This document shows, piece after piece, positions 1-55,915 of a DNA stretch of 55,915 bases. This DNA comes from Nitrospirota bacterium. Its GTDB lineage: Bacteria > Nitrospirota > Nitrospiria > Nitrospirales > UBA8639. Location: contig JAQBUF010000018.1 in assembly GCA_027623995.1 (NCBI GenBank), positions 1 to 55,915 of the forward strand, read 5' to 3'. The notes beneath the pieces are model-generated. The model worked only from the letters and a program-made list of their open reading frames with translations, ran no database searches and was not told the DNA's origin. Positions within the stretch are counted from its first letter, which is position 1. Each line of letters opens with the position of its first letter. Position numbers and translations under genes: made by a program.

Positions 1-19
1 TATGGGCCACTGACGCCCG

Positions 20-77
20 GTAGAGGCAGCATCCCTTCGACGGGGGCTCAGGACAGGAAGATGCTGCAGCTACACAA
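20..77. repeat. CAGCAT/ATGCTG palindromic repeat, copy 1
   Basis: The arms GGCAGCATC and GATGCTGC, followed by AGCTACACAA, enclose a second small palindrome (CCCTTCGACGGGGGCTCAGGACAGG) of a kind common between genes in many bacteria. The same outer arms recur at 47346-47451 and, as a short core, at 31708-31727. Bases 1-198 hold no gene that I can support. A further possible hairpin, GGCAGC...GCTGCC, lies at about 111-136. Confidence 0.6.
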
Positions 78-198
78 ATGACTTGAGGCCCAGATTCGCT
101 CAAAAGGAGAGGCAGCATAACCCACGAGGGCTGCCATACAATTATTTACCCTTGATCGTATTGCGCTGCCAGAACCACAAATTCTGTATGATCCGAAT

Positions 199-1020
199 TT
201 AAGGATTCTTTCGCCGAGAACCTTCTTCGGCTTTGTTGGTGATTAAATCCTGGAGCCGAGACAATTCCTCTTTCAGGTTTGATATTTCGTCTTTTAACTC
301 CCCTACTTCAGATTGGGTGGAAGGTGCTGGAGTAGAACCCCCGGAACTATCCGCAGAGGGAGGTCTCAATAAATTATTTTGGGCAAGAAGGGATTTGAGA
401 TCAAGGACCAACTCGCTCGCAGGGGCGTCGTAGCCTCCCGCCATCCAGTTATCCCGAGAATCAATCATATACCTTGTTGGATCAAAGGAGAGCTTGCCTT
501 TTTTGATATCTCGCAATGAGTAAAGGGGGTTGCGGCGAATGCCCTTGATCCCGTCCTGTTCCGACGAGACTCTCTCTCTATGATTGGACAAAATAAAGTG
601 AAGTCTCTGGTTTTGGAGAAACATTCCCCCAGACGTGACTTCTAGAGCTTGCGATTCTGGGGAGGAATCCCATAGCGCGAACACCACCCAGTCAGAAGAG
701 CGTGCGGCCTTAAAGGTTTCACGCAGAGCGGGGATGAGGAGGGAAATGTTGTCGGGTGAGAAGACTGCTCTGGGTTGCTTCAGGGGGTCCATGATTCCGC
801 CTTGTCCCTGGACCAACAGTCGAGTCAGGATCGTGTGCAGGTCAGCCTCGGACCATTCCATTGGATGGTTGTGCTGGACTTGTACCTCCTTCTCAGGGTC
901 GTTATGGCTGGCCAGGCCGACAAACAGACTTGGTTCGTCCTGCACCGGTCGTGTGATGAGCATGGGATCGGCACACCCAACACAAGCGAGAAGGAGGGCT
1001 ACTGTAAGAATCGTTTTCAT
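199..1020 (-). CDS. Putative lipoprotein with C-terminal coiled coil
   Basis: I do not recognise the family. I take the ATG at 1020, not an upstream TTG, because it opens directly on a lipoprotein signal peptide: basic start, LTVALLLA core and a V-G-C lipobox with the lipidated Cys at residue 16. The product is 273 aa. The middle is a soluble domain with no motif I can name. Residues of about 220-235 are a Ser/Pro/Gly-rich linker. The last 35 residues form a charged heptad-like coiled coil (LKDEISNLKEELSRLQDL). It is probably membrane-anchored and may form oligomers through the coiled coil. It is followed on the left only by repeats, and the next gene upstream is on the same strand about 100 bp away, so the two may be co-transcribed. 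Confidence 0.7.
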   Translation of the reverse strand: MKTILTVALLLACVGCADPMLITRPVQDEPSLFVGLASHNDPEKEVQVQHNHPMEWSEADLHTILTRLLVQGQGGIMDPLKQPRAVFSPDNISLLIPALRETFKAARSSDWVVFALWDSSPESQALEVTSGGMFLQNQRLHFILSNHRERVSSEQDGIKGIRRNPLYSLRDIKKGKLSFDPTRYMIDSRDNWMAGGYDAPASELVLDLKSLLAQNNLLRPPSADSSGGSTPAPSTQSEVGELKDEISNLKEELSRLQDLITNKAEEGSRRKNP

Positions 1021-1121
1021 CGTATTAGGAATTTGGCATGAAATCGAGGGTGTGACTTTCTCGCACGATGACCGCAAATCTCGCTTTACACCTCAAAGGA
1101 TATAGGCTCTTTCCATTCACA

Positions 1122-2063
1122 TCAGTGAGGATGGTGAGGAGGCTGAACCTCATGATCAGGAATCACTTCTGGAACGGCTCTGCCGTCTCTTGCAATAGCC
1201 TCAAAGGTAAAATGAGGGTTTTTCACCATTGTGGTATGCGAGTCGGTTCTCTCAGGGGGGGCATCAAAAATAAATTGAGTTTTGAGGGTGTCATTGGCTA
1301 CCACGACGACTTTCATTTGGAGAATTCCTCCGATCCATGGATGCCAGGCCACTAAGGAGTACACGCCTTCGGGAATGTCAGCTATCGAAAAACGCCCGTC
1401 TTTGTCAGTGATGGAATAGTAGGGGTTGGTGATGGCAAGACCCCAGGTTTGCATATACGGGTGTTGTCCGCATTCAGCCAAAAAAATGCGGCGTCCTTTG
1501 GTGAATTGAAAAGTATCAATTAACGGCTCCCCTGGTCGGTGATCATGAGTTTGAGGTTCCAGAAGAGAATGGTAGGGGTTCATACGAAGCGGGCGGTGGA
1601 ATATAACAGAAGATCCATTCGGCGCTGTTTCGTACATTTGGATATCATGCATCACAGGATCCATGTTGAGAAACCGAACTTCCTGCTGGTTACGAACGAC
1701 GAGAACGCTGGGGGAAAAAATGCAGTCTTTCGCTTCTACCGTGGGAGGAGTGAAGTCAAAATGTTTTCCTTGATCAATGCCTTCTAAGATGACGATGGCA
1801 TTTTGAAGGGCGCCTTCAGGGGTGACTTGAAAGGGTTCATATAATCGCCAGCCAGTTCCAGTGGAGATTCGTCCACAAAACGCGGGGTCAGGAAAGAGGG
1901 CAAGATTATACGCTAAGGAATCCGGCTTGGGCCCCTTCATGGTGACGTGCCCTGTCACGGCACCACCATTGGTGATCGGAATTTCGGTATAGGCCCAACC
2001 CGTAGGAATCCAAATTAAACACACGATTAAAAGAAGTCCAAAAAACTTTTTGAAATGACTCAT
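1122..2063 (-). CDS. Exported cupredoxin-like / carboxypeptidase-regulatory-like protein
   Basis: The start at 2063 is preferred over the in-frame start at 2081 because AAAGAG lies 9 bases ahead of it. The product is 313 aa. Residues 1-24 are a signal peptide ending TGWA. The middle domain has the ligand pattern of a type I copper site: His about 139 in VMHDIQMY, then Cys198-x2-His201-x2-Met204 in AECGQHPYM. A beta-sandwich of the carboxypeptidase-regulatory type follows at about 215-275 (DKDGRFSIADIPEGVYSLVAWHP). The tail is His-rich (last ten residues). It is probably a periplasmic redox or metal-binding protein. Copper binding is inferred from the motif only. The 5' side, 2064-2406, is non-coding. 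Confidence 0.75.
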   Translation of the reverse strand: MSHFKKFFGLLLIVCLIWIPTGWAYTEIPITNGGAVTGHVTMKGPKPDSLAYNLALFPDPAFCGRISTGTGWRLYEPFQVTPEGALQNAIVILEGIDQGKHFDFTPPTVEAKDCIFSPSVLVVRNQQEVRFLNMDPVMHDIQMYETAPNGSSVIFHRPLRMNPYHSLLEPQTHDHRPGEPLIDTFQFTKGRRIFLAECGQHPYMQTWGLAITNPYYSITDKDGRFSIADIPEGVYSLVAWHPWIGGILQMKVVVVANDTLKTQFIFDAPPERTDSHTTMVKNPHFTFEAIARDGRAVPEVIPDHEVQPPHHPH

Positions 2064-2406
2064 TGTGATAAACTCTTTCATATGAGTTGGTGAAAAAAGG
2101 CGAGTTCAGAATTCCACATTGTGGCAATCCAAAGTCCGCAATTCAATCAATTTAGAATAACAAAATTTCCTTCTTCATGGGTAGGCTCATTCCCTAAATC
2201 TTTTCCCGTTTTGTCGTGCATTGAGGGAATCACAATGTAGCCTTGAACAGGGCAGATATGCAACTAAGGGCAGGTCAATATTTCAGGAAATAGGAAGAGG
2301 AATCAGGAAGAGTTTGGGGCATAAAGGCACAAAGAATGTTTCTTGTGTCCTCATGATGAGACAGTAGGTTCTTAGTGAAAGGTCAGAGCTTCCGCTAAAG
2401 GAAAAA
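2064..2406. other. Intergenic, no gene seen
   Basis: About 340 bases between hemD and the cupredoxin-like gene, both on the minus strand. I see no convincing ORF, RNA gene or repeat here. It probably carries the promoter of the cupredoxin-like gene and the end of the hemD transcript, but no motif is clear enough to mark. Confidence 0.5.
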
Positions 2407-3282
2407 TTAGGATGTATTTCGACGTTTGTGTTCGACAATGTGTAATGCCTTCACGCTTGTTTCTTTGACGAGGACTCCCATTTTGGGGTGGCTGGGTTCC
2501 AAGTCTACCGGAAAGTCATACTCGTGGAGTCGTTGACTCGTGATGGTCCCGATGGAGGCCACCATGATGCGATTCAGTGCCTGTCGAAAATGGTTGAGGT
2601 TATTGGATCTGTTGAGCAGTTCCACGATATGAGTGACTTGGATACCGGTGGTAAACAAGATAACATCCACCGATTGAGAAAGAATGGCTTGGAGCACGTG
2701 TTGTAACGGTTCGACATTATCCGGGAGCGCCCAGCGATACACGGGCACACCAATGACGTGAGCTCCTCGGGTTGCCAAGGCCTTCATCAATTTCTCGTTG
2801 GTAGTGCCATATTCTTGGATCCCGATGGTTAATCCGGAGAGCCCCTCAGGTCTATAGGAATCTAGAGTGCTAAGAATGTCTTCCCAGGTGTTGGGCTCTG
2901 GCACGATAAGTTGTGGTTTAAGGGCTAATTCCTTTAAGGCCCCCAGTGGTTTTGGGCCACGAACGACCAAGGTGGTTTGGGTCAGTGCCTGCTTGATGTC
3001 GTTCAAAGAAAATTGCGTTTTCCAAACATCCACTAATGTTCTGGTGCCAACTCCGGTCAGTAAAATGAAAAGGTCAATCTGTTTCGACAAGAGTTGTTGG
3101 CCAAACGCAAGGGCTTCGGAATTATTCTCCAAAGGAATTTCTTGCATGGACGGTGCTACGAGGGGGTTGCCACCATGTCTTGCAATGAGTTTCCCCATTT
3201 GATCGGCCATGCGGCTTTCGAAGGCAGCAACCGTCAACCCCGAAAATCCAGTTGGTTGGTCTGCGCTAGAGGGAAGGGACAT
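2407..3282 (-). CDS. hemD: Uroporphyrinogen-III synthase
   Basis: The 291-aa product matches the two-lobed HemD fold, in which the two halves repeat the same alpha/beta topology. The N-terminal lobe opens with LTVAAFESRMADQMGKLIARHGG and continues IDLFILLTGVGTRTL. The second lobe has LTIGIQEYGTTNEKLMKALATRGAHV, VDVILFTTGIQVTHIVELL and the late VASIGTITSQRL segment. The enzyme closes hydroxymethylbilane with inversion of ring D to give uroporphyrinogen III, the branch point to haem, sirohaem and cobalamin. The start has GGAG five bases upstream. It is transcribed away from the VOC gene, and no other haem gene is adjacent. Confidence 0.85.
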   Translation of the reverse strand: MSLPSSADQPTGFSGLTVAAFESRMADQMGKLIARHGGNPLVAPSMQEIPLENNSEALAFGQQLLSKQIDLFILLTGVGTRTLVDVWKTQFSLNDIKQALTQTTLVVRGPKPLGALKELALKPQLIVPEPNTWEDILSTLDSYRPEGLSGLTIGIQEYGTTNEKLMKALATRGAHVIGVPVYRWALPDNVEPLQHVLQAILSQSVDVILFTTGIQVTHIVELLNRSNNLNHFRQALNRIMVASIGTITSQRLHEYDFPVDLEPSHPKMGVLVKETSVKALHIVEHKRRNTS

Positions 3283-3368
3283 TGGTCTCCAGAATAGACT
3301 CGTTGGGGTTGCTCCACGCCTTGGGCATGGCTAAGATAGGATCTCTTGAATTTTGTGGAATATCATCT

Positions 3369-3806
3369 ATGGCTGAAGAACGATTAACCAACATTCCCTC
3401 CACCAGAGGGTTACGCCATGTGGCGTTAAAGGTGAGCAATCTTGCCACCTCTAAAGCGTTTTATCAAACTTGGTTCGGGATGCACATTGTGTGGGAGCCT
3501 GATGCCGAAAATGTGTATATGAGTTCAGGTGTCGATAATCTTGCACTTCACCAGATTCCCGGTGAGGAACTTCACGAACATCAACCGCACCGCGGACAGT
3601 TTTTAGATCACTTGGGGTTTTTGATGGAATCCCCTGAACGGGTTGACCAACTGTATAAGTTGGTGGTTGAAGATGGTGTGAGCATTGTTCATCATCCGAA
3701 ACAACATCGAGATGGAAGTTATTCTTTTTACCTTGCCGATCCTGATCACATCGTTGTTCAAATTATGTATGAACCAAATATTAGCGCGATTCGGTTTTCT
3801 TCCTAA
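3369..3806 (+). CDS. VOC (glyoxalase/dioxygenase-like) family protein
   Basis: The 145-aa product is a single vicinal-oxygen-chelate module pair. It has LRHVALKVSNLATSKAFYQ at the N terminus, a second beta-alpha-beta unit beginning FLDHLGFLMES, and it ends with YLADPDHIVVQIMYEP. The His of RHVAL, the His of LDHLGF and the Glu of MYEP fall where the metal ligands of this superfamily lie. In-frame starts exist upstream (3282, 3327). I chose the ATG at 3369 because it directly precedes the first beta strand. The next gene starts 25 bases after the stop on the same strand, so the two are probably co-transcribed. The substrate is unknown: glyoxalase I, extradiol dioxygenase and fosfomycin-resistance types share this fold. 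Confidence 0.75.
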   Translation: MAEERLTNIPSTRGLRHVALKVSNLATSKAFYQTWFGMHIVWEPDAENVYMSSGVDNLALHQIPGEELHEHQPHRGQFLDHLGFLMESPERVDQLYKLVVEDGVSIVHHPKQHRDGSYSFYLADPDHIVVQIMYEPNISAIRFSS

Positions 3807-3831
3807 CCATATAGAAATCATCTGAGTGACT

Positions 3832-5454
3832 ATGGCGATTTGGGATCAATTTAGATCAGATCAATTTGTGGGGTTGCATCCCTGGGTGTGGGTGCAATTA
3901 GAGAGCTCTGAGCCACCGGGTCCGTTTCCGTTTATGGGTGGGGTTGATCCAGAAGTGGTGTCGAGCCTTCATGAAGTGCATAGCACGCTCATGAGTTCAG
4001 TGGAAACCGCAATCAGTGATGTGTTTGCACACCGGACGTCAGTGGATGACCCCGAGATCAGTCGTCGTCTTGAGGATGCGTATGCGGAAGTGGTGCAAAC
4101 CCGGCCACGACTGAAGGAGCACATTCGTTGTGGGAGAAATCCTGACGGCACGTTTGTCTGGGAATTTCCTTACGATCGAGACAAGTCTGCGGCGATGAAT
4201 TATGGTGGATTGCGGATTTTCAATTCCGTCAAACGCCAAGCCATTCCTTTTGGATTTGATCGGCCACTGTCGCCATTCGTGGGAAAGCTCTTAGGATTTT
4301 TGAATGGCACGAGAACCGTTGGAGAAATTTGTACGATTGCCACTGCTTCGGGTCGTGAGATTGAGCGGCATCTGACCAAACTCGTTGAGCAATTGGCGAC
4401 GCATGAATGTTTGACGATATCAGATCGATCTTCGGTCCGTACCTATTGGATGGATTCTACGAAGGATCAAGACATGGTCCACCTGGGTCATGCGGCCTTG
4501 ATGTACCGACAGCAAAGTCAGTTTTTGTGGTTTGATCCTTGGCTTATGCCATGGTTTGCGGAGTCTTCCGTCCCTTCTCTGTGGACGACGTTGTTACCTG
4601 CGCCAGCGGCCGTATTTTTGACTCATGATCACGATGATCATGTGGATCCTCGAACGCTGCTGCACCTTCCAAAAGATGTGCCGATGATTATTCCGAGTCG
4701 GAAAAACCGACAAGCGTTGTATTTCGATTATCTCTCGCTCATGCGAGAACTTGGATTCACGAATGTGATTGAATTGGCCCATGGAGAGTCATGGAAATTT
4801 TATGGCGGGGAAGTCGTGTCGGTTCCGTTCTATGGAGAAGATCCTTGTGATCTGGCGCTACCGAGAAATTGTTATCTTATTGCGGATCGAGGTCACAATA
4901 CCTTAGTCCATGCGGATAGCGGTCCAACGAATGAGGGCCTCTCGGCCATAGACAATGGCGTGATGGTCGATCTCGTGAATAAGTATGGTTCGATTCCTAC
5001 CATCTATGCCTCACAACAACAGTTAAAAGAAATTCGTTCGTATGCGGCACATGCGAGTTTGTCTCATCCGGGGAAGTGGTTAGATGTCGGGGAAAATGGG
5101 TTTTTGACGAATCAGTATTTGTCAGAGTTAGCCGCTCAAGCGAAAGCCAAACTGTTTATTTCCTATGCGACTGGCGGCGCGGATTGGTACCCCGATCATT
5201 TGTCATTCATGTTCAGTCATCGGAACCCGGCGCGAACCGCCTTACTCACGGCTCATTGGGATTCTCCAGAATCCCTCAAAGAAGATCTCGCGCCTTTGGG
5301 ATGTTCTTACCATCACGGGCAGGCCTTAGATATTGTTCGAGTTCATGAAGACGGTCAGGTCCGCGTTCACTCAAGCTCTGATTCTTTGGCTCCACCAGGA
5401 CTGTATCAATTAGATCACCAGCTTCCGACAGAGCTAACGGGCACTCCACGGTAG
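3832..5454 (+). CDS. Metallo-beta-lactamase-fold protein with PqqD-like N-terminal segment
   Basis: The 540-aa product starts at the ATG at 3832; a GTG lies two codons earlier. Residues of about 143-196 look like a PqqD-type winged helix (LLGFLNGTRTVGEI... followed by LTKLVEQL), the recognition fold used in peptide-modifying systems. From about 210 it is a metallo-beta-lactamase domain of the UlaG-like kind. The zinc motif H265-x-H267-x-D269-H270 is clear (THDHDDHVDP), and later His/Asp positions include HADSGPTNEG and YPDH. The first 140 residues are unfamiliar. It follows a VOC gene by 25 bases. It is likely a cytosolic metallo-hydrolase or oxidase; the substrate is not known. The fusion is discussed in the findings. 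Confidence 0.75.
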   Translation: MAIWDQFRSDQFVGLHPWVWVQLESSEPPGPFPFMGGVDPEVVSSLHEVHSTLMSSVETAISDVFAHRTSVDDPEISRRLEDAYAEVVQTRPRLKEHIRCGRNPDGTFVWEFPYDRDKSAAMNYGGLRIFNSVKRQAIPFGFDRPLSPFVGKLLGFLNGTRTVGEICTIATASGREIERHLTKLVEQLATHECLTISDRSSVRTYWMDSTKDQDMVHLGHAALMYRQQSQFLWFDPWLMPWFAESSVPSLWTTLLPAPAAVFLTHDHDDHVDPRTLLHLPKDVPMIIPSRKNRQALYFDYLSLMRELGFTNVIELAHGESWKFYGGEVVSVPFYGEDPCDLALPRNCYLIADRGHNTLVHADSGPTNEGLSAIDNGVMVDLVNKYGSIPTIYASQQQLKEIRSYAAHASLSHPGKWLDVGENGFLTNQYLSELAAQAKAKLFISYATGGADWYPDHLSFMFSHRNPARTALLTAHWDSPESLKEDLAPLGCSYHHGQALDIVRVHEDGQVRVHSSSDSLAPPGLYQLDHQLPTELTGTPR

Positions 5455-5558
5455 GGAAATTCACGCTGTTCTTCGATCTGGGCATACGTCGATTCTTGCC
5501 GTTTGGTCTTTTAATGTGATACGAGTAGCGACTGGTATTTACTATTTGTGGTCTCTTT

Positions 5559-6302
5559 ATGACTGATCAAACCATTCCCACCACAGACCCCGATAAAAAA
5601 GAATCTTTTCCAGAAACCGTGACCATCGTTGGTGTCAAGGTCCGTAATCAGGGTGAAGTCAAGCAAGCTCGGACGCATGATCCTTCTTTAAGAGAAGGAG
5701 ATTGCGTGTTGCTTGAACTTGATGACGATGTGACCTATGGGACTGTGTTTGGTACGCCGAGTGTGCTCCCCTTTACCCCTCCCATGCGAGTCATGAAAAG
5801 TGTGCTGCGCAAAGCCACGGAGGAGGATGATGCCAATATTGTGACTCAGCAAAATGTGGCTGTGGCGGGAGTCGAGTACTGCCGAGCACGAGCCGCGGCC
5901 TTAGGGTTACAACTGAAGTTGGTGGAAGTGTATGGGTCGTTTCAGCATCGTGTCCTCACCTTTTGCTATACCGCAGAATCGCGTGTGGATTTCCGTCAAC
6001 TGGTCAAAGACCTTGCTCGGCAGTTTAGTTGTCGCATCGAAATGCGCCAGATTTCTAGCCGTGATGAAGCCCGTCGCCTTAGTGGCGTCGATACCTGTGG
6101 CTTGGTCCTCTGTTGCGCGAGTTTTTTGTCAGATTTCAAACCCGTGAATTTAAAGTTGTCCAGAAAAGAAAGCGTGTGGGGGAATGACACCCACCGGATT
6201 GGAGTCTGTGGACGACTCAAATGTTGTTTGATGTTCGAACAAGATGATTGGCCAGCAACACGTCAGAGCCGATCTCCCCTCATTCAAGTGAAACGCTCAT
6301 AA
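5559..6302 (+). CDS. PSP1 / RicT (YaaT)-like protein
   Basis: The 247-aa product has an N-terminal beta-rich part (VTIVGVKVRNQGEVKQA) and a PSP1 C-terminal domain from about 75 to 160. The RicT signature cysteines follow: C180, C185, C186, C217, C222, C223 (DTCGLVLCC and GVCGRLKCCLMFE). In Bacillus RicT, cysteines in this pattern help hold an Fe-S cluster shared with partner proteins, and the complex affects RNA processing. In non-sporulating bacteria the role is unclear. The first 17 residues are polar and probably disordered. No strong Shine-Dalgarno sequence precedes the ATG. It lies about 100 bases after the MBL gene and 140 bases before the DsrE-like gene, all on the plus strand. Confidence 0.85.
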   Translation: MTDQTIPTTDPDKKESFPETVTIVGVKVRNQGEVKQARTHDPSLREGDCVLLELDDDVTYGTVFGTPSVLPFTPPMRVMKSVLRKATEEDDANIVTQQNVAVAGVEYCRARAAALGLQLKLVEVYGSFQHRVLTFCYTAESRVDFRQLVKDLARQFSCRIEMRQISSRDEARRLSGVDTCGLVLCCASFLSDFKPVNLKLSRKESVWGNDTHRIGVCGRLKCCLMFEQDDWPATRQSRSPLIQVKRS

Positions 6303-6443
6303 TCCCGGATCACAGTTTCTACAGTTGAATATAGACTTGGCATTCGTCTCGCACTTTCTGTTGCAGGGGAAGAGAGCCAAAGCTATAATCACGTCGCCAA
6401 TCTCCTTGTTCACTCTCGTCTTTCAACAAAAGAGCTGTATCCA

Positions 6444-6863
6444 ATGAGTTCCCCGCCCCGTTTTATCATCTACGCCCATAATGCGACCTACGACAAATTG
6501 CATCAGGTGGCGACGTTAGGGCTCACGGCGGCTGCCATGGGAAAAGAGGTGACGGTGATCCTACTGTTTTGGACAATTAAGAAGTTGGCTGAGGGTAGGA
6601 TCAATGAGGTTGATTTCCCCCCTGAATACCAAGCGTATCATGATGAAGTTTCGCGTTTAATTTCTGAAAAAAAAGTTCCAAAAATTTCTGAGATGTTCGC
6701 GGATGCAAAAGATGTTGGTCAATTTCGACTGGTAGCTTGTAGTGCGGGATTGGAATATATGGGTGTGGATGCCGATGCGGTGGCGAAAGCCGTAGATGAA
6801 GTGATGGGGCTGCCGGCTATTTTGGCGATGGCGGCAGGAGCCGAGACGACGTTGTTTATTTAA
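6444..6863 (+). CDS. DsrE-family-like small protein
   Basis: The 139-aa product has the DsrE/F alpha-beta pattern. It opens with a hydrophobic strand (RFIIYAHNATYDKLHQVATLGLTAAAMGKEVTVILLFW), which matches the sulfur-relay-like fold. A later strand carries a single conserved-looking Cys (LVACSAGLEYMGVD, residue about 99), and an Ala-rich helix closes the protein. Proteins of this type carry sulfur as persulfides or act in membrane-associated redox roles. Only one Cys is present, so a trans-sulfuration role is possible but unproven. AAAGAG stands about 10 bases ahead of the ATG. It is likely the last gene of the run that begins with the VOC protein, although the gaps of 100-140 bases allow separate promoters. 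Confidence 0.7.
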   Translation: MSSPPRFIIYAHNATYDKLHQVATLGLTAAAMGKEVTVILLFWTIKKLAEGRINEVDFPPEYQAYHDEVSRLISEKKVPKISEMFADAKDVGQFRLVACSAGLEYMGVDADAVAKAVDEVMGLPAILAMAAGAETTLFI

Positions 6864-6954
6864 GTTTCATTTTTGAATCATTAAACCACTCCACGTAAGC
6901 CTTTTCTCGATCTCCTTCAAGACCTGCCATTTTTTTTTGGAATATTGATTTTAA

Positions 6955-7150
6955 GCGGGGTTTCGTCCCCGCCGACGAGGTCCTTTTGTTTCGGCAAAAG
7001 GACCCAAAACCATTTCCGCCCGTTCGCGTCCCTGCGGGTGAACTCCGCCCCGGCACCGAATTATATGGCTCGGGAACTCGCTCCGCTCAAACAGCCCTCA
7101 CCGAATAGTCGAATTCGGCACCGCGGCTCCGCCGCGCCCGAAGGCGGGGC
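6955..7150 (+). repeat. Structured dispersed repeat, copy A
   Basis: This is one of three related copies in the window; the others are 31072-31290 and, reversed, 31355-31585. Hairpin 1 is GCGGGG/CCCCGC with loop TTTCGT (6955-6972). Hairpin 2 is GGTCCTTTTG/CAAAAGGACC with loop TTTCGG (6979-7004). An outer stem, CCGAATT (7056-7062) with AATTCGG (7112-7118), encloses a GAACTCGCTCCGCTCAAACA core shared with copy C. A final GC-rich palindrome runs over about 7122-7150. The stems differ in sequence between copies yet still pair. ORFs that cross it are artefacts of the repeat. It fills most of the 385-base gap 6864-7248. Confidence 0.8.
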
Positions 7151-7248
7151 AATGCTCAGAAAAACGACAATGCTCAACACCAAATTTTTATTTTTTATCA
7201 AAAAGAGCATAATATCAATAAATCAAGAATTCCCATTGAGGGAAACAA

Positions 7249-7626
7249 ATGTTTAGCATAGAAATGTTTATTGGTGTCCTGATCATATTTGGAGTGGTCG
7301 CCTTATATCTTAATGCTTTGGCGACAATGGCCATATGGGCAGATCCTACACTTGGAACTAGTCAAAAATATATTCAGATGCTGTTAGTCTGGCTTATTCC
7401 TTTTGTTGGATCTTGCCTTGTCCTGAGATTAACTTTTTCTATTTTTCCTCATTCGAAATTGCGATCTAAGATACCATGGGGATTTCGTGGAATGATTCTA
7501 GGAAGGTCGAAAGTTATACAATCTCCGGATAATTCAATAGAAGAATATTATGGGTCGGGGAGAATGAATAGGGATGGATATATTGGCCGCAATAGTAGAG
7601 AAATAGATGCCGAGGTTGATGAATAA
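7249..7626 (+). CDS. Small inner-membrane protein of unknown function
   Basis: The 125-aa product has two predicted membrane segments (about residues 3-30, FIGVLIIFGVVALYLNALA, and 42-66, MLLVWLIPFVGSCLVLRLTF), followed by a hydrophilic, partly acidic tail of about 55 residues. GAGGGA eight bases before the ATG is a good ribosome site and is the main reason I accept it. I recognise no family. Its bases are visibly richer in A+T than the surrounding genes, and it sits between the structured repeat on the left and two palindromic repeats on the right. Recent acquisition is therefore possible. It has no obvious operon partner. Confidence 0.6.
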   Translation: MFSIEMFIGVLIIFGVVALYLNALATMAIWADPTLGTSQKYIQMLLVWLIPFVGSCLVLRLTFSIFPHSKLRSKIPWGFRGMILGRSKVIQSPDNSIEEYYGSGRMNRDGYIGRNSREIDAEVDE

Positions 7627-7671
7627 ATATTTTTGAAATTTTATTAGGCAGTTTCGTGAGCGAGAAGGAGA

Positions 7672-7730
7672 GATTCTTCGCTTCGCTCAGAATGACAAAA
7701 AAGGGAAGGGAATGGTGGGCTGTGCCCACC
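7672..7730. repeat. Two adjacent palindromic intergenic repeats
   Basis: The first unit, AGATTCTTCGCTTCGCTCAG at 7672-7691 followed by AATGAC, is a widespread intergenic repeat that in translation reads VILSEAKNL on the minus strand. The second is a perfect hairpin, GGTGGGC-TGT-GCCCACC, at 7714-7730. Together they fill the gap between the membrane-protein gene and nth, which converge here, and they may also act as a transcription barrier. Confidence 0.6.
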
Positions 7731-7739
7731 CTACGGAGA

Positions 7740-8396
7740 TTAGCGAGAGGTTGTTACTCCAACCTGGTTGCAGTATTCACTCACAGGACATTTACTACAG
7801 AAAGGCGAAACGGGGCGGCAGAGGTTTTGGCCGTAGGGGACGAGCCAATCGTTGAATTGGATCCAATATTTTTTAGGGAGTTTCTTTCGTAAGGCTTGTT
7901 CTGATTCTTCGGCGGTTTTGGTTTTAATGTAGCCCCAACGATTACTGATTCGGTGGACATGAATGTCCACGCAAATGCCCGGCTTGTTGAATCCTACCGT
8001 GACGACTAAGTTCGCAGTCTTTCTCCCCACGCCTTTTAATGTGAGCAGCTCATCGATGGTATTGGGAACTTGGCCCTCAAAGTTTTCGAGGAGACTTTGG
8101 CAAATCGAAATAATTTGTTTGGCTTTGGTTTTATAGAATCCAACGGGGTAGATGGCGCGTTCTATTTTCTTCAGAGGCAGTGTTCCCATTTGTTGTGGGG
8201 TATCAGCCAATACGAATAAACGTTGGCTGGCTTCGGCGGTGGTTTGATCTTTGGTTCGAAGGCTAAGGAGGCAGGCAATCAGAATTCGAAAGGGGTCGTG
8301 GGATTCCCTCGCGACGATTCCAAGCACGGGCTCTTCCCATTGCTTGATAGCTTTCTTAATAATGTTGACGGTCGCGTGAATCTGAGCATCACGCAT
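7740..8396 (-). CDS. nth: Endonuclease III
   Basis: The 218-aa product is a full-length HhH-GPD DNA glycosylase/AP lyase, which removes oxidised pyrimidines in base excision repair. The helix-hairpin-helix is LLTLKGVGRKTANLV, with catalytic Lys126. The catalytic Asp144 lies in CVDIHVHR. The C-terminal [4Fe-4S] loop has C193-x6-C200-x2-C203-x5-C209. Length and all key residues match Escherichia coli Nth. The product continues only nine residues past the last cysteine. The gene stands alone: repeats lie downstream and rpsU is about 75 bases upstream on the same strand. Confidence 0.93.
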   Translation of the reverse strand: MRDAQIHATVNIIKKAIKQWEEPVLGIVARESHDPFRILIACLLSLRTKDQTTAEASQRLFVLADTPQQMGTLPLKKIERAIYPVGFYKTKAKQIISICQSLLENFEGQVPNTIDELLTLKGVGRKTANLVVTVGFNKPGICVDIHVHRISNRWGYIKTKTAEESEQALRKKLPKKYWIQFNDWLVPYGQNLCRPVSPFCSKCPVSEYCNQVGVTTSR

Positions 8397-8471
8397 AGGA
8401 AGACTTGCGGGATGAAAATAATAGGGAGGGAGTGTTACAGCGAGGAAATGGGTGCAATCTACCAGAGAATG

Positions 8472-8666
8472 TTACCGGAACGTACGTTTCGACAACCATT
8501 TTTGTCTACGTCTGGCAGCTTCCCGCTCTTTGGCTTTTTTCTTGACGCTTGGTTTCTCATAGAAGCGGCGTCGTTTCAATTCTCGAAACAATCCATCTGC
8601 TGCCAGCTTTTTCTTGGCAACCCGCAAAGCTTTTTCAACATTATTATTGACGACTTTTATTTCCAT
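8472..8666 (-). CDS. rpsU: 30S ribosomal protein S21
   Basis: The 64-aa basic protein begins MEIKVVNNNVEKALRVAKKK and continues LFRELKRRRFYEKPSVKKKAKEREAARRR, which is the standard S21 sequence pattern. S21 binds the 30S platform near the anti-Shine-Dalgarno region and affects initiation. I start at 8666 rather than five codons earlier because this Met is the family start and AGG lies about eight bases ahead of it. A promoter-like pair lies at 8731-8760. Confidence 0.93.
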   Translation of the reverse strand: MEIKVVNNNVEKALRVAKKKLAADGLFRELKRRRFYEKPSVKKKAKEREAARRRQKWLSKRTFR

Positions 8667-8730
8667 TTGAGACCTAATCAATTTCAGCTAAAGATTTGAG
8701 TAAGACTAACTTCTCGTTTAAGAGCCCCTG

Positions 8731-8760
8731 AATCTAGCACACTAACTAATGTTCAGACAA
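8731..8760 (-). promoter_or_regulatory. Candidate sigma-70-type promoter for rpsU
   Basis: On the minus strand, TTGTCT (8755-8760) and TAGATT (8731-8736) are separated by 18 bases, with an AT-rich tract just upstream (about 8770-8800). The predicted RNA start would give an rpsU leader of about 60 bases. The -35 box matches only in part. Confidence 0.4.
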
Positions 8761-8916
8761 GACCAAATATTGATAAAGTTTATATATATAAAAATACTTT
8801 TAATTCAACGAGTTATGATTTGTAGCTGACTATCTTCCCTGTGTGGCAATTAATGAAATATACGAATAATCAACTAGGTTGATTTACGTCAGATACAACT
8901 CAATTTTTTCAGTGAG

Positions 8917-10305
8917 TTACGTGTCTTTTAGCGCGGCAATGATATCTAAGATAGCCTTCTTTCCGTCCCCAAACAACATCAAAGAGTTATCCATGGCATA
9001 TAATGGGTTTGGAATGCCTGCAAACCCAGGACTGAGGCTTCGTTTGATGTTGACGACGGTTTTAGCTTTATCCACATTGATGATAGGCATGCCGGCAATG
9101 GCGCTCGTGGGGTCGGTTCTGGCCAATGGATTAACTACGTCATTGGCTCCGATAATTAAGACTACATCGATTTGTTCGATATATTGATTAATTTCATCCA
9201 TATCTTTCAGGGATTCATACGGAACATCGGCCTCTGCTAAGAGTACATTCATATGCCCTGGCATTCGTCCCGCGACAGGGTGAACGGCATACTCGACTTG
9301 GATTCCTCGTTCCTCGAGAATTGATGCTAGGTTGGCCACTGAATGCTGAGCCTGTGAAACAGCCATGCCATAACCTGGAACGATAGCCACACGTCGAGCC
9401 GCATCAAATAACAGAGCGACTTCTTCTGGTGAGACGGATTTGACCTTTCCGCCGTATACTTCATCAGCTGAAGCACCTCCACCGGAGGGAGCGAGTACTC
9501 CAAATAGGACGTTGAAGAGTGACCGATTCATGGCCTTGCACATAATTTGTGTAAGAATGATTCCCGATGCACCCACAAGAGATCCGGTGATGATCAGCAC
9601 ATTATTCGATAAAATAAATCCTGTTGCGGCGGCGGCAAGTCCAGAATAAGAATTTAATAGTGCAACGACCACAGGCATATCAGCCCCACCAACGGGAATG
9701 ACCAGAAGTACACCAAGCGCAGAAGCGGCGAGAACCAAGAGCCAGTAGAGGATCACATTGCTTGGATCCATGACGACGCCTGCACTTAAAGCCAAGGCCG
9801 TAATGGCGAGGGCGGCATTAATAATTTGCTGCCCGGAAAACAGGACGGCCCCATCGCCTACAAGGCCTTTCAGTTTTCCAAAGGCGACCATGCTTCCCCA
9901 AAATGTAACGGCACCAATGAGTCCGGAAGCCGCGACCGCCACCGTTGCCTGGGTCATAGGCGTTGCGCCATTTAAGGTGCTTTCCATAAGCGCGGCCCCA
10001 GCAACAAATATAGACGCGATACCGCCAAACCCATTAAACACAGCCACGAGCTCTGGCATGGAAGTCATTTCAATTTTGATGGCCAACACGGCACCGATGA
10101 TGGAGCCAAGGATCAGGCCAGCAATGATGACCTCAAAACTCACAATGCTTCTATCAAGCAATGTGATGACCACCGCGAGTAACATGCCGCAGGCCCCCAG
10201 CATATTTCCTCTTACCGCGGTGCGGGGGTGTGTCAGACCTTTAAGGCCCAAAATAAATAGCGCTGCCGAAAATAAGTATCCAATGTTAATTAATATATCT
10301 GTCAT
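8917..10305 (-). CDS. pntB: NAD(P) transhydrogenase subunit beta
   Basis: The 462-aa product has about nine N-terminal membrane helices starting [21 protein letters not shown]. A C-terminal NADP(H)-binding domain III follows from about 285, with the signature [21 protein letters not shown], then [23 protein letters not shown]-like sequence ([17 protein letters not shown]) and GANDVVNP. The enzyme couples proton entry to hydride transfer from NADH to NADP+, supplying NADPH. In a chemolithoautotroph this would serve CO2 fixation and biosynthesis. It is the last of three genes, only three bases after the small alpha-2 gene. Confidence 0.95.
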   Translation of the reverse strand: [462 protein letters not shown]

Positions 10306-10308
10306 GAC

Positions 10309-10587
10309 TTAGGCTTTTCTTTTAAACATTGCCAACATTCGGTTTGTTACCATGAAACCACCAACAGCATTAATTGTGGCAAAGAGCAACGCAAGGAACC
10401 CGAGAGTTGTCGTCACCATGGTATGTTGAGACCCAGAAGAAAGTAATGCCCCGACCAAAGTAATGCCAGAAATGGCATTGGACCCAGACATGAGCGGGGT
10501 ATGCAATGTCGGCGGAATTTTCGTGATAATTTCAAAGCCGATAAAAATGGCCAGTACAAAGATGGTGATTCCTGAAATAATATCCAT
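10309..10587 (-). CDS. pntAB: NAD(P) transhydrogenase subunit alpha-2 (membrane part)
   Basis: The 92-aa product contains three membrane helices (IISGITIFVLAIFIGFEII; SGSNAISGITLVGALL; LGFLALLFATINAVGGFMVTNRML). This is the separate small membrane subunit found when PntA is split in two, as in Rhodospirillum and many others. The sequence HTPLMSGSNAISG is typical of the family. It lies six bases after the alpha-1 gene and three before pntB, so the three form a single transcription unit. Confidence 0.93.
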   Translation of the reverse strand: MDIISGITIFVLAIFIGFEIITKIPPTLHTPLMSGSNAISGITLVGALLSSGSQHTMVTTTLGFLALLFATINAVGGFMVTNRMLAMFKRKA

Positions 10588-10593
10588 GACCGT

Positions 10594-11772
10594 CTACTTC
10601 TCCTCTGCTCGTATCCCAGCCAAGGGTCCAAGAATTTCGCGGATTTGTTCATGAACAATCTCGCCTTTTCGAGTCAACATGGTTCCCTTGGTAATTTCGT
10701 CTTCCATGTCAATAGTCAACTCTCCTTTTTTGACTAAATGCAAAAGGAATGTCGCGATATTTTTGCTATACATTTGGCTCGCATGATAGGGAACCAGCGA
10801 GGGAATATTTTCTTGTCCGATAATGGTGACCCCATGAGCCACCACCGTCTGATTCTTTTTCGTCAATTCACAATTTCCGCCACGCTCAGCCGCTAAATCT
10901 ACAATGACTGAACCTGGGGCCATTGCAGCCACCATATCTGCGGTGATGAGTACTGGTGCCTTTTTCCCAGGGACTGCTGCGGTCGTGACGACTACATCAC
11001 TTGAGGCGATCACCTTCCCGAGGAGTTCTCGTTGTCGCCGATAGAAATCTTCATCTTGGGCTTTGGCATACCCGCCTTTATCTTCGGAATCACCAGTTTC
11101 CAGTGGGAGATCAACGAATTTTGCACCAAGGCTTAATACTTGCTCCTTCACTGCTGGGCGAAGGTCATAGGCTTCCACGGAGGCTCCCAACCGACGGGCC
11201 ATGGAAATGGCCTGTAAGCCAGCCACCCCGGCACCAATAATGAGTACTTTGGCTGGGGCCACGGTCCCAGCTGCCGTCATGAGCATGGGAAACATCTTGG
11301 GTAAGGCATTGGCAGCCATCAACACAGCTTTATAGCCGGCAATGGTGCCCATGGACGAAAGGATATCCATGCTTTGTGCCCTGGTAATTCTCGGCATGAG
11401 CTCCATCGAGAAGGCCATGACTTTTCGTGTATTCAATTCTCGAAGGGCGTGCGGGTTGGAAAGGGCTTCAGCGATGCCAATAATGATCTGATCTTCTTGC
11501 ATGAAGGGCAAATCCGTTTGCCCTTGTTCTGGATTGGCGCCAAGTTGTCGAACTTGGACAATAATTTTTGCCTTTTCGAATAGCTGAAGTCGCGAGGTGG
11601 CAATGCTGGCACCCTTTTCTATATAGGCCGAATCGGGATACCCTGATTCAGCGCCAGCGCCGCTTTCAATGTGTACTTCCAACCCTCCCTTGATGAGTGA
11701 GGGAATAATGGCGGGAATTAAGGCTACTCGCTTTTCGCCAGGATATGTTTCTTTAGGAACGCCTACAATCAT
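10594..11772 (-). CDS. pntAA: Re/Si-specific NAD(P)(+) transhydrogenase subunit alpha-1
   Basis: The 392-aa soluble subunit (domain I) binds NAD(H). It begins MIVGVPKETYPGEKRVALIP, a sequence shared with alanine dehydrogenase. It has the dinucleotide-binding GAGVAGLQAISMARRLGA at about 175 and the transhydrogenase loop AQDEDFYRRQRELLGK at about 235-250. The ending (ITKGTMLTRKGEIVHEQI) is also typical. It forms the complete split-type transhydrogenase with the next two genes. About 210 bases separate it from the hypothetical gene upstream, enough for its own promoter. Confidence 0.95.
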   Translation of the reverse strand: MIVGVPKETYPGEKRVALIPAIIPSLIKGGLEVHIESGAGAESGYPDSAYIEKGASIATSRLQLFEKAKIIVQVRQLGANPEQGQTDLPFMQEDQIIIGIAEALSNPHALRELNTRKVMAFSMELMPRITRAQSMDILSSMGTIAGYKAVLMAANALPKMFPMLMTAAGTVAPAKVLIIGAGVAGLQAISMARRLGASVEAYDLRPAVKEQVLSLGAKFVDLPLETGDSEDKGGYAKAQDEDFYRRQRELLGKVIASSDVVVTTAAVPGKKAPVLITADMVAAMAPGSVIVDLAAERGGNCELTKKNQTVVAHGVTIIGQENIPSLVPYHASQMYSKNIATFLLHLVKKGELTIDMEDEITKGTMLTRKGEIVHEQIREILGPLAGIRAEEK

Positions 11773-11984
11773 GGTGTGTACTCAAAATAGAATTAAATGA
11801 AACGATAAAAAATCTTCGGGCTCTTATGCTTGCATGTCCTACTTAACAATTCACGTGGCCCTAGCGCAATGCGGTTGATGACTATTGGTCAAGTTCGGAC
11901 AAACTGGGAAGGGATACCATAACTCTTGGAGCAGGGTCAATGCCCCCAAAATACCCATCCCCCTCAAAAACACGGGAATAAGTG

Positions 11985-13247
11985 CTAGGAGTATAGTGCT
12001 TGCGCGATTTGTCTGGTCTGAAAAAGTAAGGACGGTAGCCGAGTATAGCAGGCATGGCCATATAGGTGATCCATAGCTGTTTCTGAACCAGCATCTTGAT
12101 AATCAATCAGGAGGCAATGGCCATCATTGGGGCATCGGGTCACCCGCCTGGCGCATTCCAGCCAACGCTCAAACCCCTCGTAGGGCTCCAAATTCTCTCG
12201 GAGTGTTTGATTGATTTCCTCTTCCAGTGGGTTGGCGGGGACTGCGTCGGTGCTGCCAACCGCCAACTGCTGAACGTAGTCACCACCCGTGGCTATAGGC
12301 ATTTCCATCACGATTTGAGGTAAATCCATTTTGGCTAACCATTGCTTGCCATCGCTTCTTAGTGGCCGATGGTTGACGAGATGAAGCAGCTTTCCGATGC
12401 CCCCCGTGTCCCAACCATATCGAATGGCTGTTCCTAAGGTCACGACATCTATGGCAGGGAAGGATTCGTGTTGGTTCGTCGCAAGAAATTGGTCTAATTC
12501 CTGAAGGTGACTCAGCGCAGGCCGTGGTGTGTCCGATTGACTATAAAATTGTCCAAGTATCTCAAAGAGGTCGTCTCGCACCAAAGATTCTACAGGGGCC
12601 ATAAGATTGGACAGCAATGCGGTTAACTGTCCTGCATGGCCATGGGCAATAATTAATACCCGGTGTTTTTCGGTTAAATTGAGTTTTTGTTGAAGGAGCC
12701 TTAATTCATGGAGAAGATCAAGGGCTCCTTCCATTCTCCCCAAGTGGTGATGCAATGACGACCAGAGATGCCGAACGCACGTTATTGGTGAACCCAACGA
12801 AGAAAGGCCTTCTTCAAGCCCTTGGGCATACTCGGCAGTAAAATTTCCCCGATCTAGCACCAGTTTGTCGATTCGTGTTTTAATTGCCTCATCATTAGAA
12901 AACGGTGGTGCGAGGGCTGGGGCGTCTTGGCTTTTTTCGAATTCCCCAGGTCTCAACATGGCAAGTAAGGATTCTAAACCGGGAATGCCACGGGAATAGC
13001 CTCGTTTCAATCCTCCGACATCATCGAGTCGCTTAGAGCCAAATACATCCGCGCCTAGGTAGGAACCGTACAGTAGCAAGACGGCACGAACTCCCGAGTC
13101 ATAAAGAGTTTGCCCTGTGAGGCCTAGGGCGTCTTTCCAAGCAGGTGAAAAAGGCTGCGCCCCAGTTTCGAGGGTCAGATAATTTACTCGATCCCCTGGA
13201 TCGGATCGGGAGTATTTCGCGTGGAGGAAATTATTTTCTTCCGACAT
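11985..13247 (-). CDS. Hypothetical protein with alpha/beta-hydrolase-like strand pattern
   Basis: I do not recognise a family with confidence. The product is 420 aa from the ATG at 13247; an in-frame extension to 13307 has no ribosome site. The segment HRVLIIAHGHAGQLTALLSNLMAP at about 200-220 resembles the strand-turn-helix around a lipase nucleophile elbow, but the motif reads G-H-G-H-A-G and lacks a serine nucleophile. The start (VNYLTLETGAQPFSPAWKDALG) and the Cys-rich end (LECARRVTRCPNDGHCLLIDY) are unfamiliar. It is probably cytosolic, as it has no signal peptide. The gene is flanked on both sides by gaps of over 200 bases. Confidence 0.6.
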   Translation of the reverse strand: MSEENNFLHAKYSRSDPGDRVNYLTLETGAQPFSPAWKDALGLTGQTLYDSGVRAVLLLYGSYLGADVFGSKRLDDVGGLKRGYSRGIPGLESLLAMLRPGEFEKSQDAPALAPPFSNDEAIKTRIDKLVLDRGNFTAEYAQGLEEGLSSLGSPITCVRHLWSSLHHHLGRMEGALDLLHELRLLQQKLNLTEKHRVLIIAHGHAGQLTALLSNLMAPVESLVRDDLFEILGQFYSQSDTPRPALSHLQELDQFLATNQHESFPAIDVVTLGTAIRYGWDTGGIGKLLHLVNHRPLRSDGKQWLAKMDLPQIVMEMPIATGGDYVQQLAVGSTDAVPANPLEEEINQTLRENLEPYEGFERWLECARRVTRCPNDGHCLLIDYQDAGSETAMDHLYGHACYTRLPSLLFQTRQIAQALYS

Positions 13248-13519
13248 AATAACGTCTCTCGTTTGGGTCTCAAGGAAATAGAGGTGAATACGACAGGCTA
13301 GTTTCATACCCTGAAACAGGACAGTGGTGCAACGGCGAGTCTTGGATTGAGGCGATAACCTAATAAGGTATAGTGTCGAAAATTCATAAAATGTGCCAAT
13401 AGTTGACCGTCAGAAAAATTGCGTGGTAAGTTGAATTCAGCTACTAGAGAGGGTTTTCTTTTATATTGTTAGGGTTCACGCACACCTTTTTTACTCAACT
13501 TTTTCCACAGACTAATCCT

Positions 13520-14518
13520 ATGAAAAATCGTTCATTGCCATTGAGGATGGCTCACATATTAAAGATGTCGACCATCTTTTTCGCTGGACTAATAATGTGT
13601 TCATCTTTGGCCATGGCGGCAGAGGCGGAACATGTTCTTCTTTTTGTGTTGGAGGGGGTTGATCGCAAGGCCATTGAAGCCAACGCCATGCCAGTTATCC
13701 AAAAATTGGCTAAAGAAGGATCGGTCAAGCTAGAGGCTCAATCTATTTCTCCTCCGCTCACTGTTTCGGCCATGGCTTCGCTATTGACGGGATTGCCTGT
13801 TGCCCAACATCGGATCACTCAGGAATGGGAAAAATATGATTTTTCCCGGTCGTTTTTACGATCCCCGACGATGTTTGATTATTTGGATCTCTCTGGAGGA
13901 ATTGATACGGCGCTGTTCATCATGGATGAACGGTTCTATCAATTATCGCGACCTGAAATTTACGTTGATCTTCAGACATGCGGTAAATCCAAACCCCAAT
14001 GCAATCCTGCCCAGGTTGTTGATCATATGGAGGATTACCTCAATAAAGTGACCAGTAAGGGCGGGTACGGGTTTCGGTTATTCACCATCCCAGGTCTTTT
14101 GGTCATGCATCTTCCTGCTCCGTTAGATGCGGCCATGAAACGAGGGTGGGATTCTAAGGCTTATACCAAAGAACTCACGTCTGTGGATAGCGCGATTGGT
14201 AAGGTGCTTGAGATTTACGAGGGGCATAAAGTGTTAGATAAAACCATGGTGATGGTGACCAGTCTGAATGGTCAAGGATTTAGTGCTTCCAAGAATAAAA
14301 CCCCACAAGGTTCAACCGTTCCCTGGATTACGTGGGGTGCGAATATTAAATCCAGTCACCCCATCAAGGCAGAAGTCTCTCTTATGGATACCGGGGCTAC
14401 CGTGATGGAAGCCTTAGGGCTTGAAACGCATACCGAATGGCAAAGTAAAGCCGTCAATGAAATATTTATGGCAACTCCAAAACGAAAGACCACAGGTAAT
14501 GAAAGCTTTGGGCGCTAA
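13520..14518 (+). CDS. Exported alkaline-phosphatase-superfamily protein, active site degenerate
   Basis: The 332-aa product begins with a signal peptide ending SSLAMAAEA. An upstream TTG at 13466 is a poor alternative. The fold is that of type I phosphodiesterases: VLLFVLEGVDRKAI, then SPPLTVSAMASLLTGLPVAQHRITQEW, and later a helix LTSVDSAIGKVLEIY. However, the usual metal ligands look lost: the first Asp-Gly reads E-G, the region expected to read D-x-x-G-H reads L-D-A-A-M-K-R-G, and the late SDHG reads S-L-N-G. It may therefore bind rather than cleave. Its end overlaps the start of the next gene by 20 bases, which points to an operon with the secreted protein and the HEAT protein. Confidence 0.65.
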   Translation: MKNRSLPLRMAHILKMSTIFFAGLIMCSSLAMAAEAEHVLLFVLEGVDRKAIEANAMPVIQKLAKEGSVKLEAQSISPPLTVSAMASLLTGLPVAQHRITQEWEKYDFSRSFLRSPTMFDYLDLSGGIDTALFIMDERFYQLSRPEIYVDLQTCGKSKPQCNPAQVVDHMEDYLNKVTSKGGYGFRLFTIPGLLVMHLPAPLDAAMKRGWDSKAYTKELTSVDSAIGKVLEIYEGHKVLDKTMVMVTSLNGQGFSASKNKTPQGSTVPWITWGANIKSSHPIKAEVSLMDTGATVMEALGLETHTEWQSKAVNEIFMATPKRKTTGNESFGR

Positions 14519-14981
14519 ATTAGACCAGACCTCTCAATATTTTTCGTCTGCTCTTGGATTGATTCTCACGATCTCTTGTGCGGTGTTTGGGCTATTCCTT
14601 GGAGATCACAGTTTCGCTGCTGATCCCGTGAATCCATTAACCAGGGAACATACGATTACCATTGACCCCACGGCATTAAATCCGCCAACGTGGTGGCATG
14701 TTCCTGGTGTGACTCCTCTTATTTGGACCAAAGACCCGACGACCTACGAATCATTTCGAACGACAGATGTTCATAAAATCAACTTGAAACCAGGCGAATA
14801 TCGTTTTGGCACCTTCACCTTTGATTTTTTATTTCGGGTGACATTGGACGGGCAATTAGAATTTGATGAATCGTTGAACCAATGTGTTCACGGACAGAGC
14901 ACCCACACACTCACCATTAAATGCAGTCATACGCAGCCCTATAAGCAAGAGCGTGACTACGACTATAACAGTACCAAGTAG
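14499..14981 (+). CDS. Secreted protein of unknown function
   Basis: The 160-aa product starts at the ATG at 14499, inside the end of the preceding gene, with AGG six bases upstream. This suggests translational coupling. A signal peptide (about residues 1-38, LILTISCAVFGLFLGDHSFA) is followed by a beta-rich domain with many aromatics (PTWWHVPGVTPLIWTKD; GEYRFGTFTFDFLFRVTLDG). Two cysteines near the end (NQCVHGQSTHTLTIKCSHT) may form a disulfide. I recognise no family. The 15-base gap to the HEAT gene argues for co-expression. Confidence 0.65.
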   Translation: MKALGAKLDQTSQYFSSALGLILTISCAVFGLFLGDHSFAADPVNPLTREHTITIDPTALNPPTWWHVPGVTPLIWTKDPTTYESFRTTDVHKINLKPGEYRFGTFTFDFLFRVTLDGQLEFDESLNQCVHGQSTHTLTIKCSHTQPYKQERDYDYNSTK

Positions 14982-14996
14982 GTAGAAGGATATTCC

Positions 14997-16382
14997 ATGT
15001 CCCAAAGTGTGCAAGATTGGCTTGAGGCCTTAGAAGATGTTGATGATGCGACCCGCGAAGAAGCTGCGAAAGCCCTAGCCGGGATTGGCGACCCCAAAAC
15101 CCTCGACGATCTTCTCAATGCCTTAGAAGATGATTATTGGGCTGTGCGCACTCAGATTGGATGGGCTTTGGCTAAGATTGGGGGTGAGCGGGCCATCGAT
15201 GGTCTCATTGTCCTGTTCAACGATGGCATGATGGAAGTTCAGTCGGAGGCCGTTTCTGCTATGGTATCGATTGGTGTCACCACGGTGCCCAAATTGATCG
15301 TCTGTTTAAAAGATGAGCGGTGGCGTGTTCGAGAGCAAGCCGCTAAGTCCCTTGGTTATCTCAAAGACCCCCAAGCTGTTCAAGGGCTCATGATCACCTG
15401 CCGAGACCGGGATGGCGCGGTGAAAAGTGCTGCGGCAGAAGCGTTGGGACGAATTGGTGATCCCAATGCGATCCCGGCTCTCATGAAATTGTTTAAAGAC
15501 CCATCGAAGATTGTTCGAGAAACCGCTGGGACTGCCCTCGTGTATATTGGAGATGAATCTATTCCAGCCTTAATCAACGCGTTGAAAGACCCGCATTTTG
15601 TCATCAGATGTCATGGGGTCAGGGCGCTTGGTGGTATGACGACCGACTACCAAGTGGGACGGGCCTGGACCAAAGATCCACGTGTCGTCGATGCTTTGGT
15701 TGAAGCTCTTAAAGACGAAGATCGAGCGGTGCGTGAAGATGCGACGATTGCATTAGGGATTATTGGGGACCCTAAAGCTGTGGACGGATTGGTTGAGGCT
15801 ATGAAAGATGGCGCAGTGAAACGCCATGCCATTGCTTCCTTAGGCATGATTGGGGATGCTCGAGCCTTAATTCCTGTGATGGATGCCCTGAAAGGGAAAG
15901 GGATAGGACAGCAGGGAACACCAACCCCTGGCTGTATTATTAGCGAAGATCAGCTGATCAAAGAAGCGGCAGCGACGGCCTTGGGCCATTTCCGTGATCC
16001 CAAGGTGATCCCAGATCTTATATTCCTTTTAAAAGACATTGTGTTGCGTGAATATGCGGCTGATTCGCTCGTCTTAATTGGAGACGTGGCCATCGAACCT
16101 CTCGTGGCGTTTATTCATGATCCCGATGCCTCGAAAGTCGAAAAAGAAAGCGAGCGAGTACTCGCCTTTGCTTCAACGCGGCTGACGGCTTCGAGTGCGT
16201 TGAAAAAGACGGTCTTGGAGACGTTGCAAAAACTTGGATGGGCACCACTGGTAGCTGATGGCAAGGATCAAATTGGTGATCTACAATATACTGACCCCGA
16301 TAAAGTTCTTGGAGAAGAAGGCCGTTTCGGTCCTTCTGGAGATTTTGCCAAACCCGCAAAGGGTTTGAAAATAGAGCGCTAG
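14997..16382 (+). CDS. HEAT-repeat protein 1 (EZ/PBS-lyase type)
   Basis: The 461-aa cytosolic protein is built almost entirely from about 11 helical pairs of 30-31 residues, each of the pattern x-VR-x-x-A-x-x-ALG-x-IGDP-x-A-(V/I)-x-x-L. A longer insertion lies at about 300-315 (GTPTPGCIISED). Such solenoids usually act as protein-binding scaffolds, and a few are lyases for bilin pigments, for which nothing here gives support. After the repeats, near residue 413, comes the sequence LQKLGWAP, a signature shared with three of the four HEAT proteins at 20-24 kb. AGAAGGA lies six bases before the ATG. It follows the secreted protein by 15 bases. Confidence 0.88.
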   Translation: MSQSVQDWLEALEDVDDATREEAAKALAGIGDPKTLDDLLNALEDDYWAVRTQIGWALAKIGGERAIDGLIVLFNDGMMEVQSEAVSAMVSIGVTTVPKLIVCLKDERWRVREQAAKSLGYLKDPQAVQGLMITCRDRDGAVKSAAAEALGRIGDPNAIPALMKLFKDPSKIVRETAGTALVYIGDESIPALINALKDPHFVIRCHGVRALGGMTTDYQVGRAWTKDPRVVDALVEALKDEDRAVREDATIALGIIGDPKAVDGLVEAMKDGAVKRHAIASLGMIGDARALIPVMDALKGKGIGQQGTPTPGCIISEDQLIKEAAATALGHFRDPKVIPDLIFLLKDIVLREYAADSLVLIGDVAIEPLVAFIHDPDASKVEKESERVLAFASTRLTASSALKKTVLETLQKLGWAPLVADGKDQIGDLQYTDPDKVLGEEGRFGPSGDFAKPAKGLKIER

Positions 16383-16391
16383 GCTACAAGG

Positions 16392-16569
16392 GGTATCTCG
16401 TTCCTCGTATCTGGTATCTCGTCAAAAAATCGTACCATTTTTGAACAGGCTTTCAGCAGGGGAGGGCTTTGATCGACCTCTTCACACCGTACAGTTTGTA
16501 CGTTCAACCCAAAATCCACCTGCCGAATCCATGATCAAACGAGATACCAGATACGAACGACGAGATACG
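16392..16569. repeat. Inverted-repeat element with GTATCTCGT arms
   Basis: The sequence CGTATCTGGTATCTCGT at 16406-16422 has its exact complement ACGAGATACCAGATACG at 16539-16555. Both arms extend with further GTATCTCGT-like units, to 16392 on the left and 16569 on the right. The 116-base interior has no ORF but contains GTACAGTTTGTAC. The right arm stops seven bases from the stop codon of the restored methyltransferase frame. It may serve as a terminator region for the converging HEAT and methyltransferase genes. Confidence 0.65.
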
Positions 16570-16575
16570 ATTTAA

Positions 16576-16742
16576 TTACGTCTTCTGAAAGTGTAGAATC
16601 CCCCAAATGAGGTTTCCCGCTACCCCGCCATCCACCCAGTGCTGAAGACCGGTTTTCATACGGTCGATATATTCGTCACTGCATACTCGACTGAGGTTTA
16701 TGTGATTGCCTTGGACCTCTTGTAAGACACGACCATAATGTG
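16576..16742 (-). pseudogene. Out-of-frame C-terminus of the glycine/dimethylglycine methyltransferase
   Basis: Reading on from the methyltransferase in the neighbouring frame gives HYGRVLQEV..., then DEYIDRMKTGLQHWVDGG and NLIWGILHFQKT before a stop at 16576-16578. This is the usual C-terminus of dimethylglycine methyltransferases. The annotated frame instead ends in about 25 unrelated residues. One extra base, or loss of one CA from a CACACA tract, at about 16736-16745 explains the shift. Restored length would be about 548-549 aa. Confidence 0.8.
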
Positions 16743-18223
16743 AGTTGTTTCGAGTGATCCTTAATAGAAATTTCTTTGAATCCTAGTCCCAAGAGAGTGT
16801 CTTTGTAATATTGAATCGAGCCTAGGGAGTCGAGATGAATCCGGTTGAGAATGGGTTCTAGTGCGTCTTTTGGGCATGATTCACTTTGCATGGGATCCGT
16901 GAAAATAAACTGTCCCCCTTGGGCAAGCACGCGATAGACTTCTTCAAGAACTTTCTGCTTATTCCCGCTGTGTAAGATCGCATCCTGAGACCAGACCACA
17001 TCTGCACTATTGTCTGGCAAGGGAATATCTTCAAAGTTTCCATCGACGACATTAATGGCGAGTGACAACCCGTCGCGGCCATTCAATTCTCGATTTCGCT
17101 TATTCTGAATTTCGCTCAGATTCAAGCAGCCCACATGACAGCCAAATTTCTTCGCCAGATATCTGGCCGATCCACCATAACCCGATCCAATATCGACCAC
17201 TCGGGATTTGGGCCCGACATCTTGCAGCATCGAAGCCATGGTTTCCACGGTTCGGCGACTGGCGTCAGCAATGGTATCGATATCTTTTTCGTATAGCCCG
17301 ATATGGATATCTTCTCCTCCCCAAATGGTGGCATAGAATCGGTCGGCGTCGGTACTATTATAATAGGTTCTCGCCGTCTCAACGGTTTCGGAATAATTCG
17401 ACGAGTTATCGACCTTTGCGGTTCGCTCTTCATTTTTGTAAAGTTTTTCAGCGACATGCACGAAAAAGTCCGGGTCTTCAACTCGGTGGGTCTCTTGGAA
17501 GTCACCATAGGTTTTGACTTGTTGAAAGCCGACTTGGCCCATGAGTGTTCGAACATATTCTTTCCGAAGGGGGAACATGTTCAGATGGTACTCGGATTTG
17601 TCTGGAAATCGATACCGGAAGCGCGCCAGGCCTTCATCAATATATTCCGGTTCCGCCGAAACATTATCACCGCAATAATAGTAGACGTGTTTTGAGGTGA
17701 ACCCATTATCCAAAATCCCGTCGTAGTTCCGTTGGTCGAGAATAAGCACGCCGTCGTGTTTCAATGCTGTATAGAACTCTGCCAGGGCTTTTCGGCGGTC
17801 TTGTTCGGAAAACAGGTGGGTCAGAGAATTTCCCAAGCAGATGACGGCATCATATTTATTGTGAATATCCTTGCTGAGCCATCGCCAGTCGGCCTGAATG
17901 GTCTGCAAAATAAATCCAGCTCGTCGAGCATTTTCAAAGGCTTGGGCAAGCATTTCCGGGCTTCCGTCTGCGGAGGTGACATCAAACCCGGCTTTGAGAA
18001 GACGAACAGAATGGAATCCAGTCCCGGTCGCCACATCCAGGATTCTTTTGACCCCTCGTTCCTTCAGCAAATTGATAAAAAAGTCGCCCTCACTTGTCGC
18101 TCGGGCATCCCAATCAATGAGTTCGTCCCATTTCCGAACAAAACTATGGACATATTCCTTCTTGTACTGGTCAGTCTTACGTTGGGCAATTGGGTTCTCT
18201 CCATATACCTGATCTTTTGACAA
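16676..18223 (-). CDS. Glycine/sarcosine N-methyltransferase - dimethylglycine N-methyltransferase fusion (frameshifted at 3' end)
   Basis: The 515-aa frame joins two SAM methyltransferases. The first half has LDVATGTGFHSVRLLKAGFDV (about residues 62-82) and the GSMT-type ADWRWL and CLGNSLTHLF. The second half has VVDIGSGYGGSARYLAKKFG (about 340) and VVWSQDAILHSGNKQKVLEE. Together such enzymes methylate glycine in three steps to glycine betaine, an osmoprotectant. The start is a TTG at 18223 chosen by the strong AAGGAGG ten bases upstream; no in-frame ATG is near. The last 25 residues are foreign because of a frameshift near 16740, and the normal C-terminus persists in the next frame down to 16576. 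The gene is divergent from a BCCT transporter, which supports an osmolyte role. Confidence 0.85.
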   Translation of the reverse strand: MSKDQVYGENPIAQRKTDQYKKEYVHSFVRKWDELIDWDARATSEGDFFINLLKERGVKRILDVATGTGFHSVRLLKAGFDVTSADGSPEMLAQAFENARRAGFILQTIQADWRWLSKDIHNKYDAVICLGNSLTHLFSEQDRRKALAEFYTALKHDGVLILDQRNYDGILDNGFTSKHVYYYCGDNVSAEPEYIDEGLARFRYRFPDKSEYHLNMFPLRKEYVRTLMGQVGFQQVKTYGDFQETHRVEDPDFFVHVAEKLYKNEERTAKVDNSSNYSETVETARTYYNSTDADRFYATIWGGEDIHIGLYEKDIDTIADASRRTVETMASMLQDVGPKSRVVDIGSGYGGSARYLAKKFGCHVGCLNLSEIQNKRNRELNGRDGLSLAINVVDGNFEDIPLPDNSADVVWSQDAILHSGNKQKVLEEVYRVLAQGGQFIFTDPMQSESCPKDALEPILNRIHLDSLGSIQYYKDTLLGLGFKEISIKDHSKQLTLWSCLTRGPRQSHKPQSSMQ

Positions 18224-18580
18224 AGTGTTATGACCTCCTTAAAAAAATAGTTCTCAATTACCCAACCTCCCCCTGAAGCTTCAGCAGGAAGTAGCACATA
18301 AGCCCATGTTTGTTGAAGGGAATGCTACGATGGGTAGGAAGGTCTAGTCTAACGGCATTGTTCTCCAAGGGGCAACCCTTTTAACAATGGTCTTGGGTGT
18401 TCCTTGTGTTTGTCCTCACTTCTCTGCACACTGGAGATCTTCGTGACCAATTAAAGGCATATTCGTAACATATTGTTTTAATTGATGTTCTTAAACGAAT
18501 GATTCAGATCATGCACTGGAAATGGTCTCTGCTCTCAGGTCGAATGATGAGAGGGAAGACTTAAAAGGAGTAAGCAGCGG
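18224..18580. other. Divergent intergenic region of the osmolyte genes
   Basis: About 357 bases lie between the oppositely directed methyltransferase and BCCT genes and must hold both promoters. I see AAGGAGG of the methyltransferase next to its start, AAAAGGAG of the transporter at 18563-18570, and a perfect 12-base palindrome CTGAAGCTTCAG at 18273-18284, about 50 bases from the methyltransferase start. No -35/-10 pair is clear enough to mark and no ORF or known riboswitch is visible. Confidence 0.5.
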
Positions 18581-20068
18581 GTGAAAGCCGTCACCACGGT
18601 TTTTTGGGTTTCTCTGGCTCTAGCTTCAGCTTTTCTGTTGTGGGGAGCCTTGGCTCCTGAGCAATTGGCCCAAGTGACAGGTTCCATCCAAACGTGGCTG
18701 CTTGATGCCTTCGGATGGTTTTATCTTCTTTGTGCGGTTGGGTTGTTAGCCACGGCAGTGCTGCTCATATTTTCTCGGTATGGGGACATTCCCTTAGGTC
18801 GTGACGGAGAAAAGCCAGAATTTCCCATGGTGACTTGGTTTGCCATGTTGTTTTGCGCAGGGATGGGAATAGGGTTGGTGTTTTGGGTAGCAGCCGAGCC
18901 CCTTTCCCATTTTTACGATCCTCCGTTTGGGGTGCCTGGATCTCCTGAAGCCGCCAGGGTGGCCTTGCAATATTCCTTTTTTCATTGGGGACTCCACCCT
19001 TGGGCCATCTATACGATGGTGGGGATGTGTCTAGCGTATTTTCAATTTCGGAAGCAGGAACCGGGCCTTATTAGCGCGAGTTGCAAACCTTTACTAAAAG
19101 GGTATGCGAAAAGACTACCTGGGCAAACCATTGATATTATTGCGGTCTTTGCGACGGTGTTTGGTGTGGCGACTTCTCTGGGATTTGGAGCCATCCAAAT
19201 CAGTGGAGGCCTGTCTTATCTATTCGGTGTTCCCAATACGATCATCACCCAATTGATTCTGATTGCCATGGTCACGGCCTTGTATATGTTGTCTGCCCAG
19301 ACTGGCCTTCAGCGGGGCATTAAGTATTTGAGTAATTTGAACATGGTCTTAGCCCTGTCCCTCATGGCGTTTCTTCTTTTTTTGGGGCCGACCAAGTTCA
19401 TCATGGAAGTCTTTACCTCGGCTTTGGGGGAGTATCTCCACAAGTTACCCCGAATGAGTTTAAATTTGGCACCATTCGATAACTCCCGCTGGGTCCAAGA
19501 TTGGACCCTCTTTTACTGGGCGTGGTGGATTGCCTGGGCTCCTTTTGTGGGCACGTTTATCGCCAGGATTTCTCGGGGCCGGACTGTTCGTGAATTTGTC
19601 CTGGGCGTGCTGTTAGTTCCATCGTTGTTTTCCGCATTTTGGTTTTCGATTTTTGGTGGAACCGCGATTTCCCTAGAAATGTTTGACCAGGCTGGGCTCA
19701 AAGAGGTGATCGAGATCCAAGGAAAAGAAGTCGCGCTCTTTACCCTACTCGAGCAATTTCCCATGGGTGCGTTGATGTCGATGATTGCCCTATTTCTGAT
19801 CGCCACATTTTTTATCACCTCGGCGGACTCCGCAACGTTTGTCCTGGGTACCTTAACGACAAATGGTAGTCTCAATCCCTCGAATTCTGTGAAATTTACG
19901 TGGGGAATTGTTCAATCTGTGGCAGCGGCCGTCTTGCTTTGGTCGGGGGGGCTCAAAGGGCTACAAACGGGCTCTATCTTGGCGGCCTTTCCCTTTGCCA
20001 TCATCATGATCCTCATGGTCGTCTCTCTCTTTAAGTCCTTCAAAGAAGAAGCCCTCCCAAGGAAATAA
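18581..20068 (+). CDS. BCCT-family betaine/choline/carnitine transporter
   Basis: The 495-aa product has about 12 membrane helices. The family regions are present: MGIGLVFWVAAEPLSHFYDPP at about 90-110, the Trp-rich segment FYWAWWIAWAPFVGTFIARISRGRTVREF at about 310-340, and FFITSADSATFVLGTLT near 410-425. BCCT proteins import glycine betaine, choline or similar quaternary amines, most often with Na+. The start is GTG, with AAAAGGAG ten bases ahead. Compared with the longer osmosensing members such as BetP it lacks extended terminal tails, so direct sensing by a long C-tail is unlikely. The divergent betaine-synthesis gene implies combined uptake and synthesis of betaine. Confidence 0.92.
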   Translation: MKAVTTVFWVSLALASAFLLWGALAPEQLAQVTGSIQTWLLDAFGWFYLLCAVGLLATAVLLIFSRYGDIPLGRDGEKPEFPMVTWFAMLFCAGMGIGLVFWVAAEPLSHFYDPPFGVPGSPEAARVALQYSFFHWGLHPWAIYTMVGMCLAYFQFRKQEPGLISASCKPLLKGYAKRLPGQTIDIIAVFATVFGVATSLGFGAIQISGGLSYLFGVPNTIITQLILIAMVTALYMLSAQTGLQRGIKYLSNLNMVLALSLMAFLLFLGPTKFIMEVFTSALGEYLHKLPRMSLNLAPFDNSRWVQDWTLFYWAWWIAWAPFVGTFIARISRGRTVREFVLGVLLVPSLFSAFWFSIFGGTAISLEMFDQAGLKEVIEIQGKEVALFTLLEQFPMGALMSMIALFLIATFFITSADSATFVLGTLTTNGSLNPSNSVKFTWGIVQSVAAAVLLWSGGLKGLQTGSILAAFPFAIIMILMVVSLFKSFKEEALPRK

Positions 20069-20322
20069 TTAGTTCCCTGCCGATTTTTCCTGTCCTGGCA
20101 TTCCTCTTTTCTCAAATTCCTCAATTCTAAGCCTGGCCAGCATTTCCGCTTCTTTGACCGTAAAAAAAACCGTGTGCTAGATTGTAAAAATTGGGTGTTT
20201 TTTATATTTCTCATTAAGTTGGCATGTGTTCCAACTTATCACTTGCCCAGAAAAAGTCAGTCGAAATGCGCCTAATTGAAGGTGCAAAATGGTGGTCTTT
20301 ATGTTCCTGATGAGTTCAGTGA

Positions 20323-21414
20323 ATGGCTGATTATGTTGCCGAACAGATTGCGGCGTTGCGAGATGAAGATTGGGGCGTTCGGGAGGATGCGGCGTTGGCT
20401 TTAGGGCAATTCCCTGACCCAAGAGGCGTCAGACCGTTGATTGATGCCTTGCGAGATGAGGACCATGCAGTCAGAACTGCTGCGACCGCAGCGCTTAAGT
20501 TAATTGGAGAGCCTGCGGTGGTGGATCTTGGGAGTTGTTTGCGTGATCCCGAATTGTCTGTTCAAGAAGCGGCCGCCTCAATTTTATCTGTGATTGCCGA
20601 TGATCGTGTGGTTGAACCTTTAATGTCGGCGTTGCTGAGTGAAGATTGGGTCGTGCGAATGCACGCGGCACAAGCCCTTGGCCGATTGGCGTATTCACCG
20701 GCGGTCGATACCCTGGTTCTTCTCCTTCAAGATAAAGTGCCAGCGGTCAGGGATGAAGCCATGATTGCTCTGAAGGAAATCGGGGAACTGGCCGTAACAC
20801 CTCTACTCATTGCCCTGGAAGATAAGGATTGGCGGGTGCGGCTTAAGGCCACGGAAGCTTTGGGTGTTATGGGCTCAACGACTGCGGTGGAGCCGCTGAT
20901 AAATATTGTGAAATCCGATCCGGATACGGCGGTTCGTCAAGATTCGATTCGAGCCTTAGGGAATATTGGTGACTCAGGTGCCACGGATTACTTATTAAGC
21001 ATATTGGATGAACCTCGTCATCAGATTCAGGCGATAGAGGCGTTGGGGAAAATTGGGGACCGCCAATCAGTCCCGGCCTTACTGAAACTGGTGACGAATT
21101 TGGATCCCAGTCGGTATGAAGATCGAGTGCCAGTGTGTGAAGATGAACGATATGAACAGGATTTGGCTGTGGTGGAATCAGCCATTCGTGCACTTGGCCG
21201 ATTAAAAGATGACACGGTCATCCCCGTCCTTATTAAGGCTCTTCAGAGTACCCTGGTTCGGAAAGACGCTGCGGAAGCATTAACCGCATTCGGCAAGACC
21301 GCGATTCCGCCTTTGGTCGAGCGATTTAGGAAAGAGCCGGACGAGAACATTCGATATTATCTGAAAGAAACCCTCACGCAGTTAGGATGGAGTCCCAATC
21401 GGGTTCGGATATAG
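20323..21414 (+). CDS. HEAT-repeat protein 2
   Basis: The 363-aa solenoid begins at once with repeats (IAALRDEDWGVREDAALALG) and contains about 10-11 units with the recurring E/D-D-W-x-V-R-x-x-A-x-x-ALG pattern. One unit near 260-290 is interrupted by an acidic loop (DLDPSRYEDRVPVCEDERYEQD), comparable in place with the insertion in the HEAT protein at 15 kb. It ends LTQLGWSPNR, the shared LGWxP signature. It is first of four HEAT genes in a row: the next starts 38 bases after it. It has no signal peptide and is presumably a cytosolic scaffold. The partner is unknown. Confidence 0.87.
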   Translation: MADYVAEQIAALRDEDWGVREDAALALGQFPDPRGVRPLIDALRDEDHAVRTAATAALKLIGEPAVVDLGSCLRDPELSVQEAAASILSVIADDRVVEPLMSALLSEDWVVRMHAAQALGRLAYSPAVDTLVLLLQDKVPAVRDEAMIALKEIGELAVTPLLIALEDKDWRVRLKATEALGVMGSTTAVEPLINIVKSDPDTAVRQDSIRALGNIGDSGATDYLLSILDEPRHQIQAIEALGKIGDRQSVPALLKLVTNLDPSRYEDRVPVCEDERYEQDLAVVESAIRALGRLKDDTVIPVLIKALQSTLVRKDAAEALTAFGKTAIPPLVERFRKEPDENIRYYLKETLTQLGWSPNRVRI

Positions 21415-21452
21415 AAGAGCCTGCCTTAAGAGAAGGGACAAAGGAATACACC

Positions 21453-22550
21453 ATGGCCAGAGAAACCGTTGAAGTAATCGTCACAGAGTTGGCTCATGAA
21501 GAAGATTGGCGTCGTATGCGAGCCACGGCGACCAGTTTAAAGGGTGGGCCTAAGGTCGTGGATCTCATTATTAAAGAAATCCAAGTGGGATCTCCTGCCT
21601 ATAAAGTTGAAGCCGCCAGGATGTTGGCTCGGATTCGTGATCCCAGGGCTGGAGTGCCGCTGGTGAATTTGATCGCCGGGGAAGAAGAAAACGTTCGTGA
21701 TGCGGTGGTCGATTCTTTAAAGCAAATGGCCGGGATTCTAGATGAACCTACGGCGGCAGCTCTAGTCGAGCTGTTAAAAAATGAAGATCTTCGTTCCGTT
21801 GTGACGGAACTACTAGGAGTCATCCCCACCTCTATTGGGCCATTGACCGCGATGTTGAAAGACCCAGATGAAGACGCCCGAATACAAGCGGCCGATATTC
21901 TCGACCATTTGATGGATCCACGATCTTTAGATGCTTTGGTGGATGCCATGGGTGACCCAGCTATTCGCGATATTGCGGTGCAAACGTTAAAAAAACTTGG
22001 GGCTATTCGCGATCGTATTGATCAAGTGATGAACCAATTAAGCAGCGTGGAAGAATCTGAACTTCGAGAAGGGGCTCGCCAAGAAGCCGTGATCAGCCTT
22101 CACCCTATTGGCCGTCCTGCTGTGGAAATTCTCATTGAATATCTCGAAGACGATGATTGGGTCGTCCGTGAAGCTGCTGCCGATGTCTTGGGAAAAATCG
22201 GGGATGTTCGAGCCGTGGCCCCGCTCATCGTGCGATTAGAGAAAGATCCGGATACTGGGGTGAAAGAGTTGGCCGCAAAGGGTTTAGGGTTGATCGGTGA
22301 TTCCCGGCCCGTAGATTTACTTGTTGAAATGATTCCGATCAAACCCCTTCGAGTCCTGGCGGTTGAAGCGTTGGAAAAAATAAAAGATATCGAAGCCTTG
22401 CGACCTCATGCCGAAATCTTTAAACGCTTAAAAAGCGATCGTGATGGTTTGGTGTCCTATAATTCGGGAATCATTATTGACAAATTGGAGGCTGCGGCTG
22501 CTCAGTTGGATGAGGATTTTTGGCTAGAGAAGGAGAATGTGAATGGCTGA
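21453..22550 (+). CDS. HEAT-repeat protein 3
   Basis: The 365-aa solenoid starts at the ATG at 21453, preceded by AAAGGA at the proper distance. An in-frame start at 21387 would overlap the previous gene and lacks a ribosome site. The N-terminal repeats are more divergent (EEDWRRMRATATSLKGGPKVVD) than the C-terminal ones (DDDWVVREAAADVLGKIGDVRAV). Unlike the other four HEAT proteins here, it lacks the terminal LGWxP and ends instead with a charged helix of about 45 residues (RLKSDRDGLVSYNSGIIIDKLEAA). Its stop overlaps the start of the next gene by eight bases, which shows tight coupling. Confidence 0.87.
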   Translation: MARETVEVIVTELAHEEDWRRMRATATSLKGGPKVVDLIIKEIQVGSPAYKVEAARMLARIRDPRAGVPLVNLIAGEEENVRDAVVDSLKQMAGILDEPTAAALVELLKNEDLRSVVTELLGVIPTSIGPLTAMLKDPDEDARIQAADILDHLMDPRSLDALVDAMGDPAIRDIAVQTLKKLGAIRDRIDQVMNQLSSVEESELREGARQEAVISLHPIGRPAVEILIEYLEDDDWVVREAAADVLGKIGDVRAVAPLIVRLEKDPDTGVKELAAKGLGLIGDSRPVDLLVEMIPIKPLRVLAVEALEKIKDIEALRPHAEIFKRLKSDRDGLVSYNSGIIIDKLEAAAAQLDEDFWLEKENVNG

Positions 22551-23298
22551 CAGTGACCGGATAGAACAGCTTTTGTCATCACTTCGTGATGAGAATGAAG
22601 GATTAAGAAATCATGCCGCGGCCGGGTTGGGACAAATCGGAGAATCCGCAATTCCCAAGTTGATCGAATTATTTGAAGATGATGACGTGGTCATACGCGA
22701 AGCCGCGACGAGCGCCGTGGTCCAGATCGGTGAGCCGGCGATCGATCCGCTCATTGAAGCACTTGGCGAGGATGAATGGACTGTGCGTGAGCAAGCTGCC
22801 TCGGCCTTGGGAAAGCTGAAAACCCCAAGAGCGGTGGAGCCCTTGGTGAAGGCCCTGAAAGATAAGGATGGCGGTGTGCGAACGGCGGCTGTCTGGGCCT
22901 TGGAACGAATTGGGGATTCTCGCGCAGTTCCAGGCCTGATTGAATGTTTGATGGATACGATGTTGAGCGAAGATGTCGCCCGTGTCCTGAAAAAAATCGG
23001 TGATGAGCGTGCCACCGATGCCTTGATTGATGGCTTGCAAGGCTCTAATTGGATCGTTCGTCGTCATTCAGCTGAAGCACTAGGCAAGATCGGAGACACC
23101 AAGGGATTTGGCCCGTTGGTAGAAGCCTTGGTTGATGAAGACTGGCTCGTGCGGCGGAATGCTGTGGAGTCCTTAGCGCGGCTTGGGGATTCACGAGCGA
23201 TCGAGTCGGTGGTTCCCTTACTTGAAGATGAAAATGAAATGGTGCGAGATACGGCCGAGGGTGTCTTAACAAGCTTGGGGTGGAAGCCTAAGACATGA
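22543..23298 (+). CDS. HEAT-repeat protein 4
   Basis: The 251-aa solenoid of about eight regular repeats (for example EDEWTVREQAASALGKLKTPRAVEPLVKAL and DEDWLVRRNAVESLARLGDSRAI) is the most regular of the set. It starts MADSDRIEQLLSSLRDE, much like HEAT protein 2 (MADYVAEQIAALRDE), which suggests duplication. It ends LTSLGWKPKT. AGAAGGAG precedes the ATG, inside the end of the upstream gene, so translation is coupled. Confidence 0.87.
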   Translation: MADSDRIEQLLSSLRDENEGLRNHAAAGLGQIGESAIPKLIELFEDDDVVIREAATSAVVQIGEPAIDPLIEALGEDEWTVREQAASALGKLKTPRAVEPLVKALKDKDGGVRTAAVWALERIGDSRAVPGLIECLMDTMLSEDVARVLKKIGDERATDALIDGLQGSNWIVRRHSAEALGKIGDTKGFGPLVEALVDEDWLVRRNAVESLARLGDSRAIESVVPLLEDENEMVRDTAEGVLTSLGWKPKT

Positions 23299-23405
23299 TA
23301 GGGTGATCTACCCAATTGAAAACACAATACGCATAACAGTCTTTTCAGGAAAAGGCGTTCCAAAAGTTTTTTGGGGCACCTGAATATGAAGGAGGAGAAG
23401 TATCC

Positions 23406-24071
23406 ATGGCAGATCCAGCAAAACTTGTTCAAATAATGCCGAAGACCGTCAAGCAAGAAGGATTTAATCTTGTGACCGAAAATGTCACGGCCATCCACCT
23501 AGAAGACAAACAAATTGAGATTGAGTTGTTGGCCTACGATGGCAAAACAGTGCTCCTCGAAGTATCCGATGAAGCATTAGAAGATCTCCATCGGATCAAA
23601 CTCGGAGATGGGGCGACTCTGCGGGTGATAGAAGTAGAAGGCAAGCGAGTTGTCCAACAATTCCGCATTCGTTCGAAAGACCCTAATATCGTTAAAGTTG
23701 ATGCGGCGTTGATGGATCTTAAGGATTCTCACTGGCTGAACAGAAAATATGCGGTGGAGGTGTTAGGCGAACTCAGATCTGCTGAGGCCGTGGATGAGTT
23801 GGTAGTATGTCTCGAAGATGATGTGGGGGATGTACGCAACCGGGCCTATGAGGCGTTGATCAAAATCGGGGCACCGTCTGCTTCTAAAGTTATCCCATTA
23901 TTGGTGGCTGAAGATGAAGAGCTTCGTCAAAATGCCACAGAAATTCTTCGAAAAATTGGAAAGCCTGCCGTGGAACCGTTAGCGACAGCGTTAGTTGACG
24001 CAGATGCTGGTTTGAAAAAACGGATCATGAAAGTATTGGATCGAATGGGGTACAAGCCGAAAGACGCCTAA
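23406..24071 (+). CDS. HEAT-repeat protein 5 with N-terminal beta domain
   Basis: The 221-aa product differs from its neighbours. The first 90-95 residues are beta-rich and not HEAT-like (LVTENVTAIHLEDKQIEIELLAYDGKTVLLEVSDEALEDLHRI). About four repeats follow, from HWLNRKYAVEVLGELRSAEAV. It ends MKVLDRMGYKPKDA, the shared terminal motif with Tyr for Trp. A very strong AAGGAGGAG precedes the ATG. The 107-base gap from the previous gene leaves room for a separate promoter. The N-terminal domain could be the specific binding module of the cluster. Confidence 0.82.
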   Translation: MADPAKLVQIMPKTVKQEGFNLVTENVTAIHLEDKQIEIELLAYDGKTVLLEVSDEALEDLHRIKLGDGATLRVIEVEGKRVVQQFRIRSKDPNIVKVDAALMDLKDSHWLNRKYAVEVLGELRSAEAVDELVVCLEDDVGDVRNRAYEALIKIGAPSASKVIPLLVAEDEELRQNATEILRKIGKPAVEPLATALVDADAGLKKRIMKVLDRMGYKPKDA

Positions 24072-24132
24072 GGCAACATTGTCGCTGGTCGCTTGTTGCT
24101 CGTAAAGAAAAGTAAGGGGAGAAGAGAGATGG

Positions 24133-24171
24133 GTGAAGGGTAACAAGTCGTTTTGACTCATTACCCTTCAC
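24133..24171. terminator. Bidirectional hairpin between HEAT 5 and ugd
   Basis: GTGAAGGGTAA (24133-24143) pairs with TTACCCTTCAC (24161-24171), and an inner AGTC/GACT extends the stem. Runs of A and T lie on either side. The two genes converge here, so it can end both transcripts. The same arms may also belong to a dispersed repeat. Confidence 0.55.
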
Positions 24172-24187
24172 GCTTTACAAAAAAACC

Positions 24188-25519
24188 TTAGGATTTTTGG
24201 AAGGGATTGACTCCTGCCGAAGGCCGTCCTACCGAGACATGGTAGAATCCTTTTTCCGACACTCGAGCCGGGTCGTATACATTGCGAAGGTCAATCAGCA
24301 CTGGAGCATTGAGCAAAGTTTTCATTTGGTCTAAGTCTAAGTTTCGGAATTGATTCCATTCCGTGGCAAGGACGATCGCATCCGCCCCCTTTGCAGCATC
24401 ATAGGCATCCTCGCATCCGATCAGCTCTGGGTAACGTTTCATCGCTTCCTTCTGGCCTTCTGGATCGTGAGCGCGTACGGTACAGCCTTCCTTCATCAAA
24501 TGTTCAGCAATCAACAGTGCTGGAGAATCTCGCAAATCGTCAGTGTTGGGTTTAAACGACAATCCCAAGAGGGCGATCGTTTTCCCTTGAACTCCTCCAA
24601 GAGTATCGCGGATTTTATCCACCATCCGGCCACCCTGCTGTTCATTGACTCGCTTAGTTGTCGCCGCCAACTTCATTTCATAGCCAGCCTGTTCTCCAAT
24701 GTGAACGAGGGCAGCCGTGTCCTTCCCAAAACACGATCCACCGTAGCCTGGACCTGCGTGCAAGAATTTTGCTCCAATCCGTTTATCCAAGCCCATGGCT
24801 TTGGCCACGACTTGTACATTGGCATCGACACATTCGCAGAGGTTGGCCATTTCATTAATAAAGGAAATTTTGGTGGCCAGAAAGACGTTTGAGGCATACT
24901 TAATCATTTCGGCCGTGGGCACGTTGGTGACAACGACAGGAGCTTCGATTAAATATAAGGGGCGATACAAATCTTTCATAATGGCTGCGGCCTGATCGCT
25001 ATCCACGCCTATGACCACACGATCCGGTCGCATGAAATCTCCGATGGCAGACCCTTCCCGTAAAAATTCAGGATTCGAGGCAACATCAAAGTTAATAGGA
25101 GTGGGTTGATTGCTCTTGATAAGCTCTCGTACACGTTTCGCCGTCCCAACAGGAACCGTCGATTTTGTGACGACGACCTTATAGCCAGTCATACGGCTAC
25201 CAATACTACGTGCGACTTCATCCACGTACGATAAATCGGCGGAGCCGTCGGGTCTTGAGGGAGTACCGACCGCAATAAAGATGACCAGTGCTGTATCCAA
25301 CGCGGCATTTAAGTCGGTTGTAAATTTCAGGTTTCCTGATTTGCGGCCCTTGGCGACTAGTTCGACCAAGCCGGGTTCGTAAAACGGCACTTCGCCATTT
25401 TCCAACATTTCGATCCGTTTTGGATCCACATCCATGCAGGTGACGCTTAATCCAAATTCTGCGAAGCACGCTCCTGTGACTAATCCAACATACCCCGTTC
25501 CTAGTACGCTAATGTGCAT
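24188..25519 (-). CDS. ugd: UDP-glucose 6-dehydrogenase
   Basis: The 443-aa product is full length for the family. It starts with the NAD-binding fold MHISVLGTGYVGLVTGACFAEFG. It has VTKSTVPVGTAKRVRELI at about 118-134, SNPEFLREGSAIGDFMRPDRVVIG at about 148-171, and the catalytic Cys263 in PGYGGSCFGKD. The late segment LLGLSFKPNTDDLRDSPAL is also typical. It oxidises UDP-glucose twice to UDP-glucuronate for polysaccharide synthesis. No other sugar-nucleotide gene is adjacent, so it may be a stand-alone supplier. Confidence 0.95.
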   Translation of the reverse strand: MHISVLGTGYVGLVTGACFAEFGLSVTCMDVDPKRIEMLENGEVPFYEPGLVELVAKGRKSGNLKFTTDLNAALDTALVIFIAVGTPSRPDGSADLSYVDEVARSIGSRMTGYKVVVTKSTVPVGTAKRVRELIKSNQPTPINFDVASNPEFLREGSAIGDFMRPDRVVIGVDSDQAAAIMKDLYRPLYLIEAPVVVTNVPTAEMIKYASNVFLATKISFINEMANLCECVDANVQVVAKAMGLDKRIGAKFLHAGPGYGGSCFGKDTAALVHIGEQAGYEMKLAATTKRVNEQQGGRMVDKIRDTLGGVQGKTIALLGLSFKPNTDDLRDSPALLIAEHLMKEGCTVRAHDPEGQKEAMKRYPELIGCEDAYDAAKGADAIVLATEWNQFRNLDLDQMKTLLNAPVLIDLRNVYDPARVSEKGFYHVSVGRPSAGVNPFQKS

Positions 25520-25742
25520 GGCAACCTCTTTAGGTGAAAAAAATGAAAGGATCTACAAACCTGAAAAAGTACAATGATTGTCAGGGTCCCATCAAGATCC
25601 TGTTAAGTCAATGCTCGTGTGGACCAAAAATACCATTGGTATGTAGGTCGGTCCTAAGGCGACCATTCTTTAGGGAAGGGATAACTACCGATAATAACAG
25701 CGCGAAAAGAAACCATTTCCTAAAAAAGGTTTCATGATCAGC

Positions 25743-25772
25743 TTGACACGGTATTATTACGGAAACTAGAAT
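25743..25772 (+). promoter_or_regulatory. Promoter of tRNA-Gly
   Basis: TTGACA (25743-25748) and TAGAAT (25767-25772) are separated by 18 bases. The expected RNA start, near 25779, is about 18 bases before the tRNA. The -35 box is a perfect consensus. Confidence 0.7.
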
Positions 25773-25796
25773 CGAAATCTACCTGTTTTCTGGAGA

Positions 25797-25871
25797 GCGG
25801 GAATAGCTCAGTGGTAGAGCATCGCCTTGCCAAGGCGAGGGTCGAGGGTTCAAATCCCTTTTCCCGCTCCA
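25797..25871 (+). tRNA. tRNA-Gly (GCC)
   Basis: The cloverleaf is complete. The acceptor is GCGGGAA/TTCCCGC, the D stem GCTC/GAGC, the anticodon stem TCGCC/GGCGA with loop TTGCCAA (anticodon GCC), and the T arm GAGGG/CCCTT with TTCAAAT. The discriminator T is followed by an encoded CCA (25869-25871). Confidence 0.97.
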
Positions 25872-25924
25872 ACTTCCCTACCCATTAATATTCATCCATG
25901 AATTTGTTGTTTTACTCAAGAGGC

Positions 25925-26303
25925 TTAGGGCTTCTTGTGCAGGTTCTTGGTGTGCTGGTTCAATATTTGTGAGTGCTGAATAAAGGTATTGCCTCTTCCA
26001 AATTCTGAAGCCATTTGAAAATGCTTGGCTGCCTGATCAGACTTGCCCAGGCGATTATATGTTAATGCCAAATTGTAATGGGCAACACCAGAACGAGGAT
26101 TTTTCGCCAAGGCCTGCTGAAACCTGAGACATGGCGTTACTAAGGTTTCCTTGATTAAAGCTGGTGACCCCATTGTTCACCGCCTCTGCGCCTTTTGTTC
26201 CGGACAAGGGCTTGATGGCTTGGGCCATGACGGTGAAACTGAGCGTACTACTTATTGCCAAAACGAAAACACCAATGGTTATGCATTTGGGGACAGTTTT
26301 CAT
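25925..26303 (-). pseudogene. Exported TPR-repeat protein, frameshifted
   Basis: The ATG at 26303 has a strong GAGGAGGAGA site and opens on a signal peptide (residues 1-27, VFVLAISSTLSFTVMAQA). The frame then runs GVTSFNQGNLSNAMS. At about 26124-26130 the tetratricopeptide pattern jumps to the neighbouring frame: RFQQALAKNPRSGVAHYNLALTYNRLGKSDQAAKHFQ, ending at 25925. Removing one C in TCTCAGG would give a 125-aa protein with two neat TPR units. The first frame alone ends in nonsense after about 20 residues. It could be a real mutation or a sequencing error. A periplasmic protein-binding role would be expected if it is intact. Confidence 0.7.
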
Positions 26304-26484
26304 AAGATTCTCCTCCTCTTCCCTTCGATTCGGGTCTGCGAAGGCAATTATTAAGAATGCATTTGGTGGAATGGGTTTGGAGGCGAGGTTAGAAGGGAGT
26401 GATTTTGGCGGTTTGTGTCCTTCTCGCATTTAGTCTTCAGAAAAGAATTCCGAAAATGAACCTAGAGATAGTTTGGAGTCGTCG

Positions 26485-26652
26485 ATGAATATTTCCGAAT
26501 CAGTTAAGAACAGCCCGGCACTCATTCTCTTGCAAAGCACAATTCGGGCCGCCCCCTTGGCCAGTCCCGTAGTCCAGCAATTACGTGATTCGGTAAATAT
26601 CTCAGACGCCGCTAAGCAACTGGCAAGGGCCACTGCCAGTACTCATTCATAA
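26485..26652 (+). CDS. Small protein with FlgM-like C-terminal motif
   Basis: This short gene encodes 55 aa. GGAG lies six bases ahead of the ATG, a proper ribosome site. The sequence contains VVQQLRDSVNISDAAKQLARA near its end. The VNISDAAKQLA part resembles the helix motif of FlgM-type anti-sigma factors and of several tiny proteins of unknown function, but the protein is shorter than usual FlgM. No flagellar gene is nearby. It stands alone, divergent from the TPR gene and convergent with the next gene, which ends 13 bases after it. Confidence 0.5.
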   Translation: MNISESVKNSPALILLQSTIRAAPLASPVVQQLRDSVNISDAAKQLARATASTHS

Positions 26653-26664
26653 GACCCATCTTTC

Positions 26665-28023
26665 TTAAGAATTTTTCCCAGCAGGGACGAGAATCAGGCA
26701 CCAAGGTGGTGTCTCTTCCGTCATTCGAGAGAATTGCCGAGCGGTAAAGCTGGCAGGCATGTCTGAAAACACCGCACCACGTCGAATTTCTACATGACGA
26801 AACCGAAATCCTGATGACCCGCGAGGTGATGGCATCAACGCATGCGGCAACTGAGGCCTTAGGGGAGTGATCTTCGACAAGGAGCAGCGTTCCCCTTCCT
26901 TTAATGAGGACAGCGATTCATACACGTCTTTGAAAATCTTAGGGATATTCTCTTCAGTAAACACGACATTCAAAGGGCGCATAGCTTCATCCTCAATAAG
27001 TTGAGCCAGGATTTCCCAGAATACTTCGCTATCAATGGCCGACAGAATGCAGAGCTGTCCTCGCCTCGCGACTTGGTCCAAGAGTGCAAGTGGCCCGCGA
27101 ATGGCAAACTTCCAGGATGGAAAGGTGAGCGTTCGACCTCGATGCTTCACCTCCAAAGCCTCTTCCCCTTGGACTCGGACATTTTTAAACTCGCCCTTCG
27201 TCCGTGTTAAGTGTTCTTGAATGGTATGCTGGGATAAGCGCGTTGGTTCAAACGCAAATGTTGGGGTGGCGGGTGCATGACACGTCACGATGGAATAGGA
27301 CTTCAGGAGTTCACGAGGCGTGGAAAGATCCAACATGTCCTTGGCACCCCAAAATCGAAAGTTCAGGTGCTCGCGAGCATATTGAGAAAAACGAATCAGT
27401 CGTTCCTGGTTTGCGTGGTACACCCCTCCAAATTGAGAGCCAGGTTGAAGACGATCTAAGGCATGAAGGGTGATTGATTTTCCCGCATTCTGGATTTGGG
27501 GAAAAAACTGATCGAGTAATTCTTCTTCAAATGATAAATCCCATGCCCCAAGATCCAGCAAGGAGGGGTGATCAGTCTCAAGAAGCCAATCGTAGGGATT
27601 AGAGTGGGATTGAATAAACGTTTCGAGTGCCTGTGAGTCAAAATTGGAATCACTTGGACTTTCTGGGTGGACTAAATCGAAATAGAGGCACAGGGCTCGA
27701 AGGGCTTTCGTGGGTGGAAATCCTGTTAACTCTTTCAACGAATCTACGTATCCCATCCTTTTAGGTGATGTGGCTTCTTGGGACATGATGGTAGCCAGCA
27801 ACGCATTCTGAATTGAAGGCGAACACTGACTGTCTCGAATCCGTTCGAGCAATCGTTTTAGCGTGGCATCAAGGGAGTGAGCGTCAAGGAGTTTTCTGGT
27901 CAACTCCCAGCCGACGGCGTCTTCATGTTTCGCCTGCTTCACTTGATGTCGGAATTGGCTTAATGCATCTTGGTCCAGCGCTTCACCAGAATTTTGTGTG
28001 TTTGAGAGAGAGTCACGTGCCAT
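26665..28023 (-). CDS. Hypothetical protein with degenerate methyltransferase-like segment
   Basis: The 452-aa product is cytosolic and I recognise no family with confidence. Around residue 150 the segment HPSLLDLGAWDLSFEEELLDQ looks like motif I of class I SAM methyltransferases (D-L-G-A-G-D-L), but Trp replaces the usual Gly, which would disturb SAM binding. The strand pattern continues with ITLHALDRLQPGSQFGG and SYSIVTCHAPATPTF. The first 100 residues are helical. Its 5' end is close to the divergent ChaN-like gene, with about 85 bases between the starts that I favour. The neighbours give no hint of its job. Confidence 0.65.
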   Translation of the reverse strand: MARDSLSNTQNSGEALDQDALSQFRHQVKQAKHEDAVGWELTRKLLDAHSLDATLKRLLERIRDSQCSPSIQNALLATIMSQEATSPKRMGYVDSLKELTGFPPTKALRALCLYFDLVHPESPSDSNFDSQALETFIQSHSNPYDWLLETDHPSLLDLGAWDLSFEEELLDQFFPQIQNAGKSITLHALDRLQPGSQFGGVYHANQERLIRFSQYAREHLNFRFWGAKDMLDLSTPRELLKSYSIVTCHAPATPTFAFEPTRLSQHTIQEHLTRTKGEFKNVRVQGEEALEVKHRGRTLTFPSWKFAIRGPLALLDQVARRGQLCILSAIDSEVFWEILAQLIEDEAMRPLNVVFTEENIPKIFKDVYESLSSLKEGERCSLSKITPLRPQLPHALMPSPRGSSGFRFRHVEIRRGAVFSDMPASFTARQFSRMTEETPPWCLILVPAGKNS

Positions 28024-28107
28024 TCTCGGAGCCTATCGAGCCATCTAATTGTGCGTCAAGCGTGTTGTGGCATTGGGTTGCGGAGGAGGAGGCTCTATGT
28101 TACACAC

Positions 28108-29088
28108 ATGGCCATGTGGCACATGACTCCTAAAAGGACGAGTAAATCTCTGGCTTGCACCCTCCTTGTCGTATTGGGGATCATTTCGGCCACGGCCTGC
28201 GCAACGGTTCAATCCCCTTCTCGCTATCAACAGGATCAAGTGCTTAATCTTGCTCAACAGGCAGTCGTGCCATTTGCCGACTTGCAATCGGCCTTGTTGG
28301 ATGCGGATATCGTCTATATCGGTGAGTCGCATTACACGCCATCTCACATTGAAGCGGCACTCCGTGTCTTACAAATCCTCCTCGATGGAGGGCGAACACC
28401 CATTTTGGGAATGGAAATGTTTAGCTGGGATGGACAGTCCGGTTTGGATCGCTATTTAGCTGATGAAATCACCTCCGTTGAAACCTTTTTAGGTGAATCA
28501 CAATGGAAGAATAACTGGGGTGGGAAATATGAAGACTACTCCCCCCTCGTGGATTTTGCCAAAAAGCATCACTTCAAATTGTTGGGCCTCAATCCGCCTC
28601 GCCCGTTTGTGAGAAAAGTGGCTCAAAAAGGATTACCCGGAATCGGGGCCGATCCAGACTTACAAAAATGGAATATTCCTGATCCCTTTCCTGCCGACGA
28701 TCCTGAATATCGTCGAGTGATCTACGAGCAAATAGAAAAGTGCCATGGGGGCATGAAGCCGGAAGTCTATCAAAAAATCTATGAAGCCTCCGTGTTTCGG
28801 GATGAAGGCATGGCCTCGGTGATTACCACCACGTCCAGGGTGAGAGCAGCAACTCTTCAGACCTTTGTAAGTTACACCGGAGCTGGGCATATTCAATACG
28901 GATTGCCTATTCCGAAGCGGGTGCAACGACAATTAGGAACGCCAGTCAAACAGGTCACAGTGTATTTGCATGCCCTGGACCCCGAGCACCCCGAAGATGT
29001 CAAACAGTTGCTCGAAGAGCGGATTGCAGATTTTGTGTGGCTCACGGCTTTGGGGCCACAGGGTCGGCAGCCACGATGTGGGGAATAA
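28108..29088 (+). CDS. ChaN-family (haem-binding-like) lipoprotein
   Basis: The product is 326 aa from the ATG at 28108, which follows a GGAGGAGGAGG run, although at long spacing (about 15 bases). An ATG at 28123 is an alternative. The N terminus is a lipoprotein signal (LACTLLVVLGIISATAC). The family core is clear: DADIVYIGESHYTPSHIEAALRVLQ, then MEMFSWDGQSGLDRYL, WGGKYEDYSPLVDFAKKH and LLGLNPPRPFVRKV. The late TGAGHIQYGLPIPKRV is also typical. ChaN of Campylobacter binds haem as a dimer at the outer membrane, so iron acquisition is a reasonable guess. A double CDGSH Fe-S gene follows 58 bases downstream. Confidence 0.82.
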   Translation: MAMWHMTPKRTSKSLACTLLVVLGIISATACATVQSPSRYQQDQVLNLAQQAVVPFADLQSALLDADIVYIGESHYTPSHIEAALRVLQILLDGGRTPILGMEMFSWDGQSGLDRYLADEITSVETFLGESQWKNNWGGKYEDYSPLVDFAKKHHFKLLGLNPPRPFVRKVAQKGLPGIGADPDLQKWNIPDPFPADDPEYRRVIYEQIEKCHGGMKPEVYQKIYEASVFRDEGMASVITTTSRVRAATLQTFVSYTGAGHIQYGLPIPKRVQRQLGTPVKQVTVYLHALDPEHPEDVKQLLEERIADFVWLTALGPQGRQPRCGE

Positions 29089-29146
29089 AATACCAATTAC
29101 GAGAAATGAACGATGTTATACGAACGACGAACTTGAGGAGGACTGA

Positions 29147-29392
29147 ATGGATGATCCAGTAATTATTGCGCAACGCCTGCCGTATGTGATGGAAATGGAG
29201 CCGGGGAAGTATTATTGGTGTTCGTGTGGCCGATCACAAACCCAGCCATTTTGTGATGGATCGCATACGGGAACCGAGCATTCACCCGTGGAAGTCGAGC
29301 TGACAGAAAAGAAGCGCGTGGCCTGGTGTGGCTGCAAACATACGAAAAAGCCTCCCTTTTGCGATGGTAGCCATTCCCACCTGGAGGAATAG
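29147..29392 (+). CDS. CDGSH iron-sulfur protein, two clusters
   Basis: The 81-aa product holds two CDGSH units: C25-x-C27-x8-C36 with H40, and C61-x-C63-x8-C72 with H76. Each 3Cys-1His set binds a [2Fe-2S] cluster. This tandem form within one short chain is common in bacteria. Such proteins pass electrons or clusters in the cytosol. GAGGA stands upstream of the ATG. It follows the ChaN-like gene on the same strand. Confidence 0.93.
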   Translation: MDDPVIIAQRLPYVMEMEPGKYYWCSCGRSQTQPFCDGSHTGTEHSPVEVELTEKKRVAWCGCKHTKKPPFCDGSHSHLEE

Positions 29393-29511
29393 CCTGAACC
29401 CGGCAAAAAATATCTCTTGCGTCTATCTGGGGAGTTTTAATAGAATACACGCTCTATAATTTTTGGAAGACCTTGGAAATTTTAGAAAGTGACTATAAGG
29501 AGAACCAGAGT

Positions 29512-29685
29512 ATGAAAAAGACAATTCAAGGAATCCTAGGTGGAGCGTTGCTGTTAGCCGGTACGACCCCAGCATTGGCGAATGCCCCAGGTGGAGGCTA
29601 TGAAGGTATCACATCCCTGTATTACGGCACGATTGCTATTATTCTGGCGTACGGTGCCTATGATATTTTCTTTAAAAAGGAATAG
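29512..29685 (+). CDS. Very small exported or membrane protein
   Basis: The 57-aa product starts at 29512, with AAGGAG about nine bases upstream; an in-frame extension to 29473 is less likely. Residues 1-23 are a signal peptide (MKKTIQGILGGALLLAG... ending ALA). Then come a Gly-rich loop and a single membrane helix (YYGTIAIILAYGAYDIFF) ending in KKE. The family is not recognised. A strong terminator follows at 29722, so it is probably well expressed and monocistronic. It could be a small subunit of a membrane complex. Confidence 0.65.
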   Translation: MKKTIQGILGGALLLAGTTPALANAPGGGYEGITSLYYGTIAIILAYGAYDIFFKKE

Positions 29686-29721
29686 TCGCTACGGTAGCCT
29701 GCTCACACGTTGAGATTGACG

Positions 29722-29775
29722 AAAACCCCTTGTTGTTCTGGAGACAGAGTGTCCCAGAGTGCCAAGGGGTTTTTT
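29722..29775 (+). terminator. Rho-independent terminator
   Basis: AAAACCCCTTG at 29722-29732 pairs with CAAGGGGTTTT at 29763-29773, followed by T residues. An inner CTGG...CCAG with ACA...TGT extends the stem. It ends the small membrane protein gene. Confidence 0.8.
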
Positions 29776-29791
29776 GTGTCTGAAGGGGAAT

Positions 29792-29979
29792 GTTGAAAAA
29801 AGCCGCCAGCGGCGTTCCCTGGCTTTGCCGAAACGGCTTGCCAGGCATCGTCGCCATTTTGCCGAACCTTCGGGCTCACAGACTTGCCGCTCTTCGCGGC
29901 GTTCGCGTATCACGTACTATGATGAGTACGCTCCGCGCGTCAAAAGGGCTGCGGCCTTGCTGGACGGACTTTTTTGAAC
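29792..29979. repeat. MITE-like palindromic element
   Basis: The ends GTTGAAAAAAGCCGCCAGC (29792-29810) and GCTGGACGGACTTTTTTGAAC (29959-29979) are imperfect inverted repeats. The interior of about 150 bases is GC-rich and full of short palindromes (for example CGTACTATGATGAGTACG), with no supportable ORF. From memory, elements with these ends are frequent in Nitrospira genomes. No transposase is inside, so any mobility would need one in trans. The rest of the gap to 30075 holds only TATCCAG...CTGGATA as possible structure. Confidence 0.6.
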
Positions 29980-30075
29980 TATTCCCTCTCACTGATACTG
30001 GTCTTCTTATCCAGAGCATCTATGGGCCCTGGATATAAAATATTCAGCAGGCCCCGAAGAATCCATCAAAGATCT

Positions 30076-30840
30076 TCATCGGGATTTAGGGTTTTCCAAT
30101 AACGGTACCAAGGCGGCCATCACCGTATCCGCTACAATCTCGTACCCCGCAGCGGTGGGGTGAATCCCATCGGCTTGATTCAGCTCAGGCCTGGCCGCAA
30201 CCCCTTCCAGTAAAAACGGAATCAAGGTCACCCCATGTTCCCGAGCTAATTGTTCAAATATAGATTCAAAGCCGGTAGTATAATCCAGCCCATAATTCGG
30301 AGGGATCTTCATTCCAGCCAAAACCACAGCAGTCTCGGAATCCCGTAATCGGGTAATCAATTCGCTCAAATTTGAATACATGGCTGCGAGTGGCTGCCCT
30401 CGCAACGCATCGTTCGCACCCAACTCCACAATCACAATGGATGGTTTGCTCTTCAGCACCCAATCCAGCCGCCGTAATCCACCAGCCGTGGTATCGCCAC
30501 TCACCCCAGCATTGATCACACGATAGTGATATCCCGCCGCATTTAATCGCTGCTGAAGTTGAGCCGGAAAAGATTGGTCTGGGGCCACTCCCAGTCCTGC
30601 AGTTAAGCTATTCCCAAAAGCCACGATTCGTGGATAGTTTTGGTTGGCAGTCGGTAAAGAAATTGAAGTGAAAGACTCTTCACTGCTAGAAATAATAGGA
30701 GAAGGTGGAGAGGGAGGGGGAGGTTCAGAATCACATCCACCAAATACCAAGATAAATAAAAGGCACAAGAGCCCTCCCAAGCTTGATGGCCACCATAGGC
30801 TGGAAGAAGAGTCAACACTTTGTGGTAGGAATTGAGGCAT
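30076..30840 (-). CDS. tesA: SGNH/GDSL esterase lipoprotein (TesA-like)
   Basis: The 254-aa product starts with a lipoprotein signal and a FGGC lipobox (Cys36). A Pro/Ser-rich linker to about residue 68 follows, then the SGNH domain. The catalytic blocks are FGNSLTAG (Ser78), GVSGDTTAGG, GANDALRG (Asn143) and DGIHPTAAGY (Asp224, His227). The usual GDSL reads G-N-S-L; the Asp is not catalytic, so activity is expected. TesA-type enzymes hydrolyse acyl thioesters, esters and lysophospholipids in the periplasm. Here the enzyme would be tethered to a membrane. It is monocistronic, between the MITE-like element and the repeat block at 31 kb. Confidence 0.85.
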   Translation of the reverse strand: MPQFLPQSVDSSSSLWWPSSLGGLLCLLFILVFGGCDSEPPPPSPPSPIISSSEESFTSISLPTANQNYPRIVAFGNSLTAGLGVAPDQSFPAQLQQRLNAAGYHYRVINAGVSGDTTAGGLRRLDWVLKSKPSIVIVELGANDALRGQPLAAMYSNLSELITRLRDSETAVVLAGMKIPPNYGLDYTTGFESIFEQLAREHGVTLIPFLLEGVAARPELNQADGIHPTAAGYEIVADTVMAALVPLLENPKSR

Positions 30841-31071
30841 TGGTTTCAGGAGCGAGTAACTTTAAGGATTTTCAAATTGCTAAATGATTATGCTTTGTAT
30901 GAGAGTTGCTAATAAGAAATAGAGATTACAAAGAATGACCCAGATAAACAATCTTACCATGTCTGTCATCCCCGACATCCTTAATCGGGGCTCCAGGTTG
31001 TTTTTAGTGTTGGATGGTTAGCACGATCAGGGCTGTGGGTGGGTGTTTTGATTTGGATAGGATTTATTTTA

Positions 31072-31290
31072 TGCAGGGTTTCGTCCCTGCAGACGACCTC
31101 CTTTTGTTTCGGCAAAAGGAGGCAAAACCATTTTTGCCCGTGCGCGGAACTCCGGGGAACTGGTCCACCACCCCGAATCAAGATGGCGAGGAAACTCGCT
31201 ACAAGGTGCAAGGCCACCTTTCCGCTCAGACAGTCCTCGCCGAGCGGTAGGATTCGGGGCGGTGGCCCAGCCGCGCACAAGTCAGGAGAG
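31072..31290 (+). repeat. Structured dispersed repeat, copy B
   Basis: Hairpin 1 is TGCAGGG/CCCTGCA with loop TTTCGT (31072-31091). Hairpin 2 is CCTCCTTTTG/CAAAAGGAGG with loop TTTCGG (31097-31122). The outer stem is CCCCGAATC (31171-31179) with GATTCGGGG (31251-31259), enclosing GGCGAGG...CCTCGCC. Against copy A, both sides of each stem have changed together. Confidence 0.85.
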
Positions 31291-31354
31291 GATACGGAAA
31301 AGGATAGGAATTTTTTTTGAATGGTCCAAGCTCATTGAGGTTTTTTTTATTCTG

Positions 31355-31585
31355 TGGGCACCCCCGCCTTCGGATGCGGCGGAGCCGGAACCCCGAATCG
31401 ACTTTTTTGGCGAGGTTGTTTGAGCGCAGCGAGTTCCCTCGCCATCTTATTCGGGGTGTAGGCGGAGGGACCCTGGAGAGCCTGTTCTGAACAGGCTTGG
31501 AAGGGCCGCAGACGGGCGGGAATGGTTTTGGGCCCTTTTGCCGAAACAAAAGGACCTCGTCGTGCAGGGGCGAAACCCTGCATCG
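31355..31585 (-). repeat. Structured dispersed repeat, copy C (reversed)
   Basis: Read on the minus strand: hairpin 1 is TGCAGGG/CCCTGCA with loop TTTCGC (31563-31582), and hairpin 2 is GGTCCTTTTG/CAAAAGGGCC with one G-T pair (31531-31556). The outer stem is CCCCGAAT/ATTCGGGG (31391-31398 with 31449-31456) and the inner stem GGCGAGG/CCTCGCC. It also carries an insert, GCCTGTTCAGAACAGGC, itself a palindrome. Confidence 0.85.
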
Positions 31586-31707
31586 AATAATTCTCCAACA
31601 GACCCATCCAGTAGATCTACTTTCGTCAAAGAAAAGCCAACCTGGGTTCCCGATAAAAAACGTCGGGAACGACGGAAGTAACGAACCCTCTCACCCTTGA
31701 TCCTATA

Positions 31708-31727
31708 GCGGCAGCATCGTATGCTGA
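31708..31727. repeat. CAGCAT/ATGCTG palindromic repeat, copy 3 (core only)
   Basis: GCAGCAT-CG-TATGCTG forms a short hairpin with the same core as the repeats at 20-77 and 47346-47451, here without an insert and next to a TATAGCG flank. Confidence 0.45.
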
Positions 31728-31823
31728 TGAAAGCATGGGTTACGGCCTGCATTTGAGAAAGCTTTCCATTATTCATCGACTCCCATACATCTCTAAATTT
31801 TCCCACAACAACCTAGACCTCTT

Positions 31824-32501
31824 ATGATTCGTGTTGAACAATTGACGATGCAGCTTCAGGCCGGTGGACATGTGGTATCTATTCTCAAAGGGATCACCTT
31901 TGAGGTGCCGCAGAAGCAAATGGTGGCCATTGTGGGGCCATCGGGCAGCGGCAAGTCTACGTTGCTTGGGCTTTTGGCTGGTCTCGATAAGCCGACCAGT
32001 GGATCGATCCAGTTAAATGGCCAAGAGATTACTGCATGGTCAGAATATCAACTTGCTCACTTTCGGCGTGAGAACATTGGCTATATTTTTCAATCCTTTC
32101 ATTTGATTCCAACCCTCACCGCTTTGGAAAATGTTGCATTGCCGTTAGAGCTGAGTGGCAATGATACCGCGAATGTTCGAGCTAAGGAGCTATTAGCTGC
32201 TGTAGGCTTACAAGATCGACAAGGCCACTATCCGACTCAGCTTTCTGGCGGGGAGCAACAGCGTGTAGCCGTGGCCCGAGCCTTTTCCTGCCGTCCTCCC
32301 ATTCTCTTAGCTGATGAGCCCACAGGGAATCTCGATAGTGGCACTGGGCAGATGGTGATTGATCTGTTGCTCAATTTAAACCGCGATCAGGGTAGCACCT
32401 TAGTGTTGGTTACCCACGATCCCACGCTTGCCGCACGCACCGAAAGAATCATCACGCTGCATGACGGCATGATTGCCTCTGATCAATTAGGTACGTCCTA
32501 A
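31824..32501 (+). CDS. ABC transporter ATP-binding protein (LolD/YbbA-like)
   Basis: The 225-aa ATPase is complete. Walker A is GPSGSGKST (38-46), the Q-loop is in YIFQSFHLIP (90), the signature is LSGGEQQRVAVARAF (140-154), Walker B is ILLADEPTGNLD (160-171), and the switch His198 is in VTHD. It belongs to the MacB/LolD/YbbA group that works with FtsX-type permeases, which move lipoproteins or other substrates by a lever motion rather than classic import. The permease gene follows after seven bases. No separate periplasmic partner is encoded alongside. Confidence 0.92.
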   Translation: MIRVEQLTMQLQAGGHVVSILKGITFEVPQKQMVAIVGPSGSGKSTLLGLLAGLDKPTSGSIQLNGQEITAWSEYQLAHFRRENIGYIFQSFHLIPTLTALENVALPLELSGNDTANVRAKELLAAVGLQDRQGHYPTQLSGGEQQRVAVARAFSCRPPILLADEPTGNLDSGTGQMVIDLLLNLNRDQGSTLVLVTHDPTLAARTERIITLHDGMIASDQLGTS

Positions 32502-32508
32502 CTAATCA

Positions 32509-35175
32509 ATGCGTTTCCCCACACTACCCTTTTCCCTCAAAATGGCCTGGCGAGAAACGCGGGGCAGTTGGCACCAGTTTGTGTTCTTTTTGGTGTGCGT
32601 GGCGATTGGTGTTGGGTCAGTGGTCGGCATTGACCTGTTTGCGACCAATGTCGAGGGGCTGATTTTGGGCGATGCCCGAAGTTTAATGGGTGGAGATTTG
32701 GAGATTCGGTTGGCACGCCCATTGGGTGATTCTGGGAAAACTGTGCTGGCGTCAATTACGGATAGAAATATTGAAGTCACCCATGTTCGAGAATTGGCTG
32801 GCATGTCGGCAGTCCAGTCAAATTCAGGATCAGATGGTCCGCAAGAAACCCTCGGGGCTCGAACCACTCAATTAGTTGAAATCAAAGTAGTAGAGCCAAA
32901 TTATCCGCTCTATGGGCAAGTGGAGGTGTCGCCTATCCAGCCGCTGTATGCCTTCCTTTCCCCTGCTGCCTGTCCCGTGAATCCGTGCTTCGGCATTATG
33001 GTGCAAGAATCGTTGTTGATCACCTTGGGCATCGACGTTGGATCACACATCAAAATTGGCCAAGCCTGGTTTGAAATTCGTGGGTTGCTGCTCAAAGAGC
33101 CGGACCGCGTGGCGAGCGCATTTAGCCTGGGGCCGCGTGTCATGATTTCGGTGGAGGCGCTAGAGGCGACCGAGTTGGTGCAAGTGGGGAGTCGCATTCG
33201 TCAGCGGTATCTGCTTCGTGTTCCCGGGTCCATGTTGCTGGGGCCGCTTCAAGGGGAATTGCAAGGCCGGTTGGCCAAAGAAGGGGCACGAGTCTCGTCG
33301 TTTCGTGAGGCGCAGCCGCGCATTCGAAAATTCTTAGAACAGTTGACCACGTATTTAGGATTGATCGGACTGACGGCGTTGTTTGTTGGTGGGATTGGGA
33401 TTGCCTGTACGATTCACGGCTTCATGAAACAGAAGATGACGACGGTGGCCATCCTGAAAACCTTGGGTGCGGATGCCGGGATGATCATGCGCGTCTACCT
33501 TGGCCAAAGTGTGTTCATGGGATGTGTCGGGAGTCTTCTTGGCGCGACCATAGGCATAGGATTGCAGGTGGGGATACCCTTGCTACTAGGAGGCCTCATT
33601 CCTGTCGCAGTGCCTCACACCGTGACTCTCTTGCCGTTGGTCAAAGGCTGTATCTTGGGCGTGGCGACGACACTCTTGTTTACCTTATGGCCGTTACTCA
33701 TGATTCGAACCGTGCCTCCGGCGCTGGTGTTTCGTCGTGAAGTTGAGCAGGGCCTGACTCCCATGCAGCCATCATATTTTTGGAACAACCTGTGGGTCGT
33801 GTTGGTCACATTCTGTCGTGATCGCCAACGGCTTGTCACCAGTTTGGTGATTGGCCTAGGCCTCATGTTGCTCGCGATGTGGCAGGCACGGTCTGTGACC
33901 CTGGGGTTCGTGTTTATCCTGGCCTTTGCCTCGGCGTTGGTCATTCTTCAGTTCGGAGTGTGGCTGTTGCTAAAAGGTTTGCGAGTGTTGCCACGACCTC
34001 GATCGTTTGTGGTTCGCCAAGCCCTCGGCAGTGTGCAACGGCCAGGAAGTTATACCATGGGTATGGCGGTGTCCATTGGCGTGGGGGTGATGGTCATTGT
34101 GACAGTGGCGTTGGTGAAAGTGTCTTTGCTGACCTCGATTGGGGATCGTATTCCCGAAGCGGCCCCAACGTTCTTTTTTATTGATATCCAGCCTGATCAA
34201 AAAAACCAGTTTGAACAAATCATTCATGCACAAACGCCCACGGCGACCTACAAGCTCACTCCCGTGGTTCGTTCACGAATTGCCGCGATTGATGGGAAAG
34301 CGGTTAATCCCGAAGAGCACAAGGGCAAGCGCAATGGCTGGTACTTTACTCGGGAATACGTACTGACGGCGTTGGCGGATCTTCCAGAGGACAACACCTT
34401 GGTCAAAGGGCTGTGGTGGCAAGCCGACCAACTCAATGGTCAGGCGAATGCAGACAATGCCCTTCTCTCTATGTCAGTGGAAGATGAGGCTGCAAGAAAT
34501 CTTGGCTTGAGTGTGGGCACGACAGTTGAGTTTGATATTCAAGGGGCACCATTACCGACGGTGGTACAAAGCACCCGGAAAGTGGATTGGGGAAGTTTCT
34601 CGACAAACTTTTTTATGATCCTCGCCCCGGGCTCTCTGGATGGTGCGCCGCTGACATATATCTCCACGGCTAAGGTGAACCCTGACAAAGAGATTCCACT
34701 TCAACAAGCCTTAGTGCGAGCGCTACCGAATGTGACCGCTATTAAAATTGGCGATGTGTTGGCTAATGTTGCACGGTTGCTAGAACAGCTGGCTTGGGCC
34801 ATTCAAGGTATGGCTATGCTCAGCATCATCAGTGGGGCGGTGGTGATGGTCGCCGCATTGTCGTCGACGCGGTATCGACGGCTGTATGAATCCGCCATCC
34901 TCAAAGCCATCGGCGGAACGCGACAACTCATTGTGCAATCCTTCGCCATTGAGTTCGCAGTGGTTGGGAGTTTAGCTGGCCTGATCGGAGTTGGACTTGC
35001 TTGTGTCCTCTCCTGGGCGATCCTTCATTTTTTCTTGGATCTGACTTGGGCCTTTCAACCCACGGTTCTTGGATGGGCCCTCTTCGCTACGATTGGCCTA
35101 GCCGTGATCGTCGGGTTCCTTAGCACCTTCCGAGTCCTGGGCGAGCCGCCCTTAGCGGTGTTGCGACAGGAATAG
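32509..35175 (+). CDS. FtsX-like ABC permease (YbbP-like)
   Basis: The 888-aa product has an N-terminal membrane helix (HQFVFFLVCVAIGVGSVVGIDLF), a large periplasmic domain, a first FtsX core at about 280-400 (TYLGLIGLTALFVGGIGIACTIHGFMKQKMTTVAILKTLGA), a middle membrane pair near 440-490, and a second periplasmic domain. A final FtsX core lies at about 765-880 (GMAMLSIISGAVVMVAALSSTRYRRLYESAILKAIGG). This double-FtsX arrangement of about ten helices is that of YbbP, partner of YbbA. The substrate is unknown, and lipids or lipoproteins are likely. It may be the sole permease, pairing with a dimer of the preceding ATPase. Confidence 0.88.
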   Translation: MRFPTLPFSLKMAWRETRGSWHQFVFFLVCVAIGVGSVVGIDLFATNVEGLILGDARSLMGGDLEIRLARPLGDSGKTVLASITDRNIEVTHVRELAGMSAVQSNSGSDGPQETLGARTTQLVEIKVVEPNYPLYGQVEVSPIQPLYAFLSPAACPVNPCFGIMVQESLLITLGIDVGSHIKIGQAWFEIRGLLLKEPDRVASAFSLGPRVMISVEALEATELVQVGSRIRQRYLLRVPGSMLLGPLQGELQGRLAKEGARVSSFREAQPRIRKFLEQLTTYLGLIGLTALFVGGIGIACTIHGFMKQKMTTVAILKTLGADAGMIMRVYLGQSVFMGCVGSLLGATIGIGLQVGIPLLLGGLIPVAVPHTVTLLPLVKGCILGVATTLLFTLWPLLMIRTVPPALVFRREVEQGLTPMQPSYFWNNLWVVLVTFCRDRQRLVTSLVIGLGLMLLAMWQARSVTLGFVFILAFASALVILQFGVWLLLKGLRVLPRPRSFVVRQALGSVQRPGSYTMGMAVSIGVGVMVIVTVALVKVSLLTSIGDRIPEAAPTFFFIDIQPDQKNQFEQIIHAQTPTATYKLTPVVRSRIAAIDGKAVNPEEHKGKRNGWYFTREYVLTALADLPEDNTLVKGLWWQADQLNGQANADNALLSMSVEDEAARNLGLSVGTTVEFDIQGAPLPTVVQSTRKVDWGSFSTNFFMILAPGSLDGAPLTYISTAKVNPDKEIPLQQALVRALPNVTAIKIGDVLANVARLLEQLAWAIQGMAMLSIISGAVVMVAALSSTRYRRLYESAILKAIGGTRQLIVQSFAIEFAVVGSLAGLIGVGLACVLSWAILHFFLDLTWAFQPTVLGWALFATIGLAVIVGFLSTFRVLGEPPLAVLRQE

Positions 35176-35219
35176 ATGCTCCTCGCCTTAATCCTTGCCA
35201 CCCTGGTCGGGTTCATAAA

Positions 35220-35687
35220 CTAAATCGTTGTCAGGTAGGACGCGACGAGTAAGACTGCAAGGGTCATAAGAATGATGGCTTTTTGTAGATTATCGGCTCT
35301 GGATTTCTGTGCTGGTGCAGAGGGATTTTGGGTTTCCTTGAACGCTGGCGCATGGGGGTCGATGATGAAGTCATGGATGAGGATGAGTCCAAAGGCAATG
35401 AAAAATAAAAACAGCTTGAGCATCAGGATCACGCCCCAGGTTGTTTCAATGCGGGCGGATCCACTTTCATTGAGCATTTGATAGGAGCCGGTGAGGATCA
35501 AAATGATTAAACAGACCCAAGCAATGGTTCGAAAGCGACGGCCTGCCAATCGCACGAGTTCTTTCGATTTGGGATCAGGGGAGTCCTGTTGTGCCGCAGG
35601 ATTGAGCACAAACTGGGAGAAGACCAATCCACCCATCAGGGTTGTTGCGGCAATCAAATGAATCCAGGTGATGAGATAATCAGGCAT
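35220..35687 (-). CDS. CopD-like four-helix membrane protein
   Basis: The 155-aa product has four membrane helices: LITWIHLIAATTLMGGLVFSQFVL, RTIAWVCLIILILTGSYQML, TWGVILMLKLFLFFIAFGLILIHDF and a last one near the C terminus. The His in the first helix (WIHLIAA), the His in the third (ILIHDF) and the fold resemble the CopD/DUF4149 group, often tied to copper or haem at the membrane. A charged cytosolic loop (about 112-132) precedes the last helix. It converges with the YbbP-like gene, 44 bases away. Confidence 0.65.
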   Translation of the reverse strand: MPDYLITWIHLIAATTLMGGLVFSQFVLNPAAQQDSPDPKSKELVRLAGRRFRTIAWVCLIILILTGSYQMLNESGSARIETTWGVILMLKLFLFFIAFGLILIHDFIIDPHAPAFKETQNPSAPAQKSRADNLQKAIILMTLAVLLVASYLTTI

Positions 35688-35903
35688 GATGGGGTGACTC
35701 GACGTTGCGTTCCTTTTTAGTAAAAGCGGACGTTATCGTATTGGTCTTGAGTGAGTCAAAATCGGCGCTCACATCTTACCTACCAGTGTTTTTCCCTTTC
35801 CAGCAACCTTCAGACCTTGTATAACAATCTTCCTCCCGGTGTTATCCAGTAGAATATAGTAGGCCTCTAGTGAGGGAAATTTGCGACGTAAGGAGGTTCT
35901 CCG

Positions 35904-37193
35904 ATGCACAGCATTGCCAAAATCCATTTTGCCGATCAATCCATTGAGTTGCCGATTACCACGGGAACAGAAGGCGAACAGGTGATTGATGTCACGAAAT
36001 TACGAGAACGAACTGGGCTGACGGCTTTTGACCCTGGCTATGTGAATACGGCTTCGTGTTCCAGCGCGATTACGTTTCTTGACGGTGATCGTGGGATTCT
36101 CCGATACCGGGGCATTCCCATCGAGCAATTGGCTGAACAGTCCAATTTCTTGGAGACCTCGTATCTGTTGATTTATGGCCAGCTTCCTTCTCAACTTGAA
36201 TACGAGGCCTTTGTCCAAACGATTACTCGCCACACCATGGTGCATGAAGATGTGAAACGCTTCTTCGATGCTTTCCCGAAAGATGCGCATCCCATGGCGA
36301 TTTTGTCTGCGGTGATCGGGGGGCTCTCCACTTTTTATCAAGATAGCCATGATCCGACCGATCCTCAACAAGTGGAAATTTCTATGCACCGGCTCCTGGC
36401 GAAAATCCCGACTATCGCAGCGTATTCGTATAAAAAGTCGGTTGGCCAACCCTTTGTGTATCCTGACAACAGTTTGGACTATTGCTCGAACTTTCTCCGC
36501 ATGATGTTCTCGGTTCCGGCTGAAGGATATGAAGTGAATCCTATTGTCGCCAAAGCCTTGAACCTTTTATTCATTCTCCATGCTGACCACGAACAAAATT
36601 GTTCGACATCCACGGTACGTTTAGTAGGATCTTCCCATGCCAACCTATTCGCTTCCGTGTCTGCTGGGGTGTATGCCTTGTGGGGGCCGCGGCATGGTGG
36701 CGCGAACCAGCAAGTCATGGATATGCTTGAAACTATTCATGCGGACAACAGCAATGTTCAGAAATATGTGGACATGGCGAAAGATCGAGCGCACCCGTTT
36801 CGTCTGTATGGTTTTGGGCATCGGGTATACAAAAATTATGATCCGCGCGCGATAATTTTAAGGCAGATGTGTGACGAAGTGCTGTCGTCGCTTGGGGTTC
36901 ATGATCCCTTGGTAGAAATCGCGAAACGTCTCGAAGAAATCGCATTACAAGATTACTTTTTTATCTCGCACAAACTCTATCCGAATGTCGATTTTTACAG
37001 TGGGATTATTTATAAAGCGATCGGGTTTCCCGTGAACATGTTTACGGTGCTGTTTGCGATTGGGCGATTACCGGGATGGATGGCACATTGGCGGGAAATG
37101 ATACAGGAGCCGAATGTCAAAATCGGGCGGCCTCGTCAACTCTATATTGGTCCTACCCAGATCGACTATGTTCCGATTGACGAGCGGACGTAA
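35904..37193 (+). CDS. gltA: Citrate synthase
   Basis: The 429-aa type II (hexameric) enzyme condenses acetyl-CoA and oxaloacetate. The catalytic His264 (GPRHGGAN), His306 (GFGHRVYKNYDPRA) and Asp363 (NVDFYSG) fall almost at the Escherichia coli positions. FILHADHEQN and STSTVRLVGSS are also standard. AAGGAGG lies eight bases before the ATG, a strong site. In an organism that fixes CO2 by the reductive citric acid cycle it would run the oxidative direction or be a second route. The gene is alone and ends on a palindromic terminator shared with the converging bactofilin gene. Confidence 0.96.
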   Translation: MHSIAKIHFADQSIELPITTGTEGEQVIDVTKLRERTGLTAFDPGYVNTASCSSAITFLDGDRGILRYRGIPIEQLAEQSNFLETSYLLIYGQLPSQLEYEAFVQTITRHTMVHEDVKRFFDAFPKDAHPMAILSAVIGGLSTFYQDSHDPTDPQQVEISMHRLLAKIPTIAAYSYKKSVGQPFVYPDNSLDYCSNFLRMMFSVPAEGYEVNPIVAKALNLLFILHADHEQNCSTSTVRLVGSSHANLFASVSAGVYALWGPRHGGANQQVMDMLETIHADNSNVQKYVDMAKDRAHPFRLYGFGHRVYKNYDPRAIILRQMCDEVLSSLGVHDPLVEIAKRLEEIALQDYFFISHKLYPNVDFYSGIIYKAIGFPVNMFTVLFAIGRLPGWMAHWREMIQEPNVKIGRPRQLYIGPTQIDYVPIDERT

Positions 37194-37250
37194 AAGTCGT
37201 GTTGGCGGAGAGTGGTTCGGTGAATTCTTTGGCAACCAGAGGAATGCTGA

Positions 37251-37272
37251 GGAAGGGAAAATTTTCCCTTCC
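37251..37272. terminator. Perfect palindrome terminator between gltA and bactofilin gene
   Basis: GGAAGGG-AAAATTTT-CCCTTCC is a perfect 22-base palindrome. Read from either side it gives a GC-rich stem next to A/T tracts. It lies seven bases from the bactofilin stop, so it can act as a bidirectional terminator for two converging genes. Confidence 0.65.
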
Positions 37273-37278
37273 CCGAGC

Positions 37279-37704
37279 CTATCGCTTCATTTCAATGGTG
37301 CCGTTAAAGATCACACCGTCTTCAATGGACAACTGTGGGGTGGTCAGTGACCCGTCCATATTAGCGGATGCGAGCAAGAGGACCTTTTCTTTGGCCTCGA
37401 TATCGCCGGTGATTTTGCCTTTGCTGATCACGGACCCTGCACTAATTTTTGCGGTAATCACGGCTTCTTTCCCAACGAGAAGCGTACCTTCGGTGTGCAA
37501 CTCGCCATCCAGTTTCCCATCAATCCGTACGCTGCCTTTGTAATTGATGGTGCCTTTGAATTCGACGCCCTGCCCGATGAAGGCCACAATTTTTTCTTTT
37601 CCAAACGCGGTATCACCTGACATCCGATCACGCGGAAAGTCGGCATATGGGTCGGTGGGAGGGGAGTACATGGTTTGCGGTTCATCTAATTCAGCAGTGG
37701 ACAT
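37279..37704 (-). CDS. Bactofilin
   Basis: The 141-aa product has a disordered N-terminal 35-40 residues. The bactofilin beta-helix follows from KIVAFIGQGVEFKGTINYKGSVRIDGKLDGELHTEGTLLVG, with turns of about 17-18 residues each carrying a Gly (ISAGSVISKGKITGDIEAKEKVLLL). Bactofilins polymerise into cytoskeletal filaments without nucleotide and localise cell-shape or wall enzymes. No M23 peptidase or other usual partner is adjacent. The gene has its own upstream gap of about 180 bases. Confidence 0.9.
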   Translation of the reverse strand: MSTAELDEPQTMYSPPTDPYADFPRDRMSGDTAFGKEKIVAFIGQGVEFKGTINYKGSVRIDGKLDGELHTEGTLLVGKEAVITAKISAGSVISKGKITGDIEAKEKVLLLASANMDGSLTTPQLSIEDGVIFNGTIEMKR

Positions 37705-37883
37705 GTGAGATCCTCCTTATGAATGGTAACGCCTAATCTCTGGAAATGCTCGTTTCGGAACAATTCCGAGTGTCTATTATGTTTATCGGACGTTTTTGAA
37801 CTTTCTTAACGCTTTTTTTTTGTTAGCGATGTTTTTTGCTTCTTCCCATCCGTCATTACCATAAAGATTTGCTCGACCGCATA

Positions 37884-38456
37884 TTAAAACTCTACTTTGG
37901 GCGCGGTTTTGGCTTCCTCGCCGACCTCGAAGTACTCTGCTTGCTCCACGCGGGCCAATCCTGCGTAGAAACTTCCTAGCAGTTTTCGAGTAAAGGTATT
38001 TAGTACCCGCACCGCATCGTTGTAGCGTTTCCGTTCTACCGCCAAGCGGTTTTCCGTGCCTTCCAGTTGATCCTGTAGTTTTAAGAACGATTTATCCGAT
38101 TTTAATTCCGGATAGGTTTCTCGCAATACCAACAGTCGAGACAAGGCCGATTCAAAACCACTTGCGGCTTTTGCCTTCTCATTCACGGAATTGGCTTGAA
38201 AGTAGGACTTGCGCGCTTCTGCCACTCCCAGAAAAATCTTTTCTTCTTGCCCGGCTATACCCTTGACCGTCTGAACAAGATTTGGAATGAGCTCAAATCG
38301 ACGTTGTAATTGGTTTTCCACCTGAGCCCATTGGCTTTTGACCCCTTCGTCGAGGGTAATCGCCTGATTATAGCCATTGTAGACAGCGCATCCGCCCATC
38401 AATCCCAACACAAGGACGACGCCAACAACGATCAACAAAATTCGGCCAGCACTCAC
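37884..38456 (-). CDS. LemA family protein
   Basis: The 190-aa product begins with a membrane helix (ILLIVVGVVLVLGLMGG) and continues YNQAITLDEGVKSQWAQVENQLQRRFELIPNLVQTVKG, the LemA hallmark. A long helical bundle follows (ALSRLLVLRETYPELKSDKSFLKLQDQLEGTENRLAVERKRYNDAV). LemA proteins expose a helical domain outside the inner membrane; their function is not settled. The TPM-domain gene lies 98 bases upstream on the same strand, a pairing seen in many bacteria. Confidence 0.93.
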   Translation of the reverse strand: MSAGRILLIVVGVVLVLGLMGGCAVYNGYNQAITLDEGVKSQWAQVENQLQRRFELIPNLVQTVKGIAGQEEKIFLGVAEARKSYFQANSVNEKAKAASGFESALSRLLVLRETYPELKSDKSFLKLQDQLEGTENRLAVERKRYNDAVRVLNTFTRKLLGSFYAGLARVEQAEYFEVGEEAKTAPKVEF

Positions 38457-38554
38457 AGGATTGCCTCCCTTAATATGTCCATGATACTGAACAGCGACCT
38501 AAAGTATACTCCAAAATTTATTTGACAGGGTTGGTCAAATCTTAGCGAAGAAAG

Positions 38555-39388
38555 TTACCAACTAGCTCCGCCACCACCACCGCCGAATCCACCGCCGCCA
38601 CCAAAGGATCCACCGCCAAAGCCGCCACCAAATCCACCTCCGAACCCGCCCATGTGGCTTCTGCTGCCTGTCAGTCCTCCTAATGCTGATCCTAGGAGCA
38701 TGCCTCCGACTAGGCCTCCGGCTCCGCCACCCCAGTTGGAATAATGCCGACGGCGACGCCGCATATTGGAAAATAACATGAAGAGAAAGAACGCGGGGAC
38801 GATCAGGGAACCTAATAGGGACCCACTGCCTCCGCTTCCTCTGGCACCTGGCTGGTATCGATAGTTAGGGATACCTGTAAGTTTGACTTGTTGGGCATCA
38901 GCCACTTGATTGGCGGTGACCACAGCTAATTGGAAAATACCTTCGGAATATTTTCCTTGTTTAAAAAACTGTTCGGCCACGGCACGAGAAGCTGAACCGG
39001 TCCATGAGTCGGGTAACGCGCCTTCTAACCCATAACCTGTTTGGATTTGGACCTTGCGCTCTTTGAGGGCTAAGGCAATCAACGCGCCATTGTCCTTGCC
39101 TTTCTTCCCAAGTTTCCAAGATTCGGCATGGCGTTGGGCAAATCCAAAAATATCTTCCCCGTCGGTGGTTTGGACGGTGAGTACTTTCACTTGTGCCGTG
39201 GTTTTCTGTTCAAGCTCGCGAAGCCAGCCTTCTAATTGTCGTTCGGTGGCGGCATCGATGATGCCCGCGTTATCGACGACAAAGGTGCCGGGATCTCGAA
39301 CAGAGACTTCTGCCCATCCAGCGCCAGACGGGAACAGAACAAGAACCAAGATTGTCGTGAGTAGCGTTCGCAAGGAGAGGGTCACCAT
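38555..39388 (-). CDS. TPM-domain (YgcG-like) membrane protein
   Basis: The 277-aa product has a signal peptide (residues 1-26), then a TPM domain (FVVDNAGIIDAATERQLEGWLRELEQKTTAQVKVLTVQTTDG... up to about 165). A membrane helix follows at about 190-205 (LLGSLIVPAFFLFMLF), and the C-terminal tail of about 50 residues is Gly/Phe-rich and ends GGGASW. This layout is typical of YgcG/MgtC-neighbour proteins that work beside LemA. Its start overlaps the stop of the preceding gene by seven bases, so it belongs to a three-gene operon with that gene and lemA. Confidence 0.9.
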   Translation of the reverse strand: MVTLSLRTLLTTILVLVLFPSGAGWAEVSVRDPGTFVVDNAGIIDAATERQLEGWLRELEQKTTAQVKVLTVQTTDGEDIFGFAQRHAESWKLGKKGKDNGALIALALKERKVQIQTGYGLEGALPDSWTGSASRAVAEQFFKQGKYSEGIFQLAVVTANQVADAQQVKLTGIPNYRYQPGARGSGGSGSLLGSLIVPAFFLFMLFSNMRRRRRHYSNWGGGAGGLVGGMLLGSALGGLTGSRSHMGGFGGGFGGGFGGGSFGGGGGFGGGGGGASW

Positions 39389-40107
39389 GTATCGGCAAGC
39401 GTCTTGAGTCCATCAATTTCGTGATAGAACGTGGTGAAGTCATCCCAGCCGTGTTGACGACTGCCTTCCAGTGCATGGCGGATTCCAGGTAAGGTGCGTT
39501 CTGTATCTTTTTCGATCTGGCTCACTACTTCAATCGCCGTCAACCATTCTTTCTTCCCGTGTAACCAGAGCAGCCCACGTAAAGTCCGCATGAGACGTTC
39601 AGCAATATCGGACTCCATAGCCCCAAACATTTTTTCTCGCCCAGCTGCGGCCAGGAGACCTTGCCGCATGGCGATAAGAATCGTTTTGAGTTCTCGTTCA
39701 CATTGCAGGCGAATATGCTGAATCTCAAAGGATAAATCCGAAAAATAGTCTGGACCAACCAAGCAATGGTGGCATTGCTGGATTTCCAGAAACTCCAACG
39801 GAAAGGCATCTAACGATCCATTCACGTACACAGGAGTCATAATCAGTGGGGCGGCAATTTTGGCTTTCCCGAGTTTAGCTCCATCTTTGGCTAACTCTCG
39901 GAGCATGGATAAATCAATCTGTTCGAGAACTACTACGCTTTTCGCCGTGTGTATTGCGGGATCAAAATTTGGTGTCGCGACTGTTCCAAACACGGTGATC
40001 GCAAGGCAATTTGCTCCACCAAGTGCTTGAACGCGACCGATAAACGTTTTCACCGGCTCCTGCATTCCACTTACAAGTTGATCAATATTTACGACGGCTG
40101 ATGTCAT
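39382..40107 (-). CDS. Hypothetical, possible nucleotidyltransferase-like protein
   Basis: The 241-aa product starts with a region that recalls small nucleotidyltransferases: ANCLAITVFGTVATPNFDPAIHTAKSVVVLEQID, where a strand, a V-F-G turn and an Asp-containing segment are spaced as in G-S-x-x-x-x-x-x-x-D proteins. The canonical Ser and second Asp are not clear. The rest is helical, with HHCLVGPDYFSDLSFEIQHI in the middle. It is first in an operon with the TPM gene (overlap of seven bases) and lemA. I infer a related envelope role and leave the activity open. Confidence 0.6.
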   Translation of the reverse strand: MTSAVVNIDQLVSGMQEPVKTFIGRVQALGGANCLAITVFGTVATPNFDPAIHTAKSVVVLEQIDLSMLRELAKDGAKLGKAKIAAPLIMTPVYVNGSLDAFPLEFLEIQQCHHCLVGPDYFSDLSFEIQHIRLQCERELKTILIAMRQGLLAAAGREKMFGAMESDIAERLMRTLRGLLWLHGKKEWLTAIEVVSQIEKDTERTLPGIRHALEGSRQHGWDDFTTFYHEIDGLKTLADTW

Positions 40108-40384
40108 TCATTTACTCCCTACTGAATAGGATCGTTCGAGGGCCATTGGACTGTTTGGCTTTGGGGGGAGGAACACTCTCAATCAGGTTAACCTACGAGG
40201 GAGGGCCTGGCAAGCGAATTCCGATATGGAATCAGATAGGGAGCAATTGAACAAGTCTGGGAATCTTTGGGAAATCAAAATGAATAAGGAGGCAGGAAGT
40301 ATAGAAGTCAAATTGACTTTTTCGCTTTACGCCTCACATTGCTTGCGCGCAGAAGCGCTACAGCGCGCAGACATTCTTCACGTC
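40108..40384. other. Intergenic with GC hairpin
   Basis: No gene is supported here. A hairpin TGCGCGC...GCGCGCA lies at about 40344-40371, just after the stop of the TraB/GumN gene, and could serve as its terminator although no T-run follows directly. The start-side promoter of the nucleotidyltransferase-like gene must also lie here. Confidence 0.4.
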
Positions 40385-41188
40385 CTAGGGAATCGCATAC
40401 ACCATGCGTCGGACCGTATGGCCTTTGTCTGCGAGAAGTTTGACGAGGCCATCATTACCTACGAGGTGTCCTACCCCGACAATCACTAAGTAATTTTCTT
40501 CTTGGCCCAAATATGATTCGATTTTCGGGAGCCACTTCACATTCCGATCATGGTACACGGCTTTATAGACTTCCGGGGTCGCCTTTTCTTCTTCAATCAT
40601 ATTCCCTAACGTTACCTCATCGCCTCGGTGCCAGGCTTCGACGAGTTGGTTTAAACGTTGGGTTGCCCGTTTGGCGTTTTCCCGATTCTTTCCCGCCATA
40701 ACCTTTTGGCTTTTCAGAATGATGTTGTCTAGCACATCCATTTGGTATTCCACGCTCTCGAGTCCAAAGATATGTTTTCCCGCAGCTTTGGCCTTCCAAT
40801 AGAAATGGTGATCCACACCAAACTTCCCTTCGAAATCCAATTTTATTAAGAGCGCATTTTGGGATGTCCGACTGGTGGCAAAGGCGCGTTTTCGTTTGAG
40901 GCTTTTGGCATTTTTCCCGGATAGCACTTGGTTCAGATCAACTTCAAATACAATGTTGGGAGAATCATAATAGGCATAATAAAACCCACGGGTGAGAGGG
41001 TAATATGCCGTGTTTAATGCATGAATGGAGCCTAATAAATAGACCGTATTTGTTTCGGTTTTGATTTCCCAAATCGTTCCGTTGTTGTATCCTTTTCCTA
41101 TTTTATGGGCGGCAACCGGGGCGACCCAACACAAGGAGAGAAGCCCGACAACCAGGAGACTGAAATACAATCGAGAGCTTCGAGTCAT
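40385..41188 (-). CDS. TraB/GumN family exported protein
   Basis: The 267-aa product has a signal peptide (residues 1-27). The family motifs are in order: VYLLGSIHALN (about 49-59) with the conserved His, NIVFEVDLN, HIFGLESVEYQMDVLDN, a late DRNVKWLPKIESYL, and VIVGVGHLVGNDGLVKLLADKGHTV at the end. The family is related to TIKI proteases, with His and Glu in metal-dependent catalysis; bacterial roles are uncertain. AAGGAG precedes the ATG by seven bases, and a small inverted repeat (41201-41220) ends right at that site. Confidence 0.88.
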   Translation of the reverse strand: MTRSSRLYFSLLVVGLLSLCWVAPVAAHKIGKGYNNGTIWEIKTETNTVYLLGSIHALNTAYYPLTRGFYYAYYDSPNIVFEVDLNQVLSGKNAKSLKRKRAFATSRTSQNALLIKLDFEGKFGVDHHFYWKAKAAGKHIFGLESVEYQMDVLDNIILKSQKVMAGKNRENAKRATQRLNQLVEAWHRGDEVTLGNMIEEEKATPEVYKAVYHDRNVKWLPKIESYLGQEENYLVIVGVGHLVGNDGLVKLLADKGHTVRRMVYAIP

Positions 41189-41200
41189 AGTTCAACTCCT

Positions 41201-41220
41201 TGATGGATGAATATCCATCA
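41201..41220 (-). promoter_or_regulatory. Inverted repeat at the TraB/GumN ribosome site
   Basis: TGATGGAT-GAAT-ATCCATCA is an 8-base-arm inverted repeat directly upstream of the AAGGAG of the TraB/GumN gene. In RNA it would form a hairpin next to the ribosome site; in DNA it could bind a dimeric repressor. The remaining gap to 41535 shows nothing else. Confidence 0.35.
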
Positions 41221-41535
41221 TGATCGATGCTCAATTGAACACCATGTGATCTTATCGGAAGATATGTGAGACTTCGTTTGTCTTCTAGTATCTATCCTCG
41301 GTTGATTCCCTATCCTATTGAGTCGCCCACCTGATTGTCATTCTCCCGGGTCGTGAGGAGTTGCTGGTGATTTGGTTTCCTTGCTTCTTCATTAGGTGCG
41401 TTGTGGCACTCTATTAAAGGAGATGGGAGAAGGATCTGTTTGCCTTTTGTTGCATACGAAGGGTAGAGGACCTAGAATAATGGACGAGAGTAGAAATAAG
41501 ATGAGATCTTTTTCATTCCTACAATGAGGTTTACT

Positions 41536-41925
41536 ATGGCCACTGTGGGACAATTGATGACACGTCATCTCAGTACAATTCCTGAAAATGCCACAATTAA
41601 ACAGGCTGCGACTTATATGCACACCGAACACATTGGTTCTTTATTGGTAAAAAATGGCGAAGAATTTTCCGGGATTATTACAGAGACCGATGTCGTCCGT
41701 GCGGTAGCAGAGGAAGAAGATGTCTTAGGAATTTCAGTGGCGCAAGTAATGTCGAAGCCGATTCTTTCAGTAGAGAAAAAAATGTCTCCTCATTATGCGC
41801 GTGACTTGATGGCCGATAAACGAATTCGGCATTTAGCGGTGACAGAGGATGGGAAGATTGTCGGTGTTATTTCCGCGCGAGATCTGCTGGCCTATTTTAA
41901 AACGGTTTCGAAAGAGGTGAGCTAG
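41536..41925 (+). CDS. CBS-domain pair protein
   Basis: The 129-aa product is a single CBS pair: VGQLMTRHLSTIPENATIKQAATYMHTEHIGSLLVKNGEEFSGIITETDVVRAV, then VAQVMSKPILSVEKKMSPHYARDLMADKRIRHLAVTEDGKIVGVISARDLLAYF. Such modules bind adenine nucleotides and report energy state. I start at 41536, where AGG lies six bases upstream, not at the ATG four codons before. It converges with sdhE, with ten bases between them. Confidence 0.93.
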   Translation: MATVGQLMTRHLSTIPENATIKQAATYMHTEHIGSLLVKNGEEFSGIITETDVVRAVAEEEDVLGISVAQVMSKPILSVEKKMSPHYARDLMADKRIRHLAVTEDGKIVGVISARDLLAYFKTVSKEVS

Positions 41926-41935
41926 TACCTTTCCT

Positions 41936-42820
41936 CTAGACGCTCACTCCGATTTTCTCAAGCACCGATCTCGTGGACACCAAATTTCGGTTCAGTCCTA
42001 AGGCCTTTGGCTCCATGCCCATGGCCAATCCTAGTAGTTGCGGCAAGTGCAATATGGGAAGATCAATCTCCATCCCATTCTGTTTCCCAGCTTTTGATTG
42101 AAGCCCATCCAGATTCAAATGACACAGCGGGCAGGGGGTGACCATGAGATCAGCCCCATATTCCTTGGCATCCGAGGTATGGTGAGCAACCATCTTTAAC
42201 GAGTTCGGTTCGTTAATCGTCAGAAGTGGTAATCCGCAACAGCGAGTTTTTCCGGGGAAATCCACGACCTCGGCACCTAATATATCAATCACGGTTTCTA
42301 GAGATTTGGCTCGAGAGGGCGATTCATCAAATCCAAGTGCTTCACTCGGCCGTTGCAAATAACAGCCGTAAAAAGGGGCGGCTCGAATTCCTGTGAGTGA
42401 CCGTGTCACATGTTGAAGAATTGTTTCCTCTCCAACATCTTCCAAGAGAATCCACATGAAATGCTTGACCTTGGTGGTTCCCCGATAGTTGATTCCTTCT
42501 TTACCCAAGACTTGATTAATCTCAGTCAAATATTCTGGATCGGAATTGAGCCGATGGTTGGCCTGACTCATCACACCCTGACAGGTGCTACAAATTGTCA
42601 TGATGGGCAGTCCCTGTTGTTCGGCTAACGCCAAGGTATGGGCATTGAGAATATCCCCCAATCGAGGATCTTTTTCTTGTAACACTCCGGCACCGGTACA
42701 TGAGGCGGTGGTCATCTCTTCCAATTCAATGCCTAACCGCGGGTAGACTTGCATCACTGATTGGTACAACTCGGGACAACCCCCCTTTGAAACACAGCCT
42801 GGAAAGAACGCATATTTCAT
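41936..42820 (-). CDS. CCG-domain subunit of succinate dehydrogenase/fumarate reductase (SdhE/HdrB-like)
   Basis: The 294-aa product starts MKYAFFPGCVSKGGCPELY and has two cysteine-rich halves. The second is canonical: FYGCYLQRP, TRCCGLPLL, TPCPLCHLNLD. The first is degenerate: ASCTGAGV in place of C-C-G and CSTCQG. Such subunits bind an unusual iron-sulfur cluster and replace the haem-bearing membrane anchors in type E succinate:quinone reductases and thiol-linked fumarate reductases. The gene overlaps sdhB by four bases (ATGA), so the three are one operon. The name sdhE here means this CCG subunit, not the flavinylation factor. Confidence 0.85.
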   Translation of the reverse strand: MKYAFFPGCVSKGGCPELYQSVMQVYPRLGIELEEMTTASCTGAGVLQEKDPRLGDILNAHTLALAEQQGLPIMTICSTCQGVMSQANHRLNSDPEYLTEINQVLGKEGINYRGTTKVKHFMWILLEDVGEETILQHVTRSLTGIRAAPFYGCYLQRPSEALGFDESPSRAKSLETVIDILGAEVVDFPGKTRCCGLPLLTINEPNSLKMVAHHTSDAKEYGADLMVTPCPLCHLNLDGLQSKAGKQNGMEIDLPILHLPQLLGLAMGMEPKALGLNRNLVSTRSVLEKIGVSV

Positions 42821-43776
42821 GTGGAGTTCCTCATGTAGCGAAAGAGGCGACGTATTCGATCAATCCCCGGAATGGCACGATGTAATGGCCCAGACTTTGG
42901 AAGTTTGCCCCGCACCAATGCTCGAAGCGTCATCGGAAGAAATGAAAGTATGTGCCCAATGTTTCCTAGTCCAAACGTTCGCATGGCTAACATGGGTTCG
43001 TCTAAACGGCCTTTTTGTTCAATGAGATCGGCAAACACTTCGGCATGACGTGATCCACAGGTAGATGGCACGCCTTGGCCAATGCCTTTGGCGCGAAGCG
43101 TCATGATACGATCCATGGCTCCCACACCCTTGGGACAGACTTCGATACATTCCATGCATCGAGTGCAGTCCCACATGCCATTCGGTTTATTGAGGTCCAA
43201 CAATCTTGAGGCACTTGCCCCGTCCCGAGGGTCGGCCACAAATCGATAGGACTTCGCTAATGCCGCAGGCCCAAGGAATTGGTGATCGACTTCAAGAGCG
43301 GCGCAATCTGACACGCAGGCTCCACACATGATGCATCCCATAACCCCTGTCAAATGATTCATCGATTCTGGAGAGGCAAGGTACTCAGCATCGGGGGTGG
43401 GCCCTGTAGGTTGTAACCATGGCTGGACGTGTCGGATCTTGTCCCAAAATCCGCCCATGTCCGTCACCAGATCCTTGATGACGGGCATATTGTTCATGGG
43501 CTCCACTTGGACGAGGGCATCAGAAGATTCCAGAGAAACCAGTTTCGTTTTACAGGCCAAAGCAGCATGTCCGTTGATGCGCATGCCGCATGATCCGCAA
43601 ATCGCCCCACGACACGAACACCGAAGGGTCAAGGACTCATCAACAGATTCCCGAATCCTGATGAGTGCATCAAGTACGGTATCCGATGGTTCGGTCTCCA
43701 ATGTAAATTCTTGGAAATAGGGCATTGGTGATTCCGATTCAGGATTGAATCGTTTTATGCGAAAGGTGGTTGGCAT
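42817..43776 (-). CDS. sdhB: Succinate dehydrogenase/fumarate reductase iron-sulfur subunit
   Basis: The 319-aa product is longer than the usual 240-250 aa. The start at 43776 overlaps the sdhA stop as TAATG. The [2Fe-2S] motif is RCSCRGAICGSCGMRINGHAALAC (about 50-73). The second cluster is GCIMCGACVSDC (about 145-156), and the third is DCTRCMECIEVCPKG (about 204-218). The third has four cysteines plus the proline, whereas classical SdhB has a [3Fe-4S] site lacking one, so a [4Fe-4S] is likely, as reported for Sulfolobus-type enzymes. The extra C-terminal 100 residues are basic and include a hydrophobic stretch (ILSFLPMTLRALV) that might contact the membrane. Confidence 0.9.
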   Translation of the reverse strand: MPTTFRIKRFNPESESPMPYFQEFTLETEPSDTVLDALIRIRESVDESLTLRCSCRGAICGSCGMRINGHAALACKTKLVSLESSDALVQVEPMNNMPVIKDLVTDMGGFWDKIRHVQPWLQPTGPTPDAEYLASPESMNHLTGVMGCIMCGACVSDCAALEVDHQFLGPAALAKSYRFVADPRDGASASRLLDLNKPNGMWDCTRCMECIEVCPKGVGAMDRIMTLRAKGIGQGVPSTCGSRHAEVFADLIEQKGRLDEPMLAMRTFGLGNIGHILSFLPMTLRALVRGKLPKSGPLHRAIPGIDRIRRLFRYMRNST

Positions 43777-45491
43777 TAGTAGACTCGGACTTGAGGTTCC
43801 CATTGCGTGATGCGAACTGGGAGATAATCAGGTCGAGGTCGTCCATCTGGATTGCGGTAAATCAAAATGTGTTTGAGCCAATTTTCATCATCTCGTTGAA
43901 TGAAATCCGTGCGAAAATGAGCACCTCGGCTCTCCTTCCTCGTGATGGCACCAAAAACAATAGTCTCGGCACAATCCAACATCATGCCTAACTCCAGGGC
44001 TCGAACCAAGCTGGTGTTAAACACCTGACCCTTATCGTGGATTGCAACCCGACCCCATCGATCCCGCAACCCAGGCAATATGTTTTGGGCTGCTTGCATA
44101 CCTTCTTGATCGCGGAACACTCCCAAATGGTGATTCATGGTGGTCCCAAGGTCTAAACGAATGGCTGCCACAGTATCGGCTTGAGGCGGACGCCTCAAGA
44201 GGTCTTGCACCATGGTGCGGTCTTGGTCAGAGATGGAATCGGAGACTCTCGGGGTATGAACAGATTGGGCATAGGCGGCGGAACATGATCCAGCCCGTCG
44301 TCCAAACACGACTGTGTCTAAAAGAGAGTTTGCGCCTAATCGATTTCCCCCGTGCAAACTCAAGCAGGCGGTCTCACCAGCCGCAAATAGGCCTTGGACG
44401 CCTTCCCAATTTCCCTGTATATCCCAACTGCGACCATCCACATCAGTTTTAATGCCGCCCATGCTGTAATGCATGCCTGGTCGAATCGGAATCGGCTCTT
44501 CGGTCAGATCAATATTCGCGAAGGACTTGGCTTCCTCAAAAATTTGCCCAAGCCGGTCTTGAATAAGCCGTTTGCCCAAGTGGCGACAGTCTAATAACAC
44601 GCATCCATTGATCCCCCGGCCTTCATTGATTTCAATTTGTTCTGCCCGCGACACGACATCCCGAGATGCGAGTTCCATCATGTTGGGGGCATAGCGTTCC
44701 ATGAATCGCTCCCCCTCGCTGTTGACGAGATACGCCCCTTCTCCGCGTGCGGCTTCGGTAATCAAGAGACCTTTGCCTTTTAAGGTCGTCGGGTGATACT
44801 GCACCATCTCCATATCCATCAAGGGAGCCCCGGCACGATAGGCAATGGCCATACCATCGCCTGTACAAATCATCGCATTCGTACTTGGCTCGAACACGCG
44901 TCCTAATCCACCGGCGGCAATGATCACGGCCTTGGCTTTGATAAAGGCAAATTTTCCATATCGAATTTCAAAGGCCACGACCCCCGCGCATCGACCATCG
45001 TCATCGCGGACCACTGATGTCGCAAACCATTCTTCAAATACCGGGAGGTTCGCCTTCATGAGTTGCTCGTACAACACATGGAGCATGGCTTGTCCTGTAA
45101 AATCCGAAACAAAAAATGTTCGTGCCCGTTTTTGACCGCCAAACCGTCGAGTGCCCAATCGGCCTTCATCGTTCCGATTAAAAATCACGCCCATATGTTC
45201 CAGCGCGAGAATATCCTTCCCTGCTTCCTCGGCCAAAATTTCAATGGCATCCTGGTCGCCTAGATAATCGCTCCCCTTAACCGTGTCATACGCATGATCT
45301 TCCCATTTATCCCCACGATCCGTTAGCGCTGCATTAATGCCCCCCTGTGCGGCATTGGAATGGCTTAGAACTGGATGGACTTTCGTCAAGATGGCGACCT
45401 TGGCCCCGCCTTCATGCGCGGCTAACGCCGCCCGCATACCTGCCAAGCCAGCACCAAGAACCAAAACGTCAAATGTGTATGGTGTAGTCAT
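43776..45491 (-). CDS. sdhA: Succinate dehydrogenase/fumarate reductase flavoprotein subunit
   Basis: The 571-aa product is started at the ATG at 45491; a TTG lies four codons upstream. The FAD fold is FDVLVLGAGLAGMRAALAAHEGG. The likely covalent-flavin His is in SHSNAAQGGINAAL (about 45). Substrate-binding and catalytic regions are YHPTTLKGKGLLITEAARGEGAYLVN and FMERYAP, then PIRPGMHYSMGGIKTD and the ending region with SRGAHFRTD. It oxidises succinate or reduces fumarate in the citric acid cycle; in a reductive-cycle organism it would act as fumarate reductase. Order is sdhA-sdhB-CCG subunit with overlapping ends and no cytochrome b anchor gene. Confidence 0.93.
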   Translation of the reverse strand: MTTPYTFDVLVLGAGLAGMRAALAAHEGGAKVAILTKVHPVLSHSNAAQGGINAALTDRGDKWEDHAYDTVKGSDYLGDQDAIEILAEEAGKDILALEHMGVIFNRNDEGRLGTRRFGGQKRARTFFVSDFTGQAMLHVLYEQLMKANLPVFEEWFATSVVRDDDGRCAGVVAFEIRYGKFAFIKAKAVIIAAGGLGRVFEPSTNAMICTGDGMAIAYRAGAPLMDMEMVQYHPTTLKGKGLLITEAARGEGAYLVNSEGERFMERYAPNMMELASRDVVSRAEQIEINEGRGINGCVLLDCRHLGKRLIQDRLGQIFEEAKSFANIDLTEEPIPIRPGMHYSMGGIKTDVDGRSWDIQGNWEGVQGLFAAGETACLSLHGGNRLGANSLLDTVVFGRRAGSCSAAYAQSVHTPRVSDSISDQDRTMVQDLLRRPPQADTVAAIRLDLGTTMNHHLGVFRDQEGMQAAQNILPGLRDRWGRVAIHDKGQVFNTSLVRALELGMMLDCAETIVFGAITRKESRGAHFRTDFIQRDDENWLKHILIYRNPDGRPRPDYLPVRITQWEPQVRVY

Positions 45492-45645
45492 CACGATGAA
45501 CAAGCTGAGGAGACCGAAAGAGTAACGCTCTCAAAAGTTATCATGCTCCTTTTTATTGTATCACGAAAAGAAAATGATGGGTTTCCAAATTTTTTGTGCA
45601 AAAGGGAAAACGTGAATAGGGGAAGGATGGAGGATGGTTGTGCGA

Positions 45646-47253
45646 CTAACCCATTTCAAGCAGCTCATGATCGGGGTTTCGTTCTTTCGCGAAGTTTTTG
45701 GACCAGGGCGATCTGAAGAGGACTACAGGGCGTTCCTGCTGATCTTTGACGACCATCGCATCTGATGGTGGGCGAAAGGTATGCACATCTCCAACGAGCC
45801 ATGAGCTGCATTCAAACGACAAGGGTTCCAATCGTGTTTCCACGCGGTATTCATTCCGCAGGCGGAATTGAAGGACGTCAAATTGCAAGCGACCGACCGC
45901 AGCGACAAAAAATTCTAATCCATCCAGACTTTTCATAATCTGGACCGTTCCTTCAGCCGCCATCTGAACCATCCCCTTGTCAAAGGCCTTACGCTTGCCT
46001 ACATCAGTTGGATGAACTCGTGCAAACACTTCAGCTTGAAATTGCGGGAGAGGTTTGTAATTGAAGCCATCTTGCATGGAAATGGTATCGCCGATGGCAA
46101 ACTGTCCGGGGTTGATGATGCCGATAATATCGCCGGGGTAGGCCATATCCACGGTGTTGCGTTCGCTGGCCACCAGGCTGTGTGGACGAGACAGCCGTAT
46201 TTCGCTTTTTAACCGATGGTGTTTCACCACCATGTCTCGTTCAAACCGTCCGGAGCAGACACGGAGAAATGCAGTACTGTCACGATGCCGAGGGTTCATA
46301 TTGGCTTGGAGTTTAAATACGTAGGCGCTAAAGGGTGTGTTGATGGGATCTATGACGACTTCTTCTCCATTGGGTCGATCTGCGGTTCGTGGCGTGGCCG
46401 AAGGTGCCATGTTTACAAAGGCATCAAAAAAATTTTCTACGCCAAAATTGGTGAGGGCTGAAGCAAAAAAGACTGGCGTGACTTCCCCACGCAAAAACTC
46501 TTCCTCTGAAAATGGATTGCCAGCAATTTCCAGAAGTTCCAAATCATGATGGACTTGCGTGAGCAATTCTTCCTCGATCAGAGTTTTGGCCTCTGTACTG
46601 TCTAAAGCAATTTCCCTCCGGCTTGCCTTGGCGGCTCCACCAGCGGCCATTTTTTTAAAGACCGACACTTCTTTGGTGGTTCGATCGACTACTCCGACAA
46701 ACTGTTGTCCTGATCCGACTGGCCAGTTTATGGCACTCGCATGAATGCCAAGGACCTCTTCAACTTCGGCCATCAAGTCCAAAGGGGCACGCCCAGGCAG
46801 ATCCATTTTGTTGATGAGGGTGAGCACTGGAATTTTTCTTAGACGGCAGACTTCGAATAATTTTCGCGTTTGGGTTTCAACCCCCTTGGCTGCATCGATA
46901 ACCATGATGGCGCTATCTGCTGCGGTGAGTGTGCGGTACGTGTCTTCACAAAAATCTTGGTGGCCGGGAGTGTCTAACACATTAATGACGGCATTTTTGT
47001 AGGGAAACTGCATGGCTGAGGCGGTAATGGAAATCCCGCGTTCCTGTTCCATCCCCATCCAATCCGATGTGGCGGTCGTGGCACTTTTGCGGCTACCGAC
47101 CATGCCCGCGGTCCTGACCATCCCGGAGTACAACAGCAGTTTTTCCGTGACCGTAGTTTTCCCAGCATCCGGATGACTAATGATGGCAAACGTGCGGCGT
47201 TTTTTAGCCTGAGTGCGAACGTCGTTTTGTGTTTGAGTGTCGTAGGGAGCCAT
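45646..47253 (-). CDS. prfC: Peptide chain release factor 3
   Basis: The 535-aa GTPase recycles RF1/RF2 from ribosomes. G1 is SHPDAGKTT (about 26-34), followed by MGMEQERGISITASAMQF (G2), VLDTPGHQDF (G3) and LINKMDLPGR (G4). Domains II and III follow, with the RF3 ending (VGRLQFDVLQFRLRNEYRVE; SSWLVGD). Length is standard (about 530). It is monocistronic: repeats lie upstream, and about 130 bases separate it from sdhA, which lies downstream in the direction of its transcription on the same strand in this map order. Confidence 0.96.
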   Translation of the reverse strand: MAPYDTQTQNDVRTQAKKRRTFAIISHPDAGKTTVTEKLLLYSGMVRTAGMVGSRKSATTATSDWMGMEQERGISITASAMQFPYKNAVINVLDTPGHQDFCEDTYRTLTAADSAIMVIDAAKGVETQTRKLFEVCRLRKIPVLTLINKMDLPGRAPLDLMAEVEEVLGIHASAINWPVGSGQQFVGVVDRTTKEVSVFKKMAAGGAAKASRREIALDSTEAKTLIEEELLTQVHHDLELLEIAGNPFSEEEFLRGEVTPVFFASALTNFGVENFFDAFVNMAPSATPRTADRPNGEEVVIDPINTPFSAYVFKLQANMNPRHRDSTAFLRVCSGRFERDMVVKHHRLKSEIRLSRPHSLVASERNTVDMAYPGDIIGIINPGQFAIGDTISMQDGFNYKPLPQFQAEVFARVHPTDVGKRKAFDKGMVQMAAEGTVQIMKSLDGLEFFVAAVGRLQFDVLQFRLRNEYRVETRLEPLSFECSSWLVGDVHTFRPPSDAMVVKDQQERPVVLFRSPWSKNFAKERNPDHELLEMG

Positions 47254-47345
47254 GTTGAGTATTTGTCTTGTTCCTTCTAAAAGGATTCATCTCTATCAAA
47301 AGGGTTGCCGACTGGTCAAAATTCTTGCATAGAAAATAGCGTTCC

Positions 47346-47451
47346 CTTGTAGCCGCAGCATCTCATGCTGCCTCCCCCGCGTGTCAGAGGCGTCACCTGC
47401 CTGCGCGAAGCCGCTCCGGCGAAGGCAGGTGAGATGACGCAGCTACACAAG
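47346..47451. repeat. CAGCAT/ATGCTG palindromic repeat, copy 2, with inserted hairpin
   Basis: The outer arms CTTGTAGCCGCAGCATCTC and GAGATGACGCAGCTACACAAG enclose a second hairpin, TCACCTGCCT (47393-47402) with AGGCAGGTGA (47423-47432), of a widespread CCTGCCTGCGCGAAG type. The gap 47254-47566 between prfC and the TolC gene holds nothing else that I can name. Confidence 0.6.
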
Positions 47452-47566
47452 ACATTGGGACAGCCCAAGGCATTTTTATCCTGCAGGGTGGTCCGTCGAA
47501 AGCCATGAGGAACTGTTTAGCAACAATGAACCCGTGAAGTGAATCAGGCCTTACGTTTCACGCCCT

Positions 47567-48943
47567 TTAAAGGGTGTCAAGCTGCCCCTGAGCCCTGGCG
47601 AGACTCACGCGCGACGCATTGAAATTGAATAAGCCTTCGATCAGGTTGTCACGAGCCTGCGCGACAGAGGTTTGGGCATTGGTGACTTCGATATTGGTGG
47701 CGATCCCAACCGCAAATCGTTGGCGGGCTAAGTCCAGTTCTTTGAGTGAGAGACGAAGCCCATTCTGCGCCACGGCAACCTGTTGCTGGGTGGATTCTAT
47801 TGTGAGGAGGGCATCTCGAACTTCCAACGCGACTTGATAGCGAATATCCTTGGAGCGAAGGGTTTCTTGCCGAACAAGGCTTCGGCCTTCGGAAATGCGT
47901 CCTTCACGTTGGCCCCCATCAAAAATGGGGATCGATAACAGTAATTGAACATTGTCCGTGGTTAACGCATCAGGAATTTGATTGCCAATCATGCCGACAT
48001 CCCCACTCCCCGTTAACGACGGCACCCGCTCCATGGTCGCTGAACTCAAGGAGAGTTCGGCCAATCGCTCTCGTTTCTTTTGAGCTTTAAGTTCAACCCG
48101 GTTTTCCGTGGCGACTTGCAGCGCTTCTTCAACAGTTTGCACTGGCATCTCGCGTAATTTCAGTTCGTCGGTCAGGACGAGGTTGAGGTCAAAGGATAAC
48201 CCCATCGCACGAATAAGCGTGAGTTTTGCGCGATCGAATTCGTTGCGTGACACCAAGAGTCGTTGCTTTTCATTTTCTAATTGGACCTCGGCTCTGGTGA
48301 TATCTAGGCTTGTGGCCATGCCCGCGTATTTTCGTTCTACGGCCAATCGCAGGAGTTCGTTATTGAGCTTTACGTCCGCCATGCGTGCCTTCACGGCAGC
48401 CCGGGCTCGTAAGGATTCCAAATAGGCCAAGCCGACGGTGGCCATGGTATCCATCTTGGTGGTTTCTGAATTCAAGTTGGAGACTTCGATGTTCGTTCGA
48501 GCGGCGCGCCATTTTTGGATCAGGCTGAGGCTAAAGATATTTTGCGTGAGCGATACCCGAGCCTCATAAAAGTCGCGTGGGCTTGAGACCCCAGCGCTGC
48601 CCGCGAAGGAACCCAGAAAAAACCGTCGTCGGGCTCCACTGGCTCTCGCGGACACATTTGGGAGAAGGGCCCCGAGTTGAGTAAACGCCTGATCTTGTGC
48701 CTGGGTAATACGTTCCTTGAACAATTGAACCGTCGGGTTTTCATCAACTGCAGCCTTCATAGCGTCATGCAGGCTTAACCTCAGTTCAGGAGGTTTTTGG
48801 CTAGACGGTGATTCGTCTTGCGCAAAAACAGGGCGGTCAATGCCGGATAGAAAAAAAATGCTTGCAAGAAAAAGTGTCGTGGGCGTGAGGAACTGTGCGA
48901 CAGACCTTCTACTGGCAGATGTGAGGTTATTCAAATCTATCAT
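47567..48943 (-). CDS. TolC-family outer membrane efflux protein
   Basis: The 458-aa product has a signal peptide (about residues 1-41, FLTPTTLFLASIFFLSGIDRPVFA) and two OEP repeats of long coiled helices: LHDAMKAAVDENPTVQLFKERITQAQDQAFTQ and, in the second half, VEEALQVATENRVELKAQKKRERLAELSLS. Strand pairs such as FYEARVSLTQNIFSL and NVQLLLSIPIFDGGQR are also present. It forms the outer-membrane duct for the adjacent RND pump. Its start overlaps the pump stop by four bases. It is the last gene of the tetR-adaptor-pump operon. Confidence 0.93.
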   Translation of the reverse strand: MIDLNNLTSASRRSVAQFLTPTTLFLASIFFLSGIDRPVFAQDESPSSQKPPELRLSLHDAMKAAVDENPTVQLFKERITQAQDQAFTQLGALLPNVSARASGARRRFFLGSFAGSAGVSSPRDFYEARVSLTQNIFSLSLIQKWRAARTNIEVSNLNSETTKMDTMATVGLAYLESLRARAAVKARMADVKLNNELLRLAVERKYAGMATSLDITRAEVQLENEKQRLLVSRNEFDRAKLTLIRAMGLSFDLNLVLTDELKLREMPVQTVEEALQVATENRVELKAQKKRERLAELSLSSATMERVPSLTGSGDVGMIGNQIPDALTTDNVQLLLSIPIFDGGQREGRISEGRSLVRQETLRSKDIRYQVALEVRDALLTIESTQQQVAVAQNGLRLSLKELDLARQRFAVGIATNIEVTNAQTSVAQARDNLIEGLFNFNASRVSLARAQGQLDTL

Positions 48944-51900
48944 GATGTTTCTTGTCCTCCCTCTGGGACCACTTCATTTTGCATCACTTTACCTTGTCGA
49001 TTGAGTTTCCATTCCATGACCAAACTGAACAGTGCTGGGACAACCAGAAGGGTAAAGACCGTGGACATAACCAACCCACCAAGTACGACACTTCCTATGC
49101 CGCGGTAAAGTTCTGAGCCAGCACCAGAGGATAACACCAGCGGGAGAAGTCCAAACGTCGTGGTCAACATGCTCATCATGATAGGGCGAATTCTAGATCG
49201 AACCGATTCTGAAATGGCTTGGCGAACGGACATCCCTCCAACAACTTGGGCCTCTTCTGAGGTGGAAAGATTTCGCCGATTGGGGTCCATGAAGTTTAAC
49301 GCTTGATGGACAACCAATATCGCATTATTCACCACCACCCCAATTAAAATGATAAAGCCAAGCATCGTGAGGACATCTAATGGTTGGTATGTCACAAAGA
49401 GGTTGACGAGGCCTAACCCCAGAATCCCTCCTGCTGCAGCTAATGGTACGCTGAAGATGATTACGAAGGGGTACAGAAAGCTTTCGAACAAGGCAGCCAT
49501 CAATAGATAGGTGATGAGCAGGGCTAAGAGAAAATTGTATTTCAGGGCGCCATAGGTCTTGGTGAGGTCATCGGCGGTTCCGGAGAGCCGAGTGTTATAC
49601 AACCGTCCTAAGCTTCCGCTTTCTTTGATCGGAAGAAGCACTTGGTTTTGAATGAGTTCCATCGCGGTTTCCAATGGCATTTGCCCCGAAGGGATGACCT
49701 GGACCGTAATGGCCCGTTCTCGTTCCAAGTGATTGATCTGTTCGGGTCCGGCGACGAGTTCCACATCTGCGATGTCACCCACGGTGGTGAGTTTTCCTCC
49801 ACGGGTATAGATGGGTAGGTTGGCCAAACTTTGTGTTCGATTGGCAAAGCGATCCACGCCTCGAATCGTCAAATCAATCTCATCTCCCTCAAATTGATAG
49901 TCGCTGGCCTTGGCTCCATCCACTAAGGCATCAATGGTAAAGCCCAATTCTTGGTTGGTCATTTGTACGTCCGCTGCGCGATCACGATTAAGCCGTACAC
50001 GAACTTCGGGGCTTCCCAGATCAAGGCTGGGTTTGGGCCGAACTTGCGCATCGGGCAATACTTCCCGGACCTTTCCAAATATTTGGCCACCCAGGGCCAC
50101 AAGGGTATCCATTTCAGGACCAGTGATTTCGATATCAATATTGCGACCTTCCCCAAGGCCACGTTCAAATAGGCCGCGTTGGGTTACGATAGCAATGACC
50201 CCAGGAATATCAGCCATGGCGCGTCGAAACACGGGTATTAAATTTTTAATCTGTGCGTCATCATTGGTTCGACCTCCCATAAAGACCGATCGGCCACGAG
50301 CCACATAAAAAAAGTTTCGAATGCTTGGGCCGTCTAAGGCCGCTTCCTCTGGGCTCCCGGGTGTGGCATCCCAATATGGCGCGAGCACGGCTTCAATGGT
50401 CTGACCCATCTTAATAAATTCATCAATGTTATATCCCGGTGGAGGGAGCACGATGCCAATAATCAAATTGCGGTTTCCTTCAGGCAGATACTCGGCCTTT
50501 GGAAGGAAGAGCCACGTCATGCTCATAGCCAAGAGGGTTAATCCGAGCACGATCCCAATTCGTAGGCGCACACTGCCGTACATCCAATAAATGAAGTCTC
50601 CAATTCGGTCGGAACTCAATCCCATTCGTTCCGCCATTCGGTGCCCGCCATCAGCCAATTCAAGGGCTAAGATTTTTATCCGTGATCTTGGAATCTCGGA
50701 ACTCTTCTCCTGATTCTTTGTCTTTAAAATACGAGCAGAAAGGCAAGGAATCACGGTAATCGACACGATCAAACTCAATCCAACGCCTGCGCTGATCGCA
50801 ATTGCGATATCTCGAAATAATTGTCCTGCTTGTTCTTCGATGAACACGATGGGTACAAACACGGCGATGGTTGTTAATGTACTGGCGAGCACTGCGCCCC
50901 AGACTTCCGTGGTGCCATCATAGGCGGCTTGGAAGAGGGGTTTTCCCGCTTCACGGTGACGATAGATATTTTCCAGTACGACAATGGAGTTATCGACTAA
51001 CATCCCTGCGGCAAAGGTCATTCCCGCAAGGCTGATGACATTGATGTTCCGATCCAACACCCACAGCGCAATGAACGTGCCCATGATGCTGATGGGAATG
51101 GCCAGGCCAATGACCAGCGTGGTACTTCCGGTTCGCAGGAAGAGAAACAAAATGATAATGGCGAGGAGACTGCCGATGACGAGATTTTGTTGCACCAATG
51201 CGAGCGAGCTATAGACATAGTCCGTCTCATCGTAGACTTGAAAGAGTTCGAACCCTCGTCGTTGCAGAAGGTCGTGATTGAGGTCGCTCACGGCTTCTTT
51301 CAGGTTTGCCATCGTATCTAAAATATTCGCACCAGTTTCGCTAATAGCATTCACGGCAATAGAGTTTTGTCCCATTTGTCGTACGACGTGAGAGGGATCC
51401 TTGTAGGCGAGGTTCACCGTCGCGACGTCATGAACATACACTGGAGCCCCGTTGCGCCGGGCAATGATGACATTCCCCACGTCATCAGGGCTTTTATATT
51501 CTCCTACGGTTCGGACAGCGTATGACCGTTTCCCTTCGTCGAAGTCCCCGGCACTAAAATCGCGATTTTCCAGATCAAGAGCTTGGGCTAATTCTTTGAC
51601 CGTCAGCGATCGTGTGGCCAACTTCCCAGGATCAACGAGGACCTGGAGCTCTCGCTCTCGCCCCCCATAGACGTTGGAGGCGGCTACCCCGGGAATTCGC
51701 TCGAATCGAGCCTTAATCACATCTTCGGCAAAGTCTCGCATGGTTTCGATATTGGTGGGGTTGCCTTCCAAGGGTTTAAAAATAAACCACCCCATGGCAC
51801 TTCCACGAGTATCCGCACTGCTGATCACGGGTTCGTCAACTTCGTCAGGATAGTTTTTGACTTGGTTAAGTCGGTTCGACACTCGAAGCAAGGCCGTATC

Positions 51901-52203
51901 CGTATCGGTCCCTGTCGGAAAGCGAAGCACAATTTTTGCAGAATTGTAGGAGCTCTCTCCAATCATTTTCTCAAGACCCTCGACGCGGTTGAGCTGTTCT
52001 TCTTGCTCATCAATAATTTCGCGTTCGACTTCATGGGGACTGGCACCTTGCCATCGTGTTTCGACTGAGATTTCGGGCTTGGAGACATCAGGCGTCAATT
52101 GAACTGGAAGTTTCGTGAGCGACACTACGCCGAATAAGACAAGAAGAATAACCCCAACTGTGGTGGTCACCGGATAGCGAATAGCAAATTGAATAATGCT
52201 CAT
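48940..52203 (-). CDS. RND-family efflux permease (HAE-1-like)
   Basis: The 1087-aa product has the full RND plan: helix 1 (YPVTTTVGVILLVLFGVVSLTKLPVQLTP), a periplasmic porter domain, helices 2-6 with GMLVDNSIVVLENIYRHRE at about 400-420, a central loop, helix 7 near 545-565, a second porter domain, and helices 8-12. The proton-relay Asp of the fourth helix is kept (V-D-N), with Asn where AcrB has a second Asp; this variant is frequent in some clades. Length exceeds AcrB by about 40 residues, partly through the loop NQEKSSEIPRSRIKILALELADGG. It exports small molecules using proton force. Both gene ends overlap the neighbours by four bases. Confidence 0.95.
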   Translation of the reverse strand: MSIIQFAIRYPVTTTVGVILLVLFGVVSLTKLPVQLTPDVSKPEISVETRWQGASPHEVEREIIDEQEEQLNRVEGLEKMIGESSYNSAKIVLRFPTGTDTDTALLRVSNRLNQVKNYPDEVDEPVISSADTRGSAMGWFIFKPLEGNPTNIETMRDFAEDVIKARFERIPGVAASNVYGGRERELQVLVDPGKLATRSLTVKELAQALDLENRDFSAGDFDEGKRSYAVRTVGEYKSPDDVGNVIIARRNGAPVYVHDVATVNLAYKDPSHVVRQMGQNSIAVNAISETGANILDTMANLKEAVSDLNHDLLQRRGFELFQVYDETDYVYSSLALVQQNLVIGSLLAIIILFLFLRTGSTTLVIGLAIPISIMGTFIALWVLDRNINVISLAGMTFAAGMLVDNSIVVLENIYRHREAGKPLFQAAYDGTTEVWGAVLASTLTTIAVFVPIVFIEEQAGQLFRDIAIAISAGVGLSLIVSITVIPCLSARILKTKNQEKSSEIPRSRIKILALELADGGHRMAERMGLSSDRIGDFIYWMYGSVRLRIGIVLGLTLLAMSMTWLFLPKAEYLPEGNRNLIIGIVLPPPGYNIDEFIKMGQTIEAVLAPYWDATPGSPEEAALDGPSIRNFFYVARGRSVFMGGRTNDDAQIKNLIPVFRRAMADIPGVIAIVTQRGLFERGLGEGRNIDIEITGPEMDTLVALGGQIFGKVREVLPDAQVRPKPSLDLGSPEVRVRLNRDRAADVQMTNQELGFTIDALVDGAKASDYQFEGDEIDLTIRGVDRFANRTQSLANLPIYTRGGKLTTVGDIADVELVAGPEQINHLERERAITVQVIPSGQMPLETAMELIQNQVLLPIKESGSLGRLYNTRLSGTADDLTKTYGALKYNFLLALLITYLLMAALFESFLYPFVIIFSVPLAAAGGILGLGLVNLFVTYQPLDVLTMLGFIILIGVVVNNAILVVHQALNFMDPNRRNLSTSEEAQVVGGMSVRQAISESVRSRIRPIMMSMLTTTFGLLPLVLSSGAGSELYRGIGSVVLGGLVMSTVFTLLVVPALFSLVMEWKLNRQGKVMQNEVVPEGGQETS

Positions 52204-53315
52204 GGGGTAGTTTGCGGGTCTTCAAGTATTCGCACAGGTTGTCCAGGAAACAGGCGTTCGTTGCCTTCGACCACCACGGACATGCCTTCTTGTACTTCGC
52301 CGGTGATTTCAACGATCTCATCTAAATGCACGACCGACTTCACTGGCACTTGCCCGACGGTCCCTTCATTGACGAGGAACACAAATTCTTTTCCACCTCG
52401 TAGTACCAGTGCGTCTTTGGGAATGACCACACCATCATGTGGCCGTCCCACTTGAAGGGTGACACGAGAGACCATGCCACTCTTAATCGAGAGGTTGGGA
52501 TTGGGAATATCAAATTTCACGGGAAAAGTTCTGGCGACACGATCGGCCTGTGCGACAACCGAATAGACGGTGCCTTTGACCGGTGCGTCAGGGAGGCCAT
52601 CAAATGTGACAAGGACAGAATCTCCAATGTGGAGGTCGCCTACATAACGTTCTGGAAGGGGCACCTCGACTTGCACATGAGACAAATCAACGAGCTCAAC
52701 GATTTGTCCCCCCTCTTCTACCCATTGCCCAATTTCGGTGAATTCTTGGGTCACCCAACCGTCAAAGGGTGCAGCAATTTGTGATTTTTGTAATTGATCT
52801 TTTACGCGACGGATTTCTGTGCCCAATTGAGAGAGTCGTTCCCGCAACGCGCCTTCTTCGGTTTGAGCATCGTCAAATTCCTTTTGGGTGACGAGCTCTT
52901 TTTCAAACAAGACGCGTACGCGTCCAAGATCTTGCTTGGCTTGTTGATAGCGAGTTCGGGCTTCTCGGTGAGAGGCCAGCACCGAATCCAGTTGAATGTT
53001 CAGGGTTTGGGTACGCAATCGTGCTAAGAGTTGGCCTCGGGAAACCTGCATTCCTTCTTTTGCGGGATAGACTTGGACGAGGCCCTCGATCTCACTGGCC
53101 ACGATACTGCGCTTCCAAGGTTCAACGGTGCCGACGAGCGTCACGGATTGGTGGATGGGTTGCTTCATGACCATGGCAACTCGAACTGGCGCAGGAGGGC
53201 GGCCTTTGGGAGGAGTCGCCGCCTGCTGCTCGCTACATGCTGCCGTGATCAAGAGTAGACCGCCGCCAAGGAGGGAGATAACAATTTTATTTGCAGAGAA
53301 GAGGTTCATGTTCAT
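52200..53315 (-). CDS. RND efflux periplasmic adaptor (membrane fusion lipoprotein)
   Basis: The 371-aa product starts with a lipoprotein signal (LLGGGLLLITAAC, Cys about 27). It has the usual halves: a barrel-sandwich part (SIVASEIEGLVQVYPAKEGMQVSRGQLLARL), a coiled-coil hairpin (SVLASHREARTRYQQAKQDLGRVRVLFEKELVTQKEFDDAQTEEGALRERL), the return strand (IAAPFDGWVTQEFTEIGQWVEEGG), a beta-barrel (VDLSHVQVEVPLPERYVGDLHIGDSVLV) and a membrane-proximal domain. It links the pump to TolC. The stop overlaps the pump start. tetR lies 12 bases upstream in the same operon. Confidence 0.93.
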   Translation of the reverse strand: MNMNLFSANKIVISLLGGGLLLITAACSEQQAATPPKGRPPAPVRVAMVMKQPIHQSVTLVGTVEPWKRSIVASEIEGLVQVYPAKEGMQVSRGQLLARLRTQTLNIQLDSVLASHREARTRYQQAKQDLGRVRVLFEKELVTQKEFDDAQTEEGALRERLSQLGTEIRRVKDQLQKSQIAAPFDGWVTQEFTEIGQWVEEGGQIVELVDLSHVQVEVPLPERYVGDLHIGDSVLVTFDGLPDAPVKGTVYSVVAQADRVARTFPVKFDIPNPNLSIKSGMVSRVTLQVGRPHDGVVIPKDALVLRGGKEFVFLVNEGTVGQVPVKSVVHLDEIVEITGEVQEGMSVVVEGNERLFPGQPVRILEDPQTTP

Positions 53316-53327
53316 GATGAAGATCTA

Positions 53328-53981
53328 TTACACCACACGCCGAATGTAACTTGGTTTGTGTTCTTTTTGGATCCCGTTCAAAAATAACGTGCTAATGAGG
53401 TTGCGTTTATCCATCAAAGATCCACTGGGTTTCGCCTGTAATATCCAGACATACATGGTGGAGTTCAACATCCCGTGTAGGGCAAAGGCGCCATCTTTTG
53501 GGTCAATTTTTCGAAATTCTTTGCTGCGAATCCCTTGACGAATCAGATCAGCGACTAAGTCGACTTGGGCCATATAGAGTTTCCATACGCGTTCTCCGAA
53601 TGCACTTTTGATGGTCCATTCAAACCCACTCCACTCGGAAACATAGATACGGAAAAAGTCACGATGGCGATCAGCGTAATCGAGTTTGACCTGAATGAAG
53701 GCTTTGAGTTTCTCACTCGGAGTTTCCACTTGGGAAATTTCTTCATCAAGCAGCGCAGCCAATTCTTCCACTTTGGCTTCGACGATCGAGATGTAAATCT
53801 CTTCTTTGCTTTTAAAGAATCGATAGACCGTTCCCATGGCAAACTGTGCGGCTGCGGCAATCTCCGCCATGCTGGTTTTAAAAAACCCGTTTTTGGAAAA
53901 CAGGCATTCCGCCGCCGACAGAATTTCCTGCCGCCGAGCTTCATATTCCCGTTGTTTGCGCTTTTCTCGATGATCAATCAT
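53328..53981 (-). CDS. TetR-family transcriptional regulator
   Basis: The 217-aa product has a tetR helix-turn-helix at about residues 15-62 (RRQEILSAAECLFSKNGFFKTSMAEIAAAAQFAMGTVYRFFKSKEEIYISIVEAK). A helical ligand-binding domain follows, with a TetR_C-type pattern (FEWTIKSAFGERVWKLYMAQVDLVADLIRQGI). It is first in the efflux operon (tetR-adaptor-pump-TolC), so it probably represses its own operon and releases DNA on binding a pump substrate. The upstream region 53982-54061 holds a promoter-like pair embedded in inverted repeats, a plausible operator. Confidence 0.93.
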   Translation of the reverse strand: MIDHREKRKQREYEARRQEILSAAECLFSKNGFFKTSMAEIAAAAQFAMGTVYRFFKSKEEIYISIVEAKVEELAALLDEEISQVETPSEKLKAFIQVKLDYADRHRDFFRIYVSEWSGFEWTIKSAFGERVWKLYMAQVDLVADLIRQGIRSKEFRKIDPKDGAFALHGMLNSTMYVWILQAKPSGSLMDKRNLISTLFLNGIQKEHKPSYIRRVV

Positions 53982-54012
53982 TAGTGAATGAAGTTGCCAG
54001 TGAGTGAAGGAT

Positions 54013-54051
54013 TATTCTATCCCACGAATAAAAATTCTACAAGATAGAATA
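54013..54051 (-). promoter_or_regulatory. Promoter/operator of the tetR-efflux operon
   Basis: On the minus strand, TTGTAG (54037-54042) and TAGAAT (54014-54019) are spaced by exactly 17 bases, which marks a promoter for tetR. It lies inside an inverted repeat, TATTCTATC (54013-54021) with GATAGAATA (54043-54051). A smaller one, ATTCTA-N5-TAGAAT, also overlaps the -35 box. The wider pair AGTGAATG (53983-53990) and CATTCACT (54054-54061) encloses it all. Overlap of promoter and palindromes fits autorepression by TetR. Confidence 0.55.
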
Positions 54052-54117
54052 GGCATTCACTTTTTATGGATTCGGCACACTTAAGCGGTGGCTTGATTAG
54101 CCATGGGGGGAAGAATA

Positions 54118-54813
54118 TTACTGTGAGGGGTCCTTGGGATTGCTGGGCGGCGGAAGCGCGGGAACATTTAATGAATTTGATGGGGTATGGCTGCTAGGGT
54201 CATTGGGTGCCCTTCCAGAAACGCCACCGGACACGATAAAGGCCATGACTTCAGAACTCTCCGCATCAAGGGACTGAACTTGATCTTTGGAAAAAATCAA
54301 TAAATGGCCGGCGAAGTTATAGGCCTGCGGAAAATACACCGCCATGTGATCAGCCAGGCCAAACATCTCCATGCTTTTCCTCGTCACAAACCCGATGGCC
54401 TTGGGTCCGCCAGGGGTGAGGGTAACCACAACCGGCTGATCAAACCGTTTTTTCTCACCCATAAAGGCTTCAATGAGATCTTTCAGTGAGGTGTAGACCA
54501 GTTTGATAAAGGGCGTGCGGGTCAGCAATTTTTCAAAGGAGCCAAGGGCTCCGCGAAAAAAGACATTCGATGCTAAGCGTCCAGCCAAGGTGATTAAGAT
54601 GAGGGTGATGAGGAAGCCCAAGCCGGGGATCGGGATATTTAGCCATCCATCAATAACCTCAAACACCTTGAGGACTACAACTACAGTCACCACGACAGGA
54701 ACGAGAAGAAAAAGACCTTCAAAGAAATTGCGAGTTAACTCATTCATGTCCCAGCGTTTAGGGACGGCTTGTTCTTTTAGGGATTTGAGGACATCTTTCC
54801 AATCCACTGGCAT
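54118..54813 (-). CDS. DUF502 family membrane protein
   Basis: The 231-aa product has two membrane helices close together (about 31-50, GLFLLVPVVVTVVVVLKVF, and 62-82, GLGFLITLILITLAGRLASNVFF). The DUF502 domain follows: KLLTRTPFIKLVYTSLKDLIEAFMGEKKRFDQPVVVTL, then AIGFVTRK and AVYFPQAYNFAGHLLIFSKDQVQSLD. The C-terminal 35 residues are Ser/Pro-rich and probably disordered. Function is unknown; family members are widespread in bacteria and plants. GGAAAGG lies eight bases ahead of the ATG. It is divergent from the small gene at 55.0 kb. Confidence 0.85.
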   Translation of the reverse strand: MPVDWKDVLKSLKEQAVPKRWDMNELTRNFFEGLFLLVPVVVTVVVVLKVFEVIDGWLNIPIPGLGFLITLILITLAGRLASNVFFRGALGSFEKLLTRTPFIKLVYTSLKDLIEAFMGEKKRFDQPVVVTLTPGGPKAIGFVTRKSMEMFGLADHMAVYFPQAYNFAGHLLIFSKDQVQSLDAESSEVMAFIVSGGVSGRAPNDPSSHTPSNSLNVPALPPPSNPKDPSQ

Positions 54814-55029
54814 GGGAATAGCCTTTCCTGAATAATCTCTGCGGCAACGGACTCTAAGTATTCATCGAGTGAATTTCCGTGATTCTTGACTTTACCCGGG
54901 AAGCAAGGTTGAGACAAGGTGTTCTGGAGCCGGCTCATTAGGGAATGTTTGATGCGGCAATGGGATTTGACAGGCAGGTTGCCAAGTCGTCACATTTATA
55001 GAAATACGTTACCCATAAGGAGAATCATC

Positions 55030-55299
55030 ATGGAAGAGAAAGAACCTCAGGCCCATGAGGGCGATACTTCAGCTTCCCAAAAGAATCCAATTGAAACGGA
55101 GATTCTTAACGTGAATGTGGAGCGAACAGGGCAGCAAGTCAGCGCCAAGTGGGGATTGCATCCGAGTTTGAAAGCTGAGTTAACCCCAGAGGAGTGGAAG
55201 GAACTTACTGAGGTGATGGGCAAGGTCACGAATATTGTTGGTAAACGGTTTGCCGAAATATTGGCCCGAGAGCAGAAGGAAGCCGGAGGGACCGCTTAA
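55030..55299 (+). CDS. Small acidic protein of unknown function
   Basis: The 89-aa product starts at the ATG at 55030, with AAGGAG eight bases upstream; an in-frame extension to 54919 lacks such a site. The first 25 residues are polar. The rest is a short beta unit (ETEILNVNVERTGQQVSAKWGLHPSL) and a helix (PEEWKELTEVMGKVTNIVGKRFAEILAREQKE). No signal peptide or cysteine is seen. The family is not recognised. The clear ribosome site is the main support. Confidence 0.6.
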   Translation: MEEKEPQAHEGDTSASQKNPIETEILNVNVERTGQQVSAKWGLHPSLKAELTPEEWKELTEVMGKVTNIVGKRFAEILAREQKEAGGTA

Positions 55300-55915
55300 A
55301 TCTTCGGAAATGAGGGAAGGGGTATGGGTGATGAGACCAAAAATAGTGGTAACCCTTTCCCGCAACCCTTGACCCCTTTCTCATTCTTCTTCAGTCCCTA
55401 CCTCTCACACAAACCCATATTCTCGAAACCAATTTAACTCGTTATTCCCCGGTGCTCTGCTGCGGGGTTACCATTGAGGTCCCCCCTTTTGGAAAAGGGG
55501 GTGAGGGGGATTTTCAAATCCAATCGTTGTTACCTCTGAATATCCCGTCGCTTGCGGCGTGGATCTTTATTGAGTCTTGAATTCCTGGATCGATGGGGCT
55601 CTGCGGATACCCAAATTCTCGTAGGCTCTTAGGGCAATTGTAGTGTTGAAAATGTGTGGAACACTTCCATGCTTTGAGGGGAAATGAGAACGGTGCTTTT
55701 GAGGGGATTCCGTTCTATTGTTGGGCGGCAGGTGTGGGGGTAAGAAATCGAATGGCTCTTGCGAAGTATCTATTTCTGAAGATATCCGAATACAGAGGTG
55801 GTCCTACTTCATTGGACAGGGTTGCGGCAACGTTAAGCTACAACTCCGTGGTTGATGTTACGCCGCCTGCTTCGGCTCTTCTGGGTCGGGGCTCTGAAGA
55901 TGCGAGAGATTGTAG
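55300..55915. other. Repeat-rich end of window, no complete gene
   Basis: No complete gene is supported. Palindromes are CCCCGGTGCTCTGCTGCGGGG (55447-55467), CCCCCTTTT-GG-AAAAGGGGG (55482-55501) and ATCCCGTCGCTTGCGGCGTGGAT (55542-55564), all of intergenic repeat types. At the right edge the minus strand is open for 18 codons, ending in a stop at 55858-55860 (...SPDPEEPKQAA). This might be the tail of a gene or of a transposase that continues outside the window; I cannot decide. Confidence 0.4.

Follow-up and report, generated by a model that had tools for sequence, protein, structure and literature searches.

PqqB, the metallo-beta-lactamase (MBL)-fold iron hydroxylase of PQQ synthesis, hydroxylates a peptide-derived substrate, as might the protein described here, denominated P; to our knowledge, PqqB lacks a fused PqqD. 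In enzymes of the CmlA/FrsH type the metal ligands are presumably provided by the HxHxDH motif, a glutamate (E377 in CmlA) and a bridging aspartate. Hydrolases of the fold generally have a metal-binding histidine at, or next to, both the place of this glutamate (E338 in P) and that of a YAxG motif. The ThcOx, heterocyclase and TbtB entries mentioned below are assumed to carry RREs. FrsH, as described in PMC7794379, is a diiron monooxygenase of the CmlA family, and hydroxylates leucine on an NRPS. In the RRE-Finder report (PMC7470986), the PqqD Pfam model is said to miss most RREs of other RiPP classes, and some RREs are regarded as possibly vestigial. What is new in P is the probable joining of CmlA/FrsH-type catalysis to an RRE-like domain. 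Neither an RRE fused to a CmlA-type domain nor this Nitrospira gene was found described in titles and abstract openings of open-licence PMC texts searched with narrow terms.

P is encoded in a window of 55,915 nucleotides (the whole stretch of DNA analyzed) from a Nitrospirales genome (G000); f1 to f4 are computed family labels within this order. Its features are listed in the table. The 540-aa protein pointed out in a preliminary description is real, spanning from the ATG at 3832 to 5454, and the VOC gene, ending at 3806, is correctly placed 25 bases upstream. The HxHxDH motif had been described as intact; it corresponds to residues 267-272, and its ligand positions do not vary in any of 81 sequences. 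Residues are numbered here from the GTG at 3826 (542 aa), and 2 must be subtracted to obtain the numbers of the ATG protein. The absence of radical SAM genes from the window has been confirmed, as none of the 26 radical-SAM matches of the genome is on the contig of the window. Nor was a linked precursor peptide found: among conserved short ORFs that lie no more than 2.5 kb from P and are not part of larger genes, none recurs in more than 6 of 81 loci, which is the coverage of the best such family. Other conserved short ORFs have been discarded as linked precursors, as they sit at the VOC, HemD-like and other large genes. Promoter-like sites are not in excess near the genes (2 found, 3.2 expected). 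A phage or virus origin of P was rejected, as the viral-contig search confirmed no relative, and so was membership in a defence system, since PADLOC matched neither P nor VOC at E <= 0.01.

Table. Positions in the window of P, its predicted parts and its neighbours.
Feature	Position	Strand	Basis or remark
Uroporphyrinogen-III synthase-like (HemD-like) gene, named by eye	2407..3282	-	divergent neighbour in 63/70 loci
VOC (glyoxalase-fold) gene	3369 (ATG)..3806	+	Pfam Glyoxalase
P, probable RRE-like N-terminal domain and CmlA/FrsH-type MBL-fold domain	3832..5454	+	540 aa from ATG 3832
Predicted strand(s) opening the RRE-like fold, residues 11-27	3856..3906	+	predicted models; best VIA-align row 11..201, 87 aligned
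Putative conserved, mostly helical insert within the RRE-like fold, residues 28-125	3907..4200	+	predicted secondary structure
Remainder of the predicted RRE/PqqD-like winged helix, containing LNGTRTVGEI	4201..4428	+	strands 126-133, 138-143; helices 149-158, 165-174, 177-192
MBL-fold catalytic domain, residues 213-506	4462..5343	+	Pfam, structure-database sequence search, structural comparison
HxHxDH metal motif, H267 H269 D271 H272	4624..4641	+	81/81
E338, column of the CmlA and FrsH glutamates	4837..4839	+	81/81; alignment
D364, putative bridging ligand	4915..4917	+	81/81; column of the CmlA and FrsH Asp
Y447-A448 of the YAxG motif, common to CmlA and FrsH	5164..5169	+	invariant in 37/37; alignment

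The catalytic domain is weakly recognized by Pfam as Lactamase_B_2 alone (E 6e-5, below the curated cut-off). In a single-sequence search of solved structures P matched CmlA at E 6e-9, and the best hydrolase at 0.1; with a P profile, CmlA and FrsH were matched at 1.6e-12 and 1.9e-10, respectively, and the best hydrolase at 0.003. A full model of P was obtained by AlphaFold2 from 37 sequences (pLDDT 80, pTM 0.85). FrsH (Z 22.5, rmsd 3.8, 381 residues) and CmlA (Z 21.7, rmsd 4.2, 384 residues) are, among the 50 matches listed, the only ones covering both halves of the model, and are also top in Foldseek (E 7e-18); alignments of all the remaining entries listed begin at residue 202 or later. Hydrolases share the fold, with Z up to 19.9 among the matches listed in the structural comparison.

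All 81 sequences have H267, H269, D271, H272, E338, D364 and D457-H458 in common; the combination of HxHxDH, glutamate and bridging aspartate typical of the CmlA/FrsH type is accordingly present throughout the P family. In the alignment, E338 corresponds to the glutamate mutated in CmlA (E377) and to the FrsH glutamate, and the column is occupied by D in 5kil, an entry titled as CmlA E377D mutant. Human NAPE-PLD, a hydrolase, has no glutamate in this column, and in an alignment of 16 sequences the glutamate is found in all but the hydrolase-like L118. Geometry of the active site is not readable from the P model, because pLDDT is below 50 at 270-272, 338-342 and 449-477, which are parts of it. 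P is probably a diiron oxygenase and not a hydrolase. The diiron site is putative, being suggested by sequence and model, and so are the metal content and the reaction assigned to P.

Residues 1-212 have been modelled also alone, from 45 sequences (pLDDT 84, pTM 0.64). Foldseek found nothing significant for this model, the best match being TbiB1 (E 0.47). ThcOx ranked first in the structural comparison (Z 9.4 and 9.2, rmsd 2.6-2.7, 87-91 residues), a Z of at least 8 being reached in 3 of 994 chains. NovN (7.6) and GdmN (7.0), both carbamoyltransferase parts, TbiB1 with leader peptide (6.9), TruD (6.8), MINA53 (6.2), PqqD (5.3) and TbtB (5.2) followed, all with Z values below 8, the limit under which, as the comparison tool warns, a match may reflect a common arrangement. 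The carbamoyltransferase parts outrank most RREs; RRE-bearing proteins, some of them assumed to be such, or PqqD make up nine of the first 17 rows. As in solved RREs, strands are followed in the model by three helices. The best row (ThcOx) spans residues 11-201, with 87 aligned residues. Judging from aligned ranges and predicted secondary structure, the fold would consist of strands within residues 11-27, an insert at about 28-125, strands at 126-143 and three helices. The first strands seem part of the same fold, because structural alignments start at residue 11; the N-terminal 140 residues, set apart as unknown in the preliminary description, are thus probably no separate domain. Many residues of the insert are invariant, including P31 G32 P33 and E83 D84 A85 Y86. 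The winged-helix part with LNGTRTVGEI is among the least conserved stretches of P, which is odd for a domain binding a conserved leader.

The winged helix had been assigned to the PqqD type. Its presence is backed by the predicted structure, but not by the Pfam model: PF05402 (PqqD) matched none of the 19 P orthologues searched (21 genomes) at E <= 0.01, and membership in the PqqD family finds no support in the sequence. The P profile aligned by hhalign to two PqqD proteins gave nothing, a result which is uninformative because the template is tiny. The model makes it fairly probable that residues 1-212 adopt an RRE-like fold. N-terminal domains of CmlA and FrsH may possibly be related to RREs; the two proteins are not among the 50 matches listed for the isolated N-terminal model, which excludes nothing.

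VOC is found upstream of P, on the same strand and within 1.1 kb, in 75 of the 78 loci having enough DNA. The distance is 1.7 kb in L039, and no VOC is present in L075 and L078. Counts were made by tblastn; greedy ORF calling had undercounted the gene (57/79). Residues H46, H110 and Q160 of VOC (numbered from the TTG at 3282) are invariant in 57 aligned copies. Six of 40 genomes (four f4 members, G033 and G036) have VOC but no P orthologue, and VOC and P are on different contigs in G024, G027 and G038. The distribution of VOC is wider than that of P, of which it is no obligate partner. G020 and G021 lack both P and VOC, as the loss of a single stretch would give. No NRPS or carrier gene is found among the 13 commonest families of P neighbours, named by eye.

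Nitrospira-type bacteria are major nitrite oxidizers, and P is common to nearly all those sampled; within one order, most genomes sampled from three families have it. An orthologue was identified in 32 of 40 relatives, some copies being truncated by contig ends. The gene is missing in G020, G021, G036, four f4 members and G033, which hosts only distant paralogues. A set of 198 genomes representing the phylum includes 56 Nitrospirales, all f1 or f3, and P was found in 55 of these; the 142 other Nitrospirota yielded nothing but a weak match in G190 (E 1e-4). All statements on NXR are based on the nxrAB genes of the genome hosting the window (L115); a molybdopterin-family search came first, and the two genes were then recognized by eye, their length and signal sequence being the criteria. 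Among the matches listed, NxrB sequences at least 84% identical occur in this order alone, and not in its four f4 genomes. No NxrB match was obtained in ten of the 40 relatives: the four f4 members, G036 and the P-bearing G002, G008, G009, G028 and G039. In the phylum set P occurs without NxrB match in seven genomes (G028, G039, G122, G143, G146, G148, G152); G028 and G039 belong to both lists. Conversely, three relatives (G020, G021, G033) have NxrB and not P. Repeated nxr copies often break assemblies, and mismatches between P and NxrB may therefore be gaps.

An orphan gene encoding a protein of about 618 aa (p618) is located directly upstream of P in f2, in L126 (G030), L129 (G024) and the G038 contig. 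It is similarly upstream of P in a further f2 locus, L111 (G027), where it is read in two frames, and in two loci from unplaced genomes, L078 and L075, the L075 copy being truncated. In L105, hosting the second P copy of G170, p618 adjoins P in divergent orientation. The two genes are unlinked in f1 and f3. Homology and profile searches identified p618 in the same 34 of 40 relatives, 31 with P and three without (G020, G021, G036). In G036, p618 runs off the contig end where P would come next. One relative (G009) has P without p618, and five have neither, including all four f4 genomes, in which P, p618 and NxrB orthologues are all missing. Of the 56 Nitrospirales in the phylum set 54 have p618, and 53 of these also have P; outside the order the sole match is weak and contains stops. 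The profile shared by P, p618 and NxrB rests mainly on f4, because order-wide core genes co-occur anyway. As a single sequence p618 matched nothing in Pfam or PDB; no meaningful NCBIfam match and no plasmid match were found, and its profile had a chance-level match alone in PDB (E 1.6). Methyltransf_23 was detected by Pfam in one of eight p618 members (E 0.003). Neighbours of p618, inspected by eye in 12 genomes and L105, are pyrimidine genes in one family and pilus-like genes in another, and outline no pathway.

In three f2 genomes nxrA is divergent from p618-P, and starts at about 0.7 kb (G030), 0.6 kb (G038) and 4.6 kb (G024) from p618. A distance of 3.2 kb separates nxrB from P in G116, and one of about 11 kb in G176, G182 and G213 (one genus). 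No nxr gene was found in 80 P loci, nor on the G027 contig (L111), L078 or L075. In 14 of 19 genomes with both genes on one contig, collected by hand, nxrB is 147 kb to 3.2 Mb away from P. The chance of a random 12-kb neighbourhood is about 0.5-2% per genome. This genomic association is suggestive of a link between P and nitrite oxidation, and no proof of it. In G030, P is followed by two convergent B12-radical-SAM genes, and L075 has the first of the pair. In NCBIfam the pair best matches methyltransferases of PhpK type and of RiPP maturation, with scores well under the cut-offs. In 32 of 40 relatives the first gene is conserved, with an identity of at least 73%; the exceptions are G027, G028, G033, G036 and the four f4 members, where no match is stronger than E 5e-18. 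In the genome hosting the window the pair is located elsewhere (C106).

Distant relatives of P are encoded by plasmids, and the surroundings of seven have been viewed. Three, belonging to plasmid hits with an identity of 25-28%, are of RiPP type, two of NRPS type (L117, L119), one, from Agrobacterium, is neither, and one is unannotated. L118 corresponds to a conjugative plasmid region, L116 (Burkholderia) to unannotated DNA. The Streptomyces pADI95-16a relative adjoins LanC-like, GrrM and lantibiotic dehydratase genes, and the Pseudanabaena pPg_03 relative adjoins LanM and Nif11 precursors; both carry the catalytic glutamate of P. A more distant relative from S. europaeiscabiei (L102) adjoins YcaO and DUF692 genes; as no clear glutamate motif could be made out by eye, it was used neither in alignment A5 nor in the tree. 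CmlA_N (PF18456) matches the NRPS-cluster relative L117 at 1e-70; in a scan of 37 orthologues, with P among them, it matched none at E <= 1. In a tree of 16 rows P groups with the RiPP-associated rows, with support of 85/86, which is not strong, and on long branches; one of these rows, L116, is labelled RiPP although its surroundings are unannotated, and NRPS and hydrolase rows may have been falsely drawn together.

The reading preferred here is that of a diiron oxygenase which depends on O2 and belongs to the CmlA/FrsH branch, with RRE-like peptide holding and a core role in nitrite oxidizers; taken as a whole, it falls slightly short of an even chance. The RRE-like domain would hold the leader or the tail of a peptide or protein substrate, a mode which is the most likely because the N-terminal domain is RRE-like, and the putative diiron site would hydroxylate or oxidise a residue near the held segment. 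A peptide or protein as substrate is put forward tentatively, as rather more open to doubt than to belief. P would belong to the core of nitrite-oxidizing Nitrospirales families, sharing a pathway probably with p618, and perhaps also with the tandem B12-radical-SAM pair. The pathway may serve the maturation of the nitrite-oxidation machinery, or a peptide-derived cofactor. That the three form an undescribed RiPP-like or protein-modifying pathway common to the nitrite-oxidizing Nitrospirales, the product of which (a modified residue or a peptide-derived cofactor of the NXR system, for example) is needed for nitrite oxidation, is speculative and unlikely. The peptide- or cofactor-modifying step guessed in the preliminary description is favoured by the moderate resemblance of the N-terminal model to RREs, by the likeness of the catalytic domain to CmlA and FrsH, by three of seven relatives in RiPP-type clusters and by the B12-radical-SAM genes following P in two loci; the two of seven relatives found in NRPS-type surroundings speak against it.

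P could alternatively be a CmlA-type beta-hydroxylase of a carrier-tethered amino acid, in which the RRE-like domain, as the common N-terminal domain of the class, docks the carrier. CmlA and FrsH align with the P model from residues 3-14 to 506, over 375-384 residues, and lactamase-only entries in the same list over 201-268 residues; the N-terminal domains of P and CmlA/FrsH are therefore probably alike. Moreover, the leucine on which FrsH acts is carrier-bound, according to PMC7794379, and two of the relatives viewed lie in NRPS-type clusters. The lack of PF18456 in the 37 orthologues, set against its match to L117, the lack of NRPS or carrier genes in the 13 families (named by eye) most often found next to P and the grouping of P with RiPP-associated rather than NRPS rows, at the support given above, make a carrier-bound substrate quite unlikely.

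A small-molecule oxygenase or lyase acting as partner of the VOC enzyme, the winged helix being vestigial, would be in line with the constant vicinity of the two genes (75/78 loci), the low conservation of the winged helix and the statement, in PMC7470986, that RRE-like domains can be vestigial. This also is unlikely, as all four f4 genomes as well as G033 and G036 have VOC and no P orthologue, the two genes are on separate contigs in G024, G027 and G038, and two relatives with the same catalytic glutamate are found in RiPP clusters. The sole Pfam match, Lactamase_B_2, and the Z values of hydrolases would suggest that P is a common metal-dependent hydrolase, similar to UlaG or NAPE-PLD and provided with an accessory domain. 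Such an enzyme is quite improbable, because E338 and the YA of YAxG are invariant in P and shared with CmlA and FrsH, and neither NAPE-PLD nor the hydrolase-like L118 has a glutamate at the E338 column.

Genes of nameless function shared by nitrite oxidizers are a direct route to the needs of this lifestyle. Under the peptide-holding oxygenase reading, a probable diiron oxygenase with an RRE-like domain, encoded near nxrA in three f2 genomes, points to an oxidative modification step, and suggests that peptides, too, are substrates within the CmlA/FrsH class.

P resembles CmlA, the diiron beta-hydroxylase of the chloramphenicol pathway (PDB 4jo0, 5kik, 5kil), in the predicted fold of both halves, the HxHxDH motif, the E377 glutamate, the aspartate corresponding to D364 and YAxG, but has no CmlA_N Pfam match and no NRPS gene among its commonest neighbours. 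FrsH of the FR900359 pathway (PDB 8a90) has the best Z (22.5) and the same motifs; unlike what is proposed for P, it acts on NRPS-bound leucine (PMC7794379), and identity over the structural alignment is 14%. The RREs of ThcOx, TbiB1, TruD and PqqD similarly consist of strands followed by three helices (Z 5.3-9.4, values below 8 possibly denoting a common arrangement), whereas P features a large conserved insert after the first strands, no PF05402 match and no precursor found. The RiPP-cluster MBL proteins of pADI95-16a and pPg_03, annotated as 'MBL fold metallo-hydrolase', have the GE-type glutamate and HxHxDH and, as P, no CmlA_N at E <= 0.1; they are 23-28% identical to P, and differ in being linked to RiPP synthetases, the pPg_03 protein also to precursors.

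Genes resembling PSP1 and DsrE, named by eye, lie downstream of P, the putative diiron oxygenase in which an RRE-like domain precedes an MBL-fold domain, and are found near P in 20/81 and 31/81 loci, respectively. In 7 loci (L017, L032, L040, L066, L067, L068 and L079) a gene of about 148 aa, which we take to be of the four-helix-bundle/intervening-sequence type, lies between P and its glyoxalase-fold neighbour VOC. Some database titles of the loci are questionable. L001 and L009 are titled Nitrospinota, but seem to correspond to genomes G002 and G004, which are assigned to the window's own family, and therefore look wrongly named; the titles of L072 (Nitrosospira) and L075 (Omnitrophota) also look odd. 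The tRNA gene listed below is the sole Rfam match at gathering score within the window.

Coordinates of features in the window, in locus L126 (genome G030) and in contigs of the window's own genome
Feature	Window	L126	Own genome (G000)	Remarks
PSP1-like and DsrE-like genes	5559-6863			downstream of P; named by eye
tRNA gene	25797-25868			Rfam match at gathering score
p618		4745-6598	C9:41203-42858	
tandem B12-binding radical-SAM genes		8590-12436	C106:24534-28360	

The orphan p618 family, whose members are about 600 aa long and strongly conserved in the middle, was found only in Nitrospirales in this analysis. About 4 kb from p618, the window's own genome features genes (L144:258-3796) whose products look by eye like a proteasomal ATPase and a ubiquitin-like protein of bacterial type with its ligase. 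The two proteins encoded by the B12-binding radical-SAM tandem share 50% identity. The first gene of the tandem is kept in 32/40 relatives, and no close match to it was found in f4, a Nitrospirales family whose four sampled genomes lack P.

A distant paralogue in G038 (L106:1488-3329, 614 aa) seemingly carries, as judged by eye, two PqqD-like segments ahead of the MBL domain. A paralogue in G033 (L107:4617-6161) has HQDIDH in place of the HxHxDH metal motif of P, one metal histidine being thus swapped for aspartate. In the Streptomyces europaeiscabiei MBL-fold protein (L102:5995-7704) a PqqD-like segment, as judged by eye, is C-terminal, and YcaO and DUF692 genes adjoin the coding sequence.
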